DNA of 64,000 nt from Flaviramulus multivorans (GTDB lineage: Bacteria; Bacteroidota; Bacteroidia; Flavobacteriales; Flavobacteriaceae), in contig NZ_JAKKDV010000001.1 of the NCBI RefSeq assembly GCF_021728415.1, positions 415,977 to 479,976 on the forward strand, written 5' to 3'. The translations under genes and the position numbers were made by a program. Below the pieces are notes generated by a model, which saw nothing but the letters and a program-made list of their open reading frames with translations, was not told the origin of the DNA and searched no databases. Numbering within the stretch: the stretch's first letter is position 1; every line of letters begins with the position of its first letter. This document shows, one piece after another, positions 1 to 64,000 of the stretch.

Positions 1-298
1 AAAAACTAAAATTAATTTCTTCATAATTATGGGTGTTTACATTATGGTGTAAATTTACGAATTAGATAACTTTAAAACAACATTAAATTAACGTTATGGT
101 AACATTAACTGTTTATTTGTTTGATTGTCAACTATTTAAACATATAAGATTTAACATTGGAAATGTTAATGATTAATTAATATTGAGGTTACGTTTAGAT
201 TAACTTAAAACTCCATATTTGCTTTGTCTTAAGACAAAATATTAGTATTTCATATAATTTATTAGTTTTTGTCGACTACATTATCATGATTTCTAATG
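1..298. other. AT-rich non-coding stretch at the window start
   Basis: I see no convincing gene here on either strand. It holds a perfect inverted repeat (TTAACATT, 3-base spacer, AATGTTAA) at 151-169, a 16-base palindrome TTTGTCTTAAGACAAA at 223-238, and scattered TAACATT motifs. It may be the 3' UTR of a gene lying upstream of the window plus the regulatory region of the phosphate porin. Confidence 0.5.
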
Positions 299-328
299 AG
301 ACTGCCTTTGGCCAAGGCAGTCTTTTTT
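299..328 (+). terminator. Rho-independent terminator
   Basis: A perfect 10-bp stem (AGACTGCCTT / AAGGCAGTCT, 299-308 and 314-323) with a 5-base loop is followed by a run of six T. It ends a plus-strand transcript coming from outside the window, or an unannotated small RNA. Confidence 0.75.
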
Positions 329-410
329 ATGCATAAATTTAATAGTTAGGAAACATTGTGTTAACATTAGAGTTGTTTATTTGCAGCGACAAAAATTAAT
401 AACAATACTA

Positions 411-1613
411 ATGAAATTTAAAATTACTCTAATAGCACTTTTTTTGTGTGCTATTAACCTTACTGCACAAGAAATCAGTGATACTTCTTTTGGAAATGGA
501 CTAATTAATTTTACAGCTAAAGACAGCTCTTTTAGCATAAAATTCGCACCTCGTTTTCAGGTTCGTTCTGAATCTTCATGGGACCATAATGGCACCCAAT
601 ATGGGAGTCCAGATCACACTTTTATTGTGCGTCGCGCCCGATTAAAATTTGATGGTTATGCCTATAGCCCAAAATTGAAATATAAAATTGAGTTGGGATT
701 GTCAAATAGAGATATCTCTGGAGCTGATGAATTTAACCGTGATACTCCTAGAATAATTCTTGATGCTGTTTTAATGTGGAGTTTTGCTGAAAATTGGGAG
801 CTTTGGGCAGGACAAACTAAATTACCAGGCAACGTTGAGCGTGTGGTATCTTCTGCAAATCTTCAACTTATAGATCGTTCATTATTAAATAGTCGTTTTA
901 ATATTGACCGTGATTTGGGTATTCAGTTACGTCATAACTCCAACTTAGGTGGGAACTTTTTAATGCGTGAAAAACTAGCAATTTCTCAAGGTGAAGGCCG
1001 AAATGTTTCCGAAGGAAATCAAGGTGGTTTGCAATATACAGCTCGTTTAGAATTATTACCTTTCGGTGCTTTTAAGTCTAAAGGAGATTATAGCCAATCG
1101 GATTTAAAACGTGAAGCGAAACCAAAATTAATGCTTGGTTTTACATATAACTATAATCAAGGTGCTGTTAGAGAAAGAGGATTTGCAGGTGATTATATGA
1201 TTAGAACAGATGGCTCTATTTATGAAACTGACCAAACTACTATTTTTGCTGATGCTATGTTTAAATATGATGGATTTTCATTTATGGGTGAATATGCAAA
1301 ACGTACAGCAGATGACGAAATTGCAACGGAAGCTGATGGTGTAACACCTACTGGTGATATTGTATTAACGGGTAACGCCTTAAACTTACAGGCTGGTTAT
1401 TTATTTAAAAGCAACTATGAAATCGCTGCGCGTTTTACTACAGTAGAATACGAAGCTATTACGAATGCATTACCTACAAAACAATACACTTTAGGGGTTA
1501 ATAAATTTATCGTTGGTCATAAATTAAAAGTTCAAAGTGATTTAAGCTATACTACTCTGAATGGTAATGAAGATAACATTACATTTAGACTAGGGTTTGA
1601 TATTCATTTCTAA
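411..1613 (+). CDS. Phosphate-selective porin, OprO/OprP family
   Basis: Outer-membrane beta-barrel protein of the OprO/P porin family, expected to let phosphate or polyphosphate into the periplasm. The ATG at 411 is preferred to the TTG at 381 because it gives a clean signal peptide (basic MKFK start, hydrophobic core, Ala at the cleavage region LTAQ). The mature part shows alternating aromatic/polar strands, many RRARLKF/YKIELGL-type beta-strands and a terminal Phe (DIHF), as expected for a barrel. The length of about 400 aa is normal. It lies 38 bp upstream of a PiT phosphate transporter in the same direction, so the two probably form one phosphate-uptake operon. Substrate specificity is inferred from family and neighbour. 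Confidence 0.85.
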   Translation: MKFKITLIALFLCAINLTAQEISDTSFGNGLINFTAKDSSFSIKFAPRFQVRSESSWDHNGTQYGSPDHTFIVRRARLKFDGYAYSPKLKYKIELGLSNRDISGADEFNRDTPRIILDAVLMWSFAENWELWAGQTKLPGNVERVVSSANLQLIDRSLLNSRFNIDRDLGIQLRHNSNLGGNFLMREKLAISQGEGRNVSEGNQGGLQYTARLELLPFGAFKSKGDYSQSDLKREAKPKLMLGFTYNYNQGAVRERGFAGDYMIRTDGSIYETDQTTIFADAMFKYDGFSFMGEYAKRTADDEIATEADGVTPTGDIVLTGNALNLQAGYLFKSNYEIAARFTTVEYEAITNALPTKQYTLGVNKFIVGHKLKVQSDLSYTTLNGNEDNITFRLGFDIHF

Positions 1614-1684
1614 AAAATAACAATAACGTAACAATTATAACATTTAAAGTTATGATATTTGCAAACTTATTACAAATAAATACT

Positions 1685-3979
1685 ATGGATAATATTTACT
1701 TATTAATGTTGATAGCCATTACAATTTTAGCAGTTGTTGATATTGTAGTTGGAGTTAGTAACGATGCCATAAATTTTTTAAACTCAGCCATTGGTTCTAA
1801 AGTACTTTCCTTACGAACTATAATGATTGTTGCTAGTTTAGGTATTTTTATTGGAGCCGTTTTTTCTAGTGGTATGATGGAAGTGGCGCGTAAAGGTATT
1901 TTTGTACCTGCCATGTTTAGCTTTGAAGAGATTATGTACATCTTTATGGCAGTAATGATTACTGACATTTTACTCCTCGACTTTTTTAATACTTTAGGGT
2001 TGCCAACCTCTACAACAGTTTCAATAGTTTTTAATTTACTTGGGGCAGCTGTGGTTATGTCGTTGATAAAAATTTCAGCTTCAGACTCGCAAACCTTAGT
2101 AGATTTAGGGAGCTATATAAACACGAAAAAGGCTGTAGAAATAATTAGCGGTATAATAATGTCCGTTTTTATTGCATTTACTGTTGGTGCGCTTGTTCAA
2201 TGGGTTTCTCGTTTGATTTTTACTTTTCAGTATGAAACAAAAAAGAAATATTTTGGAGTTATTTTTGGTGGGATTTCATTAGCAACCATCCTTTATTTTA
2301 TTTTATTAAAAGGTTTAAAAGGAACTCCTTATTATAAAAACATAGCAAATTTCTTAGATGGTAATGAGTTATATATCGGGATAGGAAGCTTGTTGGTTTG
2401 TGTGTTGTTTTCTTATGTATTTCAACTAATAACAAAGAAAAGTGTATTGCTCGTAGTAATTGCTGTTGGAACTTTTGGTTTGGCATTAGCTTTTGCTGGA
2501 AACGATTTAGTAAACTTTATTGGTGTTCCTATGGCTGCATTTCATTCTTATGAAGCTATGCAACATGCCTTTTTAACATCTGGTACTTTACCTGCAGATT
2601 TTTCCATGTCTGTTTTAGAATCAAAAGTACCTGCAGAACCTATGTTATTATTTATTTCTGGTGGTATTATGGTTTTAACCTTATGGTTTTCTAAAAAGGC
2701 TAAAACTGTAGCCGAAACAGAAATCAGTTTATCAACGCAAGGCGATACCCATGAAAAATTTGAGCCTAATATGTTATCTAGAGGAATTGTAAGGGGTTCG
2801 ACTGCTTTATCAAATTATTTTGGTGCTATCGTTCCAAACTCTATTCAAGAAAAAATAGATCGAAGTTTTGAAAAACCAAAAGCTAAAGCCTTAACTAAAA
2901 GCCAAAGCAAAGACTTACCTGCTTTTGACATGATAAGGGCTTCAGTAAACTTAATGGTTGCCGGTGTTTTAATTGCTATTGCAACCTCTATGAAATTACC
3001 ATTATCTACAACATACGTAACTTTTATGGTGGCCATGGGTACTTCTTTTGCAGATCGTGCTTGGGGTCGCGAAAGTGCTGTTTATAGAGTAGCTGGTGTT
3101 TTAAATGTTATTGGTGGTTGGTTTGGAACCGCAATTGGTGCCTTTTTTGCAGCCGGAACTGTGGTGTTTTTGGTAAACTGGAATCCTAAAGTAATGACTC
3201 CAATACTATTATTACTAACTGCAATATTGCTGGTAAGAAACTATTTATCACATAAAGAATCTTCAAATAAAACTATAGCTGAAGATAGCTTAACAGACTC
3301 TGAAAGCAGTTCTGTACAAGGTGTTATACATGAAAGCGCAAAAAATATTGCTAATGTTGTAAAAAGAGGAAATAAGATTTACAGCAATGCCATAAACGGT
3401 CTTGCTAAACAAGACATTACACTTCTTAAAAAGAACAAAAAGCAAGTAGTTAAATTAACAGATGAAGTAGATTCTTTGAGAGACAATATATTTTATTTCA
3501 TTAAAAATTTAGACGAATCTAGTGTCAATGCTAGTGGGTTTTATATCAATATTTTAGGGTATTTACAGGATATGACACAATCTTTAGAGTATATATCTAA
3601 AGTAAGCTATAAGCATATTAATAACAATCATAAAAAATTAAAGTTTAGCCAAATTAAAGAGCTTAAAGAAATTGACGAGCGTTTTGAATTGTTTTTTAAT
3701 AATACTCAACAGGCGTTTAACTCACGTTCTTTCGAGCAGATTGGAGTTATTCTTGGAAGGAAAAAAGAAATTATGGAGCTAGTATCTTCCAAGATAATAA
3801 AACAGATAGAGCGAACTAGAACGGAAGAGTCAAGTCCGAAAAACACAACTTTATACTTTAATATCCTTTCAGAAACTAAGGATTTATTAAATGCAACCAT
3901 GAATCTTTTAGAAGAATATCATAATGCACATGATGCTTCGGTTGAACCTGCTAAACTTTCGAATACGGCAGATGAATAG
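1685..3979 (+). CDS. PiT-family inorganic phosphate transporter with PhoU-like C-terminal domain
   Basis: Inner-membrane phosphate:cation symporter. The two PiT repeats are visible: the first holds VGVSNDAINFLNSAIGS and GLPTSTTVSIV, the second FAGNDLVNFIGVP and LPLSTTYVTFMVAMG. About ten membrane segments occupy residues 1-520. The last 220 residues are a soluble, helical, Lys/Glu-rich region (from about VIHESAKNIANVVKRG) resembling PhoU/DUF47 proteins, which normally regulate phosphate uptake as separate subunits. An upstream in-frame ATG exists at 1652; the ATG at 1685 (MDNIYLLMLIAI) starts directly at the first membrane helix and is preferred. It follows the porin gene closely and is closed by a strong terminator. 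Confidence 0.9.
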   Translation: MDNIYLLMLIAITILAVVDIVVGVSNDAINFLNSAIGSKVLSLRTIMIVASLGIFIGAVFSSGMMEVARKGIFVPAMFSFEEIMYIFMAVMITDILLLDFFNTLGLPTSTTVSIVFNLLGAAVVMSLIKISASDSQTLVDLGSYINTKKAVEIISGIIMSVFIAFTVGALVQWVSRLIFTFQYETKKKYFGVIFGGISLATILYFILLKGLKGTPYYKNIANFLDGNELYIGIGSLLVCVLFSYVFQLITKKSVLLVVIAVGTFGLALAFAGNDLVNFIGVPMAAFHSYEAMQHAFLTSGTLPADFSMSVLESKVPAEPMLLFISGGIMVLTLWFSKKAKTVAETEISLSTQGDTHEKFEPNMLSRGIVRGSTALSNYFGAIVPNSIQEKIDRSFEKPKAKALTKSQSKDLPAFDMIRASVNLMVAGVLIAIATSMKLPLSTTYVTFMVAMGTSFADRAWGRESAVYRVAGVLNVIGGWFGTAIGAFFAAGTVVFLVNWNPKVMTPILLLLTAILLVRNYLSHKESSNKTIAEDSLTDSESSSVQGVIHESAKNIANVVKRGNKIYSNAINGLAKQDITLLKKNKKQVVKLTDEVDSLRDNIFYFIKNLDESSVNASGFYINILGYLQDMTQSLEYISKVSYKHINNNHKKLKFSQIKELKEIDERFELFFNNTQQAFNSRSFEQIGVILGRKKEIMELVSSKIIKQIERTRTEESSPKNTTLYFNILSETKDLLNATMNLLEEYHNAHDASVEPAKLSNTADE

Positions 3980-4003
3980 ACGAACATAAAGTTATCATAT
4001 CTT

Positions 4004-4033
4004 AAAAACACCTCAGTAGAGGTGTTTTTTTTT
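4004..4033 (+). terminator. Rho-independent terminator after the phosphate operon
   Basis: The 11-bp stem AAAAACACCTC / GAGGTGTTTTT has an AGTA loop and a T-tract. It lies 25 bases after the PiT stop codon. Confidence 0.9.
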
Positions 4034-4105
4034 GGAAATAAAATGTATCCTCAACATCTATACCTCGAATTCATCCGTAAATAATAAAAACCTAAAGTTA
4101 TTATT

Positions 4106-4969
4106 ATGAAGAACATTTCAATTTTATTATTAGTTACAATTTTCACCTTTTCGTGTGTCTCAAAGAAAAAATATTTAGCATTACAACATGAAAATGGAGA
4201 GATTAAAAGCGAATTACAAAAAACAAAAGTTGCTAAAGAAGATTTAGAAATTAAATTTGACAAAATTCAAACTAGAGTTGATGCTTATAACTCAAAAATT
4301 ACTTCACTTCAAAAAGAAAACGATTCTAAATTAGATATCGTTGAAAACGTAGGAGTAATTTCTAATAACACAAAAGCAAGTATGCGCGAAACATTAAAAA
4401 ATGTTGATGCTGCAAAATTAAGTCAAGCTAAAACATTGAAAGACTCAATGAATTTAGCCGTGGCATATAATCTTGAAAAAACAATTAGCGAAAGTAACTT
4501 AAATGAAGATGAAGATTTTGCCGTAAATATTAATGAAACTGTAGTAATGATATCTATTGCTGATAACATGTTATTTAATAGTGGAAGCTACAGATTAAGC
4601 TCTAAAGCTGATGCCGTATTAAAAAAATTAGCCGACGTTATTAATTCTGAACCAAGCCTAGATGTTATGGTTGAAGGTCATACAGATTCTAGAACTATAA
4701 ATACGGAGTTTATTTCTGATAACTGGGATTTAAGCGTCATGCGTGCAACTTCTGTGGTTCGTAAACTACAAGAACAATATAATGTAGCACCAGAAAAATT
4801 GATAGCTGCAGGTAGAAGTAGCTACCAACCTATTGCTGAAAATGACTCTAATGAAAATAGAGCCTTAAACAGACGTACTAGAATCATTATACTTCCAAAC
4901 ATTAATAAATTTTTCGCATTAATGGCTGAAAGTGATGGCGCGATGGCGGAAAACAATATTTTAGATTAA
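4106..4969 (+). CDS. OmpA-family peptidoglycan-binding lipoprotein
   Basis: Predicted outer-membrane lipoprotein that anchors the envelope to peptidoglycan. The N-terminus carries a lipobox (LVTIFTFSC, Cys17). Residues 25-95 form a coiled coil (LQHENGEIKSELQKTK...). The C-terminal OmpA domain (about 140-265) shows MVEGHTDSR and the peptidoglycan-binding NRALNRRTRIII pattern. The length of 287 aa is typical for flavobacterial OmpA lipoproteins. It is a monocistronic unit between two terminators. Confidence 0.9.
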   Translation: MKNISILLLVTIFTFSCVSKKKYLALQHENGEIKSELQKTKVAKEDLEIKFDKIQTRVDAYNSKITSLQKENDSKLDIVENVGVISNNTKASMRETLKNVDAAKLSQAKTLKDSMNLAVAYNLEKTISESNLNEDEDFAVNINETVVMISIADNMLFNSGSYRLSSKADAVLKKLADVINSEPSLDVMVEGHTDSRTINTEFISDNWDLSVMRATSVVRKLQEQYNVAPEKLIAAGRSSYQPIAENDSNENRALNRRTRIIILPNINKFFALMAESDGAMAENNILD

Positions 4970-4983
4970 TAATCTTAATTTGA

Positions 4984-5009
4984 AAAAGCATCCCATCTGG
5001 GATGCTTTT
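4984..5009. terminator. Bidirectional terminator
   Basis: A 12-bp stem AAAAGCATCCCA / TGGGATGCTTTT has a 2-base loop and T-runs on both strands. It serves the OmpA lipoprotein gene on the plus strand and the small gene at 5019-5135 on the minus strand. Confidence 0.85.
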
Positions 5010-5018
5010 ACTTTAAAA

Positions 5019-5135
5019 CTATTTATTTCTAGTTTCTTTTACAGTTATACTAGGGTGTTTCTCTGCATATTTTTTGGTCACATACAGCCCCGTTTTAGCA
5101 CTTCTGTATCTAGTTGTCTTTCCTTTTTTAGGCAT
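5019..5135 (-). CDS. 38-residue basic hypothetical protein
   Basis: A short minus-strand gene reading MPKKGKTTRYRSAKTGLYVT, then KKYAEKHPSITVKETRNK and stop TAG. The composition is strongly basic. The pattern YRSxxTGxYVTKxYAxxHPxxTVxE matches small bacterial proteins of unknown function that I recognise only by pattern (sometimes misnamed multidrug transporters). It ends directly in a bidirectional terminator, which supports real transcription. There is no signal peptide or membrane segment. No function is assigned. Confidence 0.65.
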   Translation of the reverse strand: MPKKGKTTRYRSAKTGLYVTKKYAEKHPSITVKETRNK

Positions 5136-5262
5136 ACTAACTAAATTTAAATTAAACAATACGGAACTTCATTTATGCCTATTATTTTATATATTTGGTT
5201 CGACTACAACTATTAAATATAGGTTCTGGATTGAAATTCCATTTTTCCAGATTTAACTTTAA

Positions 5263-5290
5263 TAAAAACACCTCAAAAGAGGTGTTTTTA
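5263..5290 (-). terminator. Terminator downstream of the frameshifted unknown gene
   Basis: The stem TAAAAACACCTC / GAGGTGTTTTTA has an AAAA loop and T-rich flanks on both strands. It sits 2 bases after the stop codon of the alternative reading frame (5293-5295), which suggests that the ancestral gene ended there. Confidence 0.8.
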
Positions 5291-5292
5291 TT

Positions 5293-5972
5293 TTAGGCTA
5301 CATTCCAAATTGCTTTTACTTCATCACAAAGAACTTCGATATCAGTTATTGCTTTAGGTAAGTTTTTTGGAACTTGGATAACTTTTTCACCGAATATACA
5401 TCTATAGAAAGACATAACTCTTCTAAAACCTCTTCATTTTCTTTAATTACAACTTCTTTAAGGTACTTATAGACTAGGCTTGAAATATATCTTGATTGCT
5501 TGTTATCAAAAATATTACTTTTAGAAATATGAACTTTCACAGCTCCGATAAAGGTATTCCCATCTATATTAAGCTTATAAATTACATCAGGAGAAACAAT
5601 TATTTCAACTCCATTTACAATTACAGACTTAGTGTTAACTTTTTTTACAATCTCATGTGGAACATCTTTAAGTAATTTAGGCAGTTTAATATTTATAAAA
5701 CGCCTCATAGCCTCTAAAGAAACCTCTCTATCTAAAACTTGTCTTGGCTTTTCTGGTTTTCTAAGTTTCAATTCCTCAATTCCTTTTAATACCGGCTCTA
5801 AATCACAATTGTTTGCAATTGCTTTCCGTATTCTTGCTTTTGGAAATTGGTACCATGCTACTAAAAACTTATTAGGTTCTTTCTGTTGTCTGATAATTCT
5901 TTTTTTACCAGCTTCAGTTGCTTTAGAAAAAGCTGCTAATTGATTAATCGATATTACATAATTGTTTTTCAT
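5293..5972 (-). pseudogene. Unknown Bacteroidota protein with a C-terminal frameshift (or recoding) near 5391
   Basis: The uninterrupted frame (5972 to 5346, 208 aa) begins MKNNYVISINQLAAFSKATE and ends in an unremarkable basic tail (KKLSKFQKTYLKQ). Moving to the -1 frame near 5391-5383 instead gives VIQVPKNLPKAITDIEVLCD followed by EVKAIWNVA and a stop at 5293-5295, directly before a terminator. This looks much more like a folded C-terminus. A one-base deletion, for example in the A5 run at 5383-5387, would explain it; so would -1 slippage at GAAAAAG. N-terminal residues 1-60 are basic (KKRIIRQQK, WYQFPKARIRKA); the middle contains beta-strand-like segments (SVIVNGVEIIVSPDVIYKL). I do not recognise the function. 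An inverted repeat AGAGTT/AACTCT at 5993-6010 lies just upstream of the start. Confidence 0.6.
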
Positions 5973-5992
5973 TTTAAACTAAATTTATTTCA

Positions 5993-6010
5993 AGAGTTCT
6001 AGTAAACTCT
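5993..6010. promoter_or_regulatory. Inverted repeat upstream of the frameshifted gene
   Basis: AAGAGTT, a short spacer and AACTCT form a small dyad about 20 bases before the start codon at 5972. It could be an operator or a 5' UTR hairpin. Confidence 0.3.
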
Positions 6011-6124
6011 AGTTATTAACATACTTTAGAAAATGTTGATAAATTATAAGAGTCATAAAGTCTTATTACATAAGCTTTTTCAACATATCCTTTAATTATG
6101 GAAATATTTAACTTGGCAGAAATA

Positions 6125-6260
6125 ATCTAATTTCGTTTCTTTGAAGAAGAAATGAGAGATTGATAAGTCTCTTATTTTGCTATTAATCTATTAAAATTCG
6201 GTGCTCAACCATTTTATAGAAAAAATTATCAAGAGGGATATTTCCAGTATCCCTTTTTTC
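6125..6260 (+). ncRNA. Candidate structured small RNA
   Basis: This 428-base gap (5973-6400) holds no credible protein gene. On the plus strand it contains a 9-bp hairpin with one G-U pair (AATGAGAGA / TCTCTTATT, about 6151-6176), an unstructured AT-rich middle, and a Rho-independent terminator at 6234-6260. A TAATTTCG element near 6128 is one base from the Bacteroidota -7 consensus. Together these suggest an independently transcribed RNA of about 110-130 nt. I cannot match it to a known family. Confidence 0.3.
6234..6260 (+). terminator. Rho-independent terminator of the candidate small RNA
   Basis: The stem AGGGATA / TATCCCT (6234-6240 and 6248-6254) has a 7-base loop and a T-run. No plus-strand protein gene lies upstream within this gap. 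Confidence 0.7.
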
Positions 6261-6305
6261 TTTTTTACATATCTCTTTTTAATTTAAAATTTAAATACTT
6301 TATAA

Positions 6306-6329
6306 AAAGCACCTCTTTCGAGGTGCTTT
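6306..6329 (-). terminator. Terminator of the nrdBA operon
   Basis: The perfect 10-bp stem AAAGCACCTC / GAGGTGCTTT has a 4-base loop and a T-run on the minus strand. It lies 70 bases past the nrdA stop. Confidence 0.85.
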
Positions 6330-6400
6330 AACTACACTTATTTCTAAATCCCTCTCAAATTCCTTGAGGAAAGAATTGGGAGAAATTTTAAGTGTAAATT

Positions 6401-8890
6401 TTAAGATCCACACATTAAACAATCATCACCTTCAGCTTCTTTAGCTTGGGCTATAAGGGCTTTCATTTCTTCAGCACTCATAGGTTCAACTTCCACCTCT
6501 GGTGTGTTTTGTTTTGCAAATTTTGCGGCGTTTTGTGCGGCTAATTTCTTTTTCTTGGCTTCTTCTTGTTCTAAAGCAGCTTCATTGACCTCAACAACCT
6601 CAGCTGTTGGCTCTTCTTTTTTCGTAGTTTGAAGCGTAAACTTAATAGCATCAACGGCACTCTTAGTACGTAAGTAGTACATCCCTGTTTTTAAGCCACT
6701 TTTCCAAGCATAGAAATGCATAGATGTAAGTTTAGCCATCGTAGCGCCTTCTAAAAATAAGTTAAGTGATTGAGACTGATCTATAAAATATCCTCGCTGA
6801 CGAGACATATCTATAATATCTTTCATGCTCAGTTCCCAAACAGTTTTATAAAGCTCCTTAATTTCTTGAGGAATGTTCTCTATTCCTTGAATAGAACCAT
6901 TAGCTCTCATTATATCTTGCTTTAAGTTTTCATTCCATAAACCTAACTCAACTAGATCTTCAAGTAAGTGTTTATTAACTACAATAAACTCTCCTGATAG
7001 TACGCGACGCGTATAAATATTAGAAGTATATGGCTCAAAACATTCATTATTCCCTAGAATTTGAGACGTTGAAGCTGTAGGCATAGGTGCTACTAGAAGT
7101 GAATTACGTACACCATGTTTAAGTACTTGCTTTCGAAGTTTCTTCCAATCCCAGTTACCACTTAATTCTTCATCTTTTATATTCCAAAGATTGTGTTGAA
7201 ACTCTCCCTTACTTATTGGAGAACCTTTATAAGTTTGGTATGGTCCATCTTCTTTAGCTTCTTCCATACTTGCTGTAACTGCAGCAAAATAAAGGGTTTC
7301 AAAAATATCTTGATTTAGCTTTTTAGCTTCATCACTCGTAAATGGCAAACGTAATTGAATAAACGTATCTGCAAGTCCTTGAACACCTAATCCAATAGGT
7401 CTGTGACGCATATTTGAGTTTTCAGCCTCTGGTACTGGGTAATAATTTCTATCAATTACGCGGTTTAAGTTTTTTGTAACACGTTTTGTAATACGGAATA
7501 ATTCTTTATGGTCAAACTCACCATTCTTTATAAACATTGGTAAGGCAATAGATGCTAAGTTACATACAGCAACTTCGTCTGGAGATGTATACTCCATAAT
7601 CTCAGTACATAAATTTGAAGAACGAATGGTTCCTAAATTTTTCTGATTCGATTTACGGTTAGCCGCATCTTTATACAACATGTATGGCGTTCCAGTTTCA
7701 ATTTGAGATTCTAATATTTTCTCCCAAAGTTCACGGGCTTTAATGGTTTTTCTACCTCTTCCTTCTGCTTCATATTTTAAATATAAAGCTTCAAACTCTT
7801 CACTATGAGTTTCTGGTAATCCTGGACATTCGTTAGGGCACATCAAGGTCCAATCGCCATCTTCTTGTACGCGTTTCATAAATAAATCTGAAATCCACAT
7901 CGCATAAAATAAATCACGCGCACGCATTTCTTCTTTACCGTGATTCTTCTTTAAATCTAGAAAATCAAAAATATCAGCATGCCAAGTTTCAATATAAATA
8001 GCAAAACTTCCTTTACGCTTTCCTCCTCCTTGATCTACATATCGTGCTGTATCATTAAACACTTGAAGCATTGGTACAATACCATTACTGGTTCCATTAG
8101 TACCTGCTATATAACTTCCTGTAGCGCGTATATTATGAATAGCCAACCCAATACCGCCGGCAGATTGCGAAATTTTAGCTGTTTGCTTAAGCGTATCGTA
8201 AATTCCCTCAATACTATCATCTTTCATTGTTAATAAAAAACAAGAAGACATTTGAGGTTTTGGTGTACCTGAATTAAATAACGTTGGTGTAGCATGAGTA
8301 AAATATTTTTTAGACATTAACTCATAGGTTTCAATCGCAGAATCTAAATCATTTAGATGAATACCTATTGATACACGCATCAACATATGTTGAGGACGTT
8401 CAGCAATCTCTCCATTTAATTTTAAAAGGTATGAACGCTCTAAAGTTTTAAATCCAAAATAGTCATATCCAAAATCGCGGTTATAAATAATTGTAGAGTC
8501 AAGACGGTCTTTATTCTCCATAATTACATTATAAACCTCTTCAGATAATAATGGTGCATCCTTACCTGTTCTTGGATTTACATAGGTATATAAATCATGC
8601 ATCACCTCACTAAAAGTTTTTTTAGTGTTTTTATGTAAATTAGATACGGAAATACGTGCTGCTAATCGTGCATAATCAGGATGTGCCGTTGTCATGGTTG
8701 CAGCAATTTCTGCTGCTAAATTATCCAGTTCGCTCGTGGTTACACCATCGTACAAACCTTCTATTACGCGCATCGCTACTTTTAACGGATCAACCAATTC
8801 GTTTAATCCGTAACATAACTTTCTCACTCTAGCAGTGATTTTGTCGAACATTACTTGTTCTTTTCTTCCGTCTCTTTTTACTACATACAT
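6401..8890 (-). CDS. nrdA: Ribonucleoside-diphosphate reductase class Ia, alpha subunit
   Basis: Catalytic subunit that reduces ribonucleoside diphosphates to deoxyribonucleotides. Residues 1-95 are an ATP-cone allosteric domain ([20 protein letters not shown]). The catalytic core holds MSSCFLL (first redox Cys), SNLCTEI (the Asn-x-Cys-x-Glu active site) and [11 protein letters not shown] (second redox Cys). The C-terminus ends DDCLMCGS, the swinging CxxC pair that re-reduces the active site. Residues 760-815 form an Ala/Glu/Lys-rich linker. The length of 829 aa fits NrdA with one ATP cone. It lies downstream of nrdB on the same strand (198-base gap), and the two are expected to form one operon. 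Confidence 0.97.
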
Positions 8891-9088
8891 TGTTTTACAC
8901 TTTTTTTAATATTTCTGATACACCTTCAGAAACTGGGTTAGTTCGTTAGCCTAAATCGAATGTCTTTATTGAAGAGCATCCCATTTAGCGGTTAATTAAT
9001 TTAATATGGTACTTAGTTTAATTTTCCGTTTAGCGGAAATTACATTTTAATAGAGTTTCAAAAATTTAATTTTTTGAATGAGGTCCTA

Positions 9089-10072
9089 TTAAAAATCGGC
9101 ATCAAAAGTGAATTTGTCTTTCTCTTCTTCTTTGTTTAAAACACCTGCTTTTTGATATTCAGAAACTCGCTTTTCAAAGAAGTTTGTTTTTCCTTGAAGC
9201 GAAATCATATCCATAAAATCAAACGGGTTAGGCGTGTTGTAAACTTTATCACAACCTAATTCAAATAACAATCTGTCAGTTACAAATTCTAGGTATTGCG
9301 ACATTAAAACAGCGTTCATTCCAATTAAACTAGCTGGTAAAGATTCTGTAATAAATTCACGTTCTATATCTAAAGCATCTACTAAAATCTCCGTGATACG
9401 AGATTTTGATACTTTGTTTATCAAATGTTTGTTGTGTAAGTGCACTGCAAAGTCACAGTGTACACCTTCGTCACGAGAGATTAACTCGTTTGAGAATGTT
9501 AATCCTGGCATTAAGCCTCTTTTCTTTAACCAGAAAATAGAACAAAAAGCTCCTGAAAAGAAAATACCCTCAACCGCTGCAAAAGCAATCAAACGTTCTG
9601 CAAAACTTGGAGATTCAATCCATTTTAACGCCCAATCTGCTTTCTTTTTTATTGCAGGAAAGTTTTCAATAGCATTAAATAAAAGGTCTTTTTCTTTTTC
9701 GTCTTTTACGTAAGTATCTATTAAAAGTGAATACGTTTCGCTATGGATATTCTCCATCATAATTTGAAATCCATAAAAGAATTTCGCCTCGCTATATTGT
9801 ACTTCGTTTACAAAGTTTTCAGCTAAATTTTCATTAACAATACCATCGCTGGCAGCAAAAAATGCTAGAATGTGTTTTATAAAATAACGCTCGTCATCAT
9901 TTAATTTCGTAGACCAATCGGTTAAATCTTGATGTAAATCAATCTCTTCTGCAGTCCAAAAACTTGCCTCCGATTTTTTGTACCATTCCCATAAATCATG
10001 GTGTTGAATTGGGAAAATTACAAAGCGATCTTTGTTTTCTTGCAAAATTGGTTCTACTGCTACTTGAGACAT
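9089..10072 (-). CDS. nrdB: Ribonucleoside-diphosphate reductase class Ia, beta subunit
   Basis: Radical-generating partner of NrdA. The di-iron and tyrosyl-radical signature ExxHxxxY is present as ENIHSETY, and the second metal half-site as [12 protein letters not shown]. The conserved C-terminal region ends [14 protein letters not shown], the tail that docks onto the alpha subunit. The presence of the radical Tyr places it in class Ia rather than a Tyr-less group. The length of 327 aa is normal. The start is supported by [20 protein letters not shown], common in this lineage. The 270 bases upstream hold no other gene that I trust. Confidence 0.96.
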
Positions 10073-10341
10073 TGTTTTTAGTTTTTTTTGATGGTTTAAC
10101 GAAAATTTTAATTTTTTGGGAACAACAAAGATTGAAAATAGAACCCAAAAATGAAAGGTATAGTTATAAACATTGTCAACAAGTTTTTAACAATGAAAAA
10201 ATCTTACAATAAAATTTTGGGTTTTATTTTTTATACTGTAATTAATTGTTTATCAATGTATTACAAGCAAAACACTACGTTTCAAGCGTTTCATAAACGT
10301 GCCGACAAGATGCTTTTAAAACACCCATTTTTACAGTGTGT

Positions 10342-10917
10342 TTAAGGCTTTTTTTGAAGATTTTCAGCAACCTTTTCTAATTCAAAATACCAGTCTTCTC
10401 CAAATTTTCTAATTAAGGCTTCTTTTACAAATTTGTATACCGGAACACCTAATTCCTCACCTAATGTACATGCATCATCACAAATTTGCCACTTGTGATA
10501 ATTTACAGCTGAAAATTCAGAATAATCATTGACTCTTATTGGATATAGATGGCAAGACACTGGTTTTTTCCACGAAATTACTCCTTGGTTATAAGCTTCC
10601 TCAATCGCACAAAGGGCTACATTTTTTTCGTCAAAAATAACGTATGCACAATCTGCATTATTTATCAAGGGTGTTTCTAAATCGCCTTCTTCTGTTGTTA
10701 TAAATGTCCCTTGAGATTCAATTGCTTCGATGCCTTCCTTTCGTAAAAAAGGTTTTACTTTAGGATAAATATCTTCTAGTATTTTAGTTTCAGCTTTTTC
10801 AAGAGGTGCCCCGGCATCACCATCAATACAACAGGCTCCTTTACATGCTGAGAGGTTGCATAAAAAGTCCTTTTTTATAACATCCTCGGAAACAATGGTT
10901 TTTCCTAACTGAAACAT
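10342..10917 (-). CDS. DUF3109 family cysteine-rich protein
   Basis: The sequence LCNLSACKGACCIDGDAGAPL near the N-terminus is the DUF3109 signature, a probable metal- or Fe-S-binding cysteine cluster. Further Cys/His residues follow (ADCAYVIF, SCHLYPIRV, WQICDDAC). The cytosolic function is unknown. The length of 191 aa matches the family. It is divergent from marC, with the promoter region between them. Confidence 0.9.
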   Translation of the reverse strand: MFQLGKTIVSEDVIKKDFLCNLSACKGACCIDGDAGAPLEKAETKILEDIYPKVKPFLRKEGIEAIESQGTFITTEEGDLETPLINNADCAYVIFDEKNVALCAIEEAYNQGVISWKKPVSCHLYPIRVNDYSEFSAVNYHKWQICDDACTLGEELGVPVYKFVKEALIRKFGEDWYFELEKVAENLQKKP

Positions 10918-10983
10918 AAAATTATTATCTTGTAGCAGGCAAAAATAGTTAATCTTTAGATGAATTTAATTAAGATATTACGC

Positions 10984-10991
10984 TACTTTTG
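10984..10991 (+). promoter_or_regulatory. Bacteroidota -7 promoter element of marC
   Basis: TACTTTTG is an exact TAnnTTTG match, 24 bases upstream of the marC start codon. No clear -33 TTG element is visible at the right spacing. Confidence 0.55.
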
Positions 10992-11014
10992 CCGAAAATT
11001 TAAAATCTTATTTA

Positions 11015-11602
11015 ATGCAACTTAATTTTAAAGAAATATTTACGGCATTTATGGTCTTATTTGCCGTTATAGATATTGTTGGCAACATTCCAATTGTAAT
11101 TGATTTACGTAAAAAGGTAGGGCATATTCAAAGTGAAAAAGCTTCTATAATAGCAGGTGTAATTTTAATAGTTTTTCTGTTTTTAGGAAAAAGTATTCTA
11201 AACCTTATAGGTATTGATGTAAACTCGTTTGCGGTTGCTGGTGCGTTCATTTTATTTTTTATTGCCTTGGAAATGATTTTAGGAATTACACTATACAAAC
11301 AAGAAGAACATACGGCAATGACTGCCTCAATTTTCCCTTTGGCTTTTCCTTTAATTGCAGGACCTGGTAGCTTAACAACCTTACTGTCATTGAGAGCGGA
11401 ATTTAGAACAGAAAACATTATAGTTGCCGTTTTACTAAATGTTATTGTTATTTTTATAGTATTGAAAACATCCTCTAAAATTGAGCGTTTTCTAGGTGCA
11501 AACGGTATAAATATTATCAGAAAAGTGTTTGGTGTTGTTTTATTAGCCATAGCCGTTAAATTATTTGCGCATAACATTAAAGCCCTTTTTGATTTAGCTT
11601 AA
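11015..11602 (+). CDS. MarC-family integral membrane protein
   Basis: A six-helix inner-membrane protein of the MarC/UPF0056 family: helices at about 8-28, 42-62, 68-88, 105-125, 140-158 and 170-190, with family features DIVGNIPIVIDL and FPLAFPLIAGPGSLTTLL. Despite the name, a multidrug role is not established for this family, and a function is not assigned. The length of 195 aa is normal. It is first in a short plus-strand run with the next two genes. Confidence 0.9.
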   Translation: MQLNFKEIFTAFMVLFAVIDIVGNIPIVIDLRKKVGHIQSEKASIIAGVILIVFLFLGKSILNLIGIDVNSFAVAGAFILFFIALEMILGITLYKQEEHTAMTASIFPLAFPLIAGPGSLTTLLSLRAEFRTENIIVAVLLNVIVIFIVLKTSSKIERFLGANGINIIRKVFGVVLLAIAVKLFAHNIKALFDLA

Positions 11603-11625
11603 ATTCCTTATAAAATTTTAAATAA

Positions 11626-11829
11626 ATGAAAATATTAACCATAGTACTTAGTGTTGTTGCTTTAGGTCTTATTATTTTTAACTTAACAAAAGTAAATTTT
11701 GAAGCTCCATTTAAAGACGACAGTATTGTTGCTGTTATTACCATTGTAGCCTCGCTTTGCGTAATACTTATGATGACTATTTTACGAGTTTCTAAGCGTA
11801 TAGAACAAAAAGCTAAAAGACGTAATTAA
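11626..11829 (+). CDS. Small two-helix membrane protein
   Basis: A 67-residue protein with two hydrophobic segments (ILTIVLSVVALGLIIFNL and IVAVITIVASLCVILMMTIL) and a basic tail (KRIEQKAKRRN). It sits between marC and the flavoprotein gene, and its stop codon overlaps the next start (TAATG). The tight coupling supports it as a real gene. Function unknown. Confidence 0.8.
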   Translation: MKILTIVLSVVALGLIIFNLTKVNFEAPFKDDSIVAVITIVASLCVILMMTILRVSKRIEQKAKRRN

Positions 11830-12440
11830 TGATATTTGATGCATTAATCATTGGTGGTGGAGCAGCAGGTATGTCTTGCGCATTGGTTTTAGGTTCAGCT
11901 AAAAACAAAGTTTTTGCTGCAGATAAACACATTGGAATTATAACCCATCAAAAAACATCGCATTTACAAACCGCTTTATTTAATAATGTTCTGGGATTAA
12001 AACCAGGAACTACAGGAGCTTCTATTTTAGAAAGTGGCAAAAAACAGTTAGCTACTTTATATCCGCATGTTGTGCAAATTCATAATGAAAAAGTGTTAGC
12101 CGTTTCTAAAACCGAAAATGGCTTTACAATAAAAACCAATAAAAACAGCTATACTTCTAGTATTGTTGTTATCGCAGTAGGTTACACTAATTTAATGACG
12201 ATAAAGGGCTTGGATAAATATATTGAACCACATCCAAGAGCTGCTATTGAAAAAGATCGTATTTGGTTAAAAAACGTCAATCATTTAATTGAAGAAAACT
12301 TATATGTTGCTGGAACCTTAGCGGGATGGAGGAGTCAATTTGCTATGGCTTCTGGTAGTGGTGCCCATGTGGCTACCGATATTTTAACCCTTTGGAATGA
12401 CGGGAAACATACTAAGGTACATGATAAAATTGAACTGTAA
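11829..12440 (+). CDS. Single-domain FAD-binding protein, thioredoxin reductase-like
   Basis: The N-terminus FDALIIGGGAAGMSCALVLG is a Rossmann FAD-binding site. The C-terminal part, LYVAGTLAGWRSQFAMASGS, matches the second FAD contact of thioredoxin-reductase-like enzymes. At 203 aa it is about two-thirds of TrxB: the NADPH-binding domain and the CxxC disulfide are missing. It could be an oxidoreductase with another electron donor, or a flavin-binding accessory. It is translationally coupled to the small membrane protein upstream. Confidence 0.8.
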   Translation: MIFDALIIGGGAAGMSCALVLGSAKNKVFAADKHIGIITHQKTSHLQTALFNNVLGLKPGTTGASILESGKKQLATLYPHVVQIHNEKVLAVSKTENGFTIKTNKNSYTSSIVVIAVGYTNLMTIKGLDKYIEPHPRAAIEKDRIWLKNVNHLIEENLYVAGTLAGWRSQFAMASGSGAHVATDILTLWNDGKHTKVHDKIEL

Positions 12441-12441
12441 G

Positions 12442-14031
12442 TTATTTCCCTTCACTCAACTTTATTACCTCATCAATCATAATATCGTTCTGGTTGTAAA
12501 TTTCTTCAAAAGCGCCATTACCATAAAGTTGGTCGGCTAAAGTAGCTTTAATATATTGCTTTACCTCATCATGATAAGCCACAAAGGTTACTTTTGATTC
12601 GGTTCGAAGATTTAAATACTCTTGAAAAGCAAACACCAAATCATTGCTTACTTCAAAGGTGTCAATAAACTCTTTTCTAGGAATGTTATCATAAGCGTGT
12701 CGGTTTTTTTCTAAAGCTTCAAAAACAAAATTTCCAAAAAACCCACGACGTAGTAAAAATGATAGGGTTTCGTTTTGCATACTGCGATCAATCGGCACAA
12801 ACACATCTGGAATAATACCGCCACCGCCGTAAACAGTTTTTCCGCCCGGAGTGGTGAATTTTAAAGAATCATCTACTTTTATTTTTTCAGGATCTAATAG
12901 TTCTCCTCGATCTAACCTTTCAAAATATTCATCGTAGTAATCTTTATGTCCGTTCTTATAAGGGCGTTGAATAGAACGACCTGTAGGTGTGTAATATCTA
13001 GAAACTGTTAGTCTTACCGCGCTACCATCACCTAAATCCATTTCGCGCTGTACCAATCCTTTTCCGTAGGAACGACGCCCAACAATAGTGCCTTTATCAT
13101 TATCCTGAAGTGCTCCGGCAACAATTTCACTGGCTGAAGCTGAATTTTCATCAATCAGTACATACACCTTCCCATTTTCAAAATCACCCTTTTCAGTAGC
13201 ATAACTTTTTTCTATGCTCCCGCGTTTGTTTTTTGTATACAAAATAAGTTTATCATCTTCTAAAAACTCATCAACGATACTCTCTGCAATACTTAAAAAC
13301 CCTCCAGGGTTATCTCGTAAATCTAAAGCAATTTCAGTAGCTCCTAAGGCTTTTAATTTTTCTAAACCCGCTTTAAATTCTTTATAAGTTGATTCAGCAA
13401 AACGATTTACTTTTATATATCCTAGTTTTTCGGTGAGCATGTAAGCCGCATCAACACTTTTAATAGGAATGGTACTTCGTTTTACTGTAAAGGTTAGTAG
13501 CTCTGGTTCGCCTTTGCGGTATACTTTTAATTTAACTCTAGAATTTATTTCGCCTTTTAACTTTTTAATAATTTCAGTGTCTTTTAATTTATCCCCAAAA
13601 AGCGAATCGCCATCGGCCATGATAATTCTGTCACCGCCTCTGATACCTGCTTTAGCACTAGGTCCGTTTTCAATAGCTCTAATAACTGCTATTGTGTCTT
13701 TATAGGTATAAAAACTCACACCAATACCCACAAAATCACCTTTCATCTCTTCAGCAACGCGTTGCATATCTTCCTTAGGTATATAAACCGAATGCGGATC
13801 AAGATTGTCTAAAATACCATTAACCGTTACATCAACAATACTATCTGTATCAATATCATCCACATAATCATATTCTATATAATCGATTAGGCGATTAAGC
13901 TTATCTTTTTTGCTATTAGTAGAAAATAATCTGTCGGGGGAGTCTGTAAAATCTAATTTTCCGCCAATAAAAATCCCCGCTGCAATAGCAACACCTAAAA
14001 CAAGTGGCAAATATTTTTTTTGATAGGGCAT
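12442..14031 (-). CDS. S41 carboxy-terminal processing protease
   Basis: A periplasmic/membrane-anchored serine protease of the Prc/CtpA family. Residues 5-25 form an N-terminal membrane anchor (LPLVLGVAIAAGIFIGG); a PDZ domain spans about 90-175 (VGIGVSFYTYKDTIAVIRAI); the catalytic S41 core follows, with Ser in ENSASASEIVAGALQDND and the general-base Lys in GRRSYGKGLVQ. The length of 529 aa is normal for Bacteroidota. The start codon overlaps the stop of the dCMP deaminase gene upstream (TAATG), so the two are translationally coupled. Confidence 0.95.
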   Translation of the reverse strand: MPYQKKYLPLVLGVAIAAGIFIGGKLDFTDSPDRLFSTNSKKDKLNRLIDYIEYDYVDDIDTDSIVDVTVNGILDNLDPHSVYIPKEDMQRVAEEMKGDFVGIGVSFYTYKDTIAVIRAIENGPSAKAGIRGGDRIIMADGDSLFGDKLKDTEIIKKLKGEINSRVKLKVYRKGEPELLTFTVKRSTIPIKSVDAAYMLTEKLGYIKVNRFAESTYKEFKAGLEKLKALGATEIALDLRDNPGGFLSIAESIVDEFLEDDKLILYTKNKRGSIEKSYATEKGDFENGKVYVLIDENSASASEIVAGALQDNDKGTIVGRRSYGKGLVQREMDLGDGSAVRLTVSRYYTPTGRSIQRPYKNGHKDYYDEYFERLDRGELLDPEKIKVDDSLKFTTPGGKTVYGGGGIIPDVFVPIDRSMQNETLSFLLRRGFFGNFVFEALEKNRHAYDNIPRKEFIDTFEVSNDLVFAFQEYLNLRTESKVTFVAYHDEVKQYIKATLADQLYGNGAFEEIYNQNDIMIDEVIKLSEGK

Positions 14032-14462
14032 TATGCTTTTAAATCTTCAATATGTTCTAATTCAATGCCGGCTTTGGTTAAAAACCTCAATCCAGAATCG
14101 TCTTTATAAGCCTCATTATAAACCACTTTTACAATTCCTGCTTGGTGTATTAACTTACTGCACTCTTTACAAGGCGACATTGTTATATAAAGTGTTGCGC
14201 CTTTACATGACTGTGTTGATGATGCTACTTTTAAAATAGCATTAGCTTCAGCATGCAACACATACCATTTTGTGTAACCTGCTTCATCTTCACAAAAATT
14301 TTCAAATCCCGATGGTGTTCCATTATAACCATCAGAAATTATCATTCTGTCCTTTACAATTAGGGCTCCTACCTGTCTGCGTTTACAGTAAGATAGTTTT
14401 CCCCACTCTTGTGCAATTCTTAAATAAGCTTTGTCGTACTTAAGTTGTTTATTTCTTGGCAT
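14031..14462 (-). CDS. dCMP deaminase family protein
   Basis: A zinc deaminase that converts dCMP to dUMP, feeding dTTP synthesis. Zinc ligands are seen in HAEANAI (His, catalytic Glu) and SPCKECSKLI (PCxxC). The length of 143 aa matches ComEB-type dCMP deaminases. It overlaps the S41 protease gene by one base. Confidence 0.93.
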   Translation of the reverse strand: MPRNKQLKYDKAYLRIAQEWGKLSYCKRRQVGALIVKDRMIISDGYNGTPSGFENFCEDEAGYTKWYVLHAEANAILKVASSTQSCKGATLYITMSPCKECSKLIHQAGIVKVVYNEAYKDDSGLRFLTKAGIELEHIEDLKA

Positions 14463-14482
14463 TAATTATATCTAAAATTATT

Positions 14483-14616
14483 GCGTTCCCCAAATTAAAA
14501 ATTTGGGTCAGGCTTTTCGTTACAATCTTTTTTAAGGTTCTCGATACATTTCGATTTAAAAAAATCGAAACACTCGAACTGACATAAAAAAGGATTTTCA
14601 CTGCAATCCTTAACGC
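14483..14616. repeat. Imperfect palindromic intergenic repeat, copy 1
   Basis: The outer arms GCGTT / AACGC enclose several nested hairpins: CCCAAAT/ATTTGGG (14489-14507), TTTCGATTT/AAATCGAAA (14549-14570) flanked by TCTCGATAC and CACTCGAACTGACA, and AAGGATT/AATCCTT (14590-14611). The element fills the gap between the deaminase and HupE genes. It looks like a short mobile palindromic repeat of flavobacteria. It shares arm sequence with the element at 46145-46220. Confidence 0.6.
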
Positions 14617-14696
14617 AAAACAATATAACGAATATACTTGGTTCGTATTTTAATTACAACGCAAGTAAGTTAAAGTTTTATGAAATTTTTAAATAT

Positions 14697-15287
14697 TTAG
14701 TTTAAGAAATCACTATTTAATATCATGGGTATTACGAGTCCTACCACAATAGCCGAAACCACCATAATCCAGTCTCGTTTTGAAAATCTAAAAATAGTTT
14801 GACCAATGTAGCCTAAAAAGAGCACTATAAACACGATGATGACTTGTGCCAACTCAATACCTAAAGCAAATTCCAGAAGTAGTACCAATTTATTATCAGA
14901 ATCACCTAAAAGCATTTGAAACTCGCGTGCAAAACCCAATCCGTGAATCAATCCAAAGAATAAGGTGGACAAAAATAATACACCAACTTTTTCTTTTTGC
15001 GCACCTTTACCTGATGTAAATACATTAAAAAGCGCTACAACTAAAATAGTAATAGGTATTAAAAATTCTACTATGGTGGCATTTACGTTTACTACATTAT
15101 AAGCAGCAAGAACTAAAGAAAGTGTGTGTCCCAAAGTAAACATGGATACCAACAACAACACTCGCTTCCAGTCTTTAAAAACGTAAGGTATTGTTAAAAC
15201 AATTAGAAATAAAACGTGGTCGTAGGCATTAATATCTAGAACGTGATCGATACCATATTTAACATTAAACCAGAAATTTTCAAGCAT
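14697..15287 (-). CDS. HupE/UreJ family membrane protein
   Basis: A membrane protein with about six helices and the family pattern INAYDHVLFLIVLTIPYVF, FTLGHTLSLVLAAY and LFFGLIHGLGFA. The conserved His residues in these helices are typical of HupE/UreJ proteins, some of which move nickel. No urease or hydrogenase genes are near, so the substrate is unknown. The length of 196 aa is typical. Confidence 0.85.
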   Translation of the reverse strand: MLENFWFNVKYGIDHVLDINAYDHVLFLIVLTIPYVFKDWKRVLLLVSMFTLGHTLSLVLAAYNVVNVNATIVEFLIPITILVVALFNVFTSGKGAQKEKVGVLFLSTLFFGLIHGLGFAREFQMLLGDSDNKLVLLLEFALGIELAQVIIVFIVLFLGYIGQTIFRFSKRDWIMVVSAIVVGLVIPMILNSDFLN

Positions 15288-15337
15288 AATAATTAAGATT
15301 TTAGGGTTGTTTCAAATATACAATTAATTAGGCTCCG

Positions 15338-16294
15338 TTAAACGTTAACGTACTTTTTACCTAACTGCATAAGCATCTCTTTTGTTATAGCATCTAAAGT
15401 AAACTTGTGTTTCCATTTCCAGTGTTCTCTGGCAAAGGAGTCGTTAATATTTTTAGGCCAACTATTGGCTATATCCTGCCTGTAATCTGGCTCGTATTGT
15501 ATTTTAAAATCTGGTATATGGGCTTTTATACTTTCCGCTATTTCTTTAGGTGTAAAACTTATAGCCGACAAATTATAAGATGACCTGATTTTAACATCAC
15601 TAGATTTGGCTTTCATAATATCGATGGTTGCTTTAATGGCATCATCCATATACATCATAGGAAGTTCAGTGTCTTCCTTTAAAAAGCAATTGTAGAATTT
15701 GTTTTTTATGGCTTCATGATATATTTCAACAGCATAATCGGTAGTACCGCCACCAGGTAATGTTTTCCAACTTATAATCCCAGGATAACGCAAACTACGC
15801 ACATCAACTTCATACTTATTATGGTAATATTCGCACCAACGCTCACCAACCTGCTTTGTAATACCATAAACCGTAGTTGGCTCCATTACGGTATATTGTG
15901 GTGTAAATTCGGTTGGGGTTGTTGGCCCAAAAACAGCAATACTTGATGGCCAAAATATTTTTTTAATAAACTTAGCACGAGCCAAATTCAATACATGGAA
16001 CAACGATGACATGTTTAAATCCCATGCTTTCATTGGATACTTTTCGCCGGTTGCGCTTAACATAGCAGCCATTAAATACACCGTATCTATGTTGTATTTT
16101 TCTACGCAAACTTTAATGCTTGCATAGTCTTGAGCATCTACAATTTCAAAAATGCCGCCATTAACAATATCAAGATTGTTATAACTAATATCACTTGCAA
16201 TTACGTTTTCATCGCCATGTAAGCTCCTAAGCTTAGTTGTTAATTCTGAACCTATTTGCCCGCACGCACCAATTATTAATATTTTTGAACTCAT
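15338..16294 (-). CDS. SDR-type L-threonine 3-dehydrogenase / NAD-dependent epimerase-like
   Basis: Oxidises L-threonine to 2-amino-3-ketobutyrate with NAD (family knowledge). The Rossmann motif GACGQIG is at residues 9-15; the catalytic Tyr-Lys pair is in VYGITKQVGERW; RYPGIISW and PGGGTTDYAVEIYHEA are typical of the bacterial/archaeal extended-SDR threonine dehydrogenases. The length of 318 aa fits. It is monocistronic. Confidence 0.88.
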   Translation of the reverse strand: MSSKILIIGACGQIGSELTTKLRSLHGDENVIASDISYNNLDIVNGGIFEIVDAQDYASIKVCVEKYNIDTVYLMAAMLSATGEKYPMKAWDLNMSSLFHVLNLARAKFIKKIFWPSSIAVFGPTTPTEFTPQYTVMEPTTVYGITKQVGERWCEYYHNKYEVDVRSLRYPGIISWKTLPGGGTTDYAVEIYHEAIKNKFYNCFLKEDTELPMMYMDDAIKATIDIMKAKSSDVKIRSSYNLSAISFTPKEIAESIKAHIPDFKIQYEPDYRQDIANSWPKNINDSFAREHWKWKHKFTLDAITKEMLMQLGKKYVNV

Positions 16295-16410
16295 TTAAAA
16301 TCTTTCTAATAAGAATTTTTCAAAAATAATAAGATTATATTGATAATATGATATTTTGAAATCCATTATTTTTGATAAATTTTTAATTCACTAGAAATTA
16401 AGTATTACCA

Positions 16411-16418
16411 TATCTTTG
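16411..16418 (+). promoter_or_regulatory. Bacteroidota -7 promoter element of the lipoprotein gene
   Basis: TATCTTTG matches TAnnTTTG exactly and lies 29 bases upstream of the start codon at 16448. Confidence 0.55.
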
Positions 16419-16447
16419 CAGCACAGTGTTATTTTAAAAAATAGTTT

Positions 16448-16963
16448 ATGGTTATTAAAACATTAAACATATTATGTCTTCTCTTAATACTTATTTCTTG
16501 CAAAAACAATCAGGAAGCGGGTCCTGATGATAATGTTGAAAAACAAAGTCAAGAAATAACTGAACTTGATATTTCTAAATTAAAATACATAGACTATGCT
16601 CTGGATGCTAAAACGGAAGATACTATTAAAGATTGGCAAGCATATTATCAATTACAAGATGTTATCATTAACATAAAAAAAGGAGATTTAAGCTTTTTTA
16701 ACAATAACGAAGAAGAGGTTAAAATACTACTTAGCAAACTAAGAGAAAATATTCCTCAACAAATATCAAGCCCTTCGGTTTTAGCCAGAATACTCGTTCT
16801 TGAAACCAAAATATTGAAACTTGAAAGCTTATCAAATTTAGCCACAACCAGCAAGGAAGAACTTTTAATTACAATTAAAGAGTTTTTAGTGGCGTGTTCT
16901 AACATTAACTTTCAAATGAATAAAAAAATAGAATTTGACGGTCGTGATATTGAAAAACCTTAA
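16448..16963 (+). CDS. Hypothetical lipoprotein
   Basis: A 171-residue protein with a signal peptide and lipobox (LLLILISCKNN, Cys18), then an acidic linker and a helical domain (QDVIINIKKGDLSFF, VLARILVLETKILKLESL). It is probably attached to a periplasm-facing membrane surface. I recognise no domain. It is followed in the same direction by the M13 peptidase lipoprotein, 112 bases away. Confidence 0.75.
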   Translation: MVIKTLNILCLLLILISCKNNQEAGPDDNVEKQSQEITELDISKLKYIDYALDAKTEDTIKDWQAYYQLQDVIINIKKGDLSFFNNNEEEVKILLSKLRENIPQQISSPSVLARILVLETKILKLESLSNLATTSKEELLITIKEFLVACSNINFQMNKKIEFDGRDIEKP

Positions 16964-17075
16964 AATTGAGGATTTCTCACTTCTTCTATTAATATTTTGT
17001 TAATGTTTATGAATAACTCTGTTAAAATACGTAAGTATTGGTAAATTCGTAACGATTTTAAAAACAATACTAAAT

Positions 17076-19166
17076 ATGAAAATACATTTAAACTTATTAT
17101 CGCTTTGTAGTGCGTTTGCCCTATTAAGTCTTACCGCTTGCAAAAAAGATGCAAGTAAAGATTTGGCAAGTGCGGAAGCTTCACCAGGAATAAACCTGGA
17201 ATTTATGGACACTGAAACATCTCCTAACCAAGATTTTTTCAGATATGTTAATGGCAAATGGCTTGACAACACCGAAATACCGGATGATCATTCAAGCTGG
17301 GGTAGTTTTAACGAACTTAGAAAGAAAACCGATGCTGATGCCTTATCAATTTTAGAAATGGCTATGTCTGATAACAAAGACTTAAAAAAGATTGAAGTTT
17401 TACCTGGTTCAGATCAAGATAAAGCCATTAAGTTATACCAAACTATAATGGATACTGTTAGCAGAGACAAACAAGGTATAGAGCCTATAAAACCATATCT
17501 AAGCAAAATTGAAGCTATCAATAGCATTAACGATTTACAAGATTTTCTTGAAGAAATGGAACCAACTGGAGGTGCTGGATTTTTTGGTTTTGGTGTTAGC
17601 GCTCATACTAAAAATAGTGATATTAACGCTGCTTATTTGGGTACAGGCAGATTAGGCCTTCCAGATAGAGATTATTATGTAAAAGATGATGCAGATTCGA
17701 AAGAAAAAAGAGAACAATATGTAGCACATATTACAAAAATGTTGCAGTTTTTAGGTGATTCTGAAGAGGCTGCAAGCGCAGAAGCAAAAAAAATTCTTGC
17801 TTTCGAAACACGTTTGGCAGAACCAAGAATGGATAAAGTAGACCGAAGAGATGCTAGAAAAAGGTACAATCCTCGTTCAATAAGTCAATTACAAAATATG
17901 GTTCCTTCTATAAACTGGAAAAATTATTTTGAGGGCATCGGTGTAAAAAAAATAGATACAGTAATAGTAAGTGAAGTAAAATACATGGATGCGCTTCAAG
18001 GTATATTGGCTGAAAATAATGTTTCTGATTGGAAATCATATTTACGTTGGTCATTATTTAATAGTGCATCAAGCATGTTAAGTAAAGACATTGAAGAAGC
18101 TAGTTTTGATTTTTATGGAAAAACGCTTAGTGGTGCAAAAAAGCAGCGTCCAAGAGATGAAAGAGCTTTACAAACCTTAAACGGTACTATTGGTGAAGCC
18201 TTAGGTAAATTATATGTGCAAGAAAAATTTCCACCCGAAGCTAAAGAAAAAGCTGAAAAAATGATTGCCAATGTAATAAAGGCTTTTGAAAATAGAATCA
18301 ATGCTTTACCATGGATGACGGATGACACCAAAGCAAAAGCAGTTGAAAAACTATTAGCTTTAAAAGTTAAAATTGCATATCCGGATAAATGGAGAGACTA
18401 TTCTGATTTAGAAATTGCTGGAACAGATGAAAATGGTTCTTACCTTCAGAATATGATGAATGCTCGCGTGTGGAATCACAACCAAAATTTAGATGATTTG
18501 GGGAATCCTGTTGATAAAACAAGATGGGGAATGGCACCTCAAATAGTGAATGCTTATTTTAGACCATCATTTAACGAGATTGTTTTCCCTGCGGCTATTT
18601 TACAACCTCCTTTCTATAACTATTTGGCAGATGATGCCGTAAATTATGGCGGTATTGGTGCTGTTATTGGTCATGAAATTTCGCATTGTTTTGATGATTC
18701 TGGTTCTAGATACGACAAAAATGGCAACCTAAATAATTGGTGGACTGAAGACGACTTAAAGCAATTTGAAGCTTTAGGTAAAGCCTTAGCAGATCAGTAT
18801 AGTGCTATTGAAGTTTTACCTGATGTCTATATTAATGGTCCATTTACCCTAGGCGAAAATATTGGAGATTTAGGTGGCGTATTAGCAGCTTATGATGCTT
18901 TGCAGCTTTCTTTAGGTGATGGAGAAAGGGAACTTATTGATGGGTTTACGCCAGAACAGCGCTTTTTCTTATCGTGGGCAACGGTTTGGAGAACAAAGAT
19001 GAGAGATGATGCGCTTAGAAATAGAATTAAAACAGATCCTCATTCTCCTGGAATGAATCGAGCAGTACAGCCTTTATTAAATATTGATGCTTTCTACGAA
19101 GCTTTCAATATTAAAGAAGGGGATTCTATGTATATAAAGCCAGAAGATCGAGTAAGAATTTGGTAA
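17076..19166 (+). CDS. M13 (neprilysin/PepO) family zinc metallopeptidase, lipoprotein
   Basis: An oligopeptidase anchored by a lipobox (LLSLTACKK) and facing the periplasm. The zinc site HEISH is at residues 533-537, and the second glutamate motif is ENIGDLGGVLAAYDAL; the family substrate motif NAYF appears as VNAYFRPSFNEIVFPA. The N-terminal half (FMDTETSPNQDFFRYVNGKW) is the usual M13 start. The C-terminus ends RVRIW, the conserved CRVW-like tail. The length of 696 aa is normal. Confidence 0.96.
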   Translation: MKIHLNLLSLCSAFALLSLTACKKDASKDLASAEASPGINLEFMDTETSPNQDFFRYVNGKWLDNTEIPDDHSSWGSFNELRKKTDADALSILEMAMSDNKDLKKIEVLPGSDQDKAIKLYQTIMDTVSRDKQGIEPIKPYLSKIEAINSINDLQDFLEEMEPTGGAGFFGFGVSAHTKNSDINAAYLGTGRLGLPDRDYYVKDDADSKEKREQYVAHITKMLQFLGDSEEAASAEAKKILAFETRLAEPRMDKVDRRDARKRYNPRSISQLQNMVPSINWKNYFEGIGVKKIDTVIVSEVKYMDALQGILAENNVSDWKSYLRWSLFNSASSMLSKDIEEASFDFYGKTLSGAKKQRPRDERALQTLNGTIGEALGKLYVQEKFPPEAKEKAEKMIANVIKAFENRINALPWMTDDTKAKAVEKLLALKVKIAYPDKWRDYSDLEIAGTDENGSYLQNMMNARVWNHNQNLDDLGNPVDKTRWGMAPQIVNAYFRPSFNEIVFPAAILQPPFYNYLADDAVNYGGIGAVIGHEISHCFDDSGSRYDKNGNLNNWWTEDDLKQFEALGKALADQYSAIEVLPDVYINGPFTLGENIGDLGGVLAAYDALQLSLGDGERELIDGFTPEQRFFLSWATVWRTKMRDDALRNRIKTDPHSPGMNRAVQPLLNIDAFYEAFNIKEGDSMYIKPEDRVRIW

Positions 19167-19184
19167 TAATCCATAGTTTTATAA

Positions 19185-19224
19185 AAATAAAAAGGAAGTA
19201 TAAATTTATACCGCCTTTTTATTT
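19185..19224. terminator. Bidirectional terminator between convergent genes
   Basis: The arms AAATAAAAAGG / CCTTTTTATTT (19185-19195 and 19214-19224), with an inner TATAAATTTATA, separate the M13 peptidase gene from the convergent beta-barrel gene. Confidence 0.75.
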
Positions 19225-19245
19225 TTAAATTCATAATGACACCTC

Positions 19246-19791
19246 TTAAAACACAATATTTACAAAAGGTATTATAGCACTTGTATATACACTTTCGTTC
19301 TCATCATAAAGAATATTATATTTTGCGCCAATCGATATTTTATCTGTAACATTAAATCCTGCTCCGAAAAATAGAGCAGAGTCCCAATAGTTGTTTTTTA
19401 TTGTTCCTTGTTCTGTTTCCGTTTTTGTAGACACATTTAATTCTACAAATTCTAACAACAAAGACATTTTTTTTATTGGACTATATAAAAATAATACATT
19501 GCCGCCAACAGTAGTTGTGTTTTGATAATTTTTTATTGATGTATAGCTGCCTTGTAACCCTCCTCCAAATGATACCTTATCACTAACTTTATATGTTAAA
19601 TTAGGTGATAAGTTAATATTAGTACCTCCAACAAAATTCAGTCCAAATCCAAATCCAAATTTTAATCTTTTCTGTTCTTTCGCAACACTGTCTAAAACTA
19701 TTGTATTTGTAGTTTGTGAAAATCCATTTTTTCCAAAAAGAATAAACCCAGCAAAAAACAATAATCTAAAAAACAACTTGTTCACTTTCAT
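19246..19791 (-). CDS. Small outer-membrane beta-barrel protein
   Basis: Signal peptide (LLFFAGFILFGKNGFSQ), then a Gly/aromatic-rich series of amphipathic strands (FGFGFGLNFVGG, FGGGLQGSYTSI, FFGAGFNV) and a terminal Phe, all typical of an 8-10-strand outer-membrane barrel. I do not recognise a named family. It is 10 bases downstream of the TPR-like gene and probably co-transcribed with it. Confidence 0.75.
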   Translation of the reverse strand: MKVNKLFFRLLFFAGFILFGKNGFSQTTNTIVLDSVAKEQKRLKFGFGFGLNFVGGTNINLSPNLTYKVSDKVSFGGGLQGSYTSIKNYQNTTTVGGNVLFLYSPIKKMSLLLEFVELNVSTKTETEQGTIKNNYWDSALFFGAGFNVTDKISIGAKYNILYDENESVYTSAIIPFVNIVF

Positions 19792-19801
19792 ATTCGGGAA
19801 A

Positions 19802-20515
19802 TTAATTTTTTGGTTGCGAAGCTGCTTGCTGTAAAGCTTGCTTTTGTCTTAATAGCTCCGATTTCGTTAATTGTATTAAATTAAAGTTCGGCGAAGTTTT
19901 TAACGCTGCATCTAAAATATCAACTGCAGCATCAATATTAGCTTTTTTATCCTTATTGTAAGTAAGTAAAGCATTTAAGTACATAAACGCCGATTTTAAA
20001 GACACCTCATAAGGTTGTTGTGTTTCATAAAAAGCCTTTTTCATATCATCTTTAGAATTTGCTAAACCATAATTAATATGCTTTTCGGCTTCGGTCAATT
20101 TTTTAGTTTGTAGGCTAAGTTCTGCCAATTCATAAGCAATTAAAGCATTCGGAGTTCTTTTAAACATTTCTTCAAAATTCCCAATAGCCAATTCTGGTTG
20201 ATTAACCGCTTTTAAAGACACCGCTTTAACCTCAACCGCAATATCGGAATCCGTAGCACTTCTTTCAATACCAATAGTGTTTAAAGCCTGAATGTATTTA
20301 TTCTCGCTCATGTAAATGTATGCCAAAGTATCTGCTCTTTCTTTCGAAGGGTTCAGTACATTTAAATGTGTCATGGCATCAATAATACCTTGAACATCGC
20401 CTTGTAATTTCATTTGCTTATAATAAGCTTCATAATGCTTCATTAATTCTGAGTTAGTTTGTGCACTCAACATAAAACTGCTCATCAATAAAACCAATCC
20501 AAGTAATTTTTTCAT
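19802..20515 (-). CDS. Secreted tetratricopeptide-like hypothetical protein
   Basis: Signal peptide (LLGLVLLMSSFMLSAQ) followed by helical repeats of TPR character (NKYIQALNTIG, ELAIGNFEEMFKRTPNALIAYELAELSLQ, LTEAEKHINYGLA). The length is 237 aa. It probably acts as a periplasmic protein-protein scaffold. It is first gene of a two-gene unit with the beta-barrel protein. Confidence 0.75.
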   Translation of the reverse strand: MKKLLGLVLLMSSFMLSAQTNSELMKHYEAYYKQMKLQGDVQGIIDAMTHLNVLNPSKERADTLAYIYMSENKYIQALNTIGIERSATDSDIAVEVKAVSLKAVNQPELAIGNFEEMFKRTPNALIAYELAELSLQTKKLTEAEKHINYGLANSKDDMKKAFYETQQPYEVSLKSAFMYLNALLTYNKDKKANIDAAVDILDAALKTSPNFNLIQLTKSELLRQKQALQQAASQPKN

Positions 20516-20713
20516 CTTGTTTTTTTATATTTATTTTTTTGTGCGCTAAAACTATAAAAAAATACCATTTAATCTCTTAAAAGTATGCTAATTATTTATT
20601 TTAATATCGAAAATCTAAATTCTTAAATGCCCTTTTGAGTAATTGACGCCGAAACTCATTTTAGGAAAATTGGAAAAAAATAATTACATTTAAAATTATT
20701 AAATTCAATAGTT

Positions 20714-21181
20714 ATGGGAATAAAAAGCTTTCAAGGTGCCAGAAGACAACAGTCAAACACCACAGATGACATACCTTTAAAGGTTAGCGATTACATGACC
20801 ACGAATTTGATTACGTTTACTCCTGATCAAACTATTGAGAGCGTTATGCAATCTTTGATTAAGAATAGAATTTCTGGTGGCCCAGTAGTTAATGATAAAA
20901 ATGAGCTTATTGGTATAATATCTGAAGGTGATTGTATTAAGCAAATTAGTGAAAGTCGATACTACAATATGCCGATGCAGGACAAAACCATTGAAAAACA
21001 CATGGCAATGAACGTTGAAACCATTGATGGGAATATGAATATTTTTGATGCCGCTAATAAATTTTTAGAAGCTAAAAGGCGTCGTTTCCCAATTGTTGAA
21101 AATGGTAAACTTGTTGGGCAAATAAGTCAAAAAGATGTACTTAAAGCGGCTATGCAGTTAAAAGGTCATAACTGGAAATAA
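20714..21181 (+). CDS. CBS-pair domain protein
   Basis: A 155-residue cytosolic protein consisting of two CBS motifs: VSDYMTTNLITFTPDQTIES...GGPVVNDKNELIGIISEGD and a second ending RRFPIVENGKLVGQISQKDV. CBS pairs bind adenine nucleotides and act as energy sensors; no effector domain is attached. The N-terminal GIKSFQGARRQQS is basic. Partner unknown. Confidence 0.9.
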   Translation: MGIKSFQGARRQQSNTTDDIPLKVSDYMTTNLITFTPDQTIESVMQSLIKNRISGGPVVNDKNELIGIISEGDCIKQISESRYYNMPMQDKTIEKHMAMNVETIDGNMNIFDAANKFLEAKRRRFPIVENGKLVGQISQKDVLKAAMQLKGHNWK

Positions 21182-21238
21182 CTATTCCTTTTATGTTCCT
21201 TTTTTTAAAAAGTGATACAACTTACGTGTTACTCTCTT

Positions 21239-21592
21239 TTAGCTCTCCCTTTTTACTAACGCATAATAATCATTATCAATAGGTAAGTATCCTTGGTCGT
21301 ATACAAAGTAATACACGGTTCCTGCTTTTGTAGTATAAATACTTGTGAAGTAATTAAAATCGAACCCTGCTTCAATTAATTTTGCCCGAGATGTTTTGGT
21401 TTTTTGATCTGGATTAAGGGTTTCTAAAATTCTATAATTTTTCCGTAGTCGGTTATTTGTATTACGAATTAAATTTTTGCTGTCTTTATTTACGCGATTG
21501 TTGTAGGCATTTCTGCAAGCATCACTACAGAATTTTTTATCTATTCTTCCAACAATTTTTTCGTTACACTCAAGGCATTCCTTTTTTTTCAT
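21239..21592 (-). CDS. Treble-clef zinc-finger hypothetical protein
   Basis: The N-terminus ECLECNEKIVGRIDKKFCSD followed by ACRNAYNNR forms a CxxC-x(14)-CxxxC metal site. The rest (KLIEAGFDFNYFTSIY, TVYYFVYDQGYLPID) is a conserved beta-rich tail of unknown role. Its start overlaps the DinB stop by 4 bases (ATGA), so the genes are coupled. Confidence 0.8.
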   Translation of the reverse strand: MKKKECLECNEKIVGRIDKKFCSDACRNAYNNRVNKDSKNLIRNTNNRLRKNYRILETLNPDQKTKTSRAKLIEAGFDFNYFTSIYTTKAGTVYYFVYDQGYLPIDNDYYALVKRES

Positions 21593-22113
21593 TTATTTAA
21601 TATGGGTATATAAGCCAGCCAAGGGCCAACTTCAGTTTTATATTGTTTAGCCATAACTCTAGCTATTTGTGCAATATGACCTAAATCATGGGCTACCCAA
21701 GTAGCCAATAAGTTTTTAAGCGTTACTTCACCTAATTCGGGATGCATTGCTTTTAAATTAAAATCAGCTTTTGAGAAGCTTATTGTTTTTAAATAGTTTA
21801 AGTTCTGACGTCTTAATTCTGAAAACTCATGTAACAAATCTAAAAGTGATTTTCCTTTAGAATCTTCAAATTGAGCAAACCTATCAAAAGGTTCGAAAAT
21901 TTTGCTGTCATCGGAACTCAAAACTATGTTTAGTCTTGGTATCCAATCTGTCTTTTCACCATGAACCAAATGGCCTACAACATCAAAAGCTCTCCAAGTA
22001 TTTTCACCTTCATCGGATAAAATCCATTCATCAGACAAATTTTCTAAAAACGAAGTTATCGTTTTAGGAGTTTGTTCTAAAATCTCTATTGCTTTGTCAA
22101 TACTGTATTCCAT
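21589..22113 (-). CDS. DinB-like metal-binding hydrolase/transferase family protein
   Basis: A DinB-superfamily four-helix bundle with probable metal ligands: His in VVGHLVHGEKTDW and the paired His in WVAHDLGHIAQIARVMAKQY. The superfamily includes thiol S-transferases and damage-induced proteins; the exact reaction is unknown. The length of 174 aa is normal. Translationally coupled to the zinc-finger gene. Confidence 0.88.
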   Translation of the reverse strand: MEYSIDKAIEILEQTPKTITSFLENLSDEWILSDEGENTWRAFDVVGHLVHGEKTDWIPRLNIVLSSDDSKIFEPFDRFAQFEDSKGKSLLDLLHEFSELRRQNLNYLKTISFSKADFNLKAMHPELGEVTLKNLLATWVAHDLGHIAQIARVMAKQYKTEVGPWLAYIPILNK

Positions 22114-22140
22114 AGATATGCAATATACGAAAATATTCGT

Positions 22141-22170
22141 TTACAAACGACTACAAACATTTACAAACGA
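22141..22170. repeat. Three tandem 10-bp repeats between dinB-like gene and ssb
   Basis: TTACAAACGA, CTACAAACAT and TTACAAACGA follow each other exactly. The first is preceded by CGT, making a TCGTTT/AAACGA dyad. One repeat per helical turn is what a cooperatively bound regulator would need. The repeats lie between two divergent genes. Confidence 0.5.
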
Positions 22171-22278
22171 TTTTAAATAAGTAAATACCGAATAAAATTT
22201 GGATGCTATTTGATATTTGCAGTGTCGAAACATAAGAACTCGATAGTATTAACTGTTTAACAATTAAAATTTAAAATT

Positions 22279-22611
22279 ATGAACACACTTAGAAACAAAG
22301 TACAGTTGATTGGTAACTTAGGAAACGATCCAGAAATCATCAATTTAGAATCTGGTAAAACATTAGCAAAATTTAATGTTGCTACTAACGAAAGCTACAC
22401 GAATAATAAAGGCGAAAAGATAACTGATACGCAATGGCATAACGTGGTGGCATGGGGTAAAACTGCTCAAATAATTGAAAAATATGTAACCAAAGGTAAA
22501 GAAGTTGCCATTGAAGGTAAACTTACTTCACGAAGTTATGACGATAAAGATGGAAACAAGCGCTACATCACAGAAATAGTATGTAGCGAGCTACTTATGT
22601 TAGGGAAATAA
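22279..22611 (+). CDS. ssb: Single-stranded DNA-binding protein, short form
   Basis: OB-fold SSB: NKVQLIGNLGNDPEI, FNVATNES, WHNVVAWGKTAQIIEKYV and GKEVAIEGKLTSRSYDDKDG are the classic blocks. The protein ends at residue 110 with SELLMLGK and lacks both the Gly/Gln-rich linker and the acidic tail (DDDLPF-like) that recruits replication and repair proteins. It is therefore likely a secondary SSB, not the replicative one. It is monocistronic, with its own terminator. Confidence 0.92.
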   Translation: MNTLRNKVQLIGNLGNDPEIINLESGKTLAKFNVATNESYTNNKGEKITDTQWHNVVAWGKTAQIIEKYVTKGKEVAIEGKLTSRSYDDKDGNKRYITEIVCSELLMLGK

Positions 22612-22626
22612 ATCTGATTTCATTTT

Positions 22627-22655
22627 AGGGCGATTTTCAGAAATCGCCCTTTTTT
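22627..22655 (+). terminator. Terminator of ssb
   Basis: The stem AGGGCGATTT / AAATCGCCCT has a TCAG loop and six T. It lies 16 bases after the stop codon. Confidence 0.9.
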
Positions 22656-22856
22656 AGTTTTTGATATTAAAAAATCTCTTTAACCACAACTACTAGCTAT
22701 TTATATGGTTACAAAAAACCTATTTAATGGCGTTTTTTTTTAATTATTCACAATTAGAATTCATTAAATAAAAAATATTAATAATTATTCTAATAGCTTG
22801 CTAACTTTAATAATAGCTTCACTACATTTATAGTTAATTTTCAATAGTAAAAAAAC

Positions 22857-25448
22857 ATGTCAGTAGAGCCAAAACTAACCCGATTTAAGCAAAACGTATT
22901 GTCAAAATACCAAATATACAATAGTATATTTATGACACTTCCTTTTGATGCTATTACAAAAACGGGCGTTTTACTTCCTCTGTTTCATGAAACTTGCAAA
23001 AAAGGATTTGAAAAAGGAGACGATCCTACAACCATAGTTGATACTTTTTTTAAAAAATACCAGGCGCGACGTACTGAAGAAAGTAGAATAGATCTTCTTT
23101 TTAGATTTATTCAATATATCGAAAGACAGGTAGTTTTATTTGATGCCATTGAAGATGCTGCTTTCCCAATAGTTAACAATATGGAAGGCATTGGAACTTT
23201 AAGAAACTTAAAAGAGTCAGCTGTTTCAGAAAATCAAATAGAAGAATTAAAAAATTATCTTGAAGAGTTTAAAGTACGAATTGTTTTAACTGCCCATCCA
23301 ACACAATTTTATCCAGGTTCTGTTTTAGGCATTATTACAGATTTAACTCAAGCTATAAAAGACAACGATTTATCAAAAATCAATAATTTATTTGGTCAAT
23401 TAGGTAAAACCCCATTCTTTAAAAGAGAAAAACCAACACCTTACGACGAAGCCATTAGTTTAATATGGTATTTAGAAAATGTATTTTATAAATCGTTTGG
23501 CGAAATATACAATTACATCCAACAAAACATTTATGACGACGGGAAAAAACACAATGAAATAATAAACATTGGATTCTGGCCTGGAGGGGATAGAGATGGA
23601 AACCCTTTTGTAAAACCAGATACCACTCTTAAGGTTGCGGCAAAATTAAAGCAAACCATCTTAAAAAAATATTACTTAGATCTTAAAAAATTAAGACGCA
23701 AACTAACTTTTAGAGGTGTTGAAGAGCGTGTTATTAATTTAGAAACCAGACTATATAATTATAGCATTAACTTAAATCCTGAAGATAGTATAACATCTAA
23801 GGAGTTAATAATAGAGTTACTTGACATAAGAAATACCGTTGTTGATGAACATCAATCACTTTATGTTAATGACATTAATAAATTGATAAACAGAATCCAT
23901 ATGTTCGGATTTTATTTTGCAACTTTAGATATCAGACAAGACAGTAGAATACACCATTCCGTTTTCACAACAGTTATAGATCATTTAATCAATACCGGTA
24001 GTTCGTCATTCCCAAGTAATTATCACGATTTATCCGAAAAAGAGCAAATTAAAATACTTGCCAAAGCAAATGACAATATTACTGATTTAGATTCTTTTGA
24101 AGATGAAATGGTAAGAAACACCTTAAAAACCATTGGTATAATTAAGGATATTCAAAAAACCAATGGCGAACGTGGAGCAAACCGATATATAATAAGCAAC
24201 AACCAAACAGCTTTAAATGTTATGCAACTTTTCGCCATGTTAAAAATGGTGGCTTTTAAAGATGAATTAACCGTTGATATCGCTCCTTTATTTGAAACTA
24301 TTACCGACTTAGAAAACGCTCCTAAAGTTATGGAGCAGCTATATACTAATAAAGAGTATATGGCACATTTAAGCGAGCGCGGAAGTAAACAAACTATCAT
24401 GCTTGGTTTTTCTGATGGCACTAAAGATGGAGGCTATTTAATGGCCAATTGGGGTATATATAAAGCTAAGGAATTACTTACTGAGATGTCTAGAAAATAT
24501 GATGTTACAGCAATTTTCTTTGATGGTCGTGGTGGACCTCCTGCTCGTGGTGGCGGTAAAACACATCAGTTTTATGCTTCATTAGGTCCAACTATTGAAG
24601 ACAAAGAAGTACAACTTACTATACAAGGGCAAACAATAAGCTCTAATTTTGGAACCCTAGATTCTTCTCAATATAACTTAGAGCAATTAATAAGTTCAGG
24701 AATTAAAAACAGAATAGGTAGTGATAAAAATAAAATGTCTGATGAAGATAGAGTTGTAATGAATGACTTAGCTGAAACTAGCTACCAAACCTATAAGGAT
24801 TTTAAAAGTCACCCAATGTTCATACCTTATTTAGAGCGTATGAGTACTTTAAAATATTATGCAAAAACCAATATTGGAAGTCGCCCTTCAAAACGAGGTA
24901 ATTCTGATAAATTAGTGTTTTCTGATTTAAGAGCTATTCCTTTTGTTGGCTCTTGGAGTCAATTAAAGCAAAATGTTCCTGGATTTTTTGGAGTAGGTAC
25001 TGCATTAAAAAAATATGAAGATAAAGGTGAATTCTATAAAGTAGAACAGTTATATAATAACTCTAAATTCTTTAAAACGCTCCTTGAAAACAGTATGATG
25101 AGTTTGACGAAATCATTTTTTGATTTAACCAAGTATATGTCTAATGATGAAGAGTTTGGAGCTTTTTGGAATATTATTTATACAGAATATACAACTACTA
25201 AAAACTTACTTTTAAAACTAACAGGGTATCAAGAATTGATGGAAAACGAACCTTCAGGAAAAGCATCTATTGAGGTTAGAGAATCTATCGTTCTCCCTTT
25301 GCTTACAATACAACAATTTGCTCTTAAAAAAATTCAAGAATTAGAAAAAGCAGGCGTTTCTGTTGATGATGAACAAAAGAAAATTTTCGAGAAAATTGTT
25401 ACACGTTCATTATTCGGAAACATTAATGCTAGTAGAAATTCTGCTTAA
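22857..25448 (+). CDS. ppc: Phosphoenolpyruvate carboxylase
   Basis: Anaplerotic enzyme: PEP + bicarbonate to oxaloacetate. Catalytic blocks visible: VLTAHPTQ (active His), GFWPGGDRDGNPFV, LGFSDGTKDGGYLMANW and FFDGRGGPPARGGG (mobile loop). Arg and Lys clusters needed for PEP follow. The C-terminus is INASRNSA rather than the NTG of other PEPCs, as in this lineage. The length of 863 aa is within range for the family. It stands alone between two terminators. Confidence 0.95.
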   Translation: MSVEPKLTRFKQNVLSKYQIYNSIFMTLPFDAITKTGVLLPLFHETCKKGFEKGDDPTTIVDTFFKKYQARRTEESRIDLLFRFIQYIERQVVLFDAIEDAAFPIVNNMEGIGTLRNLKESAVSENQIEELKNYLEEFKVRIVLTAHPTQFYPGSVLGIITDLTQAIKDNDLSKINNLFGQLGKTPFFKREKPTPYDEAISLIWYLENVFYKSFGEIYNYIQQNIYDDGKKHNEIINIGFWPGGDRDGNPFVKPDTTLKVAAKLKQTILKKYYLDLKKLRRKLTFRGVEERVINLETRLYNYSINLNPEDSITSKELIIELLDIRNTVVDEHQSLYVNDINKLINRIHMFGFYFATLDIRQDSRIHHSVFTTVIDHLINTGSSSFPSNYHDLSEKEQIKILAKANDNITDLDSFEDEMVRNTLKTIGIIKDIQKTNGERGANRYIISNNQTALNVMQLFAMLKMVAFKDELTVDIAPLFETITDLENAPKVMEQLYTNKEYMAHLSERGSKQTIMLGFSDGTKDGGYLMANWGIYKAKELLTEMSRKYDVTAIFFDGRGGPPARGGGKTHQFYASLGPTIEDKEVQLTIQGQTISSNFGTLDSSQYNLEQLISSGIKNRIGSDKNKMSDEDRVVMNDLAETSYQTYKDFKSHPMFIPYLERMSTLKYYAKTNIGSRPSKRGNSDKLVFSDLRAIPFVGSWSQLKQNVPGFFGVGTALKKYEDKGEFYKVEQLYNNSKFFKTLLENSMMSLTKSFFDLTKYMSNDEEFGAFWNIIYTEYTTTKNLLLKLTGYQELMENEPSGKASIEVRESIVLPLLTIQQFALKKIQELEKAGVSVDDEQKKIFEKIVTRSLFGNINASRNSA

Positions 25449-25470
25449 AACTCAAATTCTTAACTTAAGT

Positions 25471-25507
25471 AAAAAAGCTTTTACAATTTAATTGTAAAAG
25501 CTTTTTT
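25471..25507 (+). terminator. Terminator of ppc
   Basis: A perfect 17-bp stem, AAAAAAGCTTTTACAAT and its complement, has a 3-base loop and ends in T-run. Confidence 0.85.
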
Positions 25508-25532
25508 AGTATTATAATATCATCTTAAAGAA

Positions 25533-25565
25533 AAAGGGCGCCTTGTATAAAACAAGACACCCTTT
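25533..25565 (-). terminator. Terminator of the amt operon
   Basis: An imperfect stem, AAAGGGCGCCTTGT / ACAAGACACCCTTT with two mismatches, has a T-run on the minus strand. It lies just beyond the amt stop. Confidence 0.65.
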
Positions 25566-25592
25566 AACACTAACTAAAGATATATTTATATT

Positions 25593-26813
25593 CTAATGCT
25601 CATTTAATCTAAAATCTGGATAAGCATCCATACCGTGCTCGTGCGCATCTAAACCTTCAAGTTCTTCTTTTTCAGAAACTCTGATGCCTACTGTTTTCTT
25701 AAGTACAAAGAATATTAAGAAAGAAGATACTATACAAATTCCCGCATAACAAAGAACACCTATTAATTGAGCTACAAAAGTATGGTCTGGGTTAGTTGAA
25801 AAAATTCCAACTGCTAAAGTTCCCCAAATACCACAAACTAAATGTACTGCAATAGCACCAACTGGGTCATCTAATTTAATAGCGTCAATAAAACTAACCG
25901 CAAAAACAATTAAAGCTCCTGCAACAGCACCAATTAGAATCGCACTTTCTGGAGTCATAACATCTGCCCCTGCTGTAATACCAACCAATCCTCCTAAAAT
26001 ACCATTTAAGAACATGGTTAAATCTAAATTTTTGAATCTTAAAAAAGACACAAGTGCAGCAACTACTCCACCTGCGGCAGCAGCTAAACACGTAGTTACC
26101 AATGCTAAAGACGTTAATTCTGGGTCAGCTGAAAGCACAGAACCTCCGTTAAATCCAAACCATCCTAACCATAAAATTAATACCCCTGCAGTTGCCATTG
26201 GTATGCTATGTCCTGGAATTGCCTGAGGTTTACCATCTTTAAATTTACCTATTCTTGATCCTAGTAACCAAACTGCTACTAATGCAGCCCAACCACCAAC
26301 TGAATGTACTAATGTAGAACCTGCAAAATCATAAAATCCTAATTCATCTAAGAATCCTCCACCCCATTTCCATGATCCAGCTATTGGGTAAATTAATCCT
26401 ACATAAATAACTGTAAAAACCATAAAAGGTCCAATTTTAATGCGCTCTGCTACAGCACCAGAAACTATTGTTGCCGCTGTTGCTGCAAACATACCTTGAA
26501 ATAAGAAATCTGTCCACCAAGTATAACCGCCGTCAGCATACTCTGGAGTCATTCCATTTTCAGGTGGTGAAATACCAGGAACAATAGATCCTATATACCC
26601 ATTAAACTCACCAGGATACATAAGGTTAAATCCTACCAAGTAGTAAAGCAAAAGACCTACTGTAATAATAAAGATATTCTTAAATAATATGTTAATTGTA
26701 TTTTTTTGTCTTGTTAACCCAATTTCTAAAAATGCAAAACCAGTGTGCATGAAGAAAACGAGTGCTGTACAGATCATCATCCATACGTTATTTGCTGTAA
26801 ATAATCCTTCCAT
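25593..26813 (-). CDS. amt: Ammonium transporter
   Basis: An Amt/MEP/Rh-family inner-membrane channel with 11 helices. Family features: FFMHTGFAFLEIGLTR, DFAGSTLVHSVGGWAALV, and conserved pore His/Phe residues. The cytosolic tail GLDAHEHGMDAYPDF is the part regulated by PII proteins. The length of 406 aa is normal. It lies 22 bases after glnB, the standard Amt-PII pair. Confidence 0.96.
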   Translation of the reverse strand: MEGLFTANNVWMMICTALVFFMHTGFAFLEIGLTRQKNTINILFKNIFIITVGLLLYYLVGFNLMYPGEFNGYIGSIVPGISPPENGMTPEYADGGYTWWTDFLFQGMFAATAATIVSGAVAERIKIGPFMVFTVIYVGLIYPIAGSWKWGGGFLDELGFYDFAGSTLVHSVGGWAALVAVWLLGSRIGKFKDGKPQAIPGHSIPMATAGVLILWLGWFGFNGGSVLSADPELTSLALVTTCLAAAAGGVVAALVSFLRFKNLDLTMFLNGILGGLVGITAGADVMTPESAILIGAVAGALIVFAVSFIDAIKLDDPVGAIAVHLVCGIWGTLAVGIFSTNPDHTFVAQLIGVLCYAGICIVSSFLIFFVLKKTVGIRVSEKEELEGLDAHEHGMDAYPDFRLNEH

Positions 26814-26835
26814 TATATGTTATTTTTAAGTGTTA

Positions 26836-27174
26836 TTATCTTAAAGTGTCACCACCTTTATCTCCTGTTCGTATTCTGTAAACTTCTTTGATGTCCGATA
26901 CAAAGATTTTACCATCACCAACCTCACCAGTAGCGGCAGATTTAAGAATAGCTTGAATAGTTGCTTCTTCGAAATCGTCATTTACAACAATTGACAAATA
27001 TCTTCTTTGGATATCACTAGTACTATACGATACACCACGATACACATGTCCTTCCTTTTCATTTCCTATACCAGTAACATCCCAGTAAGAGAAAAAATTT
27101 ACTCCAACCTCGTGCAATGCTTCTTTTACTACACGATATTTGGATTTTCTAATAATTGCTTCAATTTTTTTCAT
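26836..27174 (-). CDS. PII family nitrogen regulatory protein
   Basis: A trimeric sensor of 2-oxoglutarate and ATP/ADP that controls Amt. MKKIEAIIRKSKYRVVKEAL is the PII N-terminus; the T-loop region reads EGHVYRGVSYSTSDIQRRYL; the signature GEVGDGKIFVSDIKEVYRIR, followed by TGDKGGDTL, closes the protein. The T-loop differs from the classic EYMVDF uridylylation site, though a Tyr is present. 112 aa as usual. GlnB versus GlnK cannot be decided; linkage to amt favours GlnK. Confidence 0.95.
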   Translation of the reverse strand: MKKIEAIIRKSKYRVVKEALHEVGVNFFSYWDVTGIGNEKEGHVYRGVSYSTSDIQRRYLSIVVNDDFEEATIQAILKSAATGEVGDGKIFVSDIKEVYRIRTGDKGGDTLR

Positions 27175-27206
27175 ATTGAATTTAGTTTTATTGATTACAC
27201 GTTAAG

Positions 27207-27239
27207 TCCAAAGCATCGTTGTAAAAACGATGCTTTGGA
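27207..27239. terminator. Strong intercistronic hairpin between porin and PII genes
   Basis: A perfect 14-bp stem TCCAAAGCATCGTT / AACGATGCTTTGGA with a GTAAA loop. On the minus strand, where both neighbours lie, the downstream arm is not followed by a T-run; the T-run is on the plus side. It may attenuate or stabilise the mRNA instead of being a full terminator. Confidence 0.6.
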
Positions 27240-27249
27240 ATTTTTTATA

Positions 27250-28260
27250 TTAGAATGAGTAGATTGCAGCTAAAGTAAATGCAGCTAAATTATCAGCAGC
27301 AGCACCATCATTATCAATGTAAGGCATTGAATTGCTCCAAGAATCTAATCTAATTTCTGGCTTAATAATTAAGTTTTCTAAAGTATAACTACCCGTTAAA
27401 GTTGTAGCAAATACACTTGGTAAATCACTAGCATCTCCATGAAGCGCGAAATACTCACCTCTTAACCCTACTGAAAAACTATCAGAAGTTGCTACTTGAG
27501 GATATAAGGCGGCTCCGTAAAAACCTGAACCATCATTATCATTATATGCACCGTTGATACCTAAGAAGAAAGAATCCGATAAATCAAAACCACCTGTATA
27601 GTCGATTTCAAATCCTAAACCACCATTATTTCCGCTATCATAATATAAGTTAAGAAATTGTCCGTAAGCCCCTAATTGTGCACCAAATGCATACTCCCCG
27701 CTAAAAGAAACGTCATTCGTATCCCAAGGATTAGTAACTGCTAACATTAAACTTACATCATCAGATAAAGCAAAATCAGCCTTTAAACCCATATGTGAAA
27801 AAGGACCACTTGAAAATAAATAAGAACAACTATAGTTAAAGTTTGCTGCTGGAGCAATTACTTCATAACCTAAAAACGTATTCCATCTACCAAAAGTTAA
27901 AGTAGTGCTTTCCGAAACATTCCAATAAACATATGCTTGGTTTACAATACCATCTACTATATCCGTATTAAAAGTTGCACCAGCACCTCTTGGTCCAGTA
28001 ACTAAATCTAAAACAGCTCCAACTTTTTCACCTTCATAGCTTGCAATAATGTTTCCCATACCAAATGCAAAACCTGATTGTCCAGCAAAAGCAGTTCCGA
28101 AAGATACCCCTTCATTATCAGGAGCAGTTAAATAGGTTTGGAAGTAAGCATCAACCGAACCACTAATTGTTAACTTTTTTTTATCTTCTTCTTGAGCAAA
28201 TAAACTACATGCTATAAAGAACATTGAAAGTGTAATAATTTTTTTCATAATTGTTTTCAT
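27250..28260 (-). CDS. Outer-membrane porin-like beta-barrel protein
   Basis: Signal peptide (KKIITLSMFFIACSLFAQ), then a barrel rich in Gly/aromatic strands (GSVDAYFQTYLTAP, VYWNVSESTTLTFGRWN, ENLIIKPEIRLDSWS) ending LAAIYSF with terminal Phe. It resembles OmpL-like/porin-2 proteins of Bacteroidota, but the family assignment is by pattern only. Its position upstream of PII and amt suggests a role in outer-membrane passage of nitrogen compounds (inference). A second in-frame ATG at 28248 is equally possible. Confidence 0.8.
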   Translation of the reverse strand: MKTIMKKIITLSMFFIACSLFAQEEDKKKLTISGSVDAYFQTYLTAPDNEGVSFGTAFAGQSGFAFGMGNIIASYEGEKVGAVLDLVTGPRGAGATFNTDIVDGIVNQAYVYWNVSESTTLTFGRWNTFLGYEVIAPAANFNYSCSYLFSSGPFSHMGLKADFALSDDVSLMLAVTNPWDTNDVSFSGEYAFGAQLGAYGQFLNLYYDSGNNGGLGFEIDYTGGFDLSDSFFLGINGAYNDNDGSGFYGAALYPQVATSDSFSVGLRGEYFALHGDASDLPSVFATTLTGSYTLENLIIKPEIRLDSWSNSMPYIDNDGAAADNLAAFTLAAIYSF

Positions 28261-28713
28261 TTTAAGTTATTAATTTTTTTATGTTATTTTCCTTAAGAAC
28301 GTCGTAAAACTATATGAAAATATTTTAACCCCCATTAAAAAAGGGGGTCTTTGGTTTATTTTTATCAATATTCAAATTTTTACCCTATTTTTTTATAGGT
28401 ATTATGTTTATTATTTGATTTTTTGATTTTTCAACAAAGTCTAAATTTGAATTATCGTCAGTATTTTCTAATTTTTAATGATTTTATTTTTAATAACTAA
28501 AGTTTTTGTTACTATAAATTCAGATATCTTCAATTATCGTTAAAAACTTAGATTGAATATTTAATAAAAAACTGGTCTTATATTGATATATAAATATTTT
28601 TATTTGAGGTTCTCTTCTAAAATCGAAATAATGAAATACCCCTTATTGTAATTCAGTTACTTGTAACTATCTTAGCTTTCCAACTCAATTTATAGAACTA
28701 AAATTTGTTGATT
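28261..28713. promoter_or_regulatory. Shared regulatory region between porin-PII-amt and gltBD
   Basis: A 450-base AT-rich gap between divergent nitrogen operons. It contains a G/C-block inverted repeat CCCCC...GGGGG (28329-28347) in otherwise AT-only DNA, about 70 bases upstream of the porin gene, and a perfect dyad AGTTAC-TT-GTAACT (28655-28668), about 45 bases upstream of gltB. Both are candidate operators. No protein gene is seen. Confidence 0.5.
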
Positions 28714-31700
28714 ATGCTGAAGAAACAAGGACTATATTTACCTGAATTTGAACACGAAAACTGTGGCGCAGGTTTTATTTGTAATCTTAAAGGAGAGAAA
28801 ACAAATCAAATCATTCATGATGCGCTTGAAATTCTTGTAAAGTTAGAACATCGTGGTGGTGTTAGTGCAGATGGAAAAACAGGAGACGGTGCCGGTTTAT
28901 TGATAGATATCCCTCATGAATATTTTCAAAGAGTTTGTGATTTTAAAATTCCAGAACCAAGGGAGTATGCCGTGGGTATGGTATTTCTTCCTAAAGTAAG
29001 AAACCAATATCAATTTTGTAAAGACACCTTTGAAAGAGAAATAAAAAATCAAGGACTTTCTGTTTTAGGATGGCGTAAAGTGCCTGTTGATTCATCGCAA
29101 CTTGGAGAAATTGCAAAAGCTTCAGAGCCTTTTATTGAACAAATTTTTGTTGGGAAAACAGAGGCGATTGACGAAGCCACTTTTAAAGCTAAATTGTATG
29201 CTGCAAGAAAAATTACTGAGCATGAAATTCGTAAGTCAAAAATATCTGAAAGCAGTTATTTCTATCTTCCTAGTTTATCAACTACAACCTTAATATATAA
29301 GGGTATTATTATGCCTGAAGATATTGGGCCTTATTATACAGATTTACAGCAAATAGATTTAGTAACACGTTTGGCGTTAGTGCATCAACGATTCTCAACG
29401 AATACGATGCCTACATGGGAGTTAGCACAACCTTTCCGCTTTATGTGTCAAAATGGTGAAATTAACACCTTGCGTGGTAATGTAAGCAGAATGCGTGTTC
29501 GTGAAGAAATCATGAGAAGTGATGTTTTTGGACCACAAATAGAAAAGCTGTTCCCAATTATTCTTCCAGGAAAATCAGACTCAGCCTCAATGGATATGGT
29601 TGTTGAATTACTTACGCATACAGGTCGTTCGCTCCCAGAAATTATGATGATGATGATCCCTGAAGCATGGGAAAAACATAAAACCATGTCGGAAGAAAGA
29701 AAAGCATTTTACGAATATAATGCTTGTATAATGGAGCCTTGGGATGGCCCTGCTTCCGTACCTTTCACAGATGGTGATTATATTGGAGCCCTATTAGATA
29801 GAAATGGTTTAAGACCATCAAGATATACCGTAACTAAAAGCGGAAAACTAATCATGTCGTCAGAAATTGGCGTTGTAGATATAGCGCCTGAAGACATTGA
29901 AAGTCATGGCCGTTTGGAACCAGGAAAAATGTTCTTGGTTGATATGAATAAAGGACGCATTATAAAAGATGAGGAAATTAAAAGTAAAATTGTTTTAGAA
30001 AGACCCTATAAAGAGTGGTTGGCTAAAACCCGTTTACACTTAAGAGATGTACCTTATACTAGCGAAACTTGTCCTATTGAAACCATAGATATTAAAACGC
30101 GCCAACGCTTATTTAATTACACTTTTGAAGACATTCAAGAGGTTATTACACCTATGGCACTTGCTGGTAAAGAAGCACTAGGGTCTATGGGTATTGATAC
30201 TCCTTTAGCGGTTTTATCAGACAGACCTCAACTTATATCAAATTACTTTAAACAGTTATTTGCACAAGTAACTAACCCGCCATTGGATGGGATACGTGAA
30301 GAAATTGTAACCGATATTGCTCTAAACCTAGGTAAAGACCGAAATATTTTTAGTATTACCGAAAGACAATGTAGAAAGCTTCGTATTCAAAACCCTGTAA
30401 TTTCTAATGCGGATTTAGAAAAAATTAGAACCATAAATATTGAAAGTTTTAAAGCCGAAACTATTCAAATATTATACCCAAAAGCACAGGGGTTAAATGG
30501 TTTAGAAGACGCTCTAGAAGATGTAATCACACAAGTTGAAAAGGCTTTAGACAGGAAGACTAATATTATTATTTTATCAGATAGAGGTGTTAATCAAGAG
30601 TTTGCTCCAATCCCTGCTTTATTGGCTTGCTCGTATGTTAACCATCAATTAAATCGCTTACGTAAGCGTTCGTATTTCGATATTATTATAGAATCTGCCG
30701 AACCTCGTGAACCTCATCATTTTGCTACTTTATTTGGCTATGGCGCAAGTGCTATTAACCCTTATATGGTAAACGAAATTATCAGAATGCAGGTTAAAGA
30801 AGGCTTTATTACCAATATGGATGAAGATAAAGCGGTTGAAAACTTTAATAAAGCTATCGGTAAAGGAATTCTGAAAATAATGAACAAAATAGGAATCTCT
30901 ACACTACATTCTTATAGAGGTTCTCAAATTTTCGAAATTGTTGGTTTTAATTCACAATTTGTAGAAAAATATTTCCCATATACCGCCTCAAGAATTGAAG
31001 GTATTGGATTGTACGAGATAGAAAGAGAGATTAATGAGCGCTACAAACAAGCCTATCCAGATAATCAAATCGATAAGAAATTAGGATTAAATATTGGTGG
31101 TGATTATAGATGGAGAAGAAATGGAGAAAGACATTTGTTTAATCCAACCACAGTTGCAAAATTACAGCAAGCTGTTAGATTAAGCGACCAAAACGCTTAT
31201 GATGTATATTCTAAGTCCATCAATGAACAGTCTGAAAACCTAATGACTATTCGTGGTTTATTTGAATTTGACAATTTAGACCCTATTCCTTTAGACGAAG
31301 TAGAGCCTTGGACAGAGATTGTAAAACGTTTTAAAACTGGTGCAATGTCTTATGGGTCTATTTCTCGTGAAGCCCATGAAAATTTAGCGATTGCCATGAA
31401 CCGTATTGGTGGAAAATCCAATTCTGGTGAAGGTGGAGAAGATAGAAAGCGTTTTCATCCTGATATGAATGGCGATAGTCGAAACTCTGCTATTAAACAA
31501 GTGGCATCAGGACGATTTGGAGTAACATCGCATTACCTTACCAATGCAAAGGAAATACAGATAAAAATGGCACAAGGTGCTAAACCTGGTGAAGGTGGAC
31601 AATTACCAGGAGAAAAAGTATTACCATGGATTGCCGCTGCTAGAAACTCAACCCCTTTTGTTGGGTTAATTTCACCGCCGCCGCACCATGATATCTACTC

Positions 31701-33228
31701 TATAGAAGATTTAGCACAGTTAATTTTCGATTTAAAAAATGCAAATCGTGATGCTCGAATTAATGTAAAATTGGTGTCTGAAGTTGGTGTTGGTACCATA
31801 GCCGCTGGTGTTGCAAAAGCAAAAGCCGATGTGGTTCTTATTGCGGGATATGATGGTGGTACTGGAGCCTCTCCTTTAACATCTTTAAAACATGCTGGTT
31901 TACCTTGGGAACTTGGATTAGCCGAAGCACAACAAACCCTTGTTTTAAATAATTTAAGGAGTAGAATTGTTGTAGAATGTGATGGTCAATTAAAAACAGG
32001 TCGAGATGTTGCAATTGCAGCGCTTTTAGGTGCTGAGGAATTTGGATTTGCAACAGCGCCATTAGTAGCATCTGGATGTATTATGATGCGCAAATGTCAC
32101 TTAAATACTTGCCCTGTAGGTGTTGCAACTCAAGACAAGGAGTTAAGAAAAAACTTTAAGGGAACTCCAGAACACGTTATTAATTTCTTCTTTTATATAG
32201 CTGAAGAATTAAGAGGCATTATGGCTCAATTAGGCTTTAGAACTTTAGCAGAAATGGTTGGTCAAACACACAAAATAAATGCTAATAAAGCCATCAAACA
32301 TTACAAAGCTAAAGGCTTAGACTTATCGAGTATTTTACACAGACCTGGTGCTTATAGACAAATGATTGTAAAAAATACTGAAAAGCAAGAGCATAATTTA
32401 GATAATGTTCTAGACTTTACTATTCTTAAAGATTCTCACAGAGCGCTCTATAGAAAAGAAAAGATGACTCTTGAATATCCAATAAGAAACATAAACCGAA
32501 CCGTTGGAGCCATAGTAAGTAATGAAATTTCAAAAATTTATGGTCATTTGGGATTACCTGAAGACACCTTAAATATTAATTTCACTGGTTCTGCAGGTCA
32601 AAGTTTTGGAGCCTTCGGAGCTCATGGTTTAACCTTCACTTTAGAAGGAAATACTAATGACTACTTGGGTAAAGGATTATCTGGTGCAAAACTCATAGTT
32701 AAAAAGCCAGCAAAGGCTGATTTCATAGCAGAAGAAAATATCATTATTGGTAATGTTTGCTTATTTGGTGCTGTACAAGGTGAAGCTTATATTAATGGTA
32801 TTGCAGGTGAACGTTTTGCAGTACGTAACTCTGGAGCAATTGCTGTTGTTGAAGGTGTTGGAGATCATTGCTGTGAGTATATGACAGGTGGTAAAGTGGT
32901 TGTTCTTGGTAAAACGGGAAGAAACTTTGCTGCAGGTATGAGTGGTGGTATTGCCTATGTTTACGACCCTGAAAATAAATTTGTAAATGGGCTTTGTAAT
33001 ACCGAAACCATTGAATTTGAAGAAATTTCGTCGCAAGACGCCTTAGAATTAAAAGCTTTAATTGAAAAGCATAAATTATATACAGATAGCTCACTTGCAA
33101 ATAAATTATTAAGTAATTGGGATGCTAGTTTAGGAAATTTTGTAAAAGTAATGCCTACCGAATATAAGCGTGCGCTTATACGCTTAGAGACTGAAGAGCC
33201 AATGGTAGAAGAATTAACAACAGCATAA
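28714..33228 (+). CDS. gltB: Glutamate synthase, large subunit
   Basis: Makes glutamate from glutamine and 2-oxoglutarate. The class II glutaminase domain uses Cys17 (HENCGAGF) exposed after propeptide removal. The central and FMN-binding synthase domains follow ([35 protein letters not shown]), with the [3Fe-4S] cysteines in [18 protein letters not shown] and the C-terminal glycine-rich beta-helix ([14 protein letters not shown]). I use the ATG at 28714 in place of two in-frame TTG codons upstream. 1504 aa is standard. gltD starts 4 bases after the stop. Confidence 0.97.
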
Positions 33229-33232
33229 TGTC

Positions 33233-34696
33233 ATGGGAAAAGTAACAGGATTTAAAGAATTTGAAAGACAGGATGAAGATTACACGCCAGTTGAAGAGCG
33301 TGTAAAGCATTATAAAGAATTCACGATACCTTTAAGTGATGAAGCCATCACTAAACAAGGGTCTCGTTGTATGGATTGTGGTATTCCATTTTGTCATAGC
33401 GGATGTCCGCTTGGGAATTTAATTCCAGATTTCAACCACATGGTTCATCAAGGAGAATGGCAAAAAGCATCTTGGATATTGCATTCAACTAACAACTTCC
33501 CTGAATTTACGGGTAGATTGTGTCCTGCACCGTGTGAGCAATCATGTGTGTTAGGCATTATCGAAGACCCTGTGTCTATTGAAAATATTGAAAAAAATAT
33601 TGTGGAGCGTGCCTTTAAAGAAGGTTGGATAAAACCTCAACCTCCAAAAACAAGAACAGGAAAAACTATTGCTGTAGTTGGTTCTGGTCCAGCAGGATTA
33701 GCCGCTGCACAACAGTTGAACAGAGCTGGACATACAGTAACTGTTTTTGAACGTGATGACGAAATTGGCGGGTTATTACGCTACGGAATTCCAAATTTTA
33801 AAATGGAAAAGGAAATTATTGTTCGTCGTCTAGCTATTTTAGAGGCTGAAGGTATTGTCTTTAAAACTAATGTAAATGTTGGCGTTAATTATGATGTGGA
33901 AGAACTAAAAGCTTTTGATGCTGTTGTTTTATGTGGTGGGGCTACCGAAAAACGTAGTTTACCAACTCCAGGTATTGATGCCGATGGTGTAGTACAGGCT
34001 ATGGACTTTTTAACCCAACAAACTAAAGTGTTATTTGGTAAAAAAGTAGAAAACCAAGTGATGGCAACTGGTAAAAATGTAATTGTAATTGGTGGTGGCG
34101 ATACGGGTTCTGACTGCATTGGAACCTCTAATAGACACGGAGCTAAATCGGTTGTGAATTTTGAAATTATGCCAAAACCTCCAGGACATCGTTCACCAAC
34201 AACACCATGGCCTTATTGGCCACTGCAGTTAAAAACATCATCTTCACATAAAGAAGGTGTTGAAAGAAACTGGTTAATCAACACAAAAGAATTTGTAACA
34301 GATAAAAATGGCAAATTAACCGCCTTAAAAACGGTAAACGTAGAATGGAAAATGGTTCCGGGTCAACGCCCTCAATTAATAGAAATTGAAGGTACCGAAA
34401 AAACATGGCCTTGTGATTTGGCTTTATTAGCTCTAGGTTTTACTGGACCAGAAAGCACATTGGCTGATAAATTAGGTATTGAAAAAGATGCTCGTACTAA
34501 TTACAAAGCTGAATACGGCAAATACCAAACTAATATTCCTAATATATTTACTGCTGGTGATATGCGCCGCGGACAATCATTAATTGTTTGGGCTATTTCT
34601 GAAGGTAGAGAAGCAGCAAGACAAGTTGATATCTATTTAATGGGGAAATCTAGTTTGCCTTCAAAAGATGTTTCTGGTGATTTGGTGGCGATGTAA
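33233..34696 (+). CDS. gltD: Glutamate synthase, small subunit
   Basis: An NAD(P)H-oxidising flavoprotein that feeds electrons to GltB. N-terminal [4Fe-4S] cysteines: RCMDCGIPFCHSGCPLGNLI and CPAPCEQSCVLGI. FAD-binding VVGSGPAGLAAAQQLNRAGH and NAD(P)-binding IVIGGGDTGSDCIGTS Rossmann motifs follow; the C-terminal FAD contact is NIFTAGDMRRGQSLIVWAI. The length of 487 aa is normal. Confidence 0.97.
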   Translation: MGKVTGFKEFERQDEDYTPVEERVKHYKEFTIPLSDEAITKQGSRCMDCGIPFCHSGCPLGNLIPDFNHMVHQGEWQKASWILHSTNNFPEFTGRLCPAPCEQSCVLGIIEDPVSIENIEKNIVERAFKEGWIKPQPPKTRTGKTIAVVGSGPAGLAAAQQLNRAGHTVTVFERDDEIGGLLRYGIPNFKMEKEIIVRRLAILEAEGIVFKTNVNVGVNYDVEELKAFDAVVLCGGATEKRSLPTPGIDADGVVQAMDFLTQQTKVLFGKKVENQVMATGKNVIVIGGGDTGSDCIGTSNRHGAKSVVNFEIMPKPPGHRSPTTPWPYWPLQLKTSSSHKEGVERNWLINTKEFVTDKNGKLTALKTVNVEWKMVPGQRPQLIEIEGTEKTWPCDLALLALGFTGPESTLADKLGIEKDARTNYKAEYGKYQTNIPNIFTAGDMRRGQSLIVWAISEGREAARQVDIYLMGKSSLPSKDVSGDLVAM

Positions 34697-34716
34697 AAAT
34701 TAATACAAAATTGACT

Positions 34717-34748
34717 AAAAAATGCGAACAATGGGTTCGCATTTTTTT
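34717..34748. terminator. Bidirectional terminator between gltD and fbp
   Basis: The stem AAAAAATGCGAAC / GTTCGCATTTTTT has a 5-base loop and T-runs on both strands. The two flanking genes converge on it. Confidence 0.88.
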
Positions 34749-35752
34749 TATGCATTCCTCATAAATTCTTCACATTTTTCTACCATGTTTTTGCTCCCGC
34801 AAATAAATGGAACTCTTTGATGGAGTTCCGTTGGTTCTATATCCATAATTCTTGTAAAACCATCGCTTGCTTTTCCATTGGCTTGTTCAGCTAAAAAAGC
34901 CATTGGATTACATTCATACAATAATCTTAATTTGCCCTTAGGATTTTTAGAACCTTGCGGATACATATATATCCCTCCTTTAATCATATTTCTATGAAAA
35001 TCAGAAACCAAAGAGCCAATATACCTAGACGTATAAGGTCTATCTTCTTCTTCTTTTTGACAATATTTTATATAGTTTTTAATCCCTTGAGGGAAATCAA
35101 AATAGTTTCCTTCATTAACCGAGTATATGTTTCCATCTTCTGGAAATTGCATATTAGGATGCGACAAATAAAACGACCCTATAGCTGGATTTAAAGTAAA
35201 GCCGTTTACCCCATCACCTGTTGTGTAAACCAACATGGTAGATGTGCCATAAACTACGTAACCTGCAGCTACTTGCCTATTCCCTTTTTGTAAAAAATCT
35301 TCGAGGGTTACAGGTGTTCCAACGGGTGTTACTCGTCTGTATATTGAAAAAATGGTTCCTACAGATACATTTACATCAATGTTTGAGGAGCCATCTAAAG
35401 GGTCTATTAAAACAATATATTTATTTTGATGATTTTCATCTTGACTATTAATAGAAATAAAATCGTCTTCCTCTTCACTAGCAATCCCACAAACAATATT
35501 TCGATTCGTTAAAGTTTGAATAAATTTAGTGTTGGCATAAACATCTAGTTTTTGTTGATCTTCACCTTGTACATTCGTGTCACCGGCAGCTCCAATAATA
35601 TCAACTAAACCAGCCTTATTAACTTCATGATTCACAACTTTGGCTGCTAACCTAATAGAGTTTATTAAACTTGACAATTCTCCAGAAGAATACTTAAACG
35701 ATGCTTGATTTTCAATAATAAATTCTCCAAGCGTTTGTTTTTTGTGAGTCAT
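34748..35752 (-). CDS. fbp: Class I fructose-1,6-bisphosphatase
   Basis: A gluconeogenic phosphatase. The metal-binding signature [20 protein letters not shown] is present, as are EEDDF upstream and the substrate-binding [20 protein letters not shown] region. The length of 334 aa is typical. It is monocistronic, with a TAnnTTTG promoter upstream. Confidence 0.96.
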
Positions 35753-35783
35753 AAAGATATTATTTGATTAATCTATTTATTGG

Positions 35784-35791
35784 CAAATTTA
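35784..35791 (-). promoter_or_regulatory. Bacteroidota -7 promoter element of fbp
   Basis: On the minus strand TAAATTTG matches TAnnTTTG exactly, about 32 bases upstream of the fbp start codon. Confidence 0.5.
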
Positions 35792-35879
35792 AGGAAACTA
35801 AAACGTTTTCGTGAAAGTTTAATGATATTAAATATTGAACTTTAAGCTATATTTGAAAATAAATTTAGAATTCAAAAAA

Positions 35880-36374
35880 ATGTTTTTTATTAGGAATGCT
35901 ACCGTTGAGGATATGCCTCAAGTATTTAAATTAATCCAAGAATTAGCCATTTATGAAAAAGAACCTGAGGCTGTTGAAGTAACTATTAAAGATTTAGAGA
36001 AAGATGGTTTTGGTGAGCATCCGGCATTTCACTGTTTTGTTGCAGAGGTAAACTCAAAAATTGAAGGTATTGCATTAATCTATAACAGGTACTCTACATG
36101 GAAGGGGAAAATATTGCACTTGGAAGATTTAATAGTTAGTCAAGCTGTGCGAGGATCTGGTATAGGCACTGCATTATTGGATGAAGTTGTAAAATACGCT
36201 CATAGTTTAGGTGTAAAGCGCATAAACTGGGAGGTACTAGATTGGAATGAGTCAGCAATTGCTTTTTATGAAAAAAAAGGGGCCAATGTTATGCGTGATT
36301 GGGATGTTGTTCAATTAAGTGAAGCCGGTATAAAAAATTATATTTCATCTATTCAAAATTCCTCTAATCGCTAA
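35880..36374 (+). CDS. GNAT acetyltransferase, diamine (SSAT-like) type
   Basis: The start at ATG 35880 (MFFIRNATVEDMPQV) is chosen over the TTG at 35835, since GNAT domains begin at this strand. Motifs resemble spermidine/spermine and thialysine acetyltransferases: KDLEKDGFGEHPAFHCFVAE, HLEDLIVSQAVRGSGIGTAL (acetyl-CoA loop) and EVLDWNESAIAFYEKKGA. The likely substrate is a polyamine or lysine analogue; this is family inference. 164 aa. Confidence 0.88.
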   Translation: MFFIRNATVEDMPQVFKLIQELAIYEKEPEAVEVTIKDLEKDGFGEHPAFHCFVAEVNSKIEGIALIYNRYSTWKGKILHLEDLIVSQAVRGSGIGTALLDEVVKYAHSLGVKRINWEVLDWNESAIAFYEKKGANVMRDWDVVQLSEAGIKNYISSIQNSSNR

Positions 36375-36451
36375 TAATCGGCATTTTAATTATATCGATT
36401 GGTTTAGTTATTATCTGTTAAACGCCCATTATGGGCTTTCAAAATTATAAT

Positions 36452-37702
36452 ATGCAAGTATTTAAGTTTGGTGGTGCTTCGGTAAAAGATGCGAATGGTG
36501 TTAAAAATATGGTATCTGTCCTAAATAAATTAGGCTACAAAAACACCTTAATTGTGGTTTCTGCAATGGGGAAAACCACCAACGCTTTAGAAGTAGTTGT
36601 TAAAAACTATTTCGAAAACAAGAGTGAATTACAAAGTTCGCTTCAAGAGGTAAAGAAATACCATAATGAAATTCTTTTGGATTTATTTGATAACGAAAAT
36701 CACTCGGCATTTAAAAAAACAGCCTCATTGTTTAATGAATTAAATGCGTTTTTTAACACTAACAAATCTCCAGATTATAATTTTGTGTACGATCAAGTCA
36801 TTGGTTTTGGTGAACTTGTTTCAACCACCATTATAAGCGAATATTTAAATGCAACAGGAATTCAAAACAATTGGCTAGATGTAAGAGATTTTATTAAAAC
36901 AGATAGTTATTACAGGCGAGCCAATATAAATTGGGAAACTACACAAAGTTTAATTTCATCAAATTTTAATAAATCCGTTTTAAATATTACACAGGGTTTT
37001 TTGGGTAGTGATGCTCATAATTTTACAACAACTTTAGGTAGAGAAGGTAGCGATTATACAGCGGCTATTTTTGCATATTGTTTAAATGCCGAAAGTGTAA
37101 CCATTTGGAAAGATGTTCCAGGTGTTTTAAATGCAGATCCCAGATACTTTGAAAATGCCAAATTATTAAATAAAATTTCATATTCTGAGGCTATTGAATT
37201 AGCATTTTATGGAGCTTCGGTAATTCACCCTAAAACCTTACAACCTTTACAAAGAAAGGAAATTCCATTATATGTTAAATCGTTTTTAAAACCTGAAACG
37301 GCTGGAACTAGAATTGGTAAAAATGTACCCTTAGAGCCTATGATGCCTTGTTTTATAGTCAAGAAACATCAAGTTTTAATTTCATTATCATCATTGGATT
37401 TCTCATATATTGTTGAAGAAAATATTAGCGAAATTTTTAACTTGTTACATCATTATAAAATGAAAGTAGATGTCATTCAAAACTCCGCAATAAGTTTTTC
37501 TGTATGTATTGATAATGTTTATGACAACCTCGATAAATTATTACATCATTTAAGAGCAAAATTTAAAGTAACCTATAACGAAAATGTATCGCTTTACACC
37601 ATCCGTCATTACAACCAAGCGGCGATTAAGCAAATTGAAGCTGGTAAAACTGTATTATTGAAACAATTAACTCGAGAAACCGTTCAAGTAGTAACTAAAT
37701 AA
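36452..37702 (+). CDS. Aspartate kinase, monofunctional
   Basis: First step of the lysine/threonine/methionine pathway: phosphorylates aspartate. MQVFKFGGASVKDANGV is the kinase N-terminus (KFGG motif), preferred over an upstream ATG at 36431. TTLGREGSDYTAAIFAYCL and WKDVPGVLNADPRYF form the aspartate/ATP site. The C-terminal part (about 300-417) is ACT-like. Not fused to homoserine dehydrogenase. The next gene begins 23 bases on. Confidence 0.92.
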   Translation: MQVFKFGGASVKDANGVKNMVSVLNKLGYKNTLIVVSAMGKTTNALEVVVKNYFENKSELQSSLQEVKKYHNEILLDLFDNENHSAFKKTASLFNELNAFFNTNKSPDYNFVYDQVIGFGELVSTTIISEYLNATGIQNNWLDVRDFIKTDSYYRRANINWETTQSLISSNFNKSVLNITQGFLGSDAHNFTTTLGREGSDYTAAIFAYCLNAESVTIWKDVPGVLNADPRYFENAKLLNKISYSEAIELAFYGASVIHPKTLQPLQRKEIPLYVKSFLKPETAGTRIGKNVPLEPMMPCFIVKKHQVLISLSSLDFSYIVEENISEIFNLLHHYKMKVDVIQNSAISFSVCIDNVYDNLDKLLHHLRAKFKVTYNENVSLYTIRHYNQAAIKQIEAGKTVLLKQLTRETVQVVTK

Positions 37703-37724
37703 ACAATTTAGTACATTTACATCC

Positions 37725-39554
37725 ATGACCAAGCAACAAGATATAGGGTTAGTAACCGCGAAAGAAGTCGCAAAAGCTATTCAGTTAGATAAATATGGCT
37801 TTATAGGTACTTTTATTGGTTGGCTATTAATGAAAATTCTAAAAATTTCTAAGCTTAACAAAATCTATAAACGCAATAAACATTTAGAAGAACTCCCTTT
37901 TTTAAATGGTATTCTAGACGATTTTCAAATTAAATTCGAAATCCCAGAAGAAGATTTAAAACGTTTACCAAAAGACGGTGCTTACATAACAATATCTAAC
38001 CATCCATTAGGAGGTATTGATGGGATTTTATTATTAAAATTGATGCTTGAACAACGCAAAGATTTTAAAATAATAGCTAATTTTTTATTACATAGAATTG
38101 AACCCTTAAAACCGTACATTATGCCTGTTAATCCTTTTGAAGACAGGAAAGATGTAAAATCTAGTATCTCTGGTTTTAAAAATTCTATTTTACATTTAAG
38201 AGAAGGACATCCTCTAGGTATTTTCCCCGCTGGAGAAGTTTCAACGTATCGTGATGGAAAATTAGTTGTAGACAGACCCTGGGAAGAAGCAGCAATGAAA
38301 TTGGTTAAAAAAGCAGAGGTTCCAGTGGTTCCTATATATTTTCATGCTAAAAACAGCAAGTTATTTTACAAGCTTTCTAAAATTAACGATACGTTTAGAA
38401 CCGCCAAATTACCTTCGGAACTGTTAACTCAAAAGCGCCGAACTATTAAAGTTAGAATAGGCAGACCAATTTCTGTTGATGACCAAAAAGAACATACAAC
38501 TATTGAGGAGTTTTCAGAATTTTTAAGACGAAAAACCTATATGCTATCTAATGCATTTGAAGATAAACCTAAAATATTAGATAATATTTCGTCTTCATTA
38601 AAAACACCCAAAATGCCAAAGCGTATTGTTACTCCTGTGCAAAAAGAGTTGATGATGCAAGAGGTAGACGCTTTAAGAAAAGATAATTCTAGACTTTTAG
38701 AAAGTAAAAACTATGAGGTGTTTTTAGCAGAAGCCAACAAAATACCAAATGTTTTAAGGGAAATTGGACGGTTAAGAGAAATTACTTTTAGAGAAGTGGG
38801 TGAAGGAACCAACGAAGCCATTGATTTAGATACTTTCGACAATTATTACCACCATATGTTTTTATGGGATAATGAGCAAAATTTACTTGCCGGAGCATAC
38901 AGAATGGGCTTAGGTTCAAAAATTTTTGAGCGTTATGGTATAGATGGTTTTTATCTTCAAGATTTATTTAGGTTTGAACCCGAACTTTATAAAATGATGA
39001 GTCAGTCCATCGAAATGGGACGCGCTTTTATCATTAAAGAATACCAACAAAAACCTATGCCGCTATTTTTACTTTGGAAAGGCATTGTGCATACCACATT
39101 GCGCTATCCAGAACACAAGTATTTAATTGGCGGTGTAAGTATTAGTAATCAGTTTTCAAACTTCTCGAAGTCTTTAATGGTTGAGTTTATGAAATCGCAT
39201 TATTATGACCCTTATATAGCGCAATACGTACGCCCTAAAAAGGAGTTTAAAGTAAAACTTAAAGATGCTGACAAAGACTTTGTTTTTGATGAAGCTGAAG
39301 CCGATTTAAACAAGTTTGATAAGTTTATTGATGAAATTGAACCAGGAGCTTTACGATTACCTGTTTTGCTTAAAAAGTATATAAAACAAAACGCCCGATT
39401 AGTAGCTTTTAATGTAGACCCGTTGTTTAATAACTCGGTAGATGGTTTAATGTACATTAAAATTGCCGACTTACCTGAAAGCACTGTGCGTCCTGTAATG
39501 GAAGAGTTTCAAGCAGAATTGGAGCGAAAGTTTATGGAAAAAAATGGGGACTAA
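37725..39554 (+). CDS. Bifunctional acyltransferase (PlsC-like + GNAT-like), OlsF type
   Basis: Two enzyme halves in one chain. The N-terminal half (about 80-300) is a PlsC-type acyltransferase: SNHPLGGIDG (the HxxxxxD catalytic box), FPAGEVSTYRDG and VVPIYFHAKNS. The C-terminal half (about 330-600) is a GNAT/hemolysin-type N-acyltransferase (REITFREVGEGTNEAIDLDT, NLLAGAYRMGLG, GRAFIIKEYQQKP). The architecture matches OlsF, which makes ornithine lipids in some bacteria including flavobacteria (family knowledge); the amino-acid substrate here is inferred. 609 aa. Confidence 0.85.
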   Translation: MTKQQDIGLVTAKEVAKAIQLDKYGFIGTFIGWLLMKILKISKLNKIYKRNKHLEELPFLNGILDDFQIKFEIPEEDLKRLPKDGAYITISNHPLGGIDGILLLKLMLEQRKDFKIIANFLLHRIEPLKPYIMPVNPFEDRKDVKSSISGFKNSILHLREGHPLGIFPAGEVSTYRDGKLVVDRPWEEAAMKLVKKAEVPVVPIYFHAKNSKLFYKLSKINDTFRTAKLPSELLTQKRRTIKVRIGRPISVDDQKEHTTIEEFSEFLRRKTYMLSNAFEDKPKILDNISSSLKTPKMPKRIVTPVQKELMMQEVDALRKDNSRLLESKNYEVFLAEANKIPNVLREIGRLREITFREVGEGTNEAIDLDTFDNYYHHMFLWDNEQNLLAGAYRMGLGSKIFERYGIDGFYLQDLFRFEPELYKMMSQSIEMGRAFIIKEYQQKPMPLFLLWKGIVHTTLRYPEHKYLIGGVSISNQFSNFSKSLMVEFMKSHYYDPYIAQYVRPKKEFKVKLKDADKDFVFDEAEADLNKFDKFIDEIEPGALRLPVLLKKYIKQNARLVAFNVDPLFNNSVDGLMYIKIADLPESTVRPVMEEFQAELERKFMEKNGD

Positions 39555-39563
39555 AACTTAGTG

Positions 39564-40172
39564 TTAACCCAAATTAGAAAACACATACTTCATTTCAGTA
39601 GCTATTTGCAGGCTTCTATTAAAATAGGTTTCCGTTTGTTGTGGTGTTCCATCAGATTTTTTTGGATCCTCATAAGTTATTGCAATTCGTTTATCGCATC
39701 CAAAAACCATTGGACAGCCTTCATCAGCTGATGAACATGTCATAATCGCCGCAAACTCTGAAGCTGGATTAAAATCGTGACTAAACTCCTTTGAAAAAGC
39801 AATAATAGCAGGTTCGTTTTGCGAAAATTTAATACTATAAACAGGATTATTTTCGTCTGAAAGTCTATTGATTTTAAAGCCTTGGTTCTTTAAAGTTTCT
39901 GCAACCTTAGGAAACATGGCTGTTGCTTCAGTTCCACCAGAATAGCAACTTACATTATTTATATTATAATAAGCAGCCATAGTTTGAGCCCAAATTTGAG
40001 ACAAATGGCTGCGTCTAGAATTATGCGTGCAAATAAAATTTAATCGAATAGGTTTATTCGTTTCAATTTTATCTTCTAAATATACTTTTAAAGAGTTAAG
40101 AACTTCTTTTCTTTCATTAGAAATAATCGACGTATCTAATGAATTAATAGTTTTAGATATTATTTCAAACAT
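39564..40172 (-). CDS. Low-molecular-weight phosphatase / arsenate reductase-like protein
   Basis: The catalytic loop C-x5-R is present as FICTHNSRRSHLSQIW, with further Cys residues (NVSCYSGG, MTCSSADEGCPMVFGCD) that could relay electrons during arsenate reduction. Residues 1-45 form an N-terminal helical extension. As last gene of an arsR operon, an arsenate-reductase role is likely; substrate is inferred from context. 202 aa. Confidence 0.85.
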   Translation of the reverse strand: MFEIISKTINSLDTSIISNERKEVLNSLKVYLEDKIETNKPIRLNFICTHNSRRSHLSQIWAQTMAAYYNINNVSCYSGGTEATAMFPKVAETLKNQGFKINRLSDENNPVYSIKFSQNEPAIIAFSKEFSHDFNPASEFAAIMTCSSADEGCPMVFGCDKRIAITYEDPKKSDGTPQQTETYFNRSLQIATEMKYVFSNLG

Positions 40173-40195
40173 TTGTTTTTCTGTATTTGTTTAAA

Positions 40196-40705
40196 TTAAC
40201 AGCAGTTACCGTCTGGTGAACAACATGGTTCTGTTTTTTCTAAAACGCCTTCAGCAAATGCAACAACCTTTTCTGGAACTCCACAAAGCTCTTTAGCTTT
40301 ACAGTCTGTTTTTTCAACCGCTAATTTAACAACTAGGTTGTTCTCACGAACCTCAAAATCGTTAACAAAAAGTTGTGCTGTATGAAAATTGGCATTGCTA
40401 TATTCAAATTTAACCTCAGAATCTAAATCATAAGGTTTCATTGTTCCTACTTTTTTAAGAATTGCCAAGGCCTTATAAGCACTCATATATTCAGTTTTAG
40501 ATTTCTCTAATGGGCTTTCCCAAAGCTGAATAACAGTTTCATTCCACGTATCTGTTTGCGAACCACAGTCAACAGAATCTACCGAAATATGTTTTACTTC
40601 GGTAATATGGTAATTAGCACCAACCAATTTGTTTGGTGTATATTCAAACAATAAGGATTTGTCCTTGTTTTCCTCTAGTACTTTAAAAAATTCTTGCGTT
40701 TTCAT
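40196..40705 (-). CDS. DUF6428 family protein
   Basis: A 169-residue protein of a family found beside arsR in Bacteroidota. N-terminal region LLFEYTPNKLVGANYHITEV; Cys-rich end (TEPCCSPDGNCC) with Cys pairs that could bind arsenic or another thiophilic metal. No enzymatic motif is visible. It lies between arsR and the phosphatase gene. Confidence 0.85.
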   Translation of the reverse strand: MKTQEFFKVLEENKDKSLLFEYTPNKLVGANYHITEVKHISVDSVDCGSQTDTWNETVIQLWESPLEKSKTEYMSAYKALAILKKVGTMKPYDLDSEVKFEYSNANFHTAQLFVNDFEVRENNLVVKLAVEKTDCKAKELCGVPEKVVAFAEGVLEKTEPCCSPDGNCC

Positions 40706-40763
40706 ATTGTTATTTTTAAAATTTTATGTGATGCTGAATTAAGTTCAGCATTACAAAAACAGT

Positions 40764-41087
40764 CTAGCAGCAATTAGATTTTGTTTTATTAAAAAATGCG
40801 TTTAATTGGTTTTGTAACTCAACCCAACGGTTTACGTTAATACAGTAGCACATACTTTTTCCTTCAACTTCACCGATTAAGAGTCCTATACTTTTAAGTT
40901 CCTTTAAGTGTTGAGATATCGTAGCTTGTGCTAAACCAATTTCTTCTACCAAATCGTTACAAATACATGCATTTTGATTGCTTATATACTGTAAAATAGC
41001 TACTCTAGCTGGGTGACCAAGCACTTTAAAAAATTGAGCTAAATCATTTTGCTGTTCAGTAAAAATTTGTGTTTTAGTAATGCCCAT
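40764..41087 (-). CDS. arsR: ArsR-family metalloregulator
   Basis: A winged-helix repressor of 107 aa: LAQFFKVLGHPARVAILQYI is the family N-terminus, and QATISQHLKELKSIGLLIGE the recognition helix and wing. A possible thiol site lies in NQNACICNDLVEEI and the C-terminus ends SNCC. An ATAT-rich dyad, the usual ArsR operator type, lies just upstream of the start. Confidence 0.93.
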   Translation of the reverse strand: MGITKTQIFTEQQNDLAQFFKVLGHPARVAILQYISNQNACICNDLVEEIGLAQATISQHLKELKSIGLLIGEVEGKSMCYCINVNRWVELQNQLNAFFNKTKSNCC

Positions 41088-41098
41088 TTGTTATTATT

Positions 41099-41119
41099 AT
41101 ATTGCAATATTACGATATT
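41099..41119. promoter_or_regulatory. Candidate ArsR operator
   Basis: The palindrome ATATTGCAATAT followed by TACGATATT lies 12-32 bases upstream of the arsR start codon. This is the AT-rich dyad expected for ArsR/SmtB autorepression. Confidence 0.55.
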
Positions 41120-41131
41120 AAAATTAAATAA

Positions 41132-41161
41132 AAAAGTCAAAACATAGAAATTTTGACTTTT
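41132..41161 (-). terminator. Terminator of the TM2 protein gene
   Basis: The stem AAAAGTCAAAA / TTTTGACTTTT has an 8-base loop and T-rich flanks on the minus strand. It lies 35 bases past the TM2 stop. Confidence 0.75.
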
Positions 41162-41196
41162 CCTTTTTATTATAAGTTAAATCTTATCAAGATATT

Positions 41197-41643
41197 TTAA
41201 AACCAAGGTTTTTTACCAGCTTGATAGGTGTTATAAAATTCAGCATCAGATTTTGTTAAATAGATAATCCCCTCTATTAAACCAATTGCCCAAATAGCCG
41301 TCGTACCAATTCCACAAGTTACAAAGTACAATATTATCGATGCTATTAGCATAATTGCACCTTCTTTATTATAACCCAAGACAAATTTATGAACCCCAGC
41401 CCATCCAAAAATTATTGCAAGAATACCAGCTAATATCTTTTTGTTATCTCCAGATGCAAATGTTTCTTTAGCGCTTTCAGTAAACTCTGATGCCGATTCT
41501 TTAGCTTCTTTTGCAAATTCCTTTGCTTTTTCTTTTGCTTCACCAGCAAATTTCTCTGCTTTATCAGCGGCTTTTTTTGCACCTTCTTTTGCATCGCCTA
41601 ACATGTCATTTAGGTCATCGCTTAAATTTTTTTCGTCAGACAT
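41197..41643 (-). CDS. TM2 domain protein with Ala/Lys/Glu helical N-terminus
   Basis: Residues 10-65 are a repetitive amphipathic helix (AKEGAKKAADKAEKFAGEAK) resembling LEA or apolipoprotein-like stress proteins. The C-terminal TM2 domain follows: KKILAGILAIIFGWAGVHKF and a second helix ending in an acidic/aromatic tail. Function unknown; TM2 proteins are membrane-associated. 148 aa. Confidence 0.85.
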   Translation of the reverse strand: MSDEKNLSDDLNDMLGDAKEGAKKAADKAEKFAGEAKEKAKEFAKEAKESASEFTESAKETFASGDNKKILAGILAIIFGWAGVHKFVLGYNKEGAIMLIASIILYFVTCGIGTTAIWAIGLIEGIIYLTKSDAEFYNTYQAGKKPWF

Positions 41644-41738
41644 AATCTTTATTTTTTGATTAGAATTTAAATGTAGTAAAAAATTAAATTCACTACTAAC
41701 TATATGTCAATCAAAATAATGGAATGTTACAAAAATAG

Positions 41739-42503
41739 CTATCTGAATAATAAAACAATCCCTCCAATAGCAGTAACTATAAGTATAAAACGCCTATAGT
41801 TTACATTGGAAATTAGCTTAACAATATATGCTCCTAAGAAGAAACCAACTATAACTGTTGGAATTAAAACCGAATTTAAAATAAGAGTTTCTTTGGTAAC
41901 CGTTTTCCAAACAAAAAAATGAAAGGGCAATTTAAACACATTTATTATAAAGAATAACCACGCTGCGGTTCCGATAAACTCATTTTTAGGAAACCGCATT
42001 GCCAAAAAGTAAATGTTTGAAATTGGTCCTGCGAGATTGCCAATCATAGTAGCAAAACCGGCTAAAAACCCCGTTGTATTGGCAAACCACCTATTAGTTG
42101 GCACTTTATTGGATTTTCTGTTTTCTGTATAAAACATAATAAGTACAGAAGCAATGATAATAATTGCCATTAATCTTTTAAAAAGAACTTCGGAAATATC
42201 ATTACCAATCCATACACCTACCAAAACACCAATAACCATTGATGGTATTAGCTTTTTAATATATTTCCATTGGGCGTGCCTGTTGTAATAAATAACAGCT
42301 AAAATATCGGCGCAAATTAACATAGGAAGTAAAACGCCTGTTGATGCTTTTTCGCCAAAAACAAAAGCGAGAATTACAACAATAATTATGCCTATGCCTT
42401 TGATACCAGATTTAGATAAGCCCAATAAAAAAACTGCAAACCCAATGGCTATCCATTGCAATGCAGTTAAATTATAAGATTGAAGTATTTCTAAATAAGT
42501 CAA
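41739..42503 (-). CDS. TauE/SafE (TSUP) family membrane transporter
   Basis: A protein of about eight helices of the TSUP family, which exports sulfite/sulfonates or related anions. Seen: QWIAIGFAVFLLGLSKSGIK and the second repeat FLAGFATMIGNLAGPISNIY. No sulfur gene lies nearby, so the substrate is not assigned. 254 aa. Confidence 0.88.
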   Translation of the reverse strand: MTYLEILQSYNLTALQWIAIGFAVFLLGLSKSGIKGIGIIIVVILAFVFGEKASTGVLLPMLICADILAVIYYNRHAQWKYIKKLIPSMVIGVLVGVWIGNDISEVLFKRLMAIIIIASVLIMFYTENRKSNKVPTNRWFANTTGFLAGFATMIGNLAGPISNIYFLAMRFPKNEFIGTAAWLFFIINVFKLPFHFFVWKTVTKETLILNSVLIPTVIVGFFLGAYIVKLISNVNYRRFILIVTAIGGIVLLFR

Positions 42504-42536
42504 TAGTGTTTAGGTTGTTGTATTTTGAAAACGAAT

Positions 42537-42923
42537 TTACAAAAAAGCACTATCAATAGGTTCCCAAAGCTCTATTTTGTTACCATCGTTATCTAAAATC
42601 CATCCAAATTTACCATAATCATATTCTTCAACCTCTCCAACTATAGTTACTCCTTCGGCTTTTAATTCTTTAAGGAGCTCATGAAGGTTTTCCACACGAT
42701 AATTAAACATAAAGTCTTTTTTTGAAGGCTCATAATATTTAGTGTCTTGAGCAAAAGGACTCCATTGGGTAGAGCACTCTTTTCCTTCTTTATCCTTCCA
42801 CCAAAAGGTACACCCATAATCATCGGTATTAAATCCTAAATGTTTTTTATACCAATCTTTTGTTGCCTTAGGATCTTTGGTTTTAAAAAACAATCCGCCA
42901 ATACCAGTTACTCTTTTCTTCAT
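42537..42923 (-). CDS. VOC family (glyoxalase-like) protein 1
   Basis: A single vicinal-oxygen-chelate fold, RVTGIGGLFFKTKDPKATKDWYKKHLGF ... GKFGWILDNDGNKIELWEP (this line gives the two ends). The ATG at 42923 (MKKRVTG) leaves a 10-base gap after the preceding gene and is preferred over 42950, which would overlap it by 17 bases. The Glu in IELWEP is a typical metal ligand. Substrate unknown. 128 aa. Confidence 0.82.
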   Translation of the reverse strand: MKKRVTGIGGLFFKTKDPKATKDWYKKHLGFNTDDYGCTFWWKDKEGKECSTQWSPFAQDTKYYEPSKKDFMFNYRVENLHELLKELKAEGVTIVGEVEEYDYGKFGWILDNDGNKIELWEPIDSAFL

Positions 42924-42933
42924 TTTTTTAATT

Positions 42934-43305
42934 TTATACGTGTTGGTCAATTAATATTGTATTTCCATCGGGGTCGAACATAACAATGCTTGCAGGTCCT
43001 GAAGTATTTTCATCTGCTTCTCTTTCTAACTTTATATTGTTGCTTTTTAGATGTTTTTGAATAGCTCTTACATCATCAAAGGGCTCAACCTTATTGGCAT
43101 TTTCATCCCAACCAGGATTAAAGGTTAAAATATTTTGCTCAAACATCCCTTGAAATAAGCCTATAAGGGCGTTACCATTTTTCATAATGAGATAATTCAT
43201 TTGAATATCGCCAGCAAACTGGGTAAACCCAAGAGTTTCATAAAATGCCTTTGAAGCCTTTATGTCTTTCACACTTAAGCTTGCAGAAAATGTTCCTAAT
43301 TTCAT
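42934..43305 (-). CDS. VOC family (glyoxalase-like) protein 2
   Basis: A second VOC protein immediately upstream of the first on the same strand: SLSVKDIKASKAFYETLGFT and VMFDPDGNTILIDQHV. The two are only distantly similar to each other. It may be a glyoxalase, bleomycin-type binding protein or dioxygenase; the sequence does not decide. 123 aa. Confidence 0.85.
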   Translation of the reverse strand: MKLGTFSASLSVKDIKASKAFYETLGFTQFAGDIQMNYLIMKNGNALIGLFQGMFEQNILTFNPGWDENANKVEPFDDVRAIQKHLKSNNIKLEREADENTSGPASIVMFDPDGNTILIDQHV

Positions 43306-43324
43306 AATTTTTGTTTTTTGTTGA

Positions 43325-43783
43325 TTATTTTTTCTTTATGGCTGTTTCATAAATATCAATCCATTGCGCTACCGTCATTTTCTTTGAAAGTTCTTCAATT
43401 AATTTAAACGGAATGTCTTCTACTTTTTTAAATCTAATACAGCTTTTACCCATATCTAATTTACTTTTACAATGTTTAGGGTATTCTTTTACAAACCAAT
43501 CGTGTAGTTCAGGTTGGGAATAAATACCGCTGTGGTAAAGGTTTACTGAATTTTTTTGAGAAGCAAAACTCATAAAAGGTAAAGGTTCTTTCGGATTACA
43601 ATGATACCCATCTGGATATATAGAATGAGGTACGTAGTAACCTATCATGCCATACTGTATACCTTCTTCAAAACCTTTAGGTAAACTATCATTAATCACT
43701 TTTCTTAACTTTTTTAAAGCATCTTGTCTTTCTGCCGGAACTTGACTAATATAATCTTCTGGTGATGTGGCCTTATATTGCAT
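43325..43783 (-). CDS. DUF1801 domain protein
   Basis: The DUF1801 fold is recognised by SPEDYISQVPAERQDALKKL, GFEEGIQYGMIGYYVPHS and MGKSCIRFKKVEDIP. Cytosolic, function unknown. 152 aa. It lies 7 bases downstream of the DUF4199 gene and shares an operon with it. Confidence 0.88.
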   Translation of the reverse strand: MQYKATSPEDYISQVPAERQDALKKLRKVINDSLPKGFEEGIQYGMIGYYVPHSIYPDGYHCNPKEPLPFMSFASQKNSVNLYHSGIYSQPELHDWFVKEYPKHCKSKLDMGKSCIRFKKVEDIPFKLIEELSKKMTVAQWIDIYETAIKKK

Positions 43784-43790
43784 AGTAAAT

Positions 43791-44297
43791 TTATTTTCGT
43801 TGTAATATTAAACCCGAAATTAAAGAAATTATAAAACCAAGAATTATAACTGATGCAAACATCATAAGCGCCATAAAACTTGGGCTACCATAATCTTTCA
43901 TTTGTTGAGTTAACTCAGCAGTTTTAACTTTTAATTCTTCTGCTGATAATGTCTCTTCCATTTTTTTAACGGAATACTCTAAATACTCACTTGCAAAATC
44001 GGGATTTATCTGCGATGTATAAATATAATCGAAAACAGCAACTCCCAGTGCAGAAAACAAAGCTATTAACATCCCAATCCCTATAGCTTTTCCTAGAGAT
44101 ACTTTCCCATTATTTACTTTGTCGCGATAGTGTTTGATTCCAAAATAAACAAATAATAAAGAGAGCACCATGGATGTGTACCCTATAAGTTCTCCGTAGT
44201 CAAAATCTACACCCATTCCTAAAAAGAACGGCAACCCAAATAACACAAAGCCACTTATTAATGAGTAAAGTCCGTACTTAATCACTGTTTTTTTCAT
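43791..44297 (-). CDS. DUF4199 family membrane protein
   Basis: Four membrane helices in the DUF4199 arrangement (YGLYSLISGFVLFGLPFFLG, YTSMVLSLLFVYFGIKHYRD, AIGIGMLIALFSALGVAVFD, FMALMMFASVIILGFIISLI) with a soluble loop between helices 3 and 4. Function unknown. 168 aa. It is first gene of the run DUF4199-DUF1801-VOC-VOC, and a perfect inverted repeat lies 58 bases upstream. Confidence 0.85.
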   Translation of the reverse strand: MKKTVIKYGLYSLISGFVLFGLPFFLGMGVDFDYGELIGYTSMVLSLLFVYFGIKHYRDKVNNGKVSLGKAIGIGMLIALFSALGVAVFDYIYTSQINPDFASEYLEYSVKKMEETLSAEELKVKTAELTQQMKDYGSPSFMALMMFASVIILGFIISLISGLILQRK

Positions 44298-44354
44298 AAT
44301 GTTCGTTTTAAGATTGATTAGCCAAAAGTAGATAATGTGGGCAGTATTGAAGTC

Positions 44355-44388
44355 ATACTAAAGTACCAAATCAATAGTACTTTAGTAT
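44355..44388. promoter_or_regulatory. Perfect 12-bp inverted repeat upstream of the DUF4199 operon
   Basis: ATACTAAAGTAC (44355-44366) and GTACTTTAGTAT (44377-44388) are exact complements, separated by 10 bases. Each arm holds a smaller dyad TACTwwAGTA; the two dyads are 22 bp apart, two helical turns. No T-run follows on the minus strand, so an operator is more likely than a terminator. The neighbouring LuxR-type gene is the natural candidate regulator (inference). Confidence 0.6.
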
Positions 44389-44401
44389 AAATGTATGAAT
44401 T

Positions 44402-44812
44402 TTATATGATTTGGTAATCTTTGGCAATTTGAAGTGCTTGCGTTCGGCGTTTTGCGTTTAGCTTTACTAACAAATTAGAAACATGGGTTTTTATAGTACT
44501 TTCTGAGAGGAATAGTTTTTCAGCTATTTCCCTATTTGACAGCCCTTCTGAAATAGCCTGAAGCACCTCGTATTCACGCTCGGTAATTTCTAATTCAGAT
44601 ATTTTTTTGTGATTAATCTCATTTAGTGGCAATGCGTTTTTATAAAGACTTTTTTTATTGATATAAATGCCTACTATAAAAAATACTATTGCTATTAAAG
44701 CAATAACAAACTCTGTTTTTAAATTTCCTGAAATTAATGCATACTTACTAAATTGAAATAGTAAGAGTAAAGCCAGAATAAGCAACGAAAAAACGATAAT
44801 TGTTTTTTTCAT
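44402..44812 (-). CDS. Membrane-anchored LuxR-type HTH regulator
   Basis: Two N-terminal membrane helices (IIVFSLLILALLLLFQF, TEFVIALIAIVFFIVGIYIN) are joined to a LuxR/GerE helix-turn-helix at about residues 72-130: ITEREYEVLQAISEGLSNRE and SESTIKTHVSNLLVKLNAKR. There is no receiver domain, so it is not a standard response regulator. It probably acts from the membrane; the target may be the inverted repeat 14 bases downstream, in front of DUF4199. 136 aa. Confidence 0.85.
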   Translation of the reverse strand: MKKTIIVFSLLILALLLLFQFSKYALISGNLKTEFVIALIAIVFFIVGIYINKKSLYKNALPLNEINHKKISELEITEREYEVLQAISEGLSNREIAEKLFLSESTIKTHVSNLLVKLNAKRRTQALQIAKDYQII

Positions 44813-44821
44813 GCTTTAAAA

Positions 44822-45757
44822 TTAACAAAATTTGGTCTTAATTTTATCAACTATAGTTTGGGCCAACTTTTCTTTGCTCTCAATAGTCCAGCCCGCTACA
44901 TGCGGTGTTAGCAATACATTATTAGCTTCTATTAAATATTGAAACGCTTCTGGCATTGCTGAAGTAAACAAACTTTCAAACGAGGCCTTTTCGTATTCTA
45001 AAACATCTAATCCTGCACCTAAAATTTTACCAGATTTTAATGTCGAAACTAAATCTTTTGTAACCACACTTTTACCGCGTGCAGTGTTTATAAACCAAAA
45101 CGGTTTTTTAAATTGATTTATAAATTCAGTATTAATCATGTTTAATGTTAAAGGTGTTTGTGGCGTATGTAAGCTTACCACATCAACTTTTTCTTGAAAT
45201 ACTTTGAGTGAAACCTGTTTTGCATTAGAGTCTGCAACATTATCTTTTATATCGTAGCACAATACCTCAACATCAAATCCTCTAAGTTTTTTGGCAAATG
45301 CCTTTCCCATATTACCGTAACCTATAATACCTACTATTTTTCCATCAAGTTCTATTCCGCGATTGTCTTCACGTAGCCATTTACCATTTCGAACTTCATT
45401 ATCTGCCTTATTAAGTTTATTAAATAGTGAAAGTAACATGCCTAAAGCGTGTTCTCCAACTGCATTGCGGTTACCTTCAGGAGCTGCGATAAGTTCGATA
45501 CCTTTTGATAAGGCATAATCACAATCAATGTTTTCAAGTCCCGCACCAACACGACCAATAAATTTAAGGTTTAAAGCTGCATCAATAAATTGTTTATCGA
45601 TTGTAAAACGACTTCGTAAAACGATTCCATCGTAATTTTGAATTTTCGCCTCAATCTGTTCTTTTGAAGACGTGTAATCTTCGTCATTTATAAAACCTAA
45701 ATCGTTAAGCTGGTTTATTAATAACTCATGGTTGGTGTCGAGGTGAAGAATTTTCAT
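44822..45757 (-). CDS. D-isomer 2-hydroxyacid dehydrogenase family protein
   Basis: An NAD-dependent dehydrogenase related to phosphoglycerate dehydrogenase. Rossmann motif GIIGYGNMGKAFAKKL; catalytic Arg in INTARGKSVV; catalytic His in LLTPHVAGWT. At 311 aa it lacks the C-terminal ACT domain of full SerA. The natural substrate is not resolved. It follows the cupin gene with no gap. Confidence 0.88.
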   Translation of the reverse strand: MKILHLDTNHELLINQLNDLGFINDEDYTSSKEQIEAKIQNYDGIVLRSRFTIDKQFIDAALNLKFIGRVGAGLENIDCDYALSKGIELIAAPEGNRNAVGEHALGMLLSLFNKLNKADNEVRNGKWLREDNRGIELDGKIVGIIGYGNMGKAFAKKLRGFDVEVLCYDIKDNVADSNAKQVSLKVFQEKVDVVSLHTPQTPLTLNMINTEFINQFKKPFWFINTARGKSVVTKDLVSTLKSGKILGAGLDVLEYEKASFESLFTSAMPEAFQYLIEANNVLLTPHVAGWTIESKEKLAQTIVDKIKTKFC

Positions 45758-46123
45758 TTAAATTTTTGGGTAATGCGTTTGTGTTTTTTTGTGTTGTACA
45801 TTGCCAGTGTGCGCTGTATTTAGTTTTTCAAATAATAATACATGTACTTCTTCTCCATTCTTGGTCATAGGATTATGCTCTACTCCTTTTGGAACTACAA
45901 TAATTTCGCCTTCTTTTACAATTTCTGTCTTATCGCGAAATTGCATATATAAAGTGCCTTTTATCACTTGAAAAAGCTCATCTTCATCGTCATGTTTGTG
46001 CCACACAAAATCGCCCTTTAATTTTGCAAGAATAACCTGCATATCATCTACCACCGCAATTTGATGAGGATGCCAATTTTTGGTGAATTTTGAAAATTTA
46101 TCCTTTATGTTGATAGTATTCAT
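45758..46123 (-). CDS. Cupin-domain protein
   Basis: A single cupin barrel: DFVWHKHDDEDELFQVIKGT (first cupin box with His/His/Glu metal ligands) and EIIVVPKGVEHNPMTKNG (second box). 121 aa. The reaction is unknown. Its stop adjoins the start of the dehydrogenase gene. Confidence 0.88.
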   Translation of the reverse strand: MNTINIKDKFSKFTKNWHPHQIAVVDDMQVILAKLKGDFVWHKHDDEDELFQVIKGTLYMQFRDKTEIVKEGEIIVVPKGVEHNPMTKNGEEVHVLLFEKLNTAHTGNVQHKKTQTHYPKI

Positions 46124-46144
46124 AGGGTAAATTTACGAAGTTTT

Positions 46145-46220
46145 GCGTTAGCGATTGAAAAGAAAATCCTTTTGCTTTTGCAAAAGATTGTACTGTAAAG
46201 CGCGACCTGAAAGGTAACGC
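46145..46220. repeat. Imperfect palindromic intergenic repeat, copy 2
   Basis: The outer arms GCGTTA (46145-46150) and TAACGC (46215-46220) enclose a perfect inner hairpin CTTTTGC-TTTT-GCAAAAG (46169-46186) and a CGCGACCTGAAAGG segment. It lies between mgtE and the cupin gene. The outer arms match those of the element at 14483-14616. Confidence 0.6.
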
Positions 46221-47591
46221 CTAAATGCCTAAAATTAATTTAGCTATCCAGAAGTAAATAAGGATTCCGAAAATATCGTTACTTGTAGTAATAAATGGCC
46301 CTGTAGCAATAGCAGGATCGATTCCTCTTTTATCTAAGAATAACGGGACAAATGTGCCTATTAATCCAGCTACCACAATAACTGCTACTAGAGAAACTGA
46401 TATGGCAAGTGCGGTAATGGCATCCCCTTGTGATGCCCAAACAAATAAAAATAAGAAAAGTGCTAGAATAAAGCCGTTTAGTGCTGCAAGTAACATCTCC
46501 TTTATTAAACGCCCATTTACACTTCCTTTTACGTCGTTATTGGCTAAGCCTTGAACTATAATAGCGCTTGATTGTACACCTACATTACCTGCCATAGCCG
46601 CAATTAATGGTGTGAAAAAGAATAATACAGCATATTTATTAAAAGCTTCTTGAAAGCCTTCCATAATTAAAAAAGCGCCAACACCTCCAATTAAACCTAA
46701 AAACAACCATGGTAATCGGGCTCTTGTAAGGTCTAATATACTATCATCTGCTTCAACATCGCTTGTAATACCTGCTGCCATTTGATAATCTTTTTCGGCT
46801 TCCTCTTTTAAAACATCAACAATATCATCAATAGTAATGCGTCCTAAAAGTGTTTTGTTTTCGTCTACAACTGGTATAGCCTCTAAGTCATATTTTGCCA
46901 TAACTTTAGCTACTTCCTCTACATCTTCATTAACGTTTACAAAATCTACATTGGCATTGGATATTTCTGCTATTTTTTGATCGCTTTTTGCAACTATTAG
47001 GTCTTTTAATGATAGGCGACCAATAAGTTTTTCTTGTTTATCTACAACGTATATTGAATGTACTCTTGTTACATTTTTCGCTTGCCCCCTAATTCTTCGC
47101 ATGCAACCAGCAACTGTCCAAGTTTCATAAACTTTAACAAGTTCTTTTGCCATAAGTCCGCCAGCAGAATCCTCATCATAAGCTAAAAGTTCTTCGATTT
47201 CAGCTTTATGGTCTTGGTCTTCGATTTGCGCAATTACAGCAACCTGTCGATCTTCTGATAATTCAGAAATAATATCGGCAGCATCATCGGTATCTAATTC
47301 TTCAATTTCTTCGGCAATTTCTTTAGCAGAAAGATTCTTTAAAACCTTTTCTCGATTGTCCTCATCCATTTCCATGAGAATATCTGAGGTAGTTTCTGAA
47401 TCGAGAAGTTTAATAACATATATGGCGTCTTCCAGATTTAATTCGTCTAAAATTTCAGCAATATCAGCGTAGTGAAACTCGTCTAACAACTGATGTAGTT
47501 CCTTATCGTTTTGTAATTCAATAAGCTGTTCTACTTGCTCAACAAGTTCTTCCGTAAGGTGGAATTGTATTTTCTCTTTTTCTTCTGACAA
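46221..47591 (-). CDS. mgtE: Magnesium transporter MgtE
   Basis: A homodimeric Mg2+ channel gated by cytosolic Mg2+. The N-domain (about 1-130) is superhelical and acidic; a CBS pair (about 135-255: GRLSLKDLIVA, LLGRITIDDIVDVL) follows; then five membrane helices with the pore motif MAGNVGVQSSAIIVQGLA and the conserved ATGPFITTSNDIFGILIYF. The length of 456 aa is normal. Confidence 0.96.
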   Translation of the reverse strand: MSEEKEKIQFHLTEELVEQVEQLIELQNDKELHQLLDEFHYADIAEILDELNLEDAIYVIKLLDSETTSDILMEMDEDNREKVLKNLSAKEIAEEIEELDTDDAADIISELSEDRQVAVIAQIEDQDHKAEIEELLAYDEDSAGGLMAKELVKVYETWTVAGCMRRIRGQAKNVTRVHSIYVVDKQEKLIGRLSLKDLIVAKSDQKIAEISNANVDFVNVNEDVEEVAKVMAKYDLEAIPVVDENKTLLGRITIDDIVDVLKEEAEKDYQMAAGITSDVEADDSILDLTRARLPWLFLGLIGGVGAFLIMEGFQEAFNKYAVLFFFTPLIAAMAGNVGVQSSAIIVQGLANNDVKGSVNGRLIKEMLLAALNGFILALFLFLFVWASQGDAITALAISVSLVAVIVVAGLIGTFVPLFLDKRGIDPAIATGPFITTSNDIFGILIYFWIAKLILGI

Positions 47592-47610
47592 ATTGAGAAT
47601 TCTATAAGGT

Positions 47611-48399
47611 TTAAATTTCAGTTTCTATCAATTGCGTTAACTCTATAAACTGTTGCACGCTTAATTGTTCTGGACGTTTGCCAAATATACTATTTGCTTT
47701 TAAATTATCAGAAAAATTAAATGTTTTTAAACTGTTGCGAAGCGTTTTACGGCGTTGTTGGAAAGCTGTTTTTACAGTTTTAAAGAAAAGTGGTTCGTTA
47801 CAAGGTAGTGTGTAATTACTTTTTCTAATCAGTCTCAATACTCCAGAATCTACTTTTGGAGGCGGATTAAATACATTTGGAGGTACGGTAAACAAATACT
47901 CTGCATCATAAAATGCTTGGGTTAAAACCGATAAAATACCATAAACTTTACTGCCTTCTTTGGAACATATACGTTCAGCTACTTCTTTTTGAAACATCCC
48001 TGAAAATTCAGGAATTTGATTTCGCATTTCAAGAGTTTTAAAAACTATTTGAGTAGAAATATTATAAGGAAAGTTACCAATAATAGCGAAAGATTCGTTG
48101 TTAAAAACAGTATTTACATCGTATTTTAAAAAGTCTTTTTCAATAATTCTTGGCGCAAGATTAAGATAGTTGGCTTGTAAATACTCAACGGACTCTGTAT
48201 CTATTTCAATTACATAGGTAATAACATCTTTTTTTAGCAAGTATTTAGTAAGTACGCCCATTCCAGGGCCAATTTCCAACACATTTTTATAGCCATTAAG
48301 CGTTAATGTATCTGCAATTTTTTGTGCCACAGATTCATCCTTTAAAAAATGTTGTCCAAGGTACTTTTTAGCTTTTACTTGATGTTGGTTATTTGCCAC
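47611..48399 (-). CDS. rsmA: 16S rRNA dimethyladenosine transferase
   Basis: Dimethylates two adenines near the 3' end of 16S rRNA during ribosome assembly. [20 protein letters not shown] is the family N-terminus; SAM site [15 protein letters not shown]; catalytic NFPYNIS; C-terminal RRKTLRNSL. 262 aa. It is 19 bases upstream of mgtE. Confidence 0.96.
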
Positions 48400-48469
48400 T
48401 GATTTATGAAAATTTTTATAGAGATACGAAGATATAAAACTTAAAGCCGTTGAATTGATTTACAAGAAA

Positions 48470-48946
48470 TTAGTTTTGCTTAACAGATTCCAGAAAGCTG
48501 TTGAAGTTTAAACAAACCTCTTCAAGTGACCAATACAAATCTGACAGTTCTTCAATATTTTTTCTTTTTATGTTTCCTTTGAAAACAAAATTTTTACCCT
48601 CTAAACCAATTTTTGAGCATCTGAAATCCAATAATTGTAATACTAAATAATCAGTATGGAGAAAGTCTGTATACTTACTTTTTTCACCAGAAAACTTAAG
48701 CATTTCAGAGCGCGATATGATTTCTAAAAACACAGATCGTTTTATATAACAAGTTGGGAATTCTTGAAATAAACTAGAATTTCTACATTTTATATGAAGT
48801 TTAAATTTTCGCTTATTCCAAATGACGTTTGACTCAATAGTCCAGTTATTAAATCTATTTATAAATTGCCTACTCCCTTGAGTAGATCTCAAAGTTTTAT
48901 CTAAAATTACTTCAGCTGAAGTATGTGCTTTTTGCAAATTACTCAA
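48470..48946 (-). CDS. Hypothetical protein of unknown family
   Basis: A 158-residue soluble protein with several Cys (HIKCRNSS, PTCYIKRS, DFRCSKIG) and a mixed helix/strand pattern; no signal peptide, membrane helix or familiar motif. It stands between rsmA and DUF4286, genes often adjacent in this lineage, so it may be a local insertion (inference). Confidence 0.65.
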   Translation of the reverse strand: MSNLQKAHTSAEVILDKTLRSTQGSRQFINRFNNWTIESNVIWNKRKFKLHIKCRNSSLFQEFPTCYIKRSVFLEIISRSEMLKFSGEKSKYTDFLHTDYLVLQLLDFRCSKIGLEGKNFVFKGNIKRKNIEELSDLYWSLEEVCLNFNSFLESVKQN

Positions 48947-48965
48947 GTTCTTTTCGGTAATCTTT

Positions 48966-49289
48966 TTATTTAAAGTTTACAGTGTATTCGTCAATTATTT
49001 GAAGCTCGGTTCTAAAGGCTAGCACTTTATCGGCAAACTTTTTTAATCCATCGTTCCTAAGTTTTTCGGCATCCTCTTTATAGTAAGCATCTAAAGCTTC
49101 TCTTGAATACGATCGGTATTGGATAGAATACGTAACTCCTCCCATGTCTTCTTCTACCAAAACCCTTGTTAAGGTTGCTTTTTCAAATTTTCCAGTGGCT
49201 AAAACCTGTGGAATATGGTTTTTTATCCAAGTAAGCCATTCATCATGAACGCTTTGGTCAATATTTACTGTTACGTTATATATGTACAT
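48966..49289 (-). CDS. DUF4286 family protein
   Basis: A 107-residue protein: MYIYNVTVNIDQSVHDEWLT and the SIQYRSYSREALDAYYKED block identify DUF4286. It is predicted as a small ferredoxin-fold-like cytosolic protein (dimeric barrel-type pattern). Function unknown. Confidence 0.88.
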   Translation of the reverse strand: MYIYNVTVNIDQSVHDEWLTWIKNHIPQVLATGKFEKATLTRVLVEEDMGGVTYSIQYRSYSREALDAYYKEDAEKLRNDGLKKFADKVLAFRTELQIIDEYTVNFK

Positions 49290-49333
49290 TAAATGTGTAT
49301 TTGTTTCTGCCCAATCTTTAATCCTAATTTTGA

Positions 49334-51109
49334 TTAATTTATAGCATCACCACGCAAAGACCTAAATCGTTTTCTGGACTCTACAAAATAGATGCTATCA
49401 GCATAGTTAAAAATAATTTGTTCATACAGCGCTTTTGCTTCATCTGGAAGGTTTAACTGTTTTTCAAATATTTGTGCTAAATGGTAGTAAGCATCATCAA
49501 TTAAAATACCATCTCTATAATTTTGAATGATGGCTTCATAGTTTACCTTAGCTTTTTCAAATTGCCTTTTTAATTCAAATAATTGAGCCTGTTTGTACAA
49601 GGTTTGCGCTATGATAGGTTCCGTTTTATGCTCATTTAAAATTTTATCTAATAGTGCAATAGCTTCTTCATTTCTATTCTGAAAGGCTAATAAATCGGCT
49701 TTTGCATACAATTTTAACGCTGTTTGAAGAGAATCTTCATATTTATTATCGGAAATAAGAAGTTTTAAATCGAGTGCATCATTCGCAATAAGTTGTGATG
49801 TTGATGATTTTAAAATTTTAAGCTGAGATTCGGCCCATTTAAAATCGCCTTTATAGTAACTGGTTTTGGCTACTTTATATCGAGCTTCTTGAGAAATAGT
49901 ACTGTTTTTTAAATTACGCTGAATTTGAGTATAATAAATTAAAGCTTGATTGAACTTTTCTTGTAACACCAAAATATCACCTAGTTCTAATTTGACCTCG
50001 GCTTTTTGCAATTCGGTAAGCGGTAACTTGAGTGTATCTTCTAAAAAAGAAACTGCTTCGTTGGTTTGATTCATATAAAACGCTAGAAAATGTGCATACG
50101 AAATTTGCAGATTTAATGTTTGTGATTGCGCTCCAAATGATTTTATAAGTTCTAAATACTTATCTTTTATTACTTTGTAATTGTCCTTGTTTGCTTCCTT
50201 TGTTTCTAATAGTAATAGGTTATTATATGCTCTTAAAATCATGTCTGCATCTTGAGCAGTTTCGGCTATATATGTGAAAATCTCTTTTGAAACTTCATTT
50301 TCGTTTTCATTTGATGCAATTAGTGCCAATTCTTCAATTCTATTCAGGCTTTCTGGTTGCCTATTAAAGATTGCTTTCTCTTGTGTGAAGGCTTTACTAA
50401 AGTCTTTTTGTTGAATAAATAACCAGCTTAATAACTCATTCCAAAGTAAATTTGGTTGTTGCTGCGTTTTTTTAAGCAATAGTTTTCTAAATAAAATATT
50501 GTTTTCGTTAGAGTTATCTTCACTAATAAAATCGTTAATTGCTCGCTTAACGTCTCTTACTGCAACTGGGTTTGCTTCGGCAAAATTGATGTAGCTATTA
50601 AACATTTTTTCAATGTTCCCTTGTTCTCCATAAATTTGTGCTAGCTGTAGGTTGAAGTTAAATTCTGGGTTTAACAACATAGCTTTTTCATAGGAAGCAA
50701 TGGCTTCATTTAAAAGTGTATGATTTTGAAAACTTCGAGCTACTGAAAAAACATTACTTACTCTTAAATCTATACTCGCTATGGCTTTATCATAATTTAA
50801 TTTAGCGTTTACTAAATCGTTTTTAAGTTGAAAATTGTACCCTAATTCAACCAAAAAAGCTGGATAATTAATGCGTTCTAAAAGTTTAGATATTAAAGCC
50901 TCAACCTCATCGTATTGCTCTAATTGTTGATGGGTACTAATTAGTTGATTTATGTAATTAATATTGGAAGGTGCTTTTTCATATAGTTTTTTATATTCTA
51001 ACAATGCCTTTTGGTATTCGCCATTTTTAAAATATTCTTGCGCTATAATATCGTTCTGAGAAAACGCAGAAGCAGTAATGAGAAAGCAACATATTAAAAG
51101 AAATTTCAT
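49334..51109 (-). CDS. Secreted tetratricopeptide repeat protein
   Basis: The start at 51109 (MKFLLICCFLITASAFSQ) gives a clean signal peptide; an upstream ATG at 51148 adds an unlikely basic leader. The whole mature protein is TPR repeats (YFKNGEYQKALLEYKKLYEK, EAIASYEKAMLLNPE, DALALKLY-like copies, AKVNYEAIIQNYRDG), 591 aa. It probably assembles envelope complexes; partner unknown. It is followed by DUF4286. Confidence 0.88.
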   Translation of the reverse strand: MKFLLICCFLITASAFSQNDIIAQEYFKNGEYQKALLEYKKLYEKAPSNINYINQLISTHQQLEQYDEVEALISKLLERINYPAFLVELGYNFQLKNDLVNAKLNYDKAIASIDLRVSNVFSVARSFQNHTLLNEAIASYEKAMLLNPEFNFNLQLAQIYGEQGNIEKMFNSYINFAEANPVAVRDVKRAINDFISEDNSNENNILFRKLLLKKTQQQPNLLWNELLSWLFIQQKDFSKAFTQEKAIFNRQPESLNRIEELALIASNENENEVSKEIFTYIAETAQDADMILRAYNNLLLLETKEANKDNYKVIKDKYLELIKSFGAQSQTLNLQISYAHFLAFYMNQTNEAVSFLEDTLKLPLTELQKAEVKLELGDILVLQEKFNQALIYYTQIQRNLKNSTISQEARYKVAKTSYYKGDFKWAESQLKILKSSTSQLIANDALDLKLLISDNKYEDSLQTALKLYAKADLLAFQNRNEEAIALLDKILNEHKTEPIIAQTLYKQAQLFELKRQFEKAKVNYEAIIQNYRDGILIDDAYYHLAQIFEKQLNLPDEAKALYEQIIFNYADSIYFVESRKRFRSLRGDAIN

Positions 51110-51148
51110 GTGATTTTTATAATGTCTTTCAAAAGTCATAAATAGCAT

Positions 51149-51418
51149 TTTTGCCTACGATAAAATTACCAATAGCTTTATGACTGAGATGTTTTATATT
51201 GTAAAGATAACAAATGCGCATTTTAGAAATTCTAAATTTTATTATAAAAAAGTGCCCGAATAAATCCGGGCACTAACCAACCAAAAATAAATGTTCTATT
51301 AACTACCGTTAATTAAATACTCGATTGGGGACAGTCTTAAAATTCTGGATAAACAGAAATGACTATTTTTAAAAAAAATCTTTGTTATTGCATCAAGAGA
51401 TCCTCTTTAGAAAAACCC
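51149..51418. other. Intergenic region with terminator
   Basis: This region holds the 3' end of the transcript of the 40-residue ORF, including the terminator at 51251-51274, and the promoter region of the TPR gene. I see no other gene. Confidence 0.4.
51251..51274 (-). terminator. Terminator of the small ORF transcript
   Basis: A perfect 8-bp GC-rich stem AGTGCCCG / CGGGCACT is followed on the minus strand by TTTTTTATAAT. Confidence 0.85.
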
Positions 51419-51541
51419 TTATTTACTTACAATAGCCGTAGAATTATCTTCAGATTTAACAATCTCAAAATCTGAAAATAACACTTGGCTTGCAAAAAAG
51501 ATGAGCGCAATTAAAAGCACAATGCGTTTAAAATTTTTCAT
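51419..51541 (-). CDS. 40-residue small membrane or secreted peptide
   Basis: Reads MKNFKRIVLLIALIFFASQV, then LFSDFEIVKSEDNSTAIVSK and stop. A basic start, one hydrophobic segment and a polar tail are typical of a tiny membrane or exported protein. It lies between serS and the TPR gene and has its own downstream terminator. Function unknown; translation not proven. Confidence 0.55.
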   Translation of the reverse strand: MKNFKRIVLLIALIFFASQVLFSDFEIVKSEDNSTAIVSK

Positions 51542-51659
51542 GGGTTAGTAGGTTAAGCATTTTTGGTCCTGCTAACTTGATAAATTAATTTCAAAACTCA
51601 AAAGAAATAAAGAAAAAATCGTTAAACAACGGTTTTATTTTACACTTTATCGGTGTTAA

Positions 51660-51695
51660 AAAATAAAATCTTACAAAATTGTAAGATTTTATTTT
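51660..51695 (-). terminator. Terminator of serS
   Basis: A long perfect AT-rich stem (17 bp, AAAATAAAATCTTACAA and complement) with a tiny loop and T-rich flank lies 24 bases after the serS stop. Confidence 0.8.
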
Positions 51696-51718
51696 CAATT
51701 ATAAAACGATAGATTTTG

Positions 51719-52990
51719 CTAATCTATTATTTTAAAACCTGTATATGGTTGTAAAACTTCTGGAATTTTTATTCCATTTTCGGTTTGGTAATTTTCTAAA
51801 ATACCAGCAAGTACTCTAGGTAACGCTAATGAGCTACCATTTAGTGTATGAGCTAATTCATTTTTACCATCGCTATTTTTAAATCTCAGTTTTAGTCGGT
51901 TTGCTTGAAAAGTTTCAAAGTTAGAAACTGACGAAATTTCTAGCCATCGATCTTGCGCTGTAGAGAATACTTCAAAATCATAGGTTAAAGCTGATGCAAA
52001 TGAGGTGTCGCCACCACATAAACGTAATATTCGGTAAGGCAGTTTTAGTTCTTTTAATATGCCTTTTACATGCTCTACCATACCATCTAAAGCCTCATAA
52101 GATTTACTAGGGTGTTCTATTCGAATAATTTCAACTTTATCAAACTGATGCAATCTATTTAAGCCTCTTACATGCGCACCGTAACTTCCAGCTTCACGAC
52201 GAAAACAAGGAGTATAGCCTGTAATTCCAATTGGTAATTCACTTTCATTTAGAACAACATCTCTAAAAATATTGGTTCCTGGTACTTCAGCTGTTGGAAT
52301 TAAGTACAAATTATCTTCGGTCACGTGGTACATTTGCCCCTCTTTATCGGGTAGCTGTCCAGTACCAAAACCAGAGGCTTCATTTACCAAATGCGGTAAT
52401 TGATATTCTGTATATCCAGCAGCGGTATTTTTGTCTAAAAAATAGGTGATTAAAGCACGTTGCAACTTTGCTCCTTTGCCCTTGTAAACCGGAAACCCAG
52501 CTCCTGTAATTTTTGTTCCAAGTTCAAAATCTATAATATCATACTTTTTGGCTAACTCCCAATGCGGTAATGCGCCATCATGTAATACTGGGACATCTCC
52601 AGCTTTAAAAACCTCTTCATTATCTAATTCTGAATTACCTCGTGCCACCAAGTCATTTGGTATATTTGGTATTTTATATAGTAATTCGTTTAAGGCTTCT
52701 GATTTGCTGCTTAGTAAATCCTGCAGTTCTTTTGAGGTTTCTTTTAATTCGCTTGTTTTCTCTTTTAAAAGATTTGCTTTTTGTGCTTCGCCCGATTTAA
52801 ATAAGTTCCCAATTTCTTTTGAAAGTGAGTTAGACTCCGCTAAGGTATTATCTAATTCGGTTTGAAGGCGCCTTCTTTCTTCATCAAACGTGATTACATC
52901 ATTAATCATTTGTGTCGCATTGATGTTTCGTTTTTCTAGGCGTTTAATTACTAATTCTTTGTTTTCTCTAATAAAAGCGACTTGTAACAT
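51719..52990 (-). CDS. serS: Seryl-tRNA synthetase
   Basis: A class II synthetase charging tRNA-Ser. The N-terminal coiled-coil arm (about 30-105) is seen; motif 2 is CFRREAGSYGAHVRGLNRLH; motif 3 is HTLNGSSLALPRVLAGILEN. 423 aa, normal length. Confidence 0.97.
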   Translation of the reverse strand: MLQVAFIRENKELVIKRLEKRNINATQMINDVITFDEERRRLQTELDNTLAESNSLSKEIGNLFKSGEAQKANLLKEKTSELKETSKELQDLLSSKSEALNELLYKIPNIPNDLVARGNSELDNEEVFKAGDVPVLHDGALPHWELAKKYDIIDFELGTKITGAGFPVYKGKGAKLQRALITYFLDKNTAAGYTEYQLPHLVNEASGFGTGQLPDKEGQMYHVTEDNLYLIPTAEVPGTNIFRDVVLNESELPIGITGYTPCFRREAGSYGAHVRGLNRLHQFDKVEIIRIEHPSKSYEALDGMVEHVKGILKELKLPYRILRLCGGDTSFASALTYDFEVFSTAQDRWLEISSVSNFETFQANRLKLRFKNSDGKNELAHTLNGSSLALPRVLAGILENYQTENGIKIPEVLQPYTGFKIID

Positions 52991-53034
52991 GTGTTGGAAA
53001 TTTAAGCGGTAAATTTAATGAATTACCAATAGAA

Positions 53035-54354
53035 TTACTCTTGTTTTGAGGGTAAAATCCAGTGGCTATGTTTAAAAGCATTCCATTTTTCATTTGCTAT
53101 ATCTATTTCTGGATTTATTAATGTTTTTAACGGCCTTCCGTTTACACTTACTTTACAATTGACATATACTGCTACATGTTCACCTTTTGAAAGAAAGTCC
53201 TTTTTTAATCGTTGAGAAAATTGCCAAATAACATCAGGTTTTGTACTCGCAGTATGCTTTTGTTTCATCGTTAAATAATCATCCATATTAATTATTCTAC
53301 TAGCCCCTGTTTCTTTGTTTTCTACTCTATAAGTAGCAAAACCACTTTTTGCTCTTAGCATCATACGCCATGAAAGACGATGCCCTTCTTCTGTCCAAAG
53401 TACATCATCTTTAAAAAAATGATGTCTTAATGGTAGGCCTATTTGAATTAAAAAATACACACACAATACAGTGACAAGTGTTTTCTTGTATTTGGGAATT
53501 ATTATGCGTTCTTCGTTGTAATATGATTTCTTTTTTAAAAATATTTTATGAATGGTTTTTGTTGGAAAAAAGAATAAGGCAAAAGCCAATGATAAATATG
53601 GAAAAATTCCTATTTGCAACACAAATGAATTAAACAAATGGAAAAATATAGACACTAAAAAGGCATATTTTCTTGTAGACTTAAAAAGCAATAGAGGCAC
53701 TATTAAGCCATCAAATAAAATTCCTCCATAGGCAAGCAAATAATGTATCCATTTTTGTTGCAATAACTCCCCAATTAAAATATAATTCTTTTTGGGTTTC
53801 ATGAGTATTTCAATGAATGTGGTGTCCAACCAATCTGGATAAAACTTGGCAAATGCCGCATAAGTATAAACAATAAAAAGCTGTAATACTATCACCCATT
53901 TGCACCATTGTGGCATAGATATTTGCTTAATGTTTGGGTTGTTTTTTGCATCGATTGAAGCGAAGGTATTTGCAGGTAAAAACACCATGATACTACTTAT
54001 TAATATTAATAAATAGTAGTGATTATTATATGCCGATTTTTGCATGAGGTATGTTGCAGACCACATTAGGGTAAACCCTATTATACTAAGCCGATATTTA
54101 TACCCTAACATTACAAAAAGGCCTAAAAGGCCCATTATGATGTAGTAATAATACATCCCATTACCAGAAAGCGGTTGCAACCATTCAAAACCAATAAATG
54201 AAAATGTGAATTCAGGATCGATTAATGTGCGCTTTACCCAACCTGTGAAAATGGCACCAATAGACTCCAAAAAACAAAGCATCCCGAAAATAATTCTAAA
54301 CGTGATTAATGCAGAATTATCAACATGTTTAAACAGCCATTGGTTAAGCATCAT
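53035..54354 (-). CDS. HTTM domain membrane protein (gamma-carboxylase-like)
   Basis: An integral membrane protein with an N-terminal HTTM region of horizontally spread helices (IIFGMLCFLESIGAIFTGWV, MGLLGLFVMLGYKYRLSIIG, YLLILISSIMVFLPA, IVLQLFIVYTYAAFAKF) and a soluble C-terminus (SWRMMLRAKSGFATYRVENK). HTTM domains occur in vitamin K-dependent gamma-carboxylases and in proteins of unknown role. The start is 54354 or 54351 (MMLNQWLFKHVD), overlapping ribF by about 10 bases. Confidence 0.85.
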   Translation of the reverse strand: MMLNQWLFKHVDNSALITFRIIFGMLCFLESIGAIFTGWVKRTLIDPEFTFSFIGFEWLQPLSGNGMYYYYIIMGLLGLFVMLGYKYRLSIIGFTLMWSATYLMQKSAYNNHYYLLILISSIMVFLPANTFASIDAKNNPNIKQISMPQWCKWVIVLQLFIVYTYAAFAKFYPDWLDTTFIEILMKPKKNYILIGELLQQKWIHYLLAYGGILFDGLIVPLLLFKSTRKYAFLVSIFFHLFNSFVLQIGIFPYLSLAFALFFFPTKTIHKIFLKKKSYYNEERIIIPKYKKTLVTVLCVYFLIQIGLPLRHHFFKDDVLWTEEGHRLSWRMMLRAKSGFATYRVENKETGASRIINMDDYLTMKQKHTASTKPDVIWQFSQRLKKDFLSKGEHVAVYVNCKVSVNGRPLKTLINPEIDIANEKWNAFKHSHWILPSKQE

Positions 54355-55279
54355 TTTTAGCAATAAATTCGAGAGCAACTTTTTTATCTATACTCAATTG
54401 CATTTTTAAAGCCTCAACTGATTCAAATTTTTGTTCGTCTCGAATCCGATTTAACAAATCTATTTGAATTTTATCTCCGTAAATGTCTTTATTGAAATCA
54501 AAAAAATGAACTTCAATACTTTGTTCCTTTCCACTAACTGTTGGGTTTGTTCCAATATTCATCATACCGTAAAATCTTGTTCCCTTAATTTCAGACTTTA
54601 CAACATAAACGCCTTGTTTTGGTATAATTTTATAATCTTCTTCTACTCTAATATTTGCTGTTGGATACTTAATTTTTTTTCCTAAGCCTTTTCCTTTTAT
54701 TACAGTACCATTTAGCATAAACGGATATCCTAAATAGCTATTCGCTTTTAAAATATCACCATCATTTAGTGCTTTTCTTATTTTGGTTGAGCTTACCGAA
54801 ACGTCATCAATATCTTGTGCTGAAATTTCTTCCACATCAAAACCATAAGTCTCACCAAACGCTTTTAAATTATTAATATCAGCATTTCTGTTTCTCCCAA
54901 ATCTGTGATCGTAACCTATGATAACTTTTTTAGCATTTAGCTTTTCTACTAAAATTTGCTTTACAAAATCTTCAGCTGATAGTCTGGAAAATTCTTTAGT
55001 AAATTTTTTAATAAGTAAGTAATCTAACCCTAAAGCGTCCAAAATAGCATAACGTTCATCAATGGTATTAATTAGTTTGATGTTAGAATCTTTTTGCAAT
55101 ACCATTCGTGGATGTGGAAAAAATGTAAGAATTACTGATTTTAAACCTTCTAATTTCCCAGTATTTATTAAGCGCTTAATAATTTTTTGATGCCCTAAAT
55201 GAACGCCGTCAAAAGTGCCAATAGTTACAACTGTTGGTTCGTTAAGTTTATATGATTCTATGTTTATTATTTTACTCAT
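54344..55279 (-). CDS. ribF: Bifunctional riboflavin kinase / FAD synthetase
   Basis: Makes FMN then FAD from riboflavin. The N-terminal nucleotidyltransferase domain holds VTIGTFDGVHLGHQKIIKRL and YDHRFGRNRN; the C-terminal kinase domain has KYPTANIRV and MNIGTNPTVSG with IEVHFFDFN. 311 aa as usual. Overlaps the start of the HTTM gene, indicating coupling. Confidence 0.96.
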   Translation of the reverse strand: MSKIINIESYKLNEPTVVTIGTFDGVHLGHQKIIKRLINTGKLEGLKSVILTFFPHPRMVLQKDSNIKLINTIDERYAILDALGLDYLLIKKFTKEFSRLSAEDFVKQILVEKLNAKKVIIGYDHRFGRNRNADINNLKAFGETYGFDVEEISAQDIDDVSVSSTKIRKALNDGDILKANSYLGYPFMLNGTVIKGKGLGKKIKYPTANIRVEEDYKIIPKQGVYVVKSEIKGTRFYGMMNIGTNPTVSGKEQSIEVHFFDFNKDIYGDKIQIDLLNRIRDEQKFESVEALKMQLSIDKKVALEFIAKNDA

Positions 55280-55325
55280 TTAGTACCGTAAAATTATTTA
55301 AATGACCTTAAATGTTATAATTTAT

Positions 55326-55333
55326 TATATTTG
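55326..55333 (+). promoter_or_regulatory. Bacteroidota -7 promoter element of the protease gene
   Basis: TATATTTG is an exact TAnnTTTG match 29 bases before the start codon. Confidence 0.5.
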
Positions 55334-55362
55334 ATTTAATAATTTGCTTCAAAAAAACACCT

Positions 55363-58300
55363 ATGAAAACAAAACTACATTATGTTTTATCAATGGCAAT
55401 ACTTTTGTGTTTATTTTCAGTAAATGCACAAAATTCTTCATTTAAAAAAGTTGATGCTGTTGAAAATTCTCAAAATTTTACTAAATACCATCTCGATAAA
55501 AATATCGTTCACTTGTTTGAATTAAACATGAATATGCTTGAACAAAGTTTATCTAAAGCTAGTTTAAGAAGTTATTCTAATAAAGGAAAAAACACTGTTA
55601 TATCGCTTCCTGCTGTTGGAGGCAAAATGGAAACTTTTACAATTTTTGAAGCTCCCGTTTTCTCAAAAGAGCTTTCAGAAAAATATCCTAATATTAAATC
55701 TTATGTTGGTGTAAGTAGTAATAACTCAGGAGCTCGATTAAGAATGAGTATCTCTCCTCAAGGGGTACAAACCATGATTACGTACCCTGACAACCCAACG
55801 GTTTTTATGGAGCCTGTTTTAAAAGCATCCAACCAATATGTGTTATATAGTAGAAAGGATAAGAATGCTATAATAAATGCTTTTGAATGTAAGACTATTG
55901 ACGAGGTTAACAGTTTATTTAACAAATCCAATACTGCCTTAAAGATTGATGAAGGTGGGGCAAACGATCAAACCCTACAAAAATTTAGGATTGCAATTTC
56001 TACAACCTCTGAATATACTGCATATCATGATGATGGTATTCCTGGAAATGGAGATGCTATTGCTGATGCCTTAGCGGCCATTAATGCCTCTCTTTCAAGA
56101 GTTAATGAAGTTTTCGAAACCGATATGGCAGTTACATTTGAATTAGTAAATGCTACACAATTAATTTATAATGATGCCGTTAATGACCCTTATTCTGACG
56201 CGAACGTTGGAGTTAATGGAGCTTGGAGTTCTGAACTACAAAGCACTTTAACCACAGAAATTGGGGAAGCTGCCTATGATATTGGACATTTATTTGGTGC
56301 TACCGGAGGTGGTGGCAATGCGGGTTGCATTGGTTGTGTATGTACAAATGGTTCAAAAGGAAGCGGTTACACGTCTCCTGCGGATGCTATCCCAGAAGGT
56401 GACACTTTTGACATAAACTATGTAGTACACGAAATTGGACATCAAATGGGAGCAAACCATACTTGGGCTTTTAGTAGTGAAGGAACTGGTGTGAATTCTG
56501 AACCAGGAAGTGGAACTACTATAATGGGTTACGCTGGTATTACAGGACCTGATGATGTACAAACAGATAGTGATGATTACTTTCATTATCAAAGTATAAA
56601 ACAAATTCTTGATAATTTAAGCACAAAAAGTTGTCAAACCACTGAAGGTATTTCAAATAGCCCTCCAAGTGTTGATGCTGGAAGTGATTACTTTATCCCT
56701 AAAGGCACCGCTTATGTTTTAAGAGGGTCTGCAACAGATTCAAATTCTGGAGACAATCTTACTTACTGCTGGGAACAAATAGATAGTGGGGTAACCGATT
56801 TTCAAAATTTTGGTCCAGATTTACCTTCTAGTTCCATGAATAGATCTTTACCTCCATCAAGTTCTCCAGATAGATATATTCCTAGATTAAGCAGTGTAGT
56901 TGCAGGAAATACCATTCAGACAAATCCTACTTTAGGAAGTGACTGGGAAACGGTTTCTAATGTTTCAAGAAATTTAAATTGGGCACTAACTGTGAGGGAC
57001 CGATCCCCTGCAAGTGCTACTGGCGGACAAAGTAGTTATGATACTATGTTAATTACCGTTGAAGACGTTGACCCTTTTACTGTAACCAATCCTGTTTCAT
57101 GGTCTCCTGGCTCTATGCAAACCATTGAGTGGTTTGTTGGGCAAACCACAAACGCAACTATAAATTGTCAAAACGTAAACATTAAATTATCAGTTGATGG
57201 TGGTGTAACTTTCCCAACAACTATAGCTACAAACACTCCTAATGATGGGTCATTTGTTTATAGCGTTCCTATCATTTCTAACACATCACAGGCAAGAATA
57301 TTAATTGAAGCTGCCGATAATATTTTTTATGATGTTTCTGATTTTGATTTTTCAATTTCTTCAGACCCCGATTTTTTTATTGTTGAAACTGGAATGAATC
57401 CTATCTCCTGTGGTGATACTTCGGTAACTTATACTTTTGATTACGTAGCTGCAAATGGATTTTCAGATAATACAGTTTTTAGTGCTTCCAGTTTACCTTC
57501 TGGATCATCGGCGGTTTTTTCACCTACTAATTTAAGTAGTTCTGGCTCATTCACTTTAACCCTCAACGGATTAACAACTGAAGGCGATTATACTTTTACT
57601 GTTACTGGAACATCATCCACAACAAAGAATATATCTGTTGATTTACCTTATTATAATGGCCTTTGTAGTTCTGTTGCTAATACAGATTATGAAACAAGCA
57701 CAACACTGGTGTTGTTTAACACTATAAATAATGCCTCGGCAAAACCTTCTGGTTATAGTGATTACACCTCTATATCAACAGATATTAATAGAAACGAATC
57801 TTATAACCTTACTGTAAATGTGAATACTGATGGTGCATTTACAACCAATACAAAAGTTTGGATTGATTGGAACCAAAACTGTAGTTTTGGTGATGCAGGG
57901 GAAGAATATGATTTAGGAGACGCCAATGATGTAGTTAATCAGCCTACTAATCTATCTCCATTATCTATCACAGTTCCTATTAGTGCTACTTTAGGTAATA
58001 CAATAATGAGGGTTTCAACAAAATATAAGCCTGATGGTTTACCAACTTTTTGTGACAATGGATTTGATGGTGAGGTAGAAGACTATACGCTTAATATTAT
58101 GCCTACCCTAGCCGTAGAAGAATTTGGTTTTGATAATTTTATAGTTTTTCCAAATCCTAATAAAGGTGAGTTTACTATTAAATTAAATAGTAGTACGTCA
58201 AATAGTATTAAAGTTAATGCTTATGATTTAAGTGGTAGAATTATTTATAACAACTTATTTAAGCAAGGTGGCGATTTTAATGAAAAAATAAGCTTGCGCC

Positions 58301-58377
58301 ATGTACAATCAGGAATGTATATTTTGAATGTAAGCGATGGTATAAGAGCATCCACCAGAAAAATTATCGTAGAATAG
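55363..58377 (+). CDS. Secreted reprolysin-like (M12B-type) metalloprotease with T9SS sorting domain
   Basis: An extracellular protease exported by Sec (signal MKTKLHYVLSMAILLCLFSV) and then the type IX system. A prodomain covers about 20-205. The zinc site HEIGHQMGANH is at residues 356-366, with the Met-turn in TTIMGYAG. Ig-like/fibronectin-like regions follow, then a GEVEDY-type domain (FDGEVEDYTLNI) at about 900-915 and a C-terminal sorting domain (VFPNPNKGEFTIKL ... MYILNVSDG). Substrate is extracellular protein, unspecified. 1004 aa. Confidence 0.93.
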   Translation: MKTKLHYVLSMAILLCLFSVNAQNSSFKKVDAVENSQNFTKYHLDKNIVHLFELNMNMLEQSLSKASLRSYSNKGKNTVISLPAVGGKMETFTIFEAPVFSKELSEKYPNIKSYVGVSSNNSGARLRMSISPQGVQTMITYPDNPTVFMEPVLKASNQYVLYSRKDKNAIINAFECKTIDEVNSLFNKSNTALKIDEGGANDQTLQKFRIAISTTSEYTAYHDDGIPGNGDAIADALAAINASLSRVNEVFETDMAVTFELVNATQLIYNDAVNDPYSDANVGVNGAWSSELQSTLTTEIGEAAYDIGHLFGATGGGGNAGCIGCVCTNGSKGSGYTSPADAIPEGDTFDINYVVHEIGHQMGANHTWAFSSEGTGVNSEPGSGTTIMGYAGITGPDDVQTDSDDYFHYQSIKQILDNLSTKSCQTTEGISNSPPSVDAGSDYFIPKGTAYVLRGSATDSNSGDNLTYCWEQIDSGVTDFQNFGPDLPSSSMNRSLPPSSSPDRYIPRLSSVVAGNTIQTNPTLGSDWETVSNVSRNLNWALTVRDRSPASATGGQSSYDTMLITVEDVDPFTVTNPVSWSPGSMQTIEWFVGQTTNATINCQNVNIKLSVDGGVTFPTTIATNTPNDGSFVYSVPIISNTSQARILIEAADNIFYDVSDFDFSISSDPDFFIVETGMNPISCGDTSVTYTFDYVAANGFSDNTVFSASSLPSGSSAVFSPTNLSSSGSFTLTLNGLTTEGDYTFTVTGTSSTTKNISVDLPYYNGLCSSVANTDYETSTTLVLFNTINNASAKPSGYSDYTSISTDINRNESYNLTVNVNTDGAFTTNTKVWIDWNQNCSFGDAGEEYDLGDANDVVNQPTNLSPLSITVPISATLGNTIMRVSTKYKPDGLPTFCDNGFDGEVEDYTLNIMPTLAVEEFGFDNFIVFPNPNKGEFTIKLNSSTSNSIKVNAYDLSGRIIYNNLFKQGGDFNEKISLRHVQSGMYILNVSDGIRASTRKIIVE

Positions 58378-58381
58378 CTAT

Positions 58382-58414
58382 AAAAAAAGAGAAGATTTAA
58401 TCTTCTCTTTTTTT
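58382..58414. terminator. Bidirectional terminator between protease gene and pth
   Basis: The stem AAAAAGAGAAGATT and its complement, with a small AT loop and T-runs on both strands, lies between convergent genes. Confidence 0.85.
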
Positions 58415-59039
58415 ATTTACCGTTAAAAGCGTTCATGGTATTGTTTACTCCAGATAAGGCAAACGATTTTATAAGTTCTTTCGATTTTTCTAGTCGTTCT
58501 TTTAGCTTTTCGGTTTCCTCATCAGTCCATTCACCTAAAACATAATCTACCTGCCTTCCTTTACTATAGAAGTCACTTATACCAAAACGGAAACGGTTAT
58601 ATTTTGTGGTATTTAATTTGTCTTGAATATCTTTAAGTCCGTTATGTCCGCCATCACTTCCTTTAGTTTTTAGCCTAATACTGCCAAAGGGTAAATTTAA
58701 ATCGTCTGTTATAATTAAAAGATTTTCTAACTGGATTTTTTCTTTCGTTAACCAGTATAAAACGGCTTTTCCACTTAAATTCATATACGTATTAGGTTTC
58801 AATAATATAAATGTTCTGCCTTTAAGTTTATACGTAGTAATATCACCTAATTTTTGGGTTTCAAAAGTCAATTGCTCCTTGTTAGCGAAATAATCCAATA
58901 CTTTAAACCCTATGTTATGGCGTGTATTTTCATATTTCTCTCCAATGTTACCTAAACCAACAATTAAATATTTCTTCATAGGATTTTGTTCTTCTATGGC
59001 TCTTTTCTTTTTAAACAATCTTCTTAAAAACTCACACAT
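58413..59039 (-). CDS. pth: Peptidyl-tRNA hydrolase
   Basis: Recycles peptidyl-tRNA released from ribosomes. MKKYLIVGLGNIGEKYENTR with the catalytic His in ENTRHNIGF, plus LLIITDDLNLPFGSIRLK and GSDGGHNGLKDI. A 20-residue basic extension precedes the usual start (MCEFLRRLFKKKRAIEEQNP); translation might start at either Met (59039 or 58979). 208 or 188 aa. Confidence 0.93.
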   Translation of the reverse strand: MCEFLRRLFKKKRAIEEQNPMKKYLIVGLGNIGEKYENTRHNIGFKVLDYFANKEQLTFETQKLGDITTYKLKGRTFILLKPNTYMNLSGKAVLYWLTKEKIQLENLLIITDDLNLPFGSIRLKTKGSDGGHNGLKDIQDKLNTTKYNRFRFGISDFYSKGRQVDYVLGEWTDEETEKLKERLEKSKELIKSFALSGVNNTMNAFNGK

Positions 59040-59064
59040 AAAAGCTTCTTTTTGTAAAAATAAA

Positions 59065-59093
59065 AAAGCATCCTGAATAATTCAGGATGCTTT
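59065..59093 (-). terminator. Terminator after rplY
   Basis: The 13-bp stem AAAGCATCCTGAA / TTCAGGATGCTTT has a short loop and a T-run on the minus strand. Confidence 0.88.
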
Positions 59094-59115
59094 CGTATTT
59101 AGTTAAAAATACTTT

Positions 59116-59781
59116 TTATTCTTGAGCAGCTGGTGCTTCAGTTGAAGCTGGAGTTTCGCCTCCTTCAGCAGCAGCAGTTGCTTCTGCTCCTTCAGCTCCT
59201 TCTTCTAATTCTTCTTCTTCTTCATCCTCAATAATAACTCTAGATCGTTTTACAAGACATACAACAGTATTGTCTGGATGCATGATTTTATAAGCATCAT
59301 TTAATAATTCTGTTACGTATAACTTGTTTCCAATTTTAAGTGGCGTAATATCAGCCTCAATAAAATCTGGTAGGTTTACTGGTAAAGCTTTAACACGTAA
59401 GCTACGTCTGTTCTTACGTAATACACCTCCATTTTTCACACCACGAGAGTTTCCAATAAATACTACTGGAATATCCATAGTAATTTCTTTGTCTTCAAAT
59501 AACTGATAGAAATCTACATGTAAGATTCTATCCGTTACTGGATGAAATTGAATGTCTTGTAAAATAGCGTTAAATTTTTCGCCATTTTCTAAAGCAATCA
59601 CAACTGTATGCGCATTTGGTGTGTATACAAGTTTAGAGAAAGCTAATTCTTCTGCTGAGAAATGAACTGGCTTATCTCCTCCGTATAATACGCAAGGAAC
59701 CTGACCAGCATTACGTAAGGCTTTTGTTGCTTTTTTGCCCACGCTTTCTCTTTGAGATCCGTTGATTGTAATTGATTTCAT
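59116..59781 (-). CDS. rplY: 50S ribosomal protein L25/general stress protein Ctc
   Basis: A 5S rRNA-binding ribosomal protein with the longer TL5/Ctc architecture. N-terminal L25 domain (about 5-95: [28 protein letters not shown]), C-terminal Ctc beta domain (95-185) and an acidic/Ala-rich tail ([18 protein letters not shown]). 221 aa. It follows prs by 54 bases; prs-rplY-pth is the usual order. Confidence 0.95.
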
Positions 59782-59835
59782 TTTTCTATTTATATAATTT
59801 AATTAATATTCTTTTTTATTTCGCTTTCACGGAAA

Positions 59836-60777
59836 TTACATCACAAATTTTGAACTAATAGATTGATTGTTGTGTACTTTCTCCATAACATCCGCAAATA
59901 AATCGGCACAACTTAAAACTTTAATTTTATCACTTAAAGGTTTTACTGGAATGGAATCTGTAACTATTAATTCTTCTAATTTTGATTTGTTTATTTTTTC
60001 GTAAGCATTACCCGATAAAATAGGATGGGTACAAATAGCTCTCACACTTATAGCACCGCGTTCCATCATCAAGTCTGCCGCTTTAGTTAACGTACCCGCT
60101 GTATCAACCATATCATCTACCAATACCACATTTTTACCAGTTACATCACCTATTAATTCCATATGCGAAATAACATTAGCCTTTGCACGTTGCTTGTAAC
60201 AAATTACAACATCGCTTTCTAAAGCTTTAGAATACGCATAAGCTCTTTTTGATCCACCCATATCTGGTGATGCAATCGTTAAGTTATCTAAATTCAAGCT
60301 TTTTAAATAAGGAAGAAAAATTGTTGAAGCAAATAAATGATCAACAGGTTTTTCAAAAAACCCTTGGATTTGGTCAGCGTGCAAATCCATTGTTATAATT
60401 CGCGTTGCGCCCGCCGCTTCTAACATTTTAGCAACCAATTTTGCTGCAATTGGCACTCTTGGTTTGTCTTTTCTATCTTGTCTTGCCCAACCAAAATATG
60501 GTAAAACTGCTGTTATATGTCTTGCTGAAGCACGTTTAGCTGCATCAATCATTAACAACATCTCCATTAAATTCTCTGGACCAGGATTGGTAGAGCCAAT
60601 AATAAAAATTCTAGTGCCACGAATAGACTCTTCATACGATGGTTGAAACTCTCCATCGCTATAAGTTGATGTAATTACATTACCCAATTCAGCACCAAAA
60701 GACTTTGCTATTTTTTCACCCAACACTGTACTTTGTGTACATGCAAAAATTTTAGCTTCGGTAATAACAAGTGGCAT
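59836..60777 (-). CDS. prs: Ribose-phosphate pyrophosphokinase
   Basis: Makes PRPP from ribose 5-phosphate and ATP, for nucleotides, His and Trp. DRKDKPRVPIAAKLVAKML (flexible loop), TMDLHADQIQGFFEKPVDHL and the PRPP-binding loop VVLVDDMVDTAGTLTKAADL are seen. 313 aa, normal length. Confidence 0.97.
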   Translation of the reverse strand: MPLVITEAKIFACTQSTVLGEKIAKSFGAELGNVITSTYSDGEFQPSYEESIRGTRIFIIGSTNPGPENLMEMLLMIDAAKRASARHITAVLPYFGWARQDRKDKPRVPIAAKLVAKMLEAAGATRIITMDLHADQIQGFFEKPVDHLFASTIFLPYLKSLNLDNLTIASPDMGGSKRAYAYSKALESDVVICYKQRAKANVISHMELIGDVTGKNVVLVDDMVDTAGTLTKAADLMMERGAISVRAICTHPILSGNAYEKINKSKLEELIVTDSIPVKPLSDKIKVLSCADLFADVMEKVHNNQSISSKFVM

Positions 60778-60902
60778 ACTTAACTTATTGTTTTTGAGCG
60801 CGCAAACACTACGTGATTTTTAACGAGGTGCAAATTTATACATTTATTTTAACCTGTAAAGTATATTGGCTAGTATTTTTATGATTATCTGGAAAAAATA
60901 TA

Positions 60903-60910
60903 TATTTTTG
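60903..60910 (+). promoter_or_regulatory. -7 promoter element of the tRNA-Leu gene
   Basis: TATTTTTG matches TAnnTTTG exactly and lies 12 bases upstream of the tRNA 5' end. Confidence 0.5.
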
Positions 60911-60922
60911 CTGTCCTATTTA

Positions 60923-61004
60923 GCTCAAGTGGCGGAATTGGTAGACGCGCTGGATTCAAAATCCAGTTTCTTCGGAAGTGTGGGTTCGATTCCCACCTTG
61001 AGTA
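60923..61004 (+). tRNA. tRNA-Leu (anticodon CAA)
   Basis: A class II tRNA of 82 nt. The acceptor stem GCTCAAG pairs with CTTGAGT (G-U at the end); D-arm GGCGGAATTGGTAGACGC; anticodon stem CTGGA/TCCAG with loop TTCAAAA, anticodon CAA; a short variable arm TTTCTTCGGAAGT; T-arm GTGGGTTCGATTCCCAC. CCA is not encoded. It reads UUG Leu codons. Followed by its own terminator and then by non-core DNA. Confidence 0.97.
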
Positions 61005-61009
61005 CAGAT

Positions 61010-61055
61010 AAAATCCGTATATCATTAATTATAAAATGGTTACGGATTTTTGTTT
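61010..61055 (+). terminator. Terminator of tRNA-Leu
   Basis: The 10-bp stem AAAATCCGTA / TACGGATTTT has a 21-base loop and a T-rich tail. Confidence 0.7.
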
Positions 61056-61086
61056 TTATTAATTGTACGATTTATGTACGATTTGA

Positions 61087-61310
61087 ATAGAAGACAGTTC
61101 ACTAACCCCAAGATTTTTTCAGGGTATTGAGAGCTACTTAATATTAGATGTCATAGCAAAGCGTATATCCGTGGAATATCCAGATGCACCTAAATTAGCT
61201 TGTTAGGGGTGGGGTACAAGCAATTTGGTAAGGCATCTTGAAACTTTGAAACAAGAAAGCAAGGCTGAAGCATAAACAGGCTTGTGCAACCATCTAAACG
61301 TGGTGGTTTA
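61087..61310 (+). pseudogene. Decayed mobile-element-like remnant (possibly 3' end of a tnpB/IS605-type element)
   Basis: Between the tRNA terminator and the helicase gene lies a broken plus-strand frame: IEDSSLTPRFFQGIESYLIL, then DVIAKRISVEYPDAPKLAC, an in-frame TAG at 61204, GWGTSNLVRHLETLKQESKA and a stop at 61273. The LKQESKAEA ending directly before the stop, followed by a hairpin (AACCA / TGGTT, 61288-61308), recalls the C-terminus and right end of TnpB-type transposons; this is pattern memory, not proof. No intact transposase is present. The next 70 bases to 61383 hold only AT-rich upstream sequence. Confidence 0.3.
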
Positions 61311-61383
61311 TTCCTTTAAAAATTTACTTAGAAATATTCCTAATTACTACAAAAAAGATTTATATTTTTAAGGTTTTTAATTT

Positions 61384-64000
61384 ATGCTAAACAAGATAAT
61401 AAGAAATAAAACAGTTCAATGGTTGCAATCACCAGATTGTAGTATAAAAGAACTTATTACATACATTAAAAACAAAGGCGAGTTAAGAGATACTCAAATT
61501 GAGGCTATTGAGACTTTTTTGTTTTTGAAAATTCAAGGTAAAAACAAACCACTTTGGAACCTATTTTCTGATGGGTTTTTTACGAATGGTACTGATTTAT
61601 CAAAATTGGATATTAATCAAAATTCAAGAGAACACCTTGAAAATAACAAAGATGCTTTTTCATTATTTGATTTTGCAAGACAAAAAGTAAACGGTAAGAA
61701 ACAATTACCAAACCTTGAACATCAAATAATAAAATCACCTGAAGAGTTCGATTATCAAGAAATAATTAAAAAGTTATTTTATAATGTAAACTATTCAGAC
61801 TATCTAATGAGTTTGCCAATGGGTTCTGGTAAAACCTATTTGATGGCAGCATTTATCTATTTAGATTTATATTTTGCTTCAAATGAACCTGAAAATAAAA
61901 ACTTTGCTCACAACTTTTTGGTTTTAATTCCTTCTGGTTTAAAAACCTCTATTGGACCAAGTTTAAGAACTATTGAAGATTTTGACCCATCTTGGGTAAT
62001 TCCAGAACCAGCAGCGTCTAATTTAAAAAAACAACTAAAATTTGACGTATTAGATGAAGCCAAATCGGCTAAAAAAAGTAATAAAGCTCGAAACCCCAAT
62101 GCACAAAAAGTAAATGAAATACTTCCAGACCCTTTTGGGCAAGTCTTTATTGTTAATGCAGAAAAAGTAATCTTGAATAGAGTTGACACTATAGGTCAAA
62201 CCAATTTATTTGAAGATGAAGAGGATAAAAAAGCTAATGAATTACGAGCGTTAATTGGTAAAATTCCAAACTTATCTATTTTGATAGATGAAGTGCATCA
62301 CGCTGCAAAATCTGATATTAAATTAAGACAAGTTGTAAATAGATGGAACGATAGAGGTAGCATAACAACAGTACTTGGTTTTTCTGGTACACCTTACCTG
62401 TCAACAGCAGAAAAAATTCAGCTTACAGAGGATGATACTTTAAGAATTTCAGAAATTACAAATACAGTCTATTATTATCCGCTTACTAATGCTATAGAAG
62501 ATTTCTTAAAAAATCCAACAGTTAAAATAACTGATAACCTTACACATTTACAAATAGTAAAAGAAGGTATTAAGGACTTTAACAAAACTTATGATGGCTT
62601 AACTTATGCTAACGGAACAATTCCAAAAGTTGCTATTTATTGTAGTAACATTGAAATGTTAGAAGAAGAAGTTTATCCATTTCTTCAAAGTGATTTAAAA
62701 ATCCATCCTGACGAAATATTAAGATTTCATGGTGGTAATAAAATCTACAGTTTACCAAAGGAAAATGAATTGCAGTTTAAATCATTAGACACTACAATTT
62801 CAAAAAAGAAATACATTTTGCTAGTAGCTATTGGTAAAGAAGGTTGGGATTGTAAAAGTTTGACATCTGTAATATTACCTCAAAAAAGTAAAAGTGCTTC
62901 TATAAATGCCATTATTCAAACAACATGTAGGTGTTTAAGACAAGTTGTAAAAGGCCATGATGAAACCGCTTTAATTTGGTTGAACAGAGAAAATGCAACA
63001 ATACTCAATAAAGCATTAGAAAAAGAACAAAACACCTCTATTGAAGAATTAAATAATTTAGACAAAAACAAAGGTACTGATTTAGTTGAACGACATTCAA
63101 GAATGGAATTTCTTAAACTTCCAAAAATTGACTACTACCAATTAAAAGTAAAATATCAATCTATTGAGGAAGAAGAAAAGCCAAATACTAAAATTAAATT
63201 AGAAGAGCTTTTTAAAAACATAAACGATTACAAAGCTAATTATGCTATAACAACTAAAGGGTTAGACTTTTTAGACGAAGGCGAATTGTCCTTTTTAAAC
63301 AGTTCTGGTTTCCAGTTGGCTAATTACAATCATTGGATTGCGCATATCGCAAAAGACAGTTTCAGTACAATTTCTGCAAAAGAATTGCATCAGTTCAATG
63401 AACAATTAAAACCCATTTTTCAAGCAATTATTTTAAACAGTGAAGGCAATCTTTTTTTTAATGAACAATTTGATACTTATAAAATAGAATCGAAAATCAG
63501 AGTAGCTTTTAGCATTAAAAGAGATTTAACAACCGAAGAAGAAATAATTCCGAAAGAAGCCAACTTACTTATTTTAGACAAGCTAAAATCCATTCCAAAG
63601 CATAAAAACTTATATCCTAACCAAGAGGTTACAAAACAAATTTTACAATTTGATAAAAAGCCTCAATCAGAACAAGAGTTTGAAGATTATAAAAAGAATA
63701 AGATGATTGAATTAATCACACAAGGCAAAACAGATGAAGCAGTTGTACTTGGTCAATCAAAAATATATTCTGAAACAAAACAAAAAGACAAATCATTTCA
63801 TCTATTGCCATATAATTTCGATAGTGGTTTTGAAAGTCAGTTTTTGAATGAAATACTAAAGTTAAAAGACTTTAAAGAAAATAATTTAGAAATCTACTTT
63901 AATGGCGAACGAGGCACTACAGAATTTGTAATTAACTGTTTTGCTAAAAAAGGAAAGCGTTGGAACAAAGTAGGCAAATACACAACCGACTTTCTAGTTA
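61384..64000 (+). CDS. DEAD/DEAH-box helicase, type III restriction Res-subunit-like (partial, runs off window)
   Basis: An 872-residue open frame with no stop before the window edge. SF2 helicase motifs: Walker A LMSLPMGSGKTYL (Lys150), Walker B LIDEVHHAAK (302-306), motif III GFSGTPYLST, and a late motif QTTCRCLRQ (about 512-520). Near the edge, GTTEFVINCFAKKGKRWNKV and then GKYTTDFLV resemble the start of the PD-(D/E)xK nuclease domain of Res subunits, with Asp in TTDF as candidate catalytic residue. Function: ATP-dependent DNA translocation and probably cleavage in defence. No methyltransferase gene precedes it, so this may be a non-canonical system or the partner may lie downstream. Confidence 0.88.
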   Translation, partial: MLNKIIRNKTVQWLQSPDCSIKELITYIKNKGELRDTQIEAIETFLFLKIQGKNKPLWNLFSDGFFTNGTDLSKLDINQNSREHLENNKDAFSLFDFARQKVNGKKQLPNLEHQIIKSPEEFDYQEIIKKLFYNVNYSDYLMSLPMGSGKTYLMAAFIYLDLYFASNEPENKNFAHNFLVLIPSGLKTSIGPSLRTIEDFDPSWVIPEPAASNLKKQLKFDVLDEAKSAKKSNKARNPNAQKVNEILPDPFGQVFIVNAEKVILNRVDTIGQTNLFEDEEDKKANELRALIGKIPNLSILIDEVHHAAKSDIKLRQVVNRWNDRGSITTVLGFSGTPYLSTAEKIQLTEDDTLRISEITNTVYYYPLTNAIEDFLKNPTVKITDNLTHLQIVKEGIKDFNKTYDGLTYANGTIPKVAIYCSNIEMLEEEVYPFLQSDLKIHPDEILRFHGGNKIYSLPKENELQFKSLDTTISKKKYILLVAIGKEGWDCKSLTSVILPQKSKSASINAIIQTTCRCLRQVVKGHDETALIWLNRENATILNKALEKEQNTSIEELNNLDKNKGTDLVERHSRMEFLKLPKIDYYQLKVKYQSIEEEEKPNTKIKLEELFKNINDYKANYAITTKGLDFLDEGELSFLNSSGFQLANYNHWIAHIAKDSFSTISAKELHQFNEQLKPIFQAIILNSEGNLFFNEQFDTYKIESKIRVAFSIKRDLTTEEEIIPKEANLLILDKLKSIPKHKNLYPNQEVTKQILQFDKKPQSEQEFEDYKKNKMIELITQGKTDEAVVLGQSKIYSETKQKDKSFHLLPYNFDSGFESQFLNEILKLKDFKENNLEIYFNGERGTTEFVINCFAKKGKRWNKVGKYTTDFLV

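Follow-up and report, generated by a model that had tools for sequence, protein, structure and literature searches.

The promoter of a gene for a DUF4199 membrane protein quite probably contains a two-site operator, to which a putatively membrane-tethered LuxR-type protein encoded beside it would presumably bind, thereby activating DUF4199. The presumed target (43791..44297, minus strand; Pfam DUF4199, E 1.4e-32) and the gene of the presumed binder (44402..44812, minus strand; two hydrophobic N-terminal helices and a GerE helix-turn-helix (HTH) domain, Pfam GerE, E 4.7e-20) lie in one 64,000-nucleotide stretch of DNA, the whole of which we call the window. Judged by its sequence and that of its relatives, the pair is best read as a dedicated one-target switch.

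Between the two genes, direct reading of the sequence revealed a perfect 12-bp inverted repeat (44355..44388, no strand assigned) with a plus strand of ATACTAAAGTAC-CAAATCAATA-GTACTTTAGTAT. Its arms, 44355-44366 (ATACTAAAGTAC) and 44377-44388 (GTACTTTAGTAT), are complementary at 12/12 positions across a 10-nt loop, and each holds a TACTwwAGTA dyad (44356-44365 and 44378-44387) with 22 bp between the two centers. The repeat, its paired dyads, their spacing and its place between the LuxR-type gene and DUF4199 were thus all correctly described in the first-pass annotation; both flanking ORFs are on the minus strand, with 13 nt from the repeat to the stop codon of the LuxR-type ORF and 57 nt to the start of the DUF4199 ORF. 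Counting perfect repeats with arms of at least 12 bp and loops of 3-20 gave 9 in the window vs 0-1 in each of 8 dinucleotide shuffles. The other eight, with arms of 13-18 bp, lie at 5261-5292, 19182-19227, 25470-25508, 27207-27239, 34717-34747, 51660-51695, 58380-58416 and 59065-59093; seven of them, with loops of 3-5, may be terminators, and one has a loop of 18. Since the window holds nine such repeats, the repeat by itself does not tell its own nature. A genome-wide search for TACTwwAGTA pairs, as the annotation had proposed, found the paired arrangement once in 3.28 Mb. The lone TACTWWAGTA dyad showed no enrichment in the genome (30 sites vs 37 for a reversed control), so specificity has to come from the flanks.

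To evaluate conservation, we aligned 66 loci, the window and 65 relatives, on their best match to TTTGGTACTTTAGTATGAG. The relatives, all from Flavobacteriaceae or Flavobacteriales and collected in one scan by DUF4199 (38-92% identity in that protein), have a LuxR relative upstream of DUF4199 in 65/65 cases, matching only in part in L074 and lying 928 nt away in L079. Mean pairwise identity across the 66 loci was 0.94 over the 18 columns of the promoter-proximal site (TTTGGTACTTTAGTATGA; 44353..44370, minus strand), 0.32 over the 20-bp spacer that follows it, 0.51 over the distal dyad and 0.84 over a predicted -7 box. On this alignment it is the promoter-proximal site that is conserved as a unit, and not the dyad pair. 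The annotation had named lack of conservation with the LuxR-DUF4199 pair as grounds for giving up its reading; in the relatives the element is conserved with the pair.

The predicted -7 box (TACTTTTG, of the form TAnnTTTG; 44323..44330, minus strand) was found with at most one mismatch in 63/66 loci, and in 62 of these 63 its distance from the site is identical; a TTTG at the -33 spacing was found in 0/66 loci, with TTG there in one. Class II activator sites, like lux boxes, are located near -42. In Flavobacterium psychrophilum (PMC9723704), the sigma-A TAnnTTTG box occupies -12 to -5, and leaders have a median length of 24 nt. Placing our box at that position would center the proximal site at -42.5 and the distal dyad at -64.5, and would put the start of transcription in the window near 44318, with a 21-nt leader. 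A site centered near -42 combined with a poor upstream core element would fit the geometry of a class II activator, provided that the start derived from PMC9723704 applies here. The main rival explanation retains the operator and the LuxR binder and has LuxR repress DUF4199 until a membrane signal releases it; this promoter geometry is compatible with a block of the polymerase as well, and we infer the sign of regulation (activation, not repression), as we do LuxR as the binder, the start site and the signal. However, a missing -33 element together with a site at -42.5, the combination predicted here, is typical of activator-dependent promoters, and we regard repression as rather unlikely.

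The order cupin, dehydrogenase, luxR, DUF4199, DUF1801, VOC is broadly conserved among the 66 loci. A D-2-hydroxyacid dehydrogenase gene (44822..45757, minus strand; assigned by Pfam) lies 9 nt upstream of luxR in the window and is found upstream of luxR in 66/66 loci, window included; luxR is presumably co-transcribed with it. As the aligned gap between the two is 16 nt or less in 49/66 loci, most loci probably lack a separate luxR promoter, and the site would serve the downstream gene. On the other side, a DUF1801 gene (43325..43783, minus strand; Pfam) directly follows DUF4199, is often next in order in the relatives and is possibly co-transcribed with DUF4199. In 7/66 loci a VOC (glyoxalase) gene stands between luxR and DUF4199. 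The site precedes the VOC gene in 7/7 of these, and three of them (L031, L039, L040) have a further site before DUF4199, indicating that the site follows promoters and not the end of luxR; in these three the VOC gene, having its own operator copy, may be a second target. Elsewhere in the window, ORFs that by eye resemble an ArsR-type regulator and an arsenate-reductase-like gene lie at 39564-41087 (minus strand), and two matches to the Flavo-1 RNA score above the gathering score (14502-14621, minus strand; 46140-46211, plus strand).

Next, we took one genome per genus from the same family, 149 in total, and examined the association of the site with the gene pair; the genus-level sample consisted of the window's own genome alone. 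The exact 15-mer GGTACTTTMGTATGA occurs in 32/149 genomes, once in each (reversed control: 1 genome). A LuxR relative (E <=1e-20) occurs in 35/149, and all 35 also contain a DUF4199 relative and the proximal site with the LuxR-DUF4199 pair, 31 as the exact 15-mer and 4 with A for the first G. Among the 114 genomes without this LuxR, one contains the exact 15-mer (31/35 vs 1/114; Fisher p 1.6e-26, not corrected for kinship). When 30 site loci were fetched, 29 adjoined luxR and DUF4199, 9 of them with a VOC gene in between; the remaining locus, L099, lacks both genes and appears to be a chance match. Two further 15-mer loci were read separately. DUF4199 relatives were also found in 30 genomes without this LuxR and are mostly distant; given this and the conserved synteny of the whole cluster, part of the co-occurrence reflects shared descent.

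Individual genomes bear on whether the site goes with luxR. In G119, a second DUF4199 stands next to a second LuxR (41% identical), with CCTGGTACTTTAGTAGGA in the spacer, and G330 has two LuxR-DUF4199 pairs with a site at each. In G102, luxR is missing between the dehydrogenase gene and DUF4199, and the site reads TTCATACATTAGTATGAG, altered yet much retained; G066, in which DUF4199 is at a contig end, was left unjudged. At the second pair of G119 (L156, G119:C1:684000-687500), the pair follows a GntR-type-like ORF, and GGAAATATGC flanks the operator on both sides. These genomes and the family-wide counts also address whether another regulator might bind the site, luxR being just a conserved neighbor: LuxR binding is a prediction and the order of the other neighbors is conserved too, but the 15-mer occurs once per genome, together with this LuxR in 31/32 genomes, and the paralogous pairs elsewhere in G119 and G330 have sites of their own, which makes a different binder improbable. 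We also looked for co-variation between the site and the recognition helix (half-site vs the residue after KTH). The raw Fisher test gave p 1.9e-4, but on the tree just 4 supported pairs were independent and no signal remained, and this candidate was rejected; in this test the site copy was chosen by hand for several rows, and row L163 had a wrong residue in the tree test.

A wider regulon was sought in the window's own genome with the 15-mer GGTACTTTAGTATGA. Allowing up to 2 mismatches, we obtained 10 matches vs 13 for the reversed control, one exact and nine at 2 mismatches, including the repeat's own distal arm; since this is not above the control, the search points to no further targets in this genome. 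Two of the 2-mismatch matches share one repetitive stretch, where neither luxR nor DUF4199 was found.

The distal dyad (TACTAAAGTA in minus-strand reading; 44378..44387, minus strand) appears to be an optional second site. Upon scanning registers from -60 to +40, the dyad was best matched, the site itself aside, at -22 (at least 8/10 matches in 39/66 loci), followed by -8 and +35; we attribute the former to a near-repeat inside the site and the latter to the -7 box. The copy is inverted in the window, inverted or direct in other loci, and absent in several Allomuricauda loci; in L046-L048 and the Kordia loci L068, L071, L079 and L084 it is TT-centered and pairs poorly with the proximal arm. 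The two-turn spacing of 22 bp is kept in Flavobacteriaceae. In other families (L163-L199), loose matching placed a second site at 22-27 or 37-39 bp, in two groups, and because the spacing thus differs among families, strict binding on one face is not general. The proposal that this is an operator pair bound on one DNA face is thus supported by conservation as regards the operator, with the refinements that the second copy is optional (39/66 loci) and that a single face is not the rule outside Flavobacteriaceae. The repeat does not appear to act as an RNA hairpin, be it a luxR terminator or a structured leader, a reading to which we give almost no credence: the minus-strand transcript of the window does fold stably here (-23.8 kcal/mol, z -4.7), but the repeat has no T run, at least 9 of the 10 dyad positions can pair in just 25/66 loci, 14 of the 39 loci with a distal copy pair at 8 or fewer positions while the dyad persists, and the predicted start lies downstream of the repeat. 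As the pairing is not conserved and the dyads are kept, DNA-binding sites fit better than an RNA stem. Terminator calling on both strands gave none here, a terminator being the other finding that the annotation had said would count against an operator, and we retain the operator reading.

The pair extends beyond the family. In the order (246 genomes), 11 LuxR matches were found in 10 genomes (E <=1e-15), with DUF4199 near all 11. The window and G124 account for two of them; the other nine have sites that include TCCTACTTTAGTAGGA and TCATACTTTGGTATGA. Among 395 genomes of the class, the profile matched 238 genomes, many through the HTH alone. We looked at 28 newly fetched class loci (L172-L199), which are mostly the best matches, about 30 further long matches lying outside this set. 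DUF4199 is downstream in 26/28; L176 stops at a contig edge, and the LuxR relative in L174 comes with neither a downstream DUF4199 nor a good site. Of the loci from order and class that have DUF4199, 35 in all, 19 place the -7 box (at most one mismatch) at a distance of exactly 22 bp downstream of the half-site; no other distance between 5 and 39 occurs more than once. The half-site itself was within one mismatch in 35/35, a count of little weight since so short a motif often matches by chance, and the script sometimes took the other copy. Its left half reads TCACCC or TCATCC in some distant families. By these counts, the LuxR-DUF4199 pair, often with the site 22 bp before a -7 box, extends to other families of the class.

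The 136-aa LuxR-type protein matches the GerE HTH (PF00196) at 71.4 bits (cut-off 23.5). Pfam gave no match to a receiver domain, residues 1-58 consisting of two helices, and none to an autoinducer-binding domain. An AlphaFold2 model of modest confidence (mean pLDDT 81.7, pTM 0.50) has helices at 2-28 and 31-58, a linker and the HTH. By reading and model the two helices are hydrophobic and, joined to the HTH, may tether the protein to the membrane. The DUF4199 protein matches PF13858 at 113.9 bits (cut-off 32.3) and is modeled as helical (mean pLDDT 94.0); a fold search of the PDB gave no match at E <=0.001 (best: 0.21).

The closest solved HTH domains are those of 4wt0 and 4wsz (E 1.2e-13 and 2.4e-13), which we take to be LiaR, and of VraR (5hev, E 2.5e-13). 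The likeness to LiaR/VraR-type response regulators (NarL/FixJ, LuxR HTH) lies in these domains; membrane helices here take the place of the receiver domain. The VraR site is of the ACT..AGT type. ToxR/CadC-type proteins are inner-membrane-tethered one-component activators of nearby genes with a winged-helix domain and a periplasmic sensor domain; the protein described here resembles them in its predicted tethered DNA-binding domain and differs in its LuxR HTH and in leaving no space for a sensor domain. Quorum-sensing LuxR binds a lux box at -42.5, the class II activator position, and shares with our candidate the LuxR HTH and a dyad operator at that position, predicted in our case; the present system has no autoinducer-binding domain, a shorter dyad and a Bacteroidota-type sigma-A -7 box. 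The LuxR-type regulators of Eggerthella and Gordonibacter are large polytopic proteins, in contrast to the two helices found here. Membrane-bound LuxR-type proteins of Eggerthella lenta/Gordonibacter catechol dehydroxylase loci are reported to regulate the associated adjoining gene (PMC11585353), which parallels a presumably membrane-bound LuxR-type protein encoded beside its presumed target; those proteins come from another phylum, respond to substrates and regulate metal-containing enzymes. A literature search for LiaR/VraR sites, including PMC10269926, gave no usable consensus. In the sources searched, DUF4199 is named only within a P. gingivalis expression table, and DUF4199 together with LuxR was not found in that literature, most subscription papers and all preprints being outside its scope. 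The pairing of a sensorless, putatively membrane-bound LuxR with DUF4199 through one site in several families of one class thus appears undescribed in the literature searched, its parts being of known kinds.

We propose the following mechanism for activation of DUF4199 by LuxR. LuxR would be made together with the upstream dehydrogenase gene, and with its membrane part in the active state it would sit as a dimer on the proximal site, centered at -42.5 beside RNA polymerase. Bound LuxR would contact the polymerase, replacing the absent -33 element, and DUF4199 with its co-transcribed genes would be switched on. In some lineages the distal site may raise affinity or allow cooperativity, and it would be dispensable. 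Because there is no sensor domain, the state of the membrane or contact with DUF4199 are natural, if speculative, candidates for the signal. A further-reaching version, which we consider doubtful, is a class-wide minimal membrane-sensing circuit in which the two-helix LuxR senses the state of the bilayer or DUF4199 and drives a single promoter, DUF4199 being both its only direct target and a feedback partner that silences it.

For DUF4199, a family of membrane proteins with no known function, these results provide a concrete candidate set of regulator, operator and target. To our knowledge, few activator sites are known in this group of bacteria; if the proposed reading is right, the system would offer a sharply defined one, together with a compact model for a LuxR protein that has membrane helices and no sensor domain.
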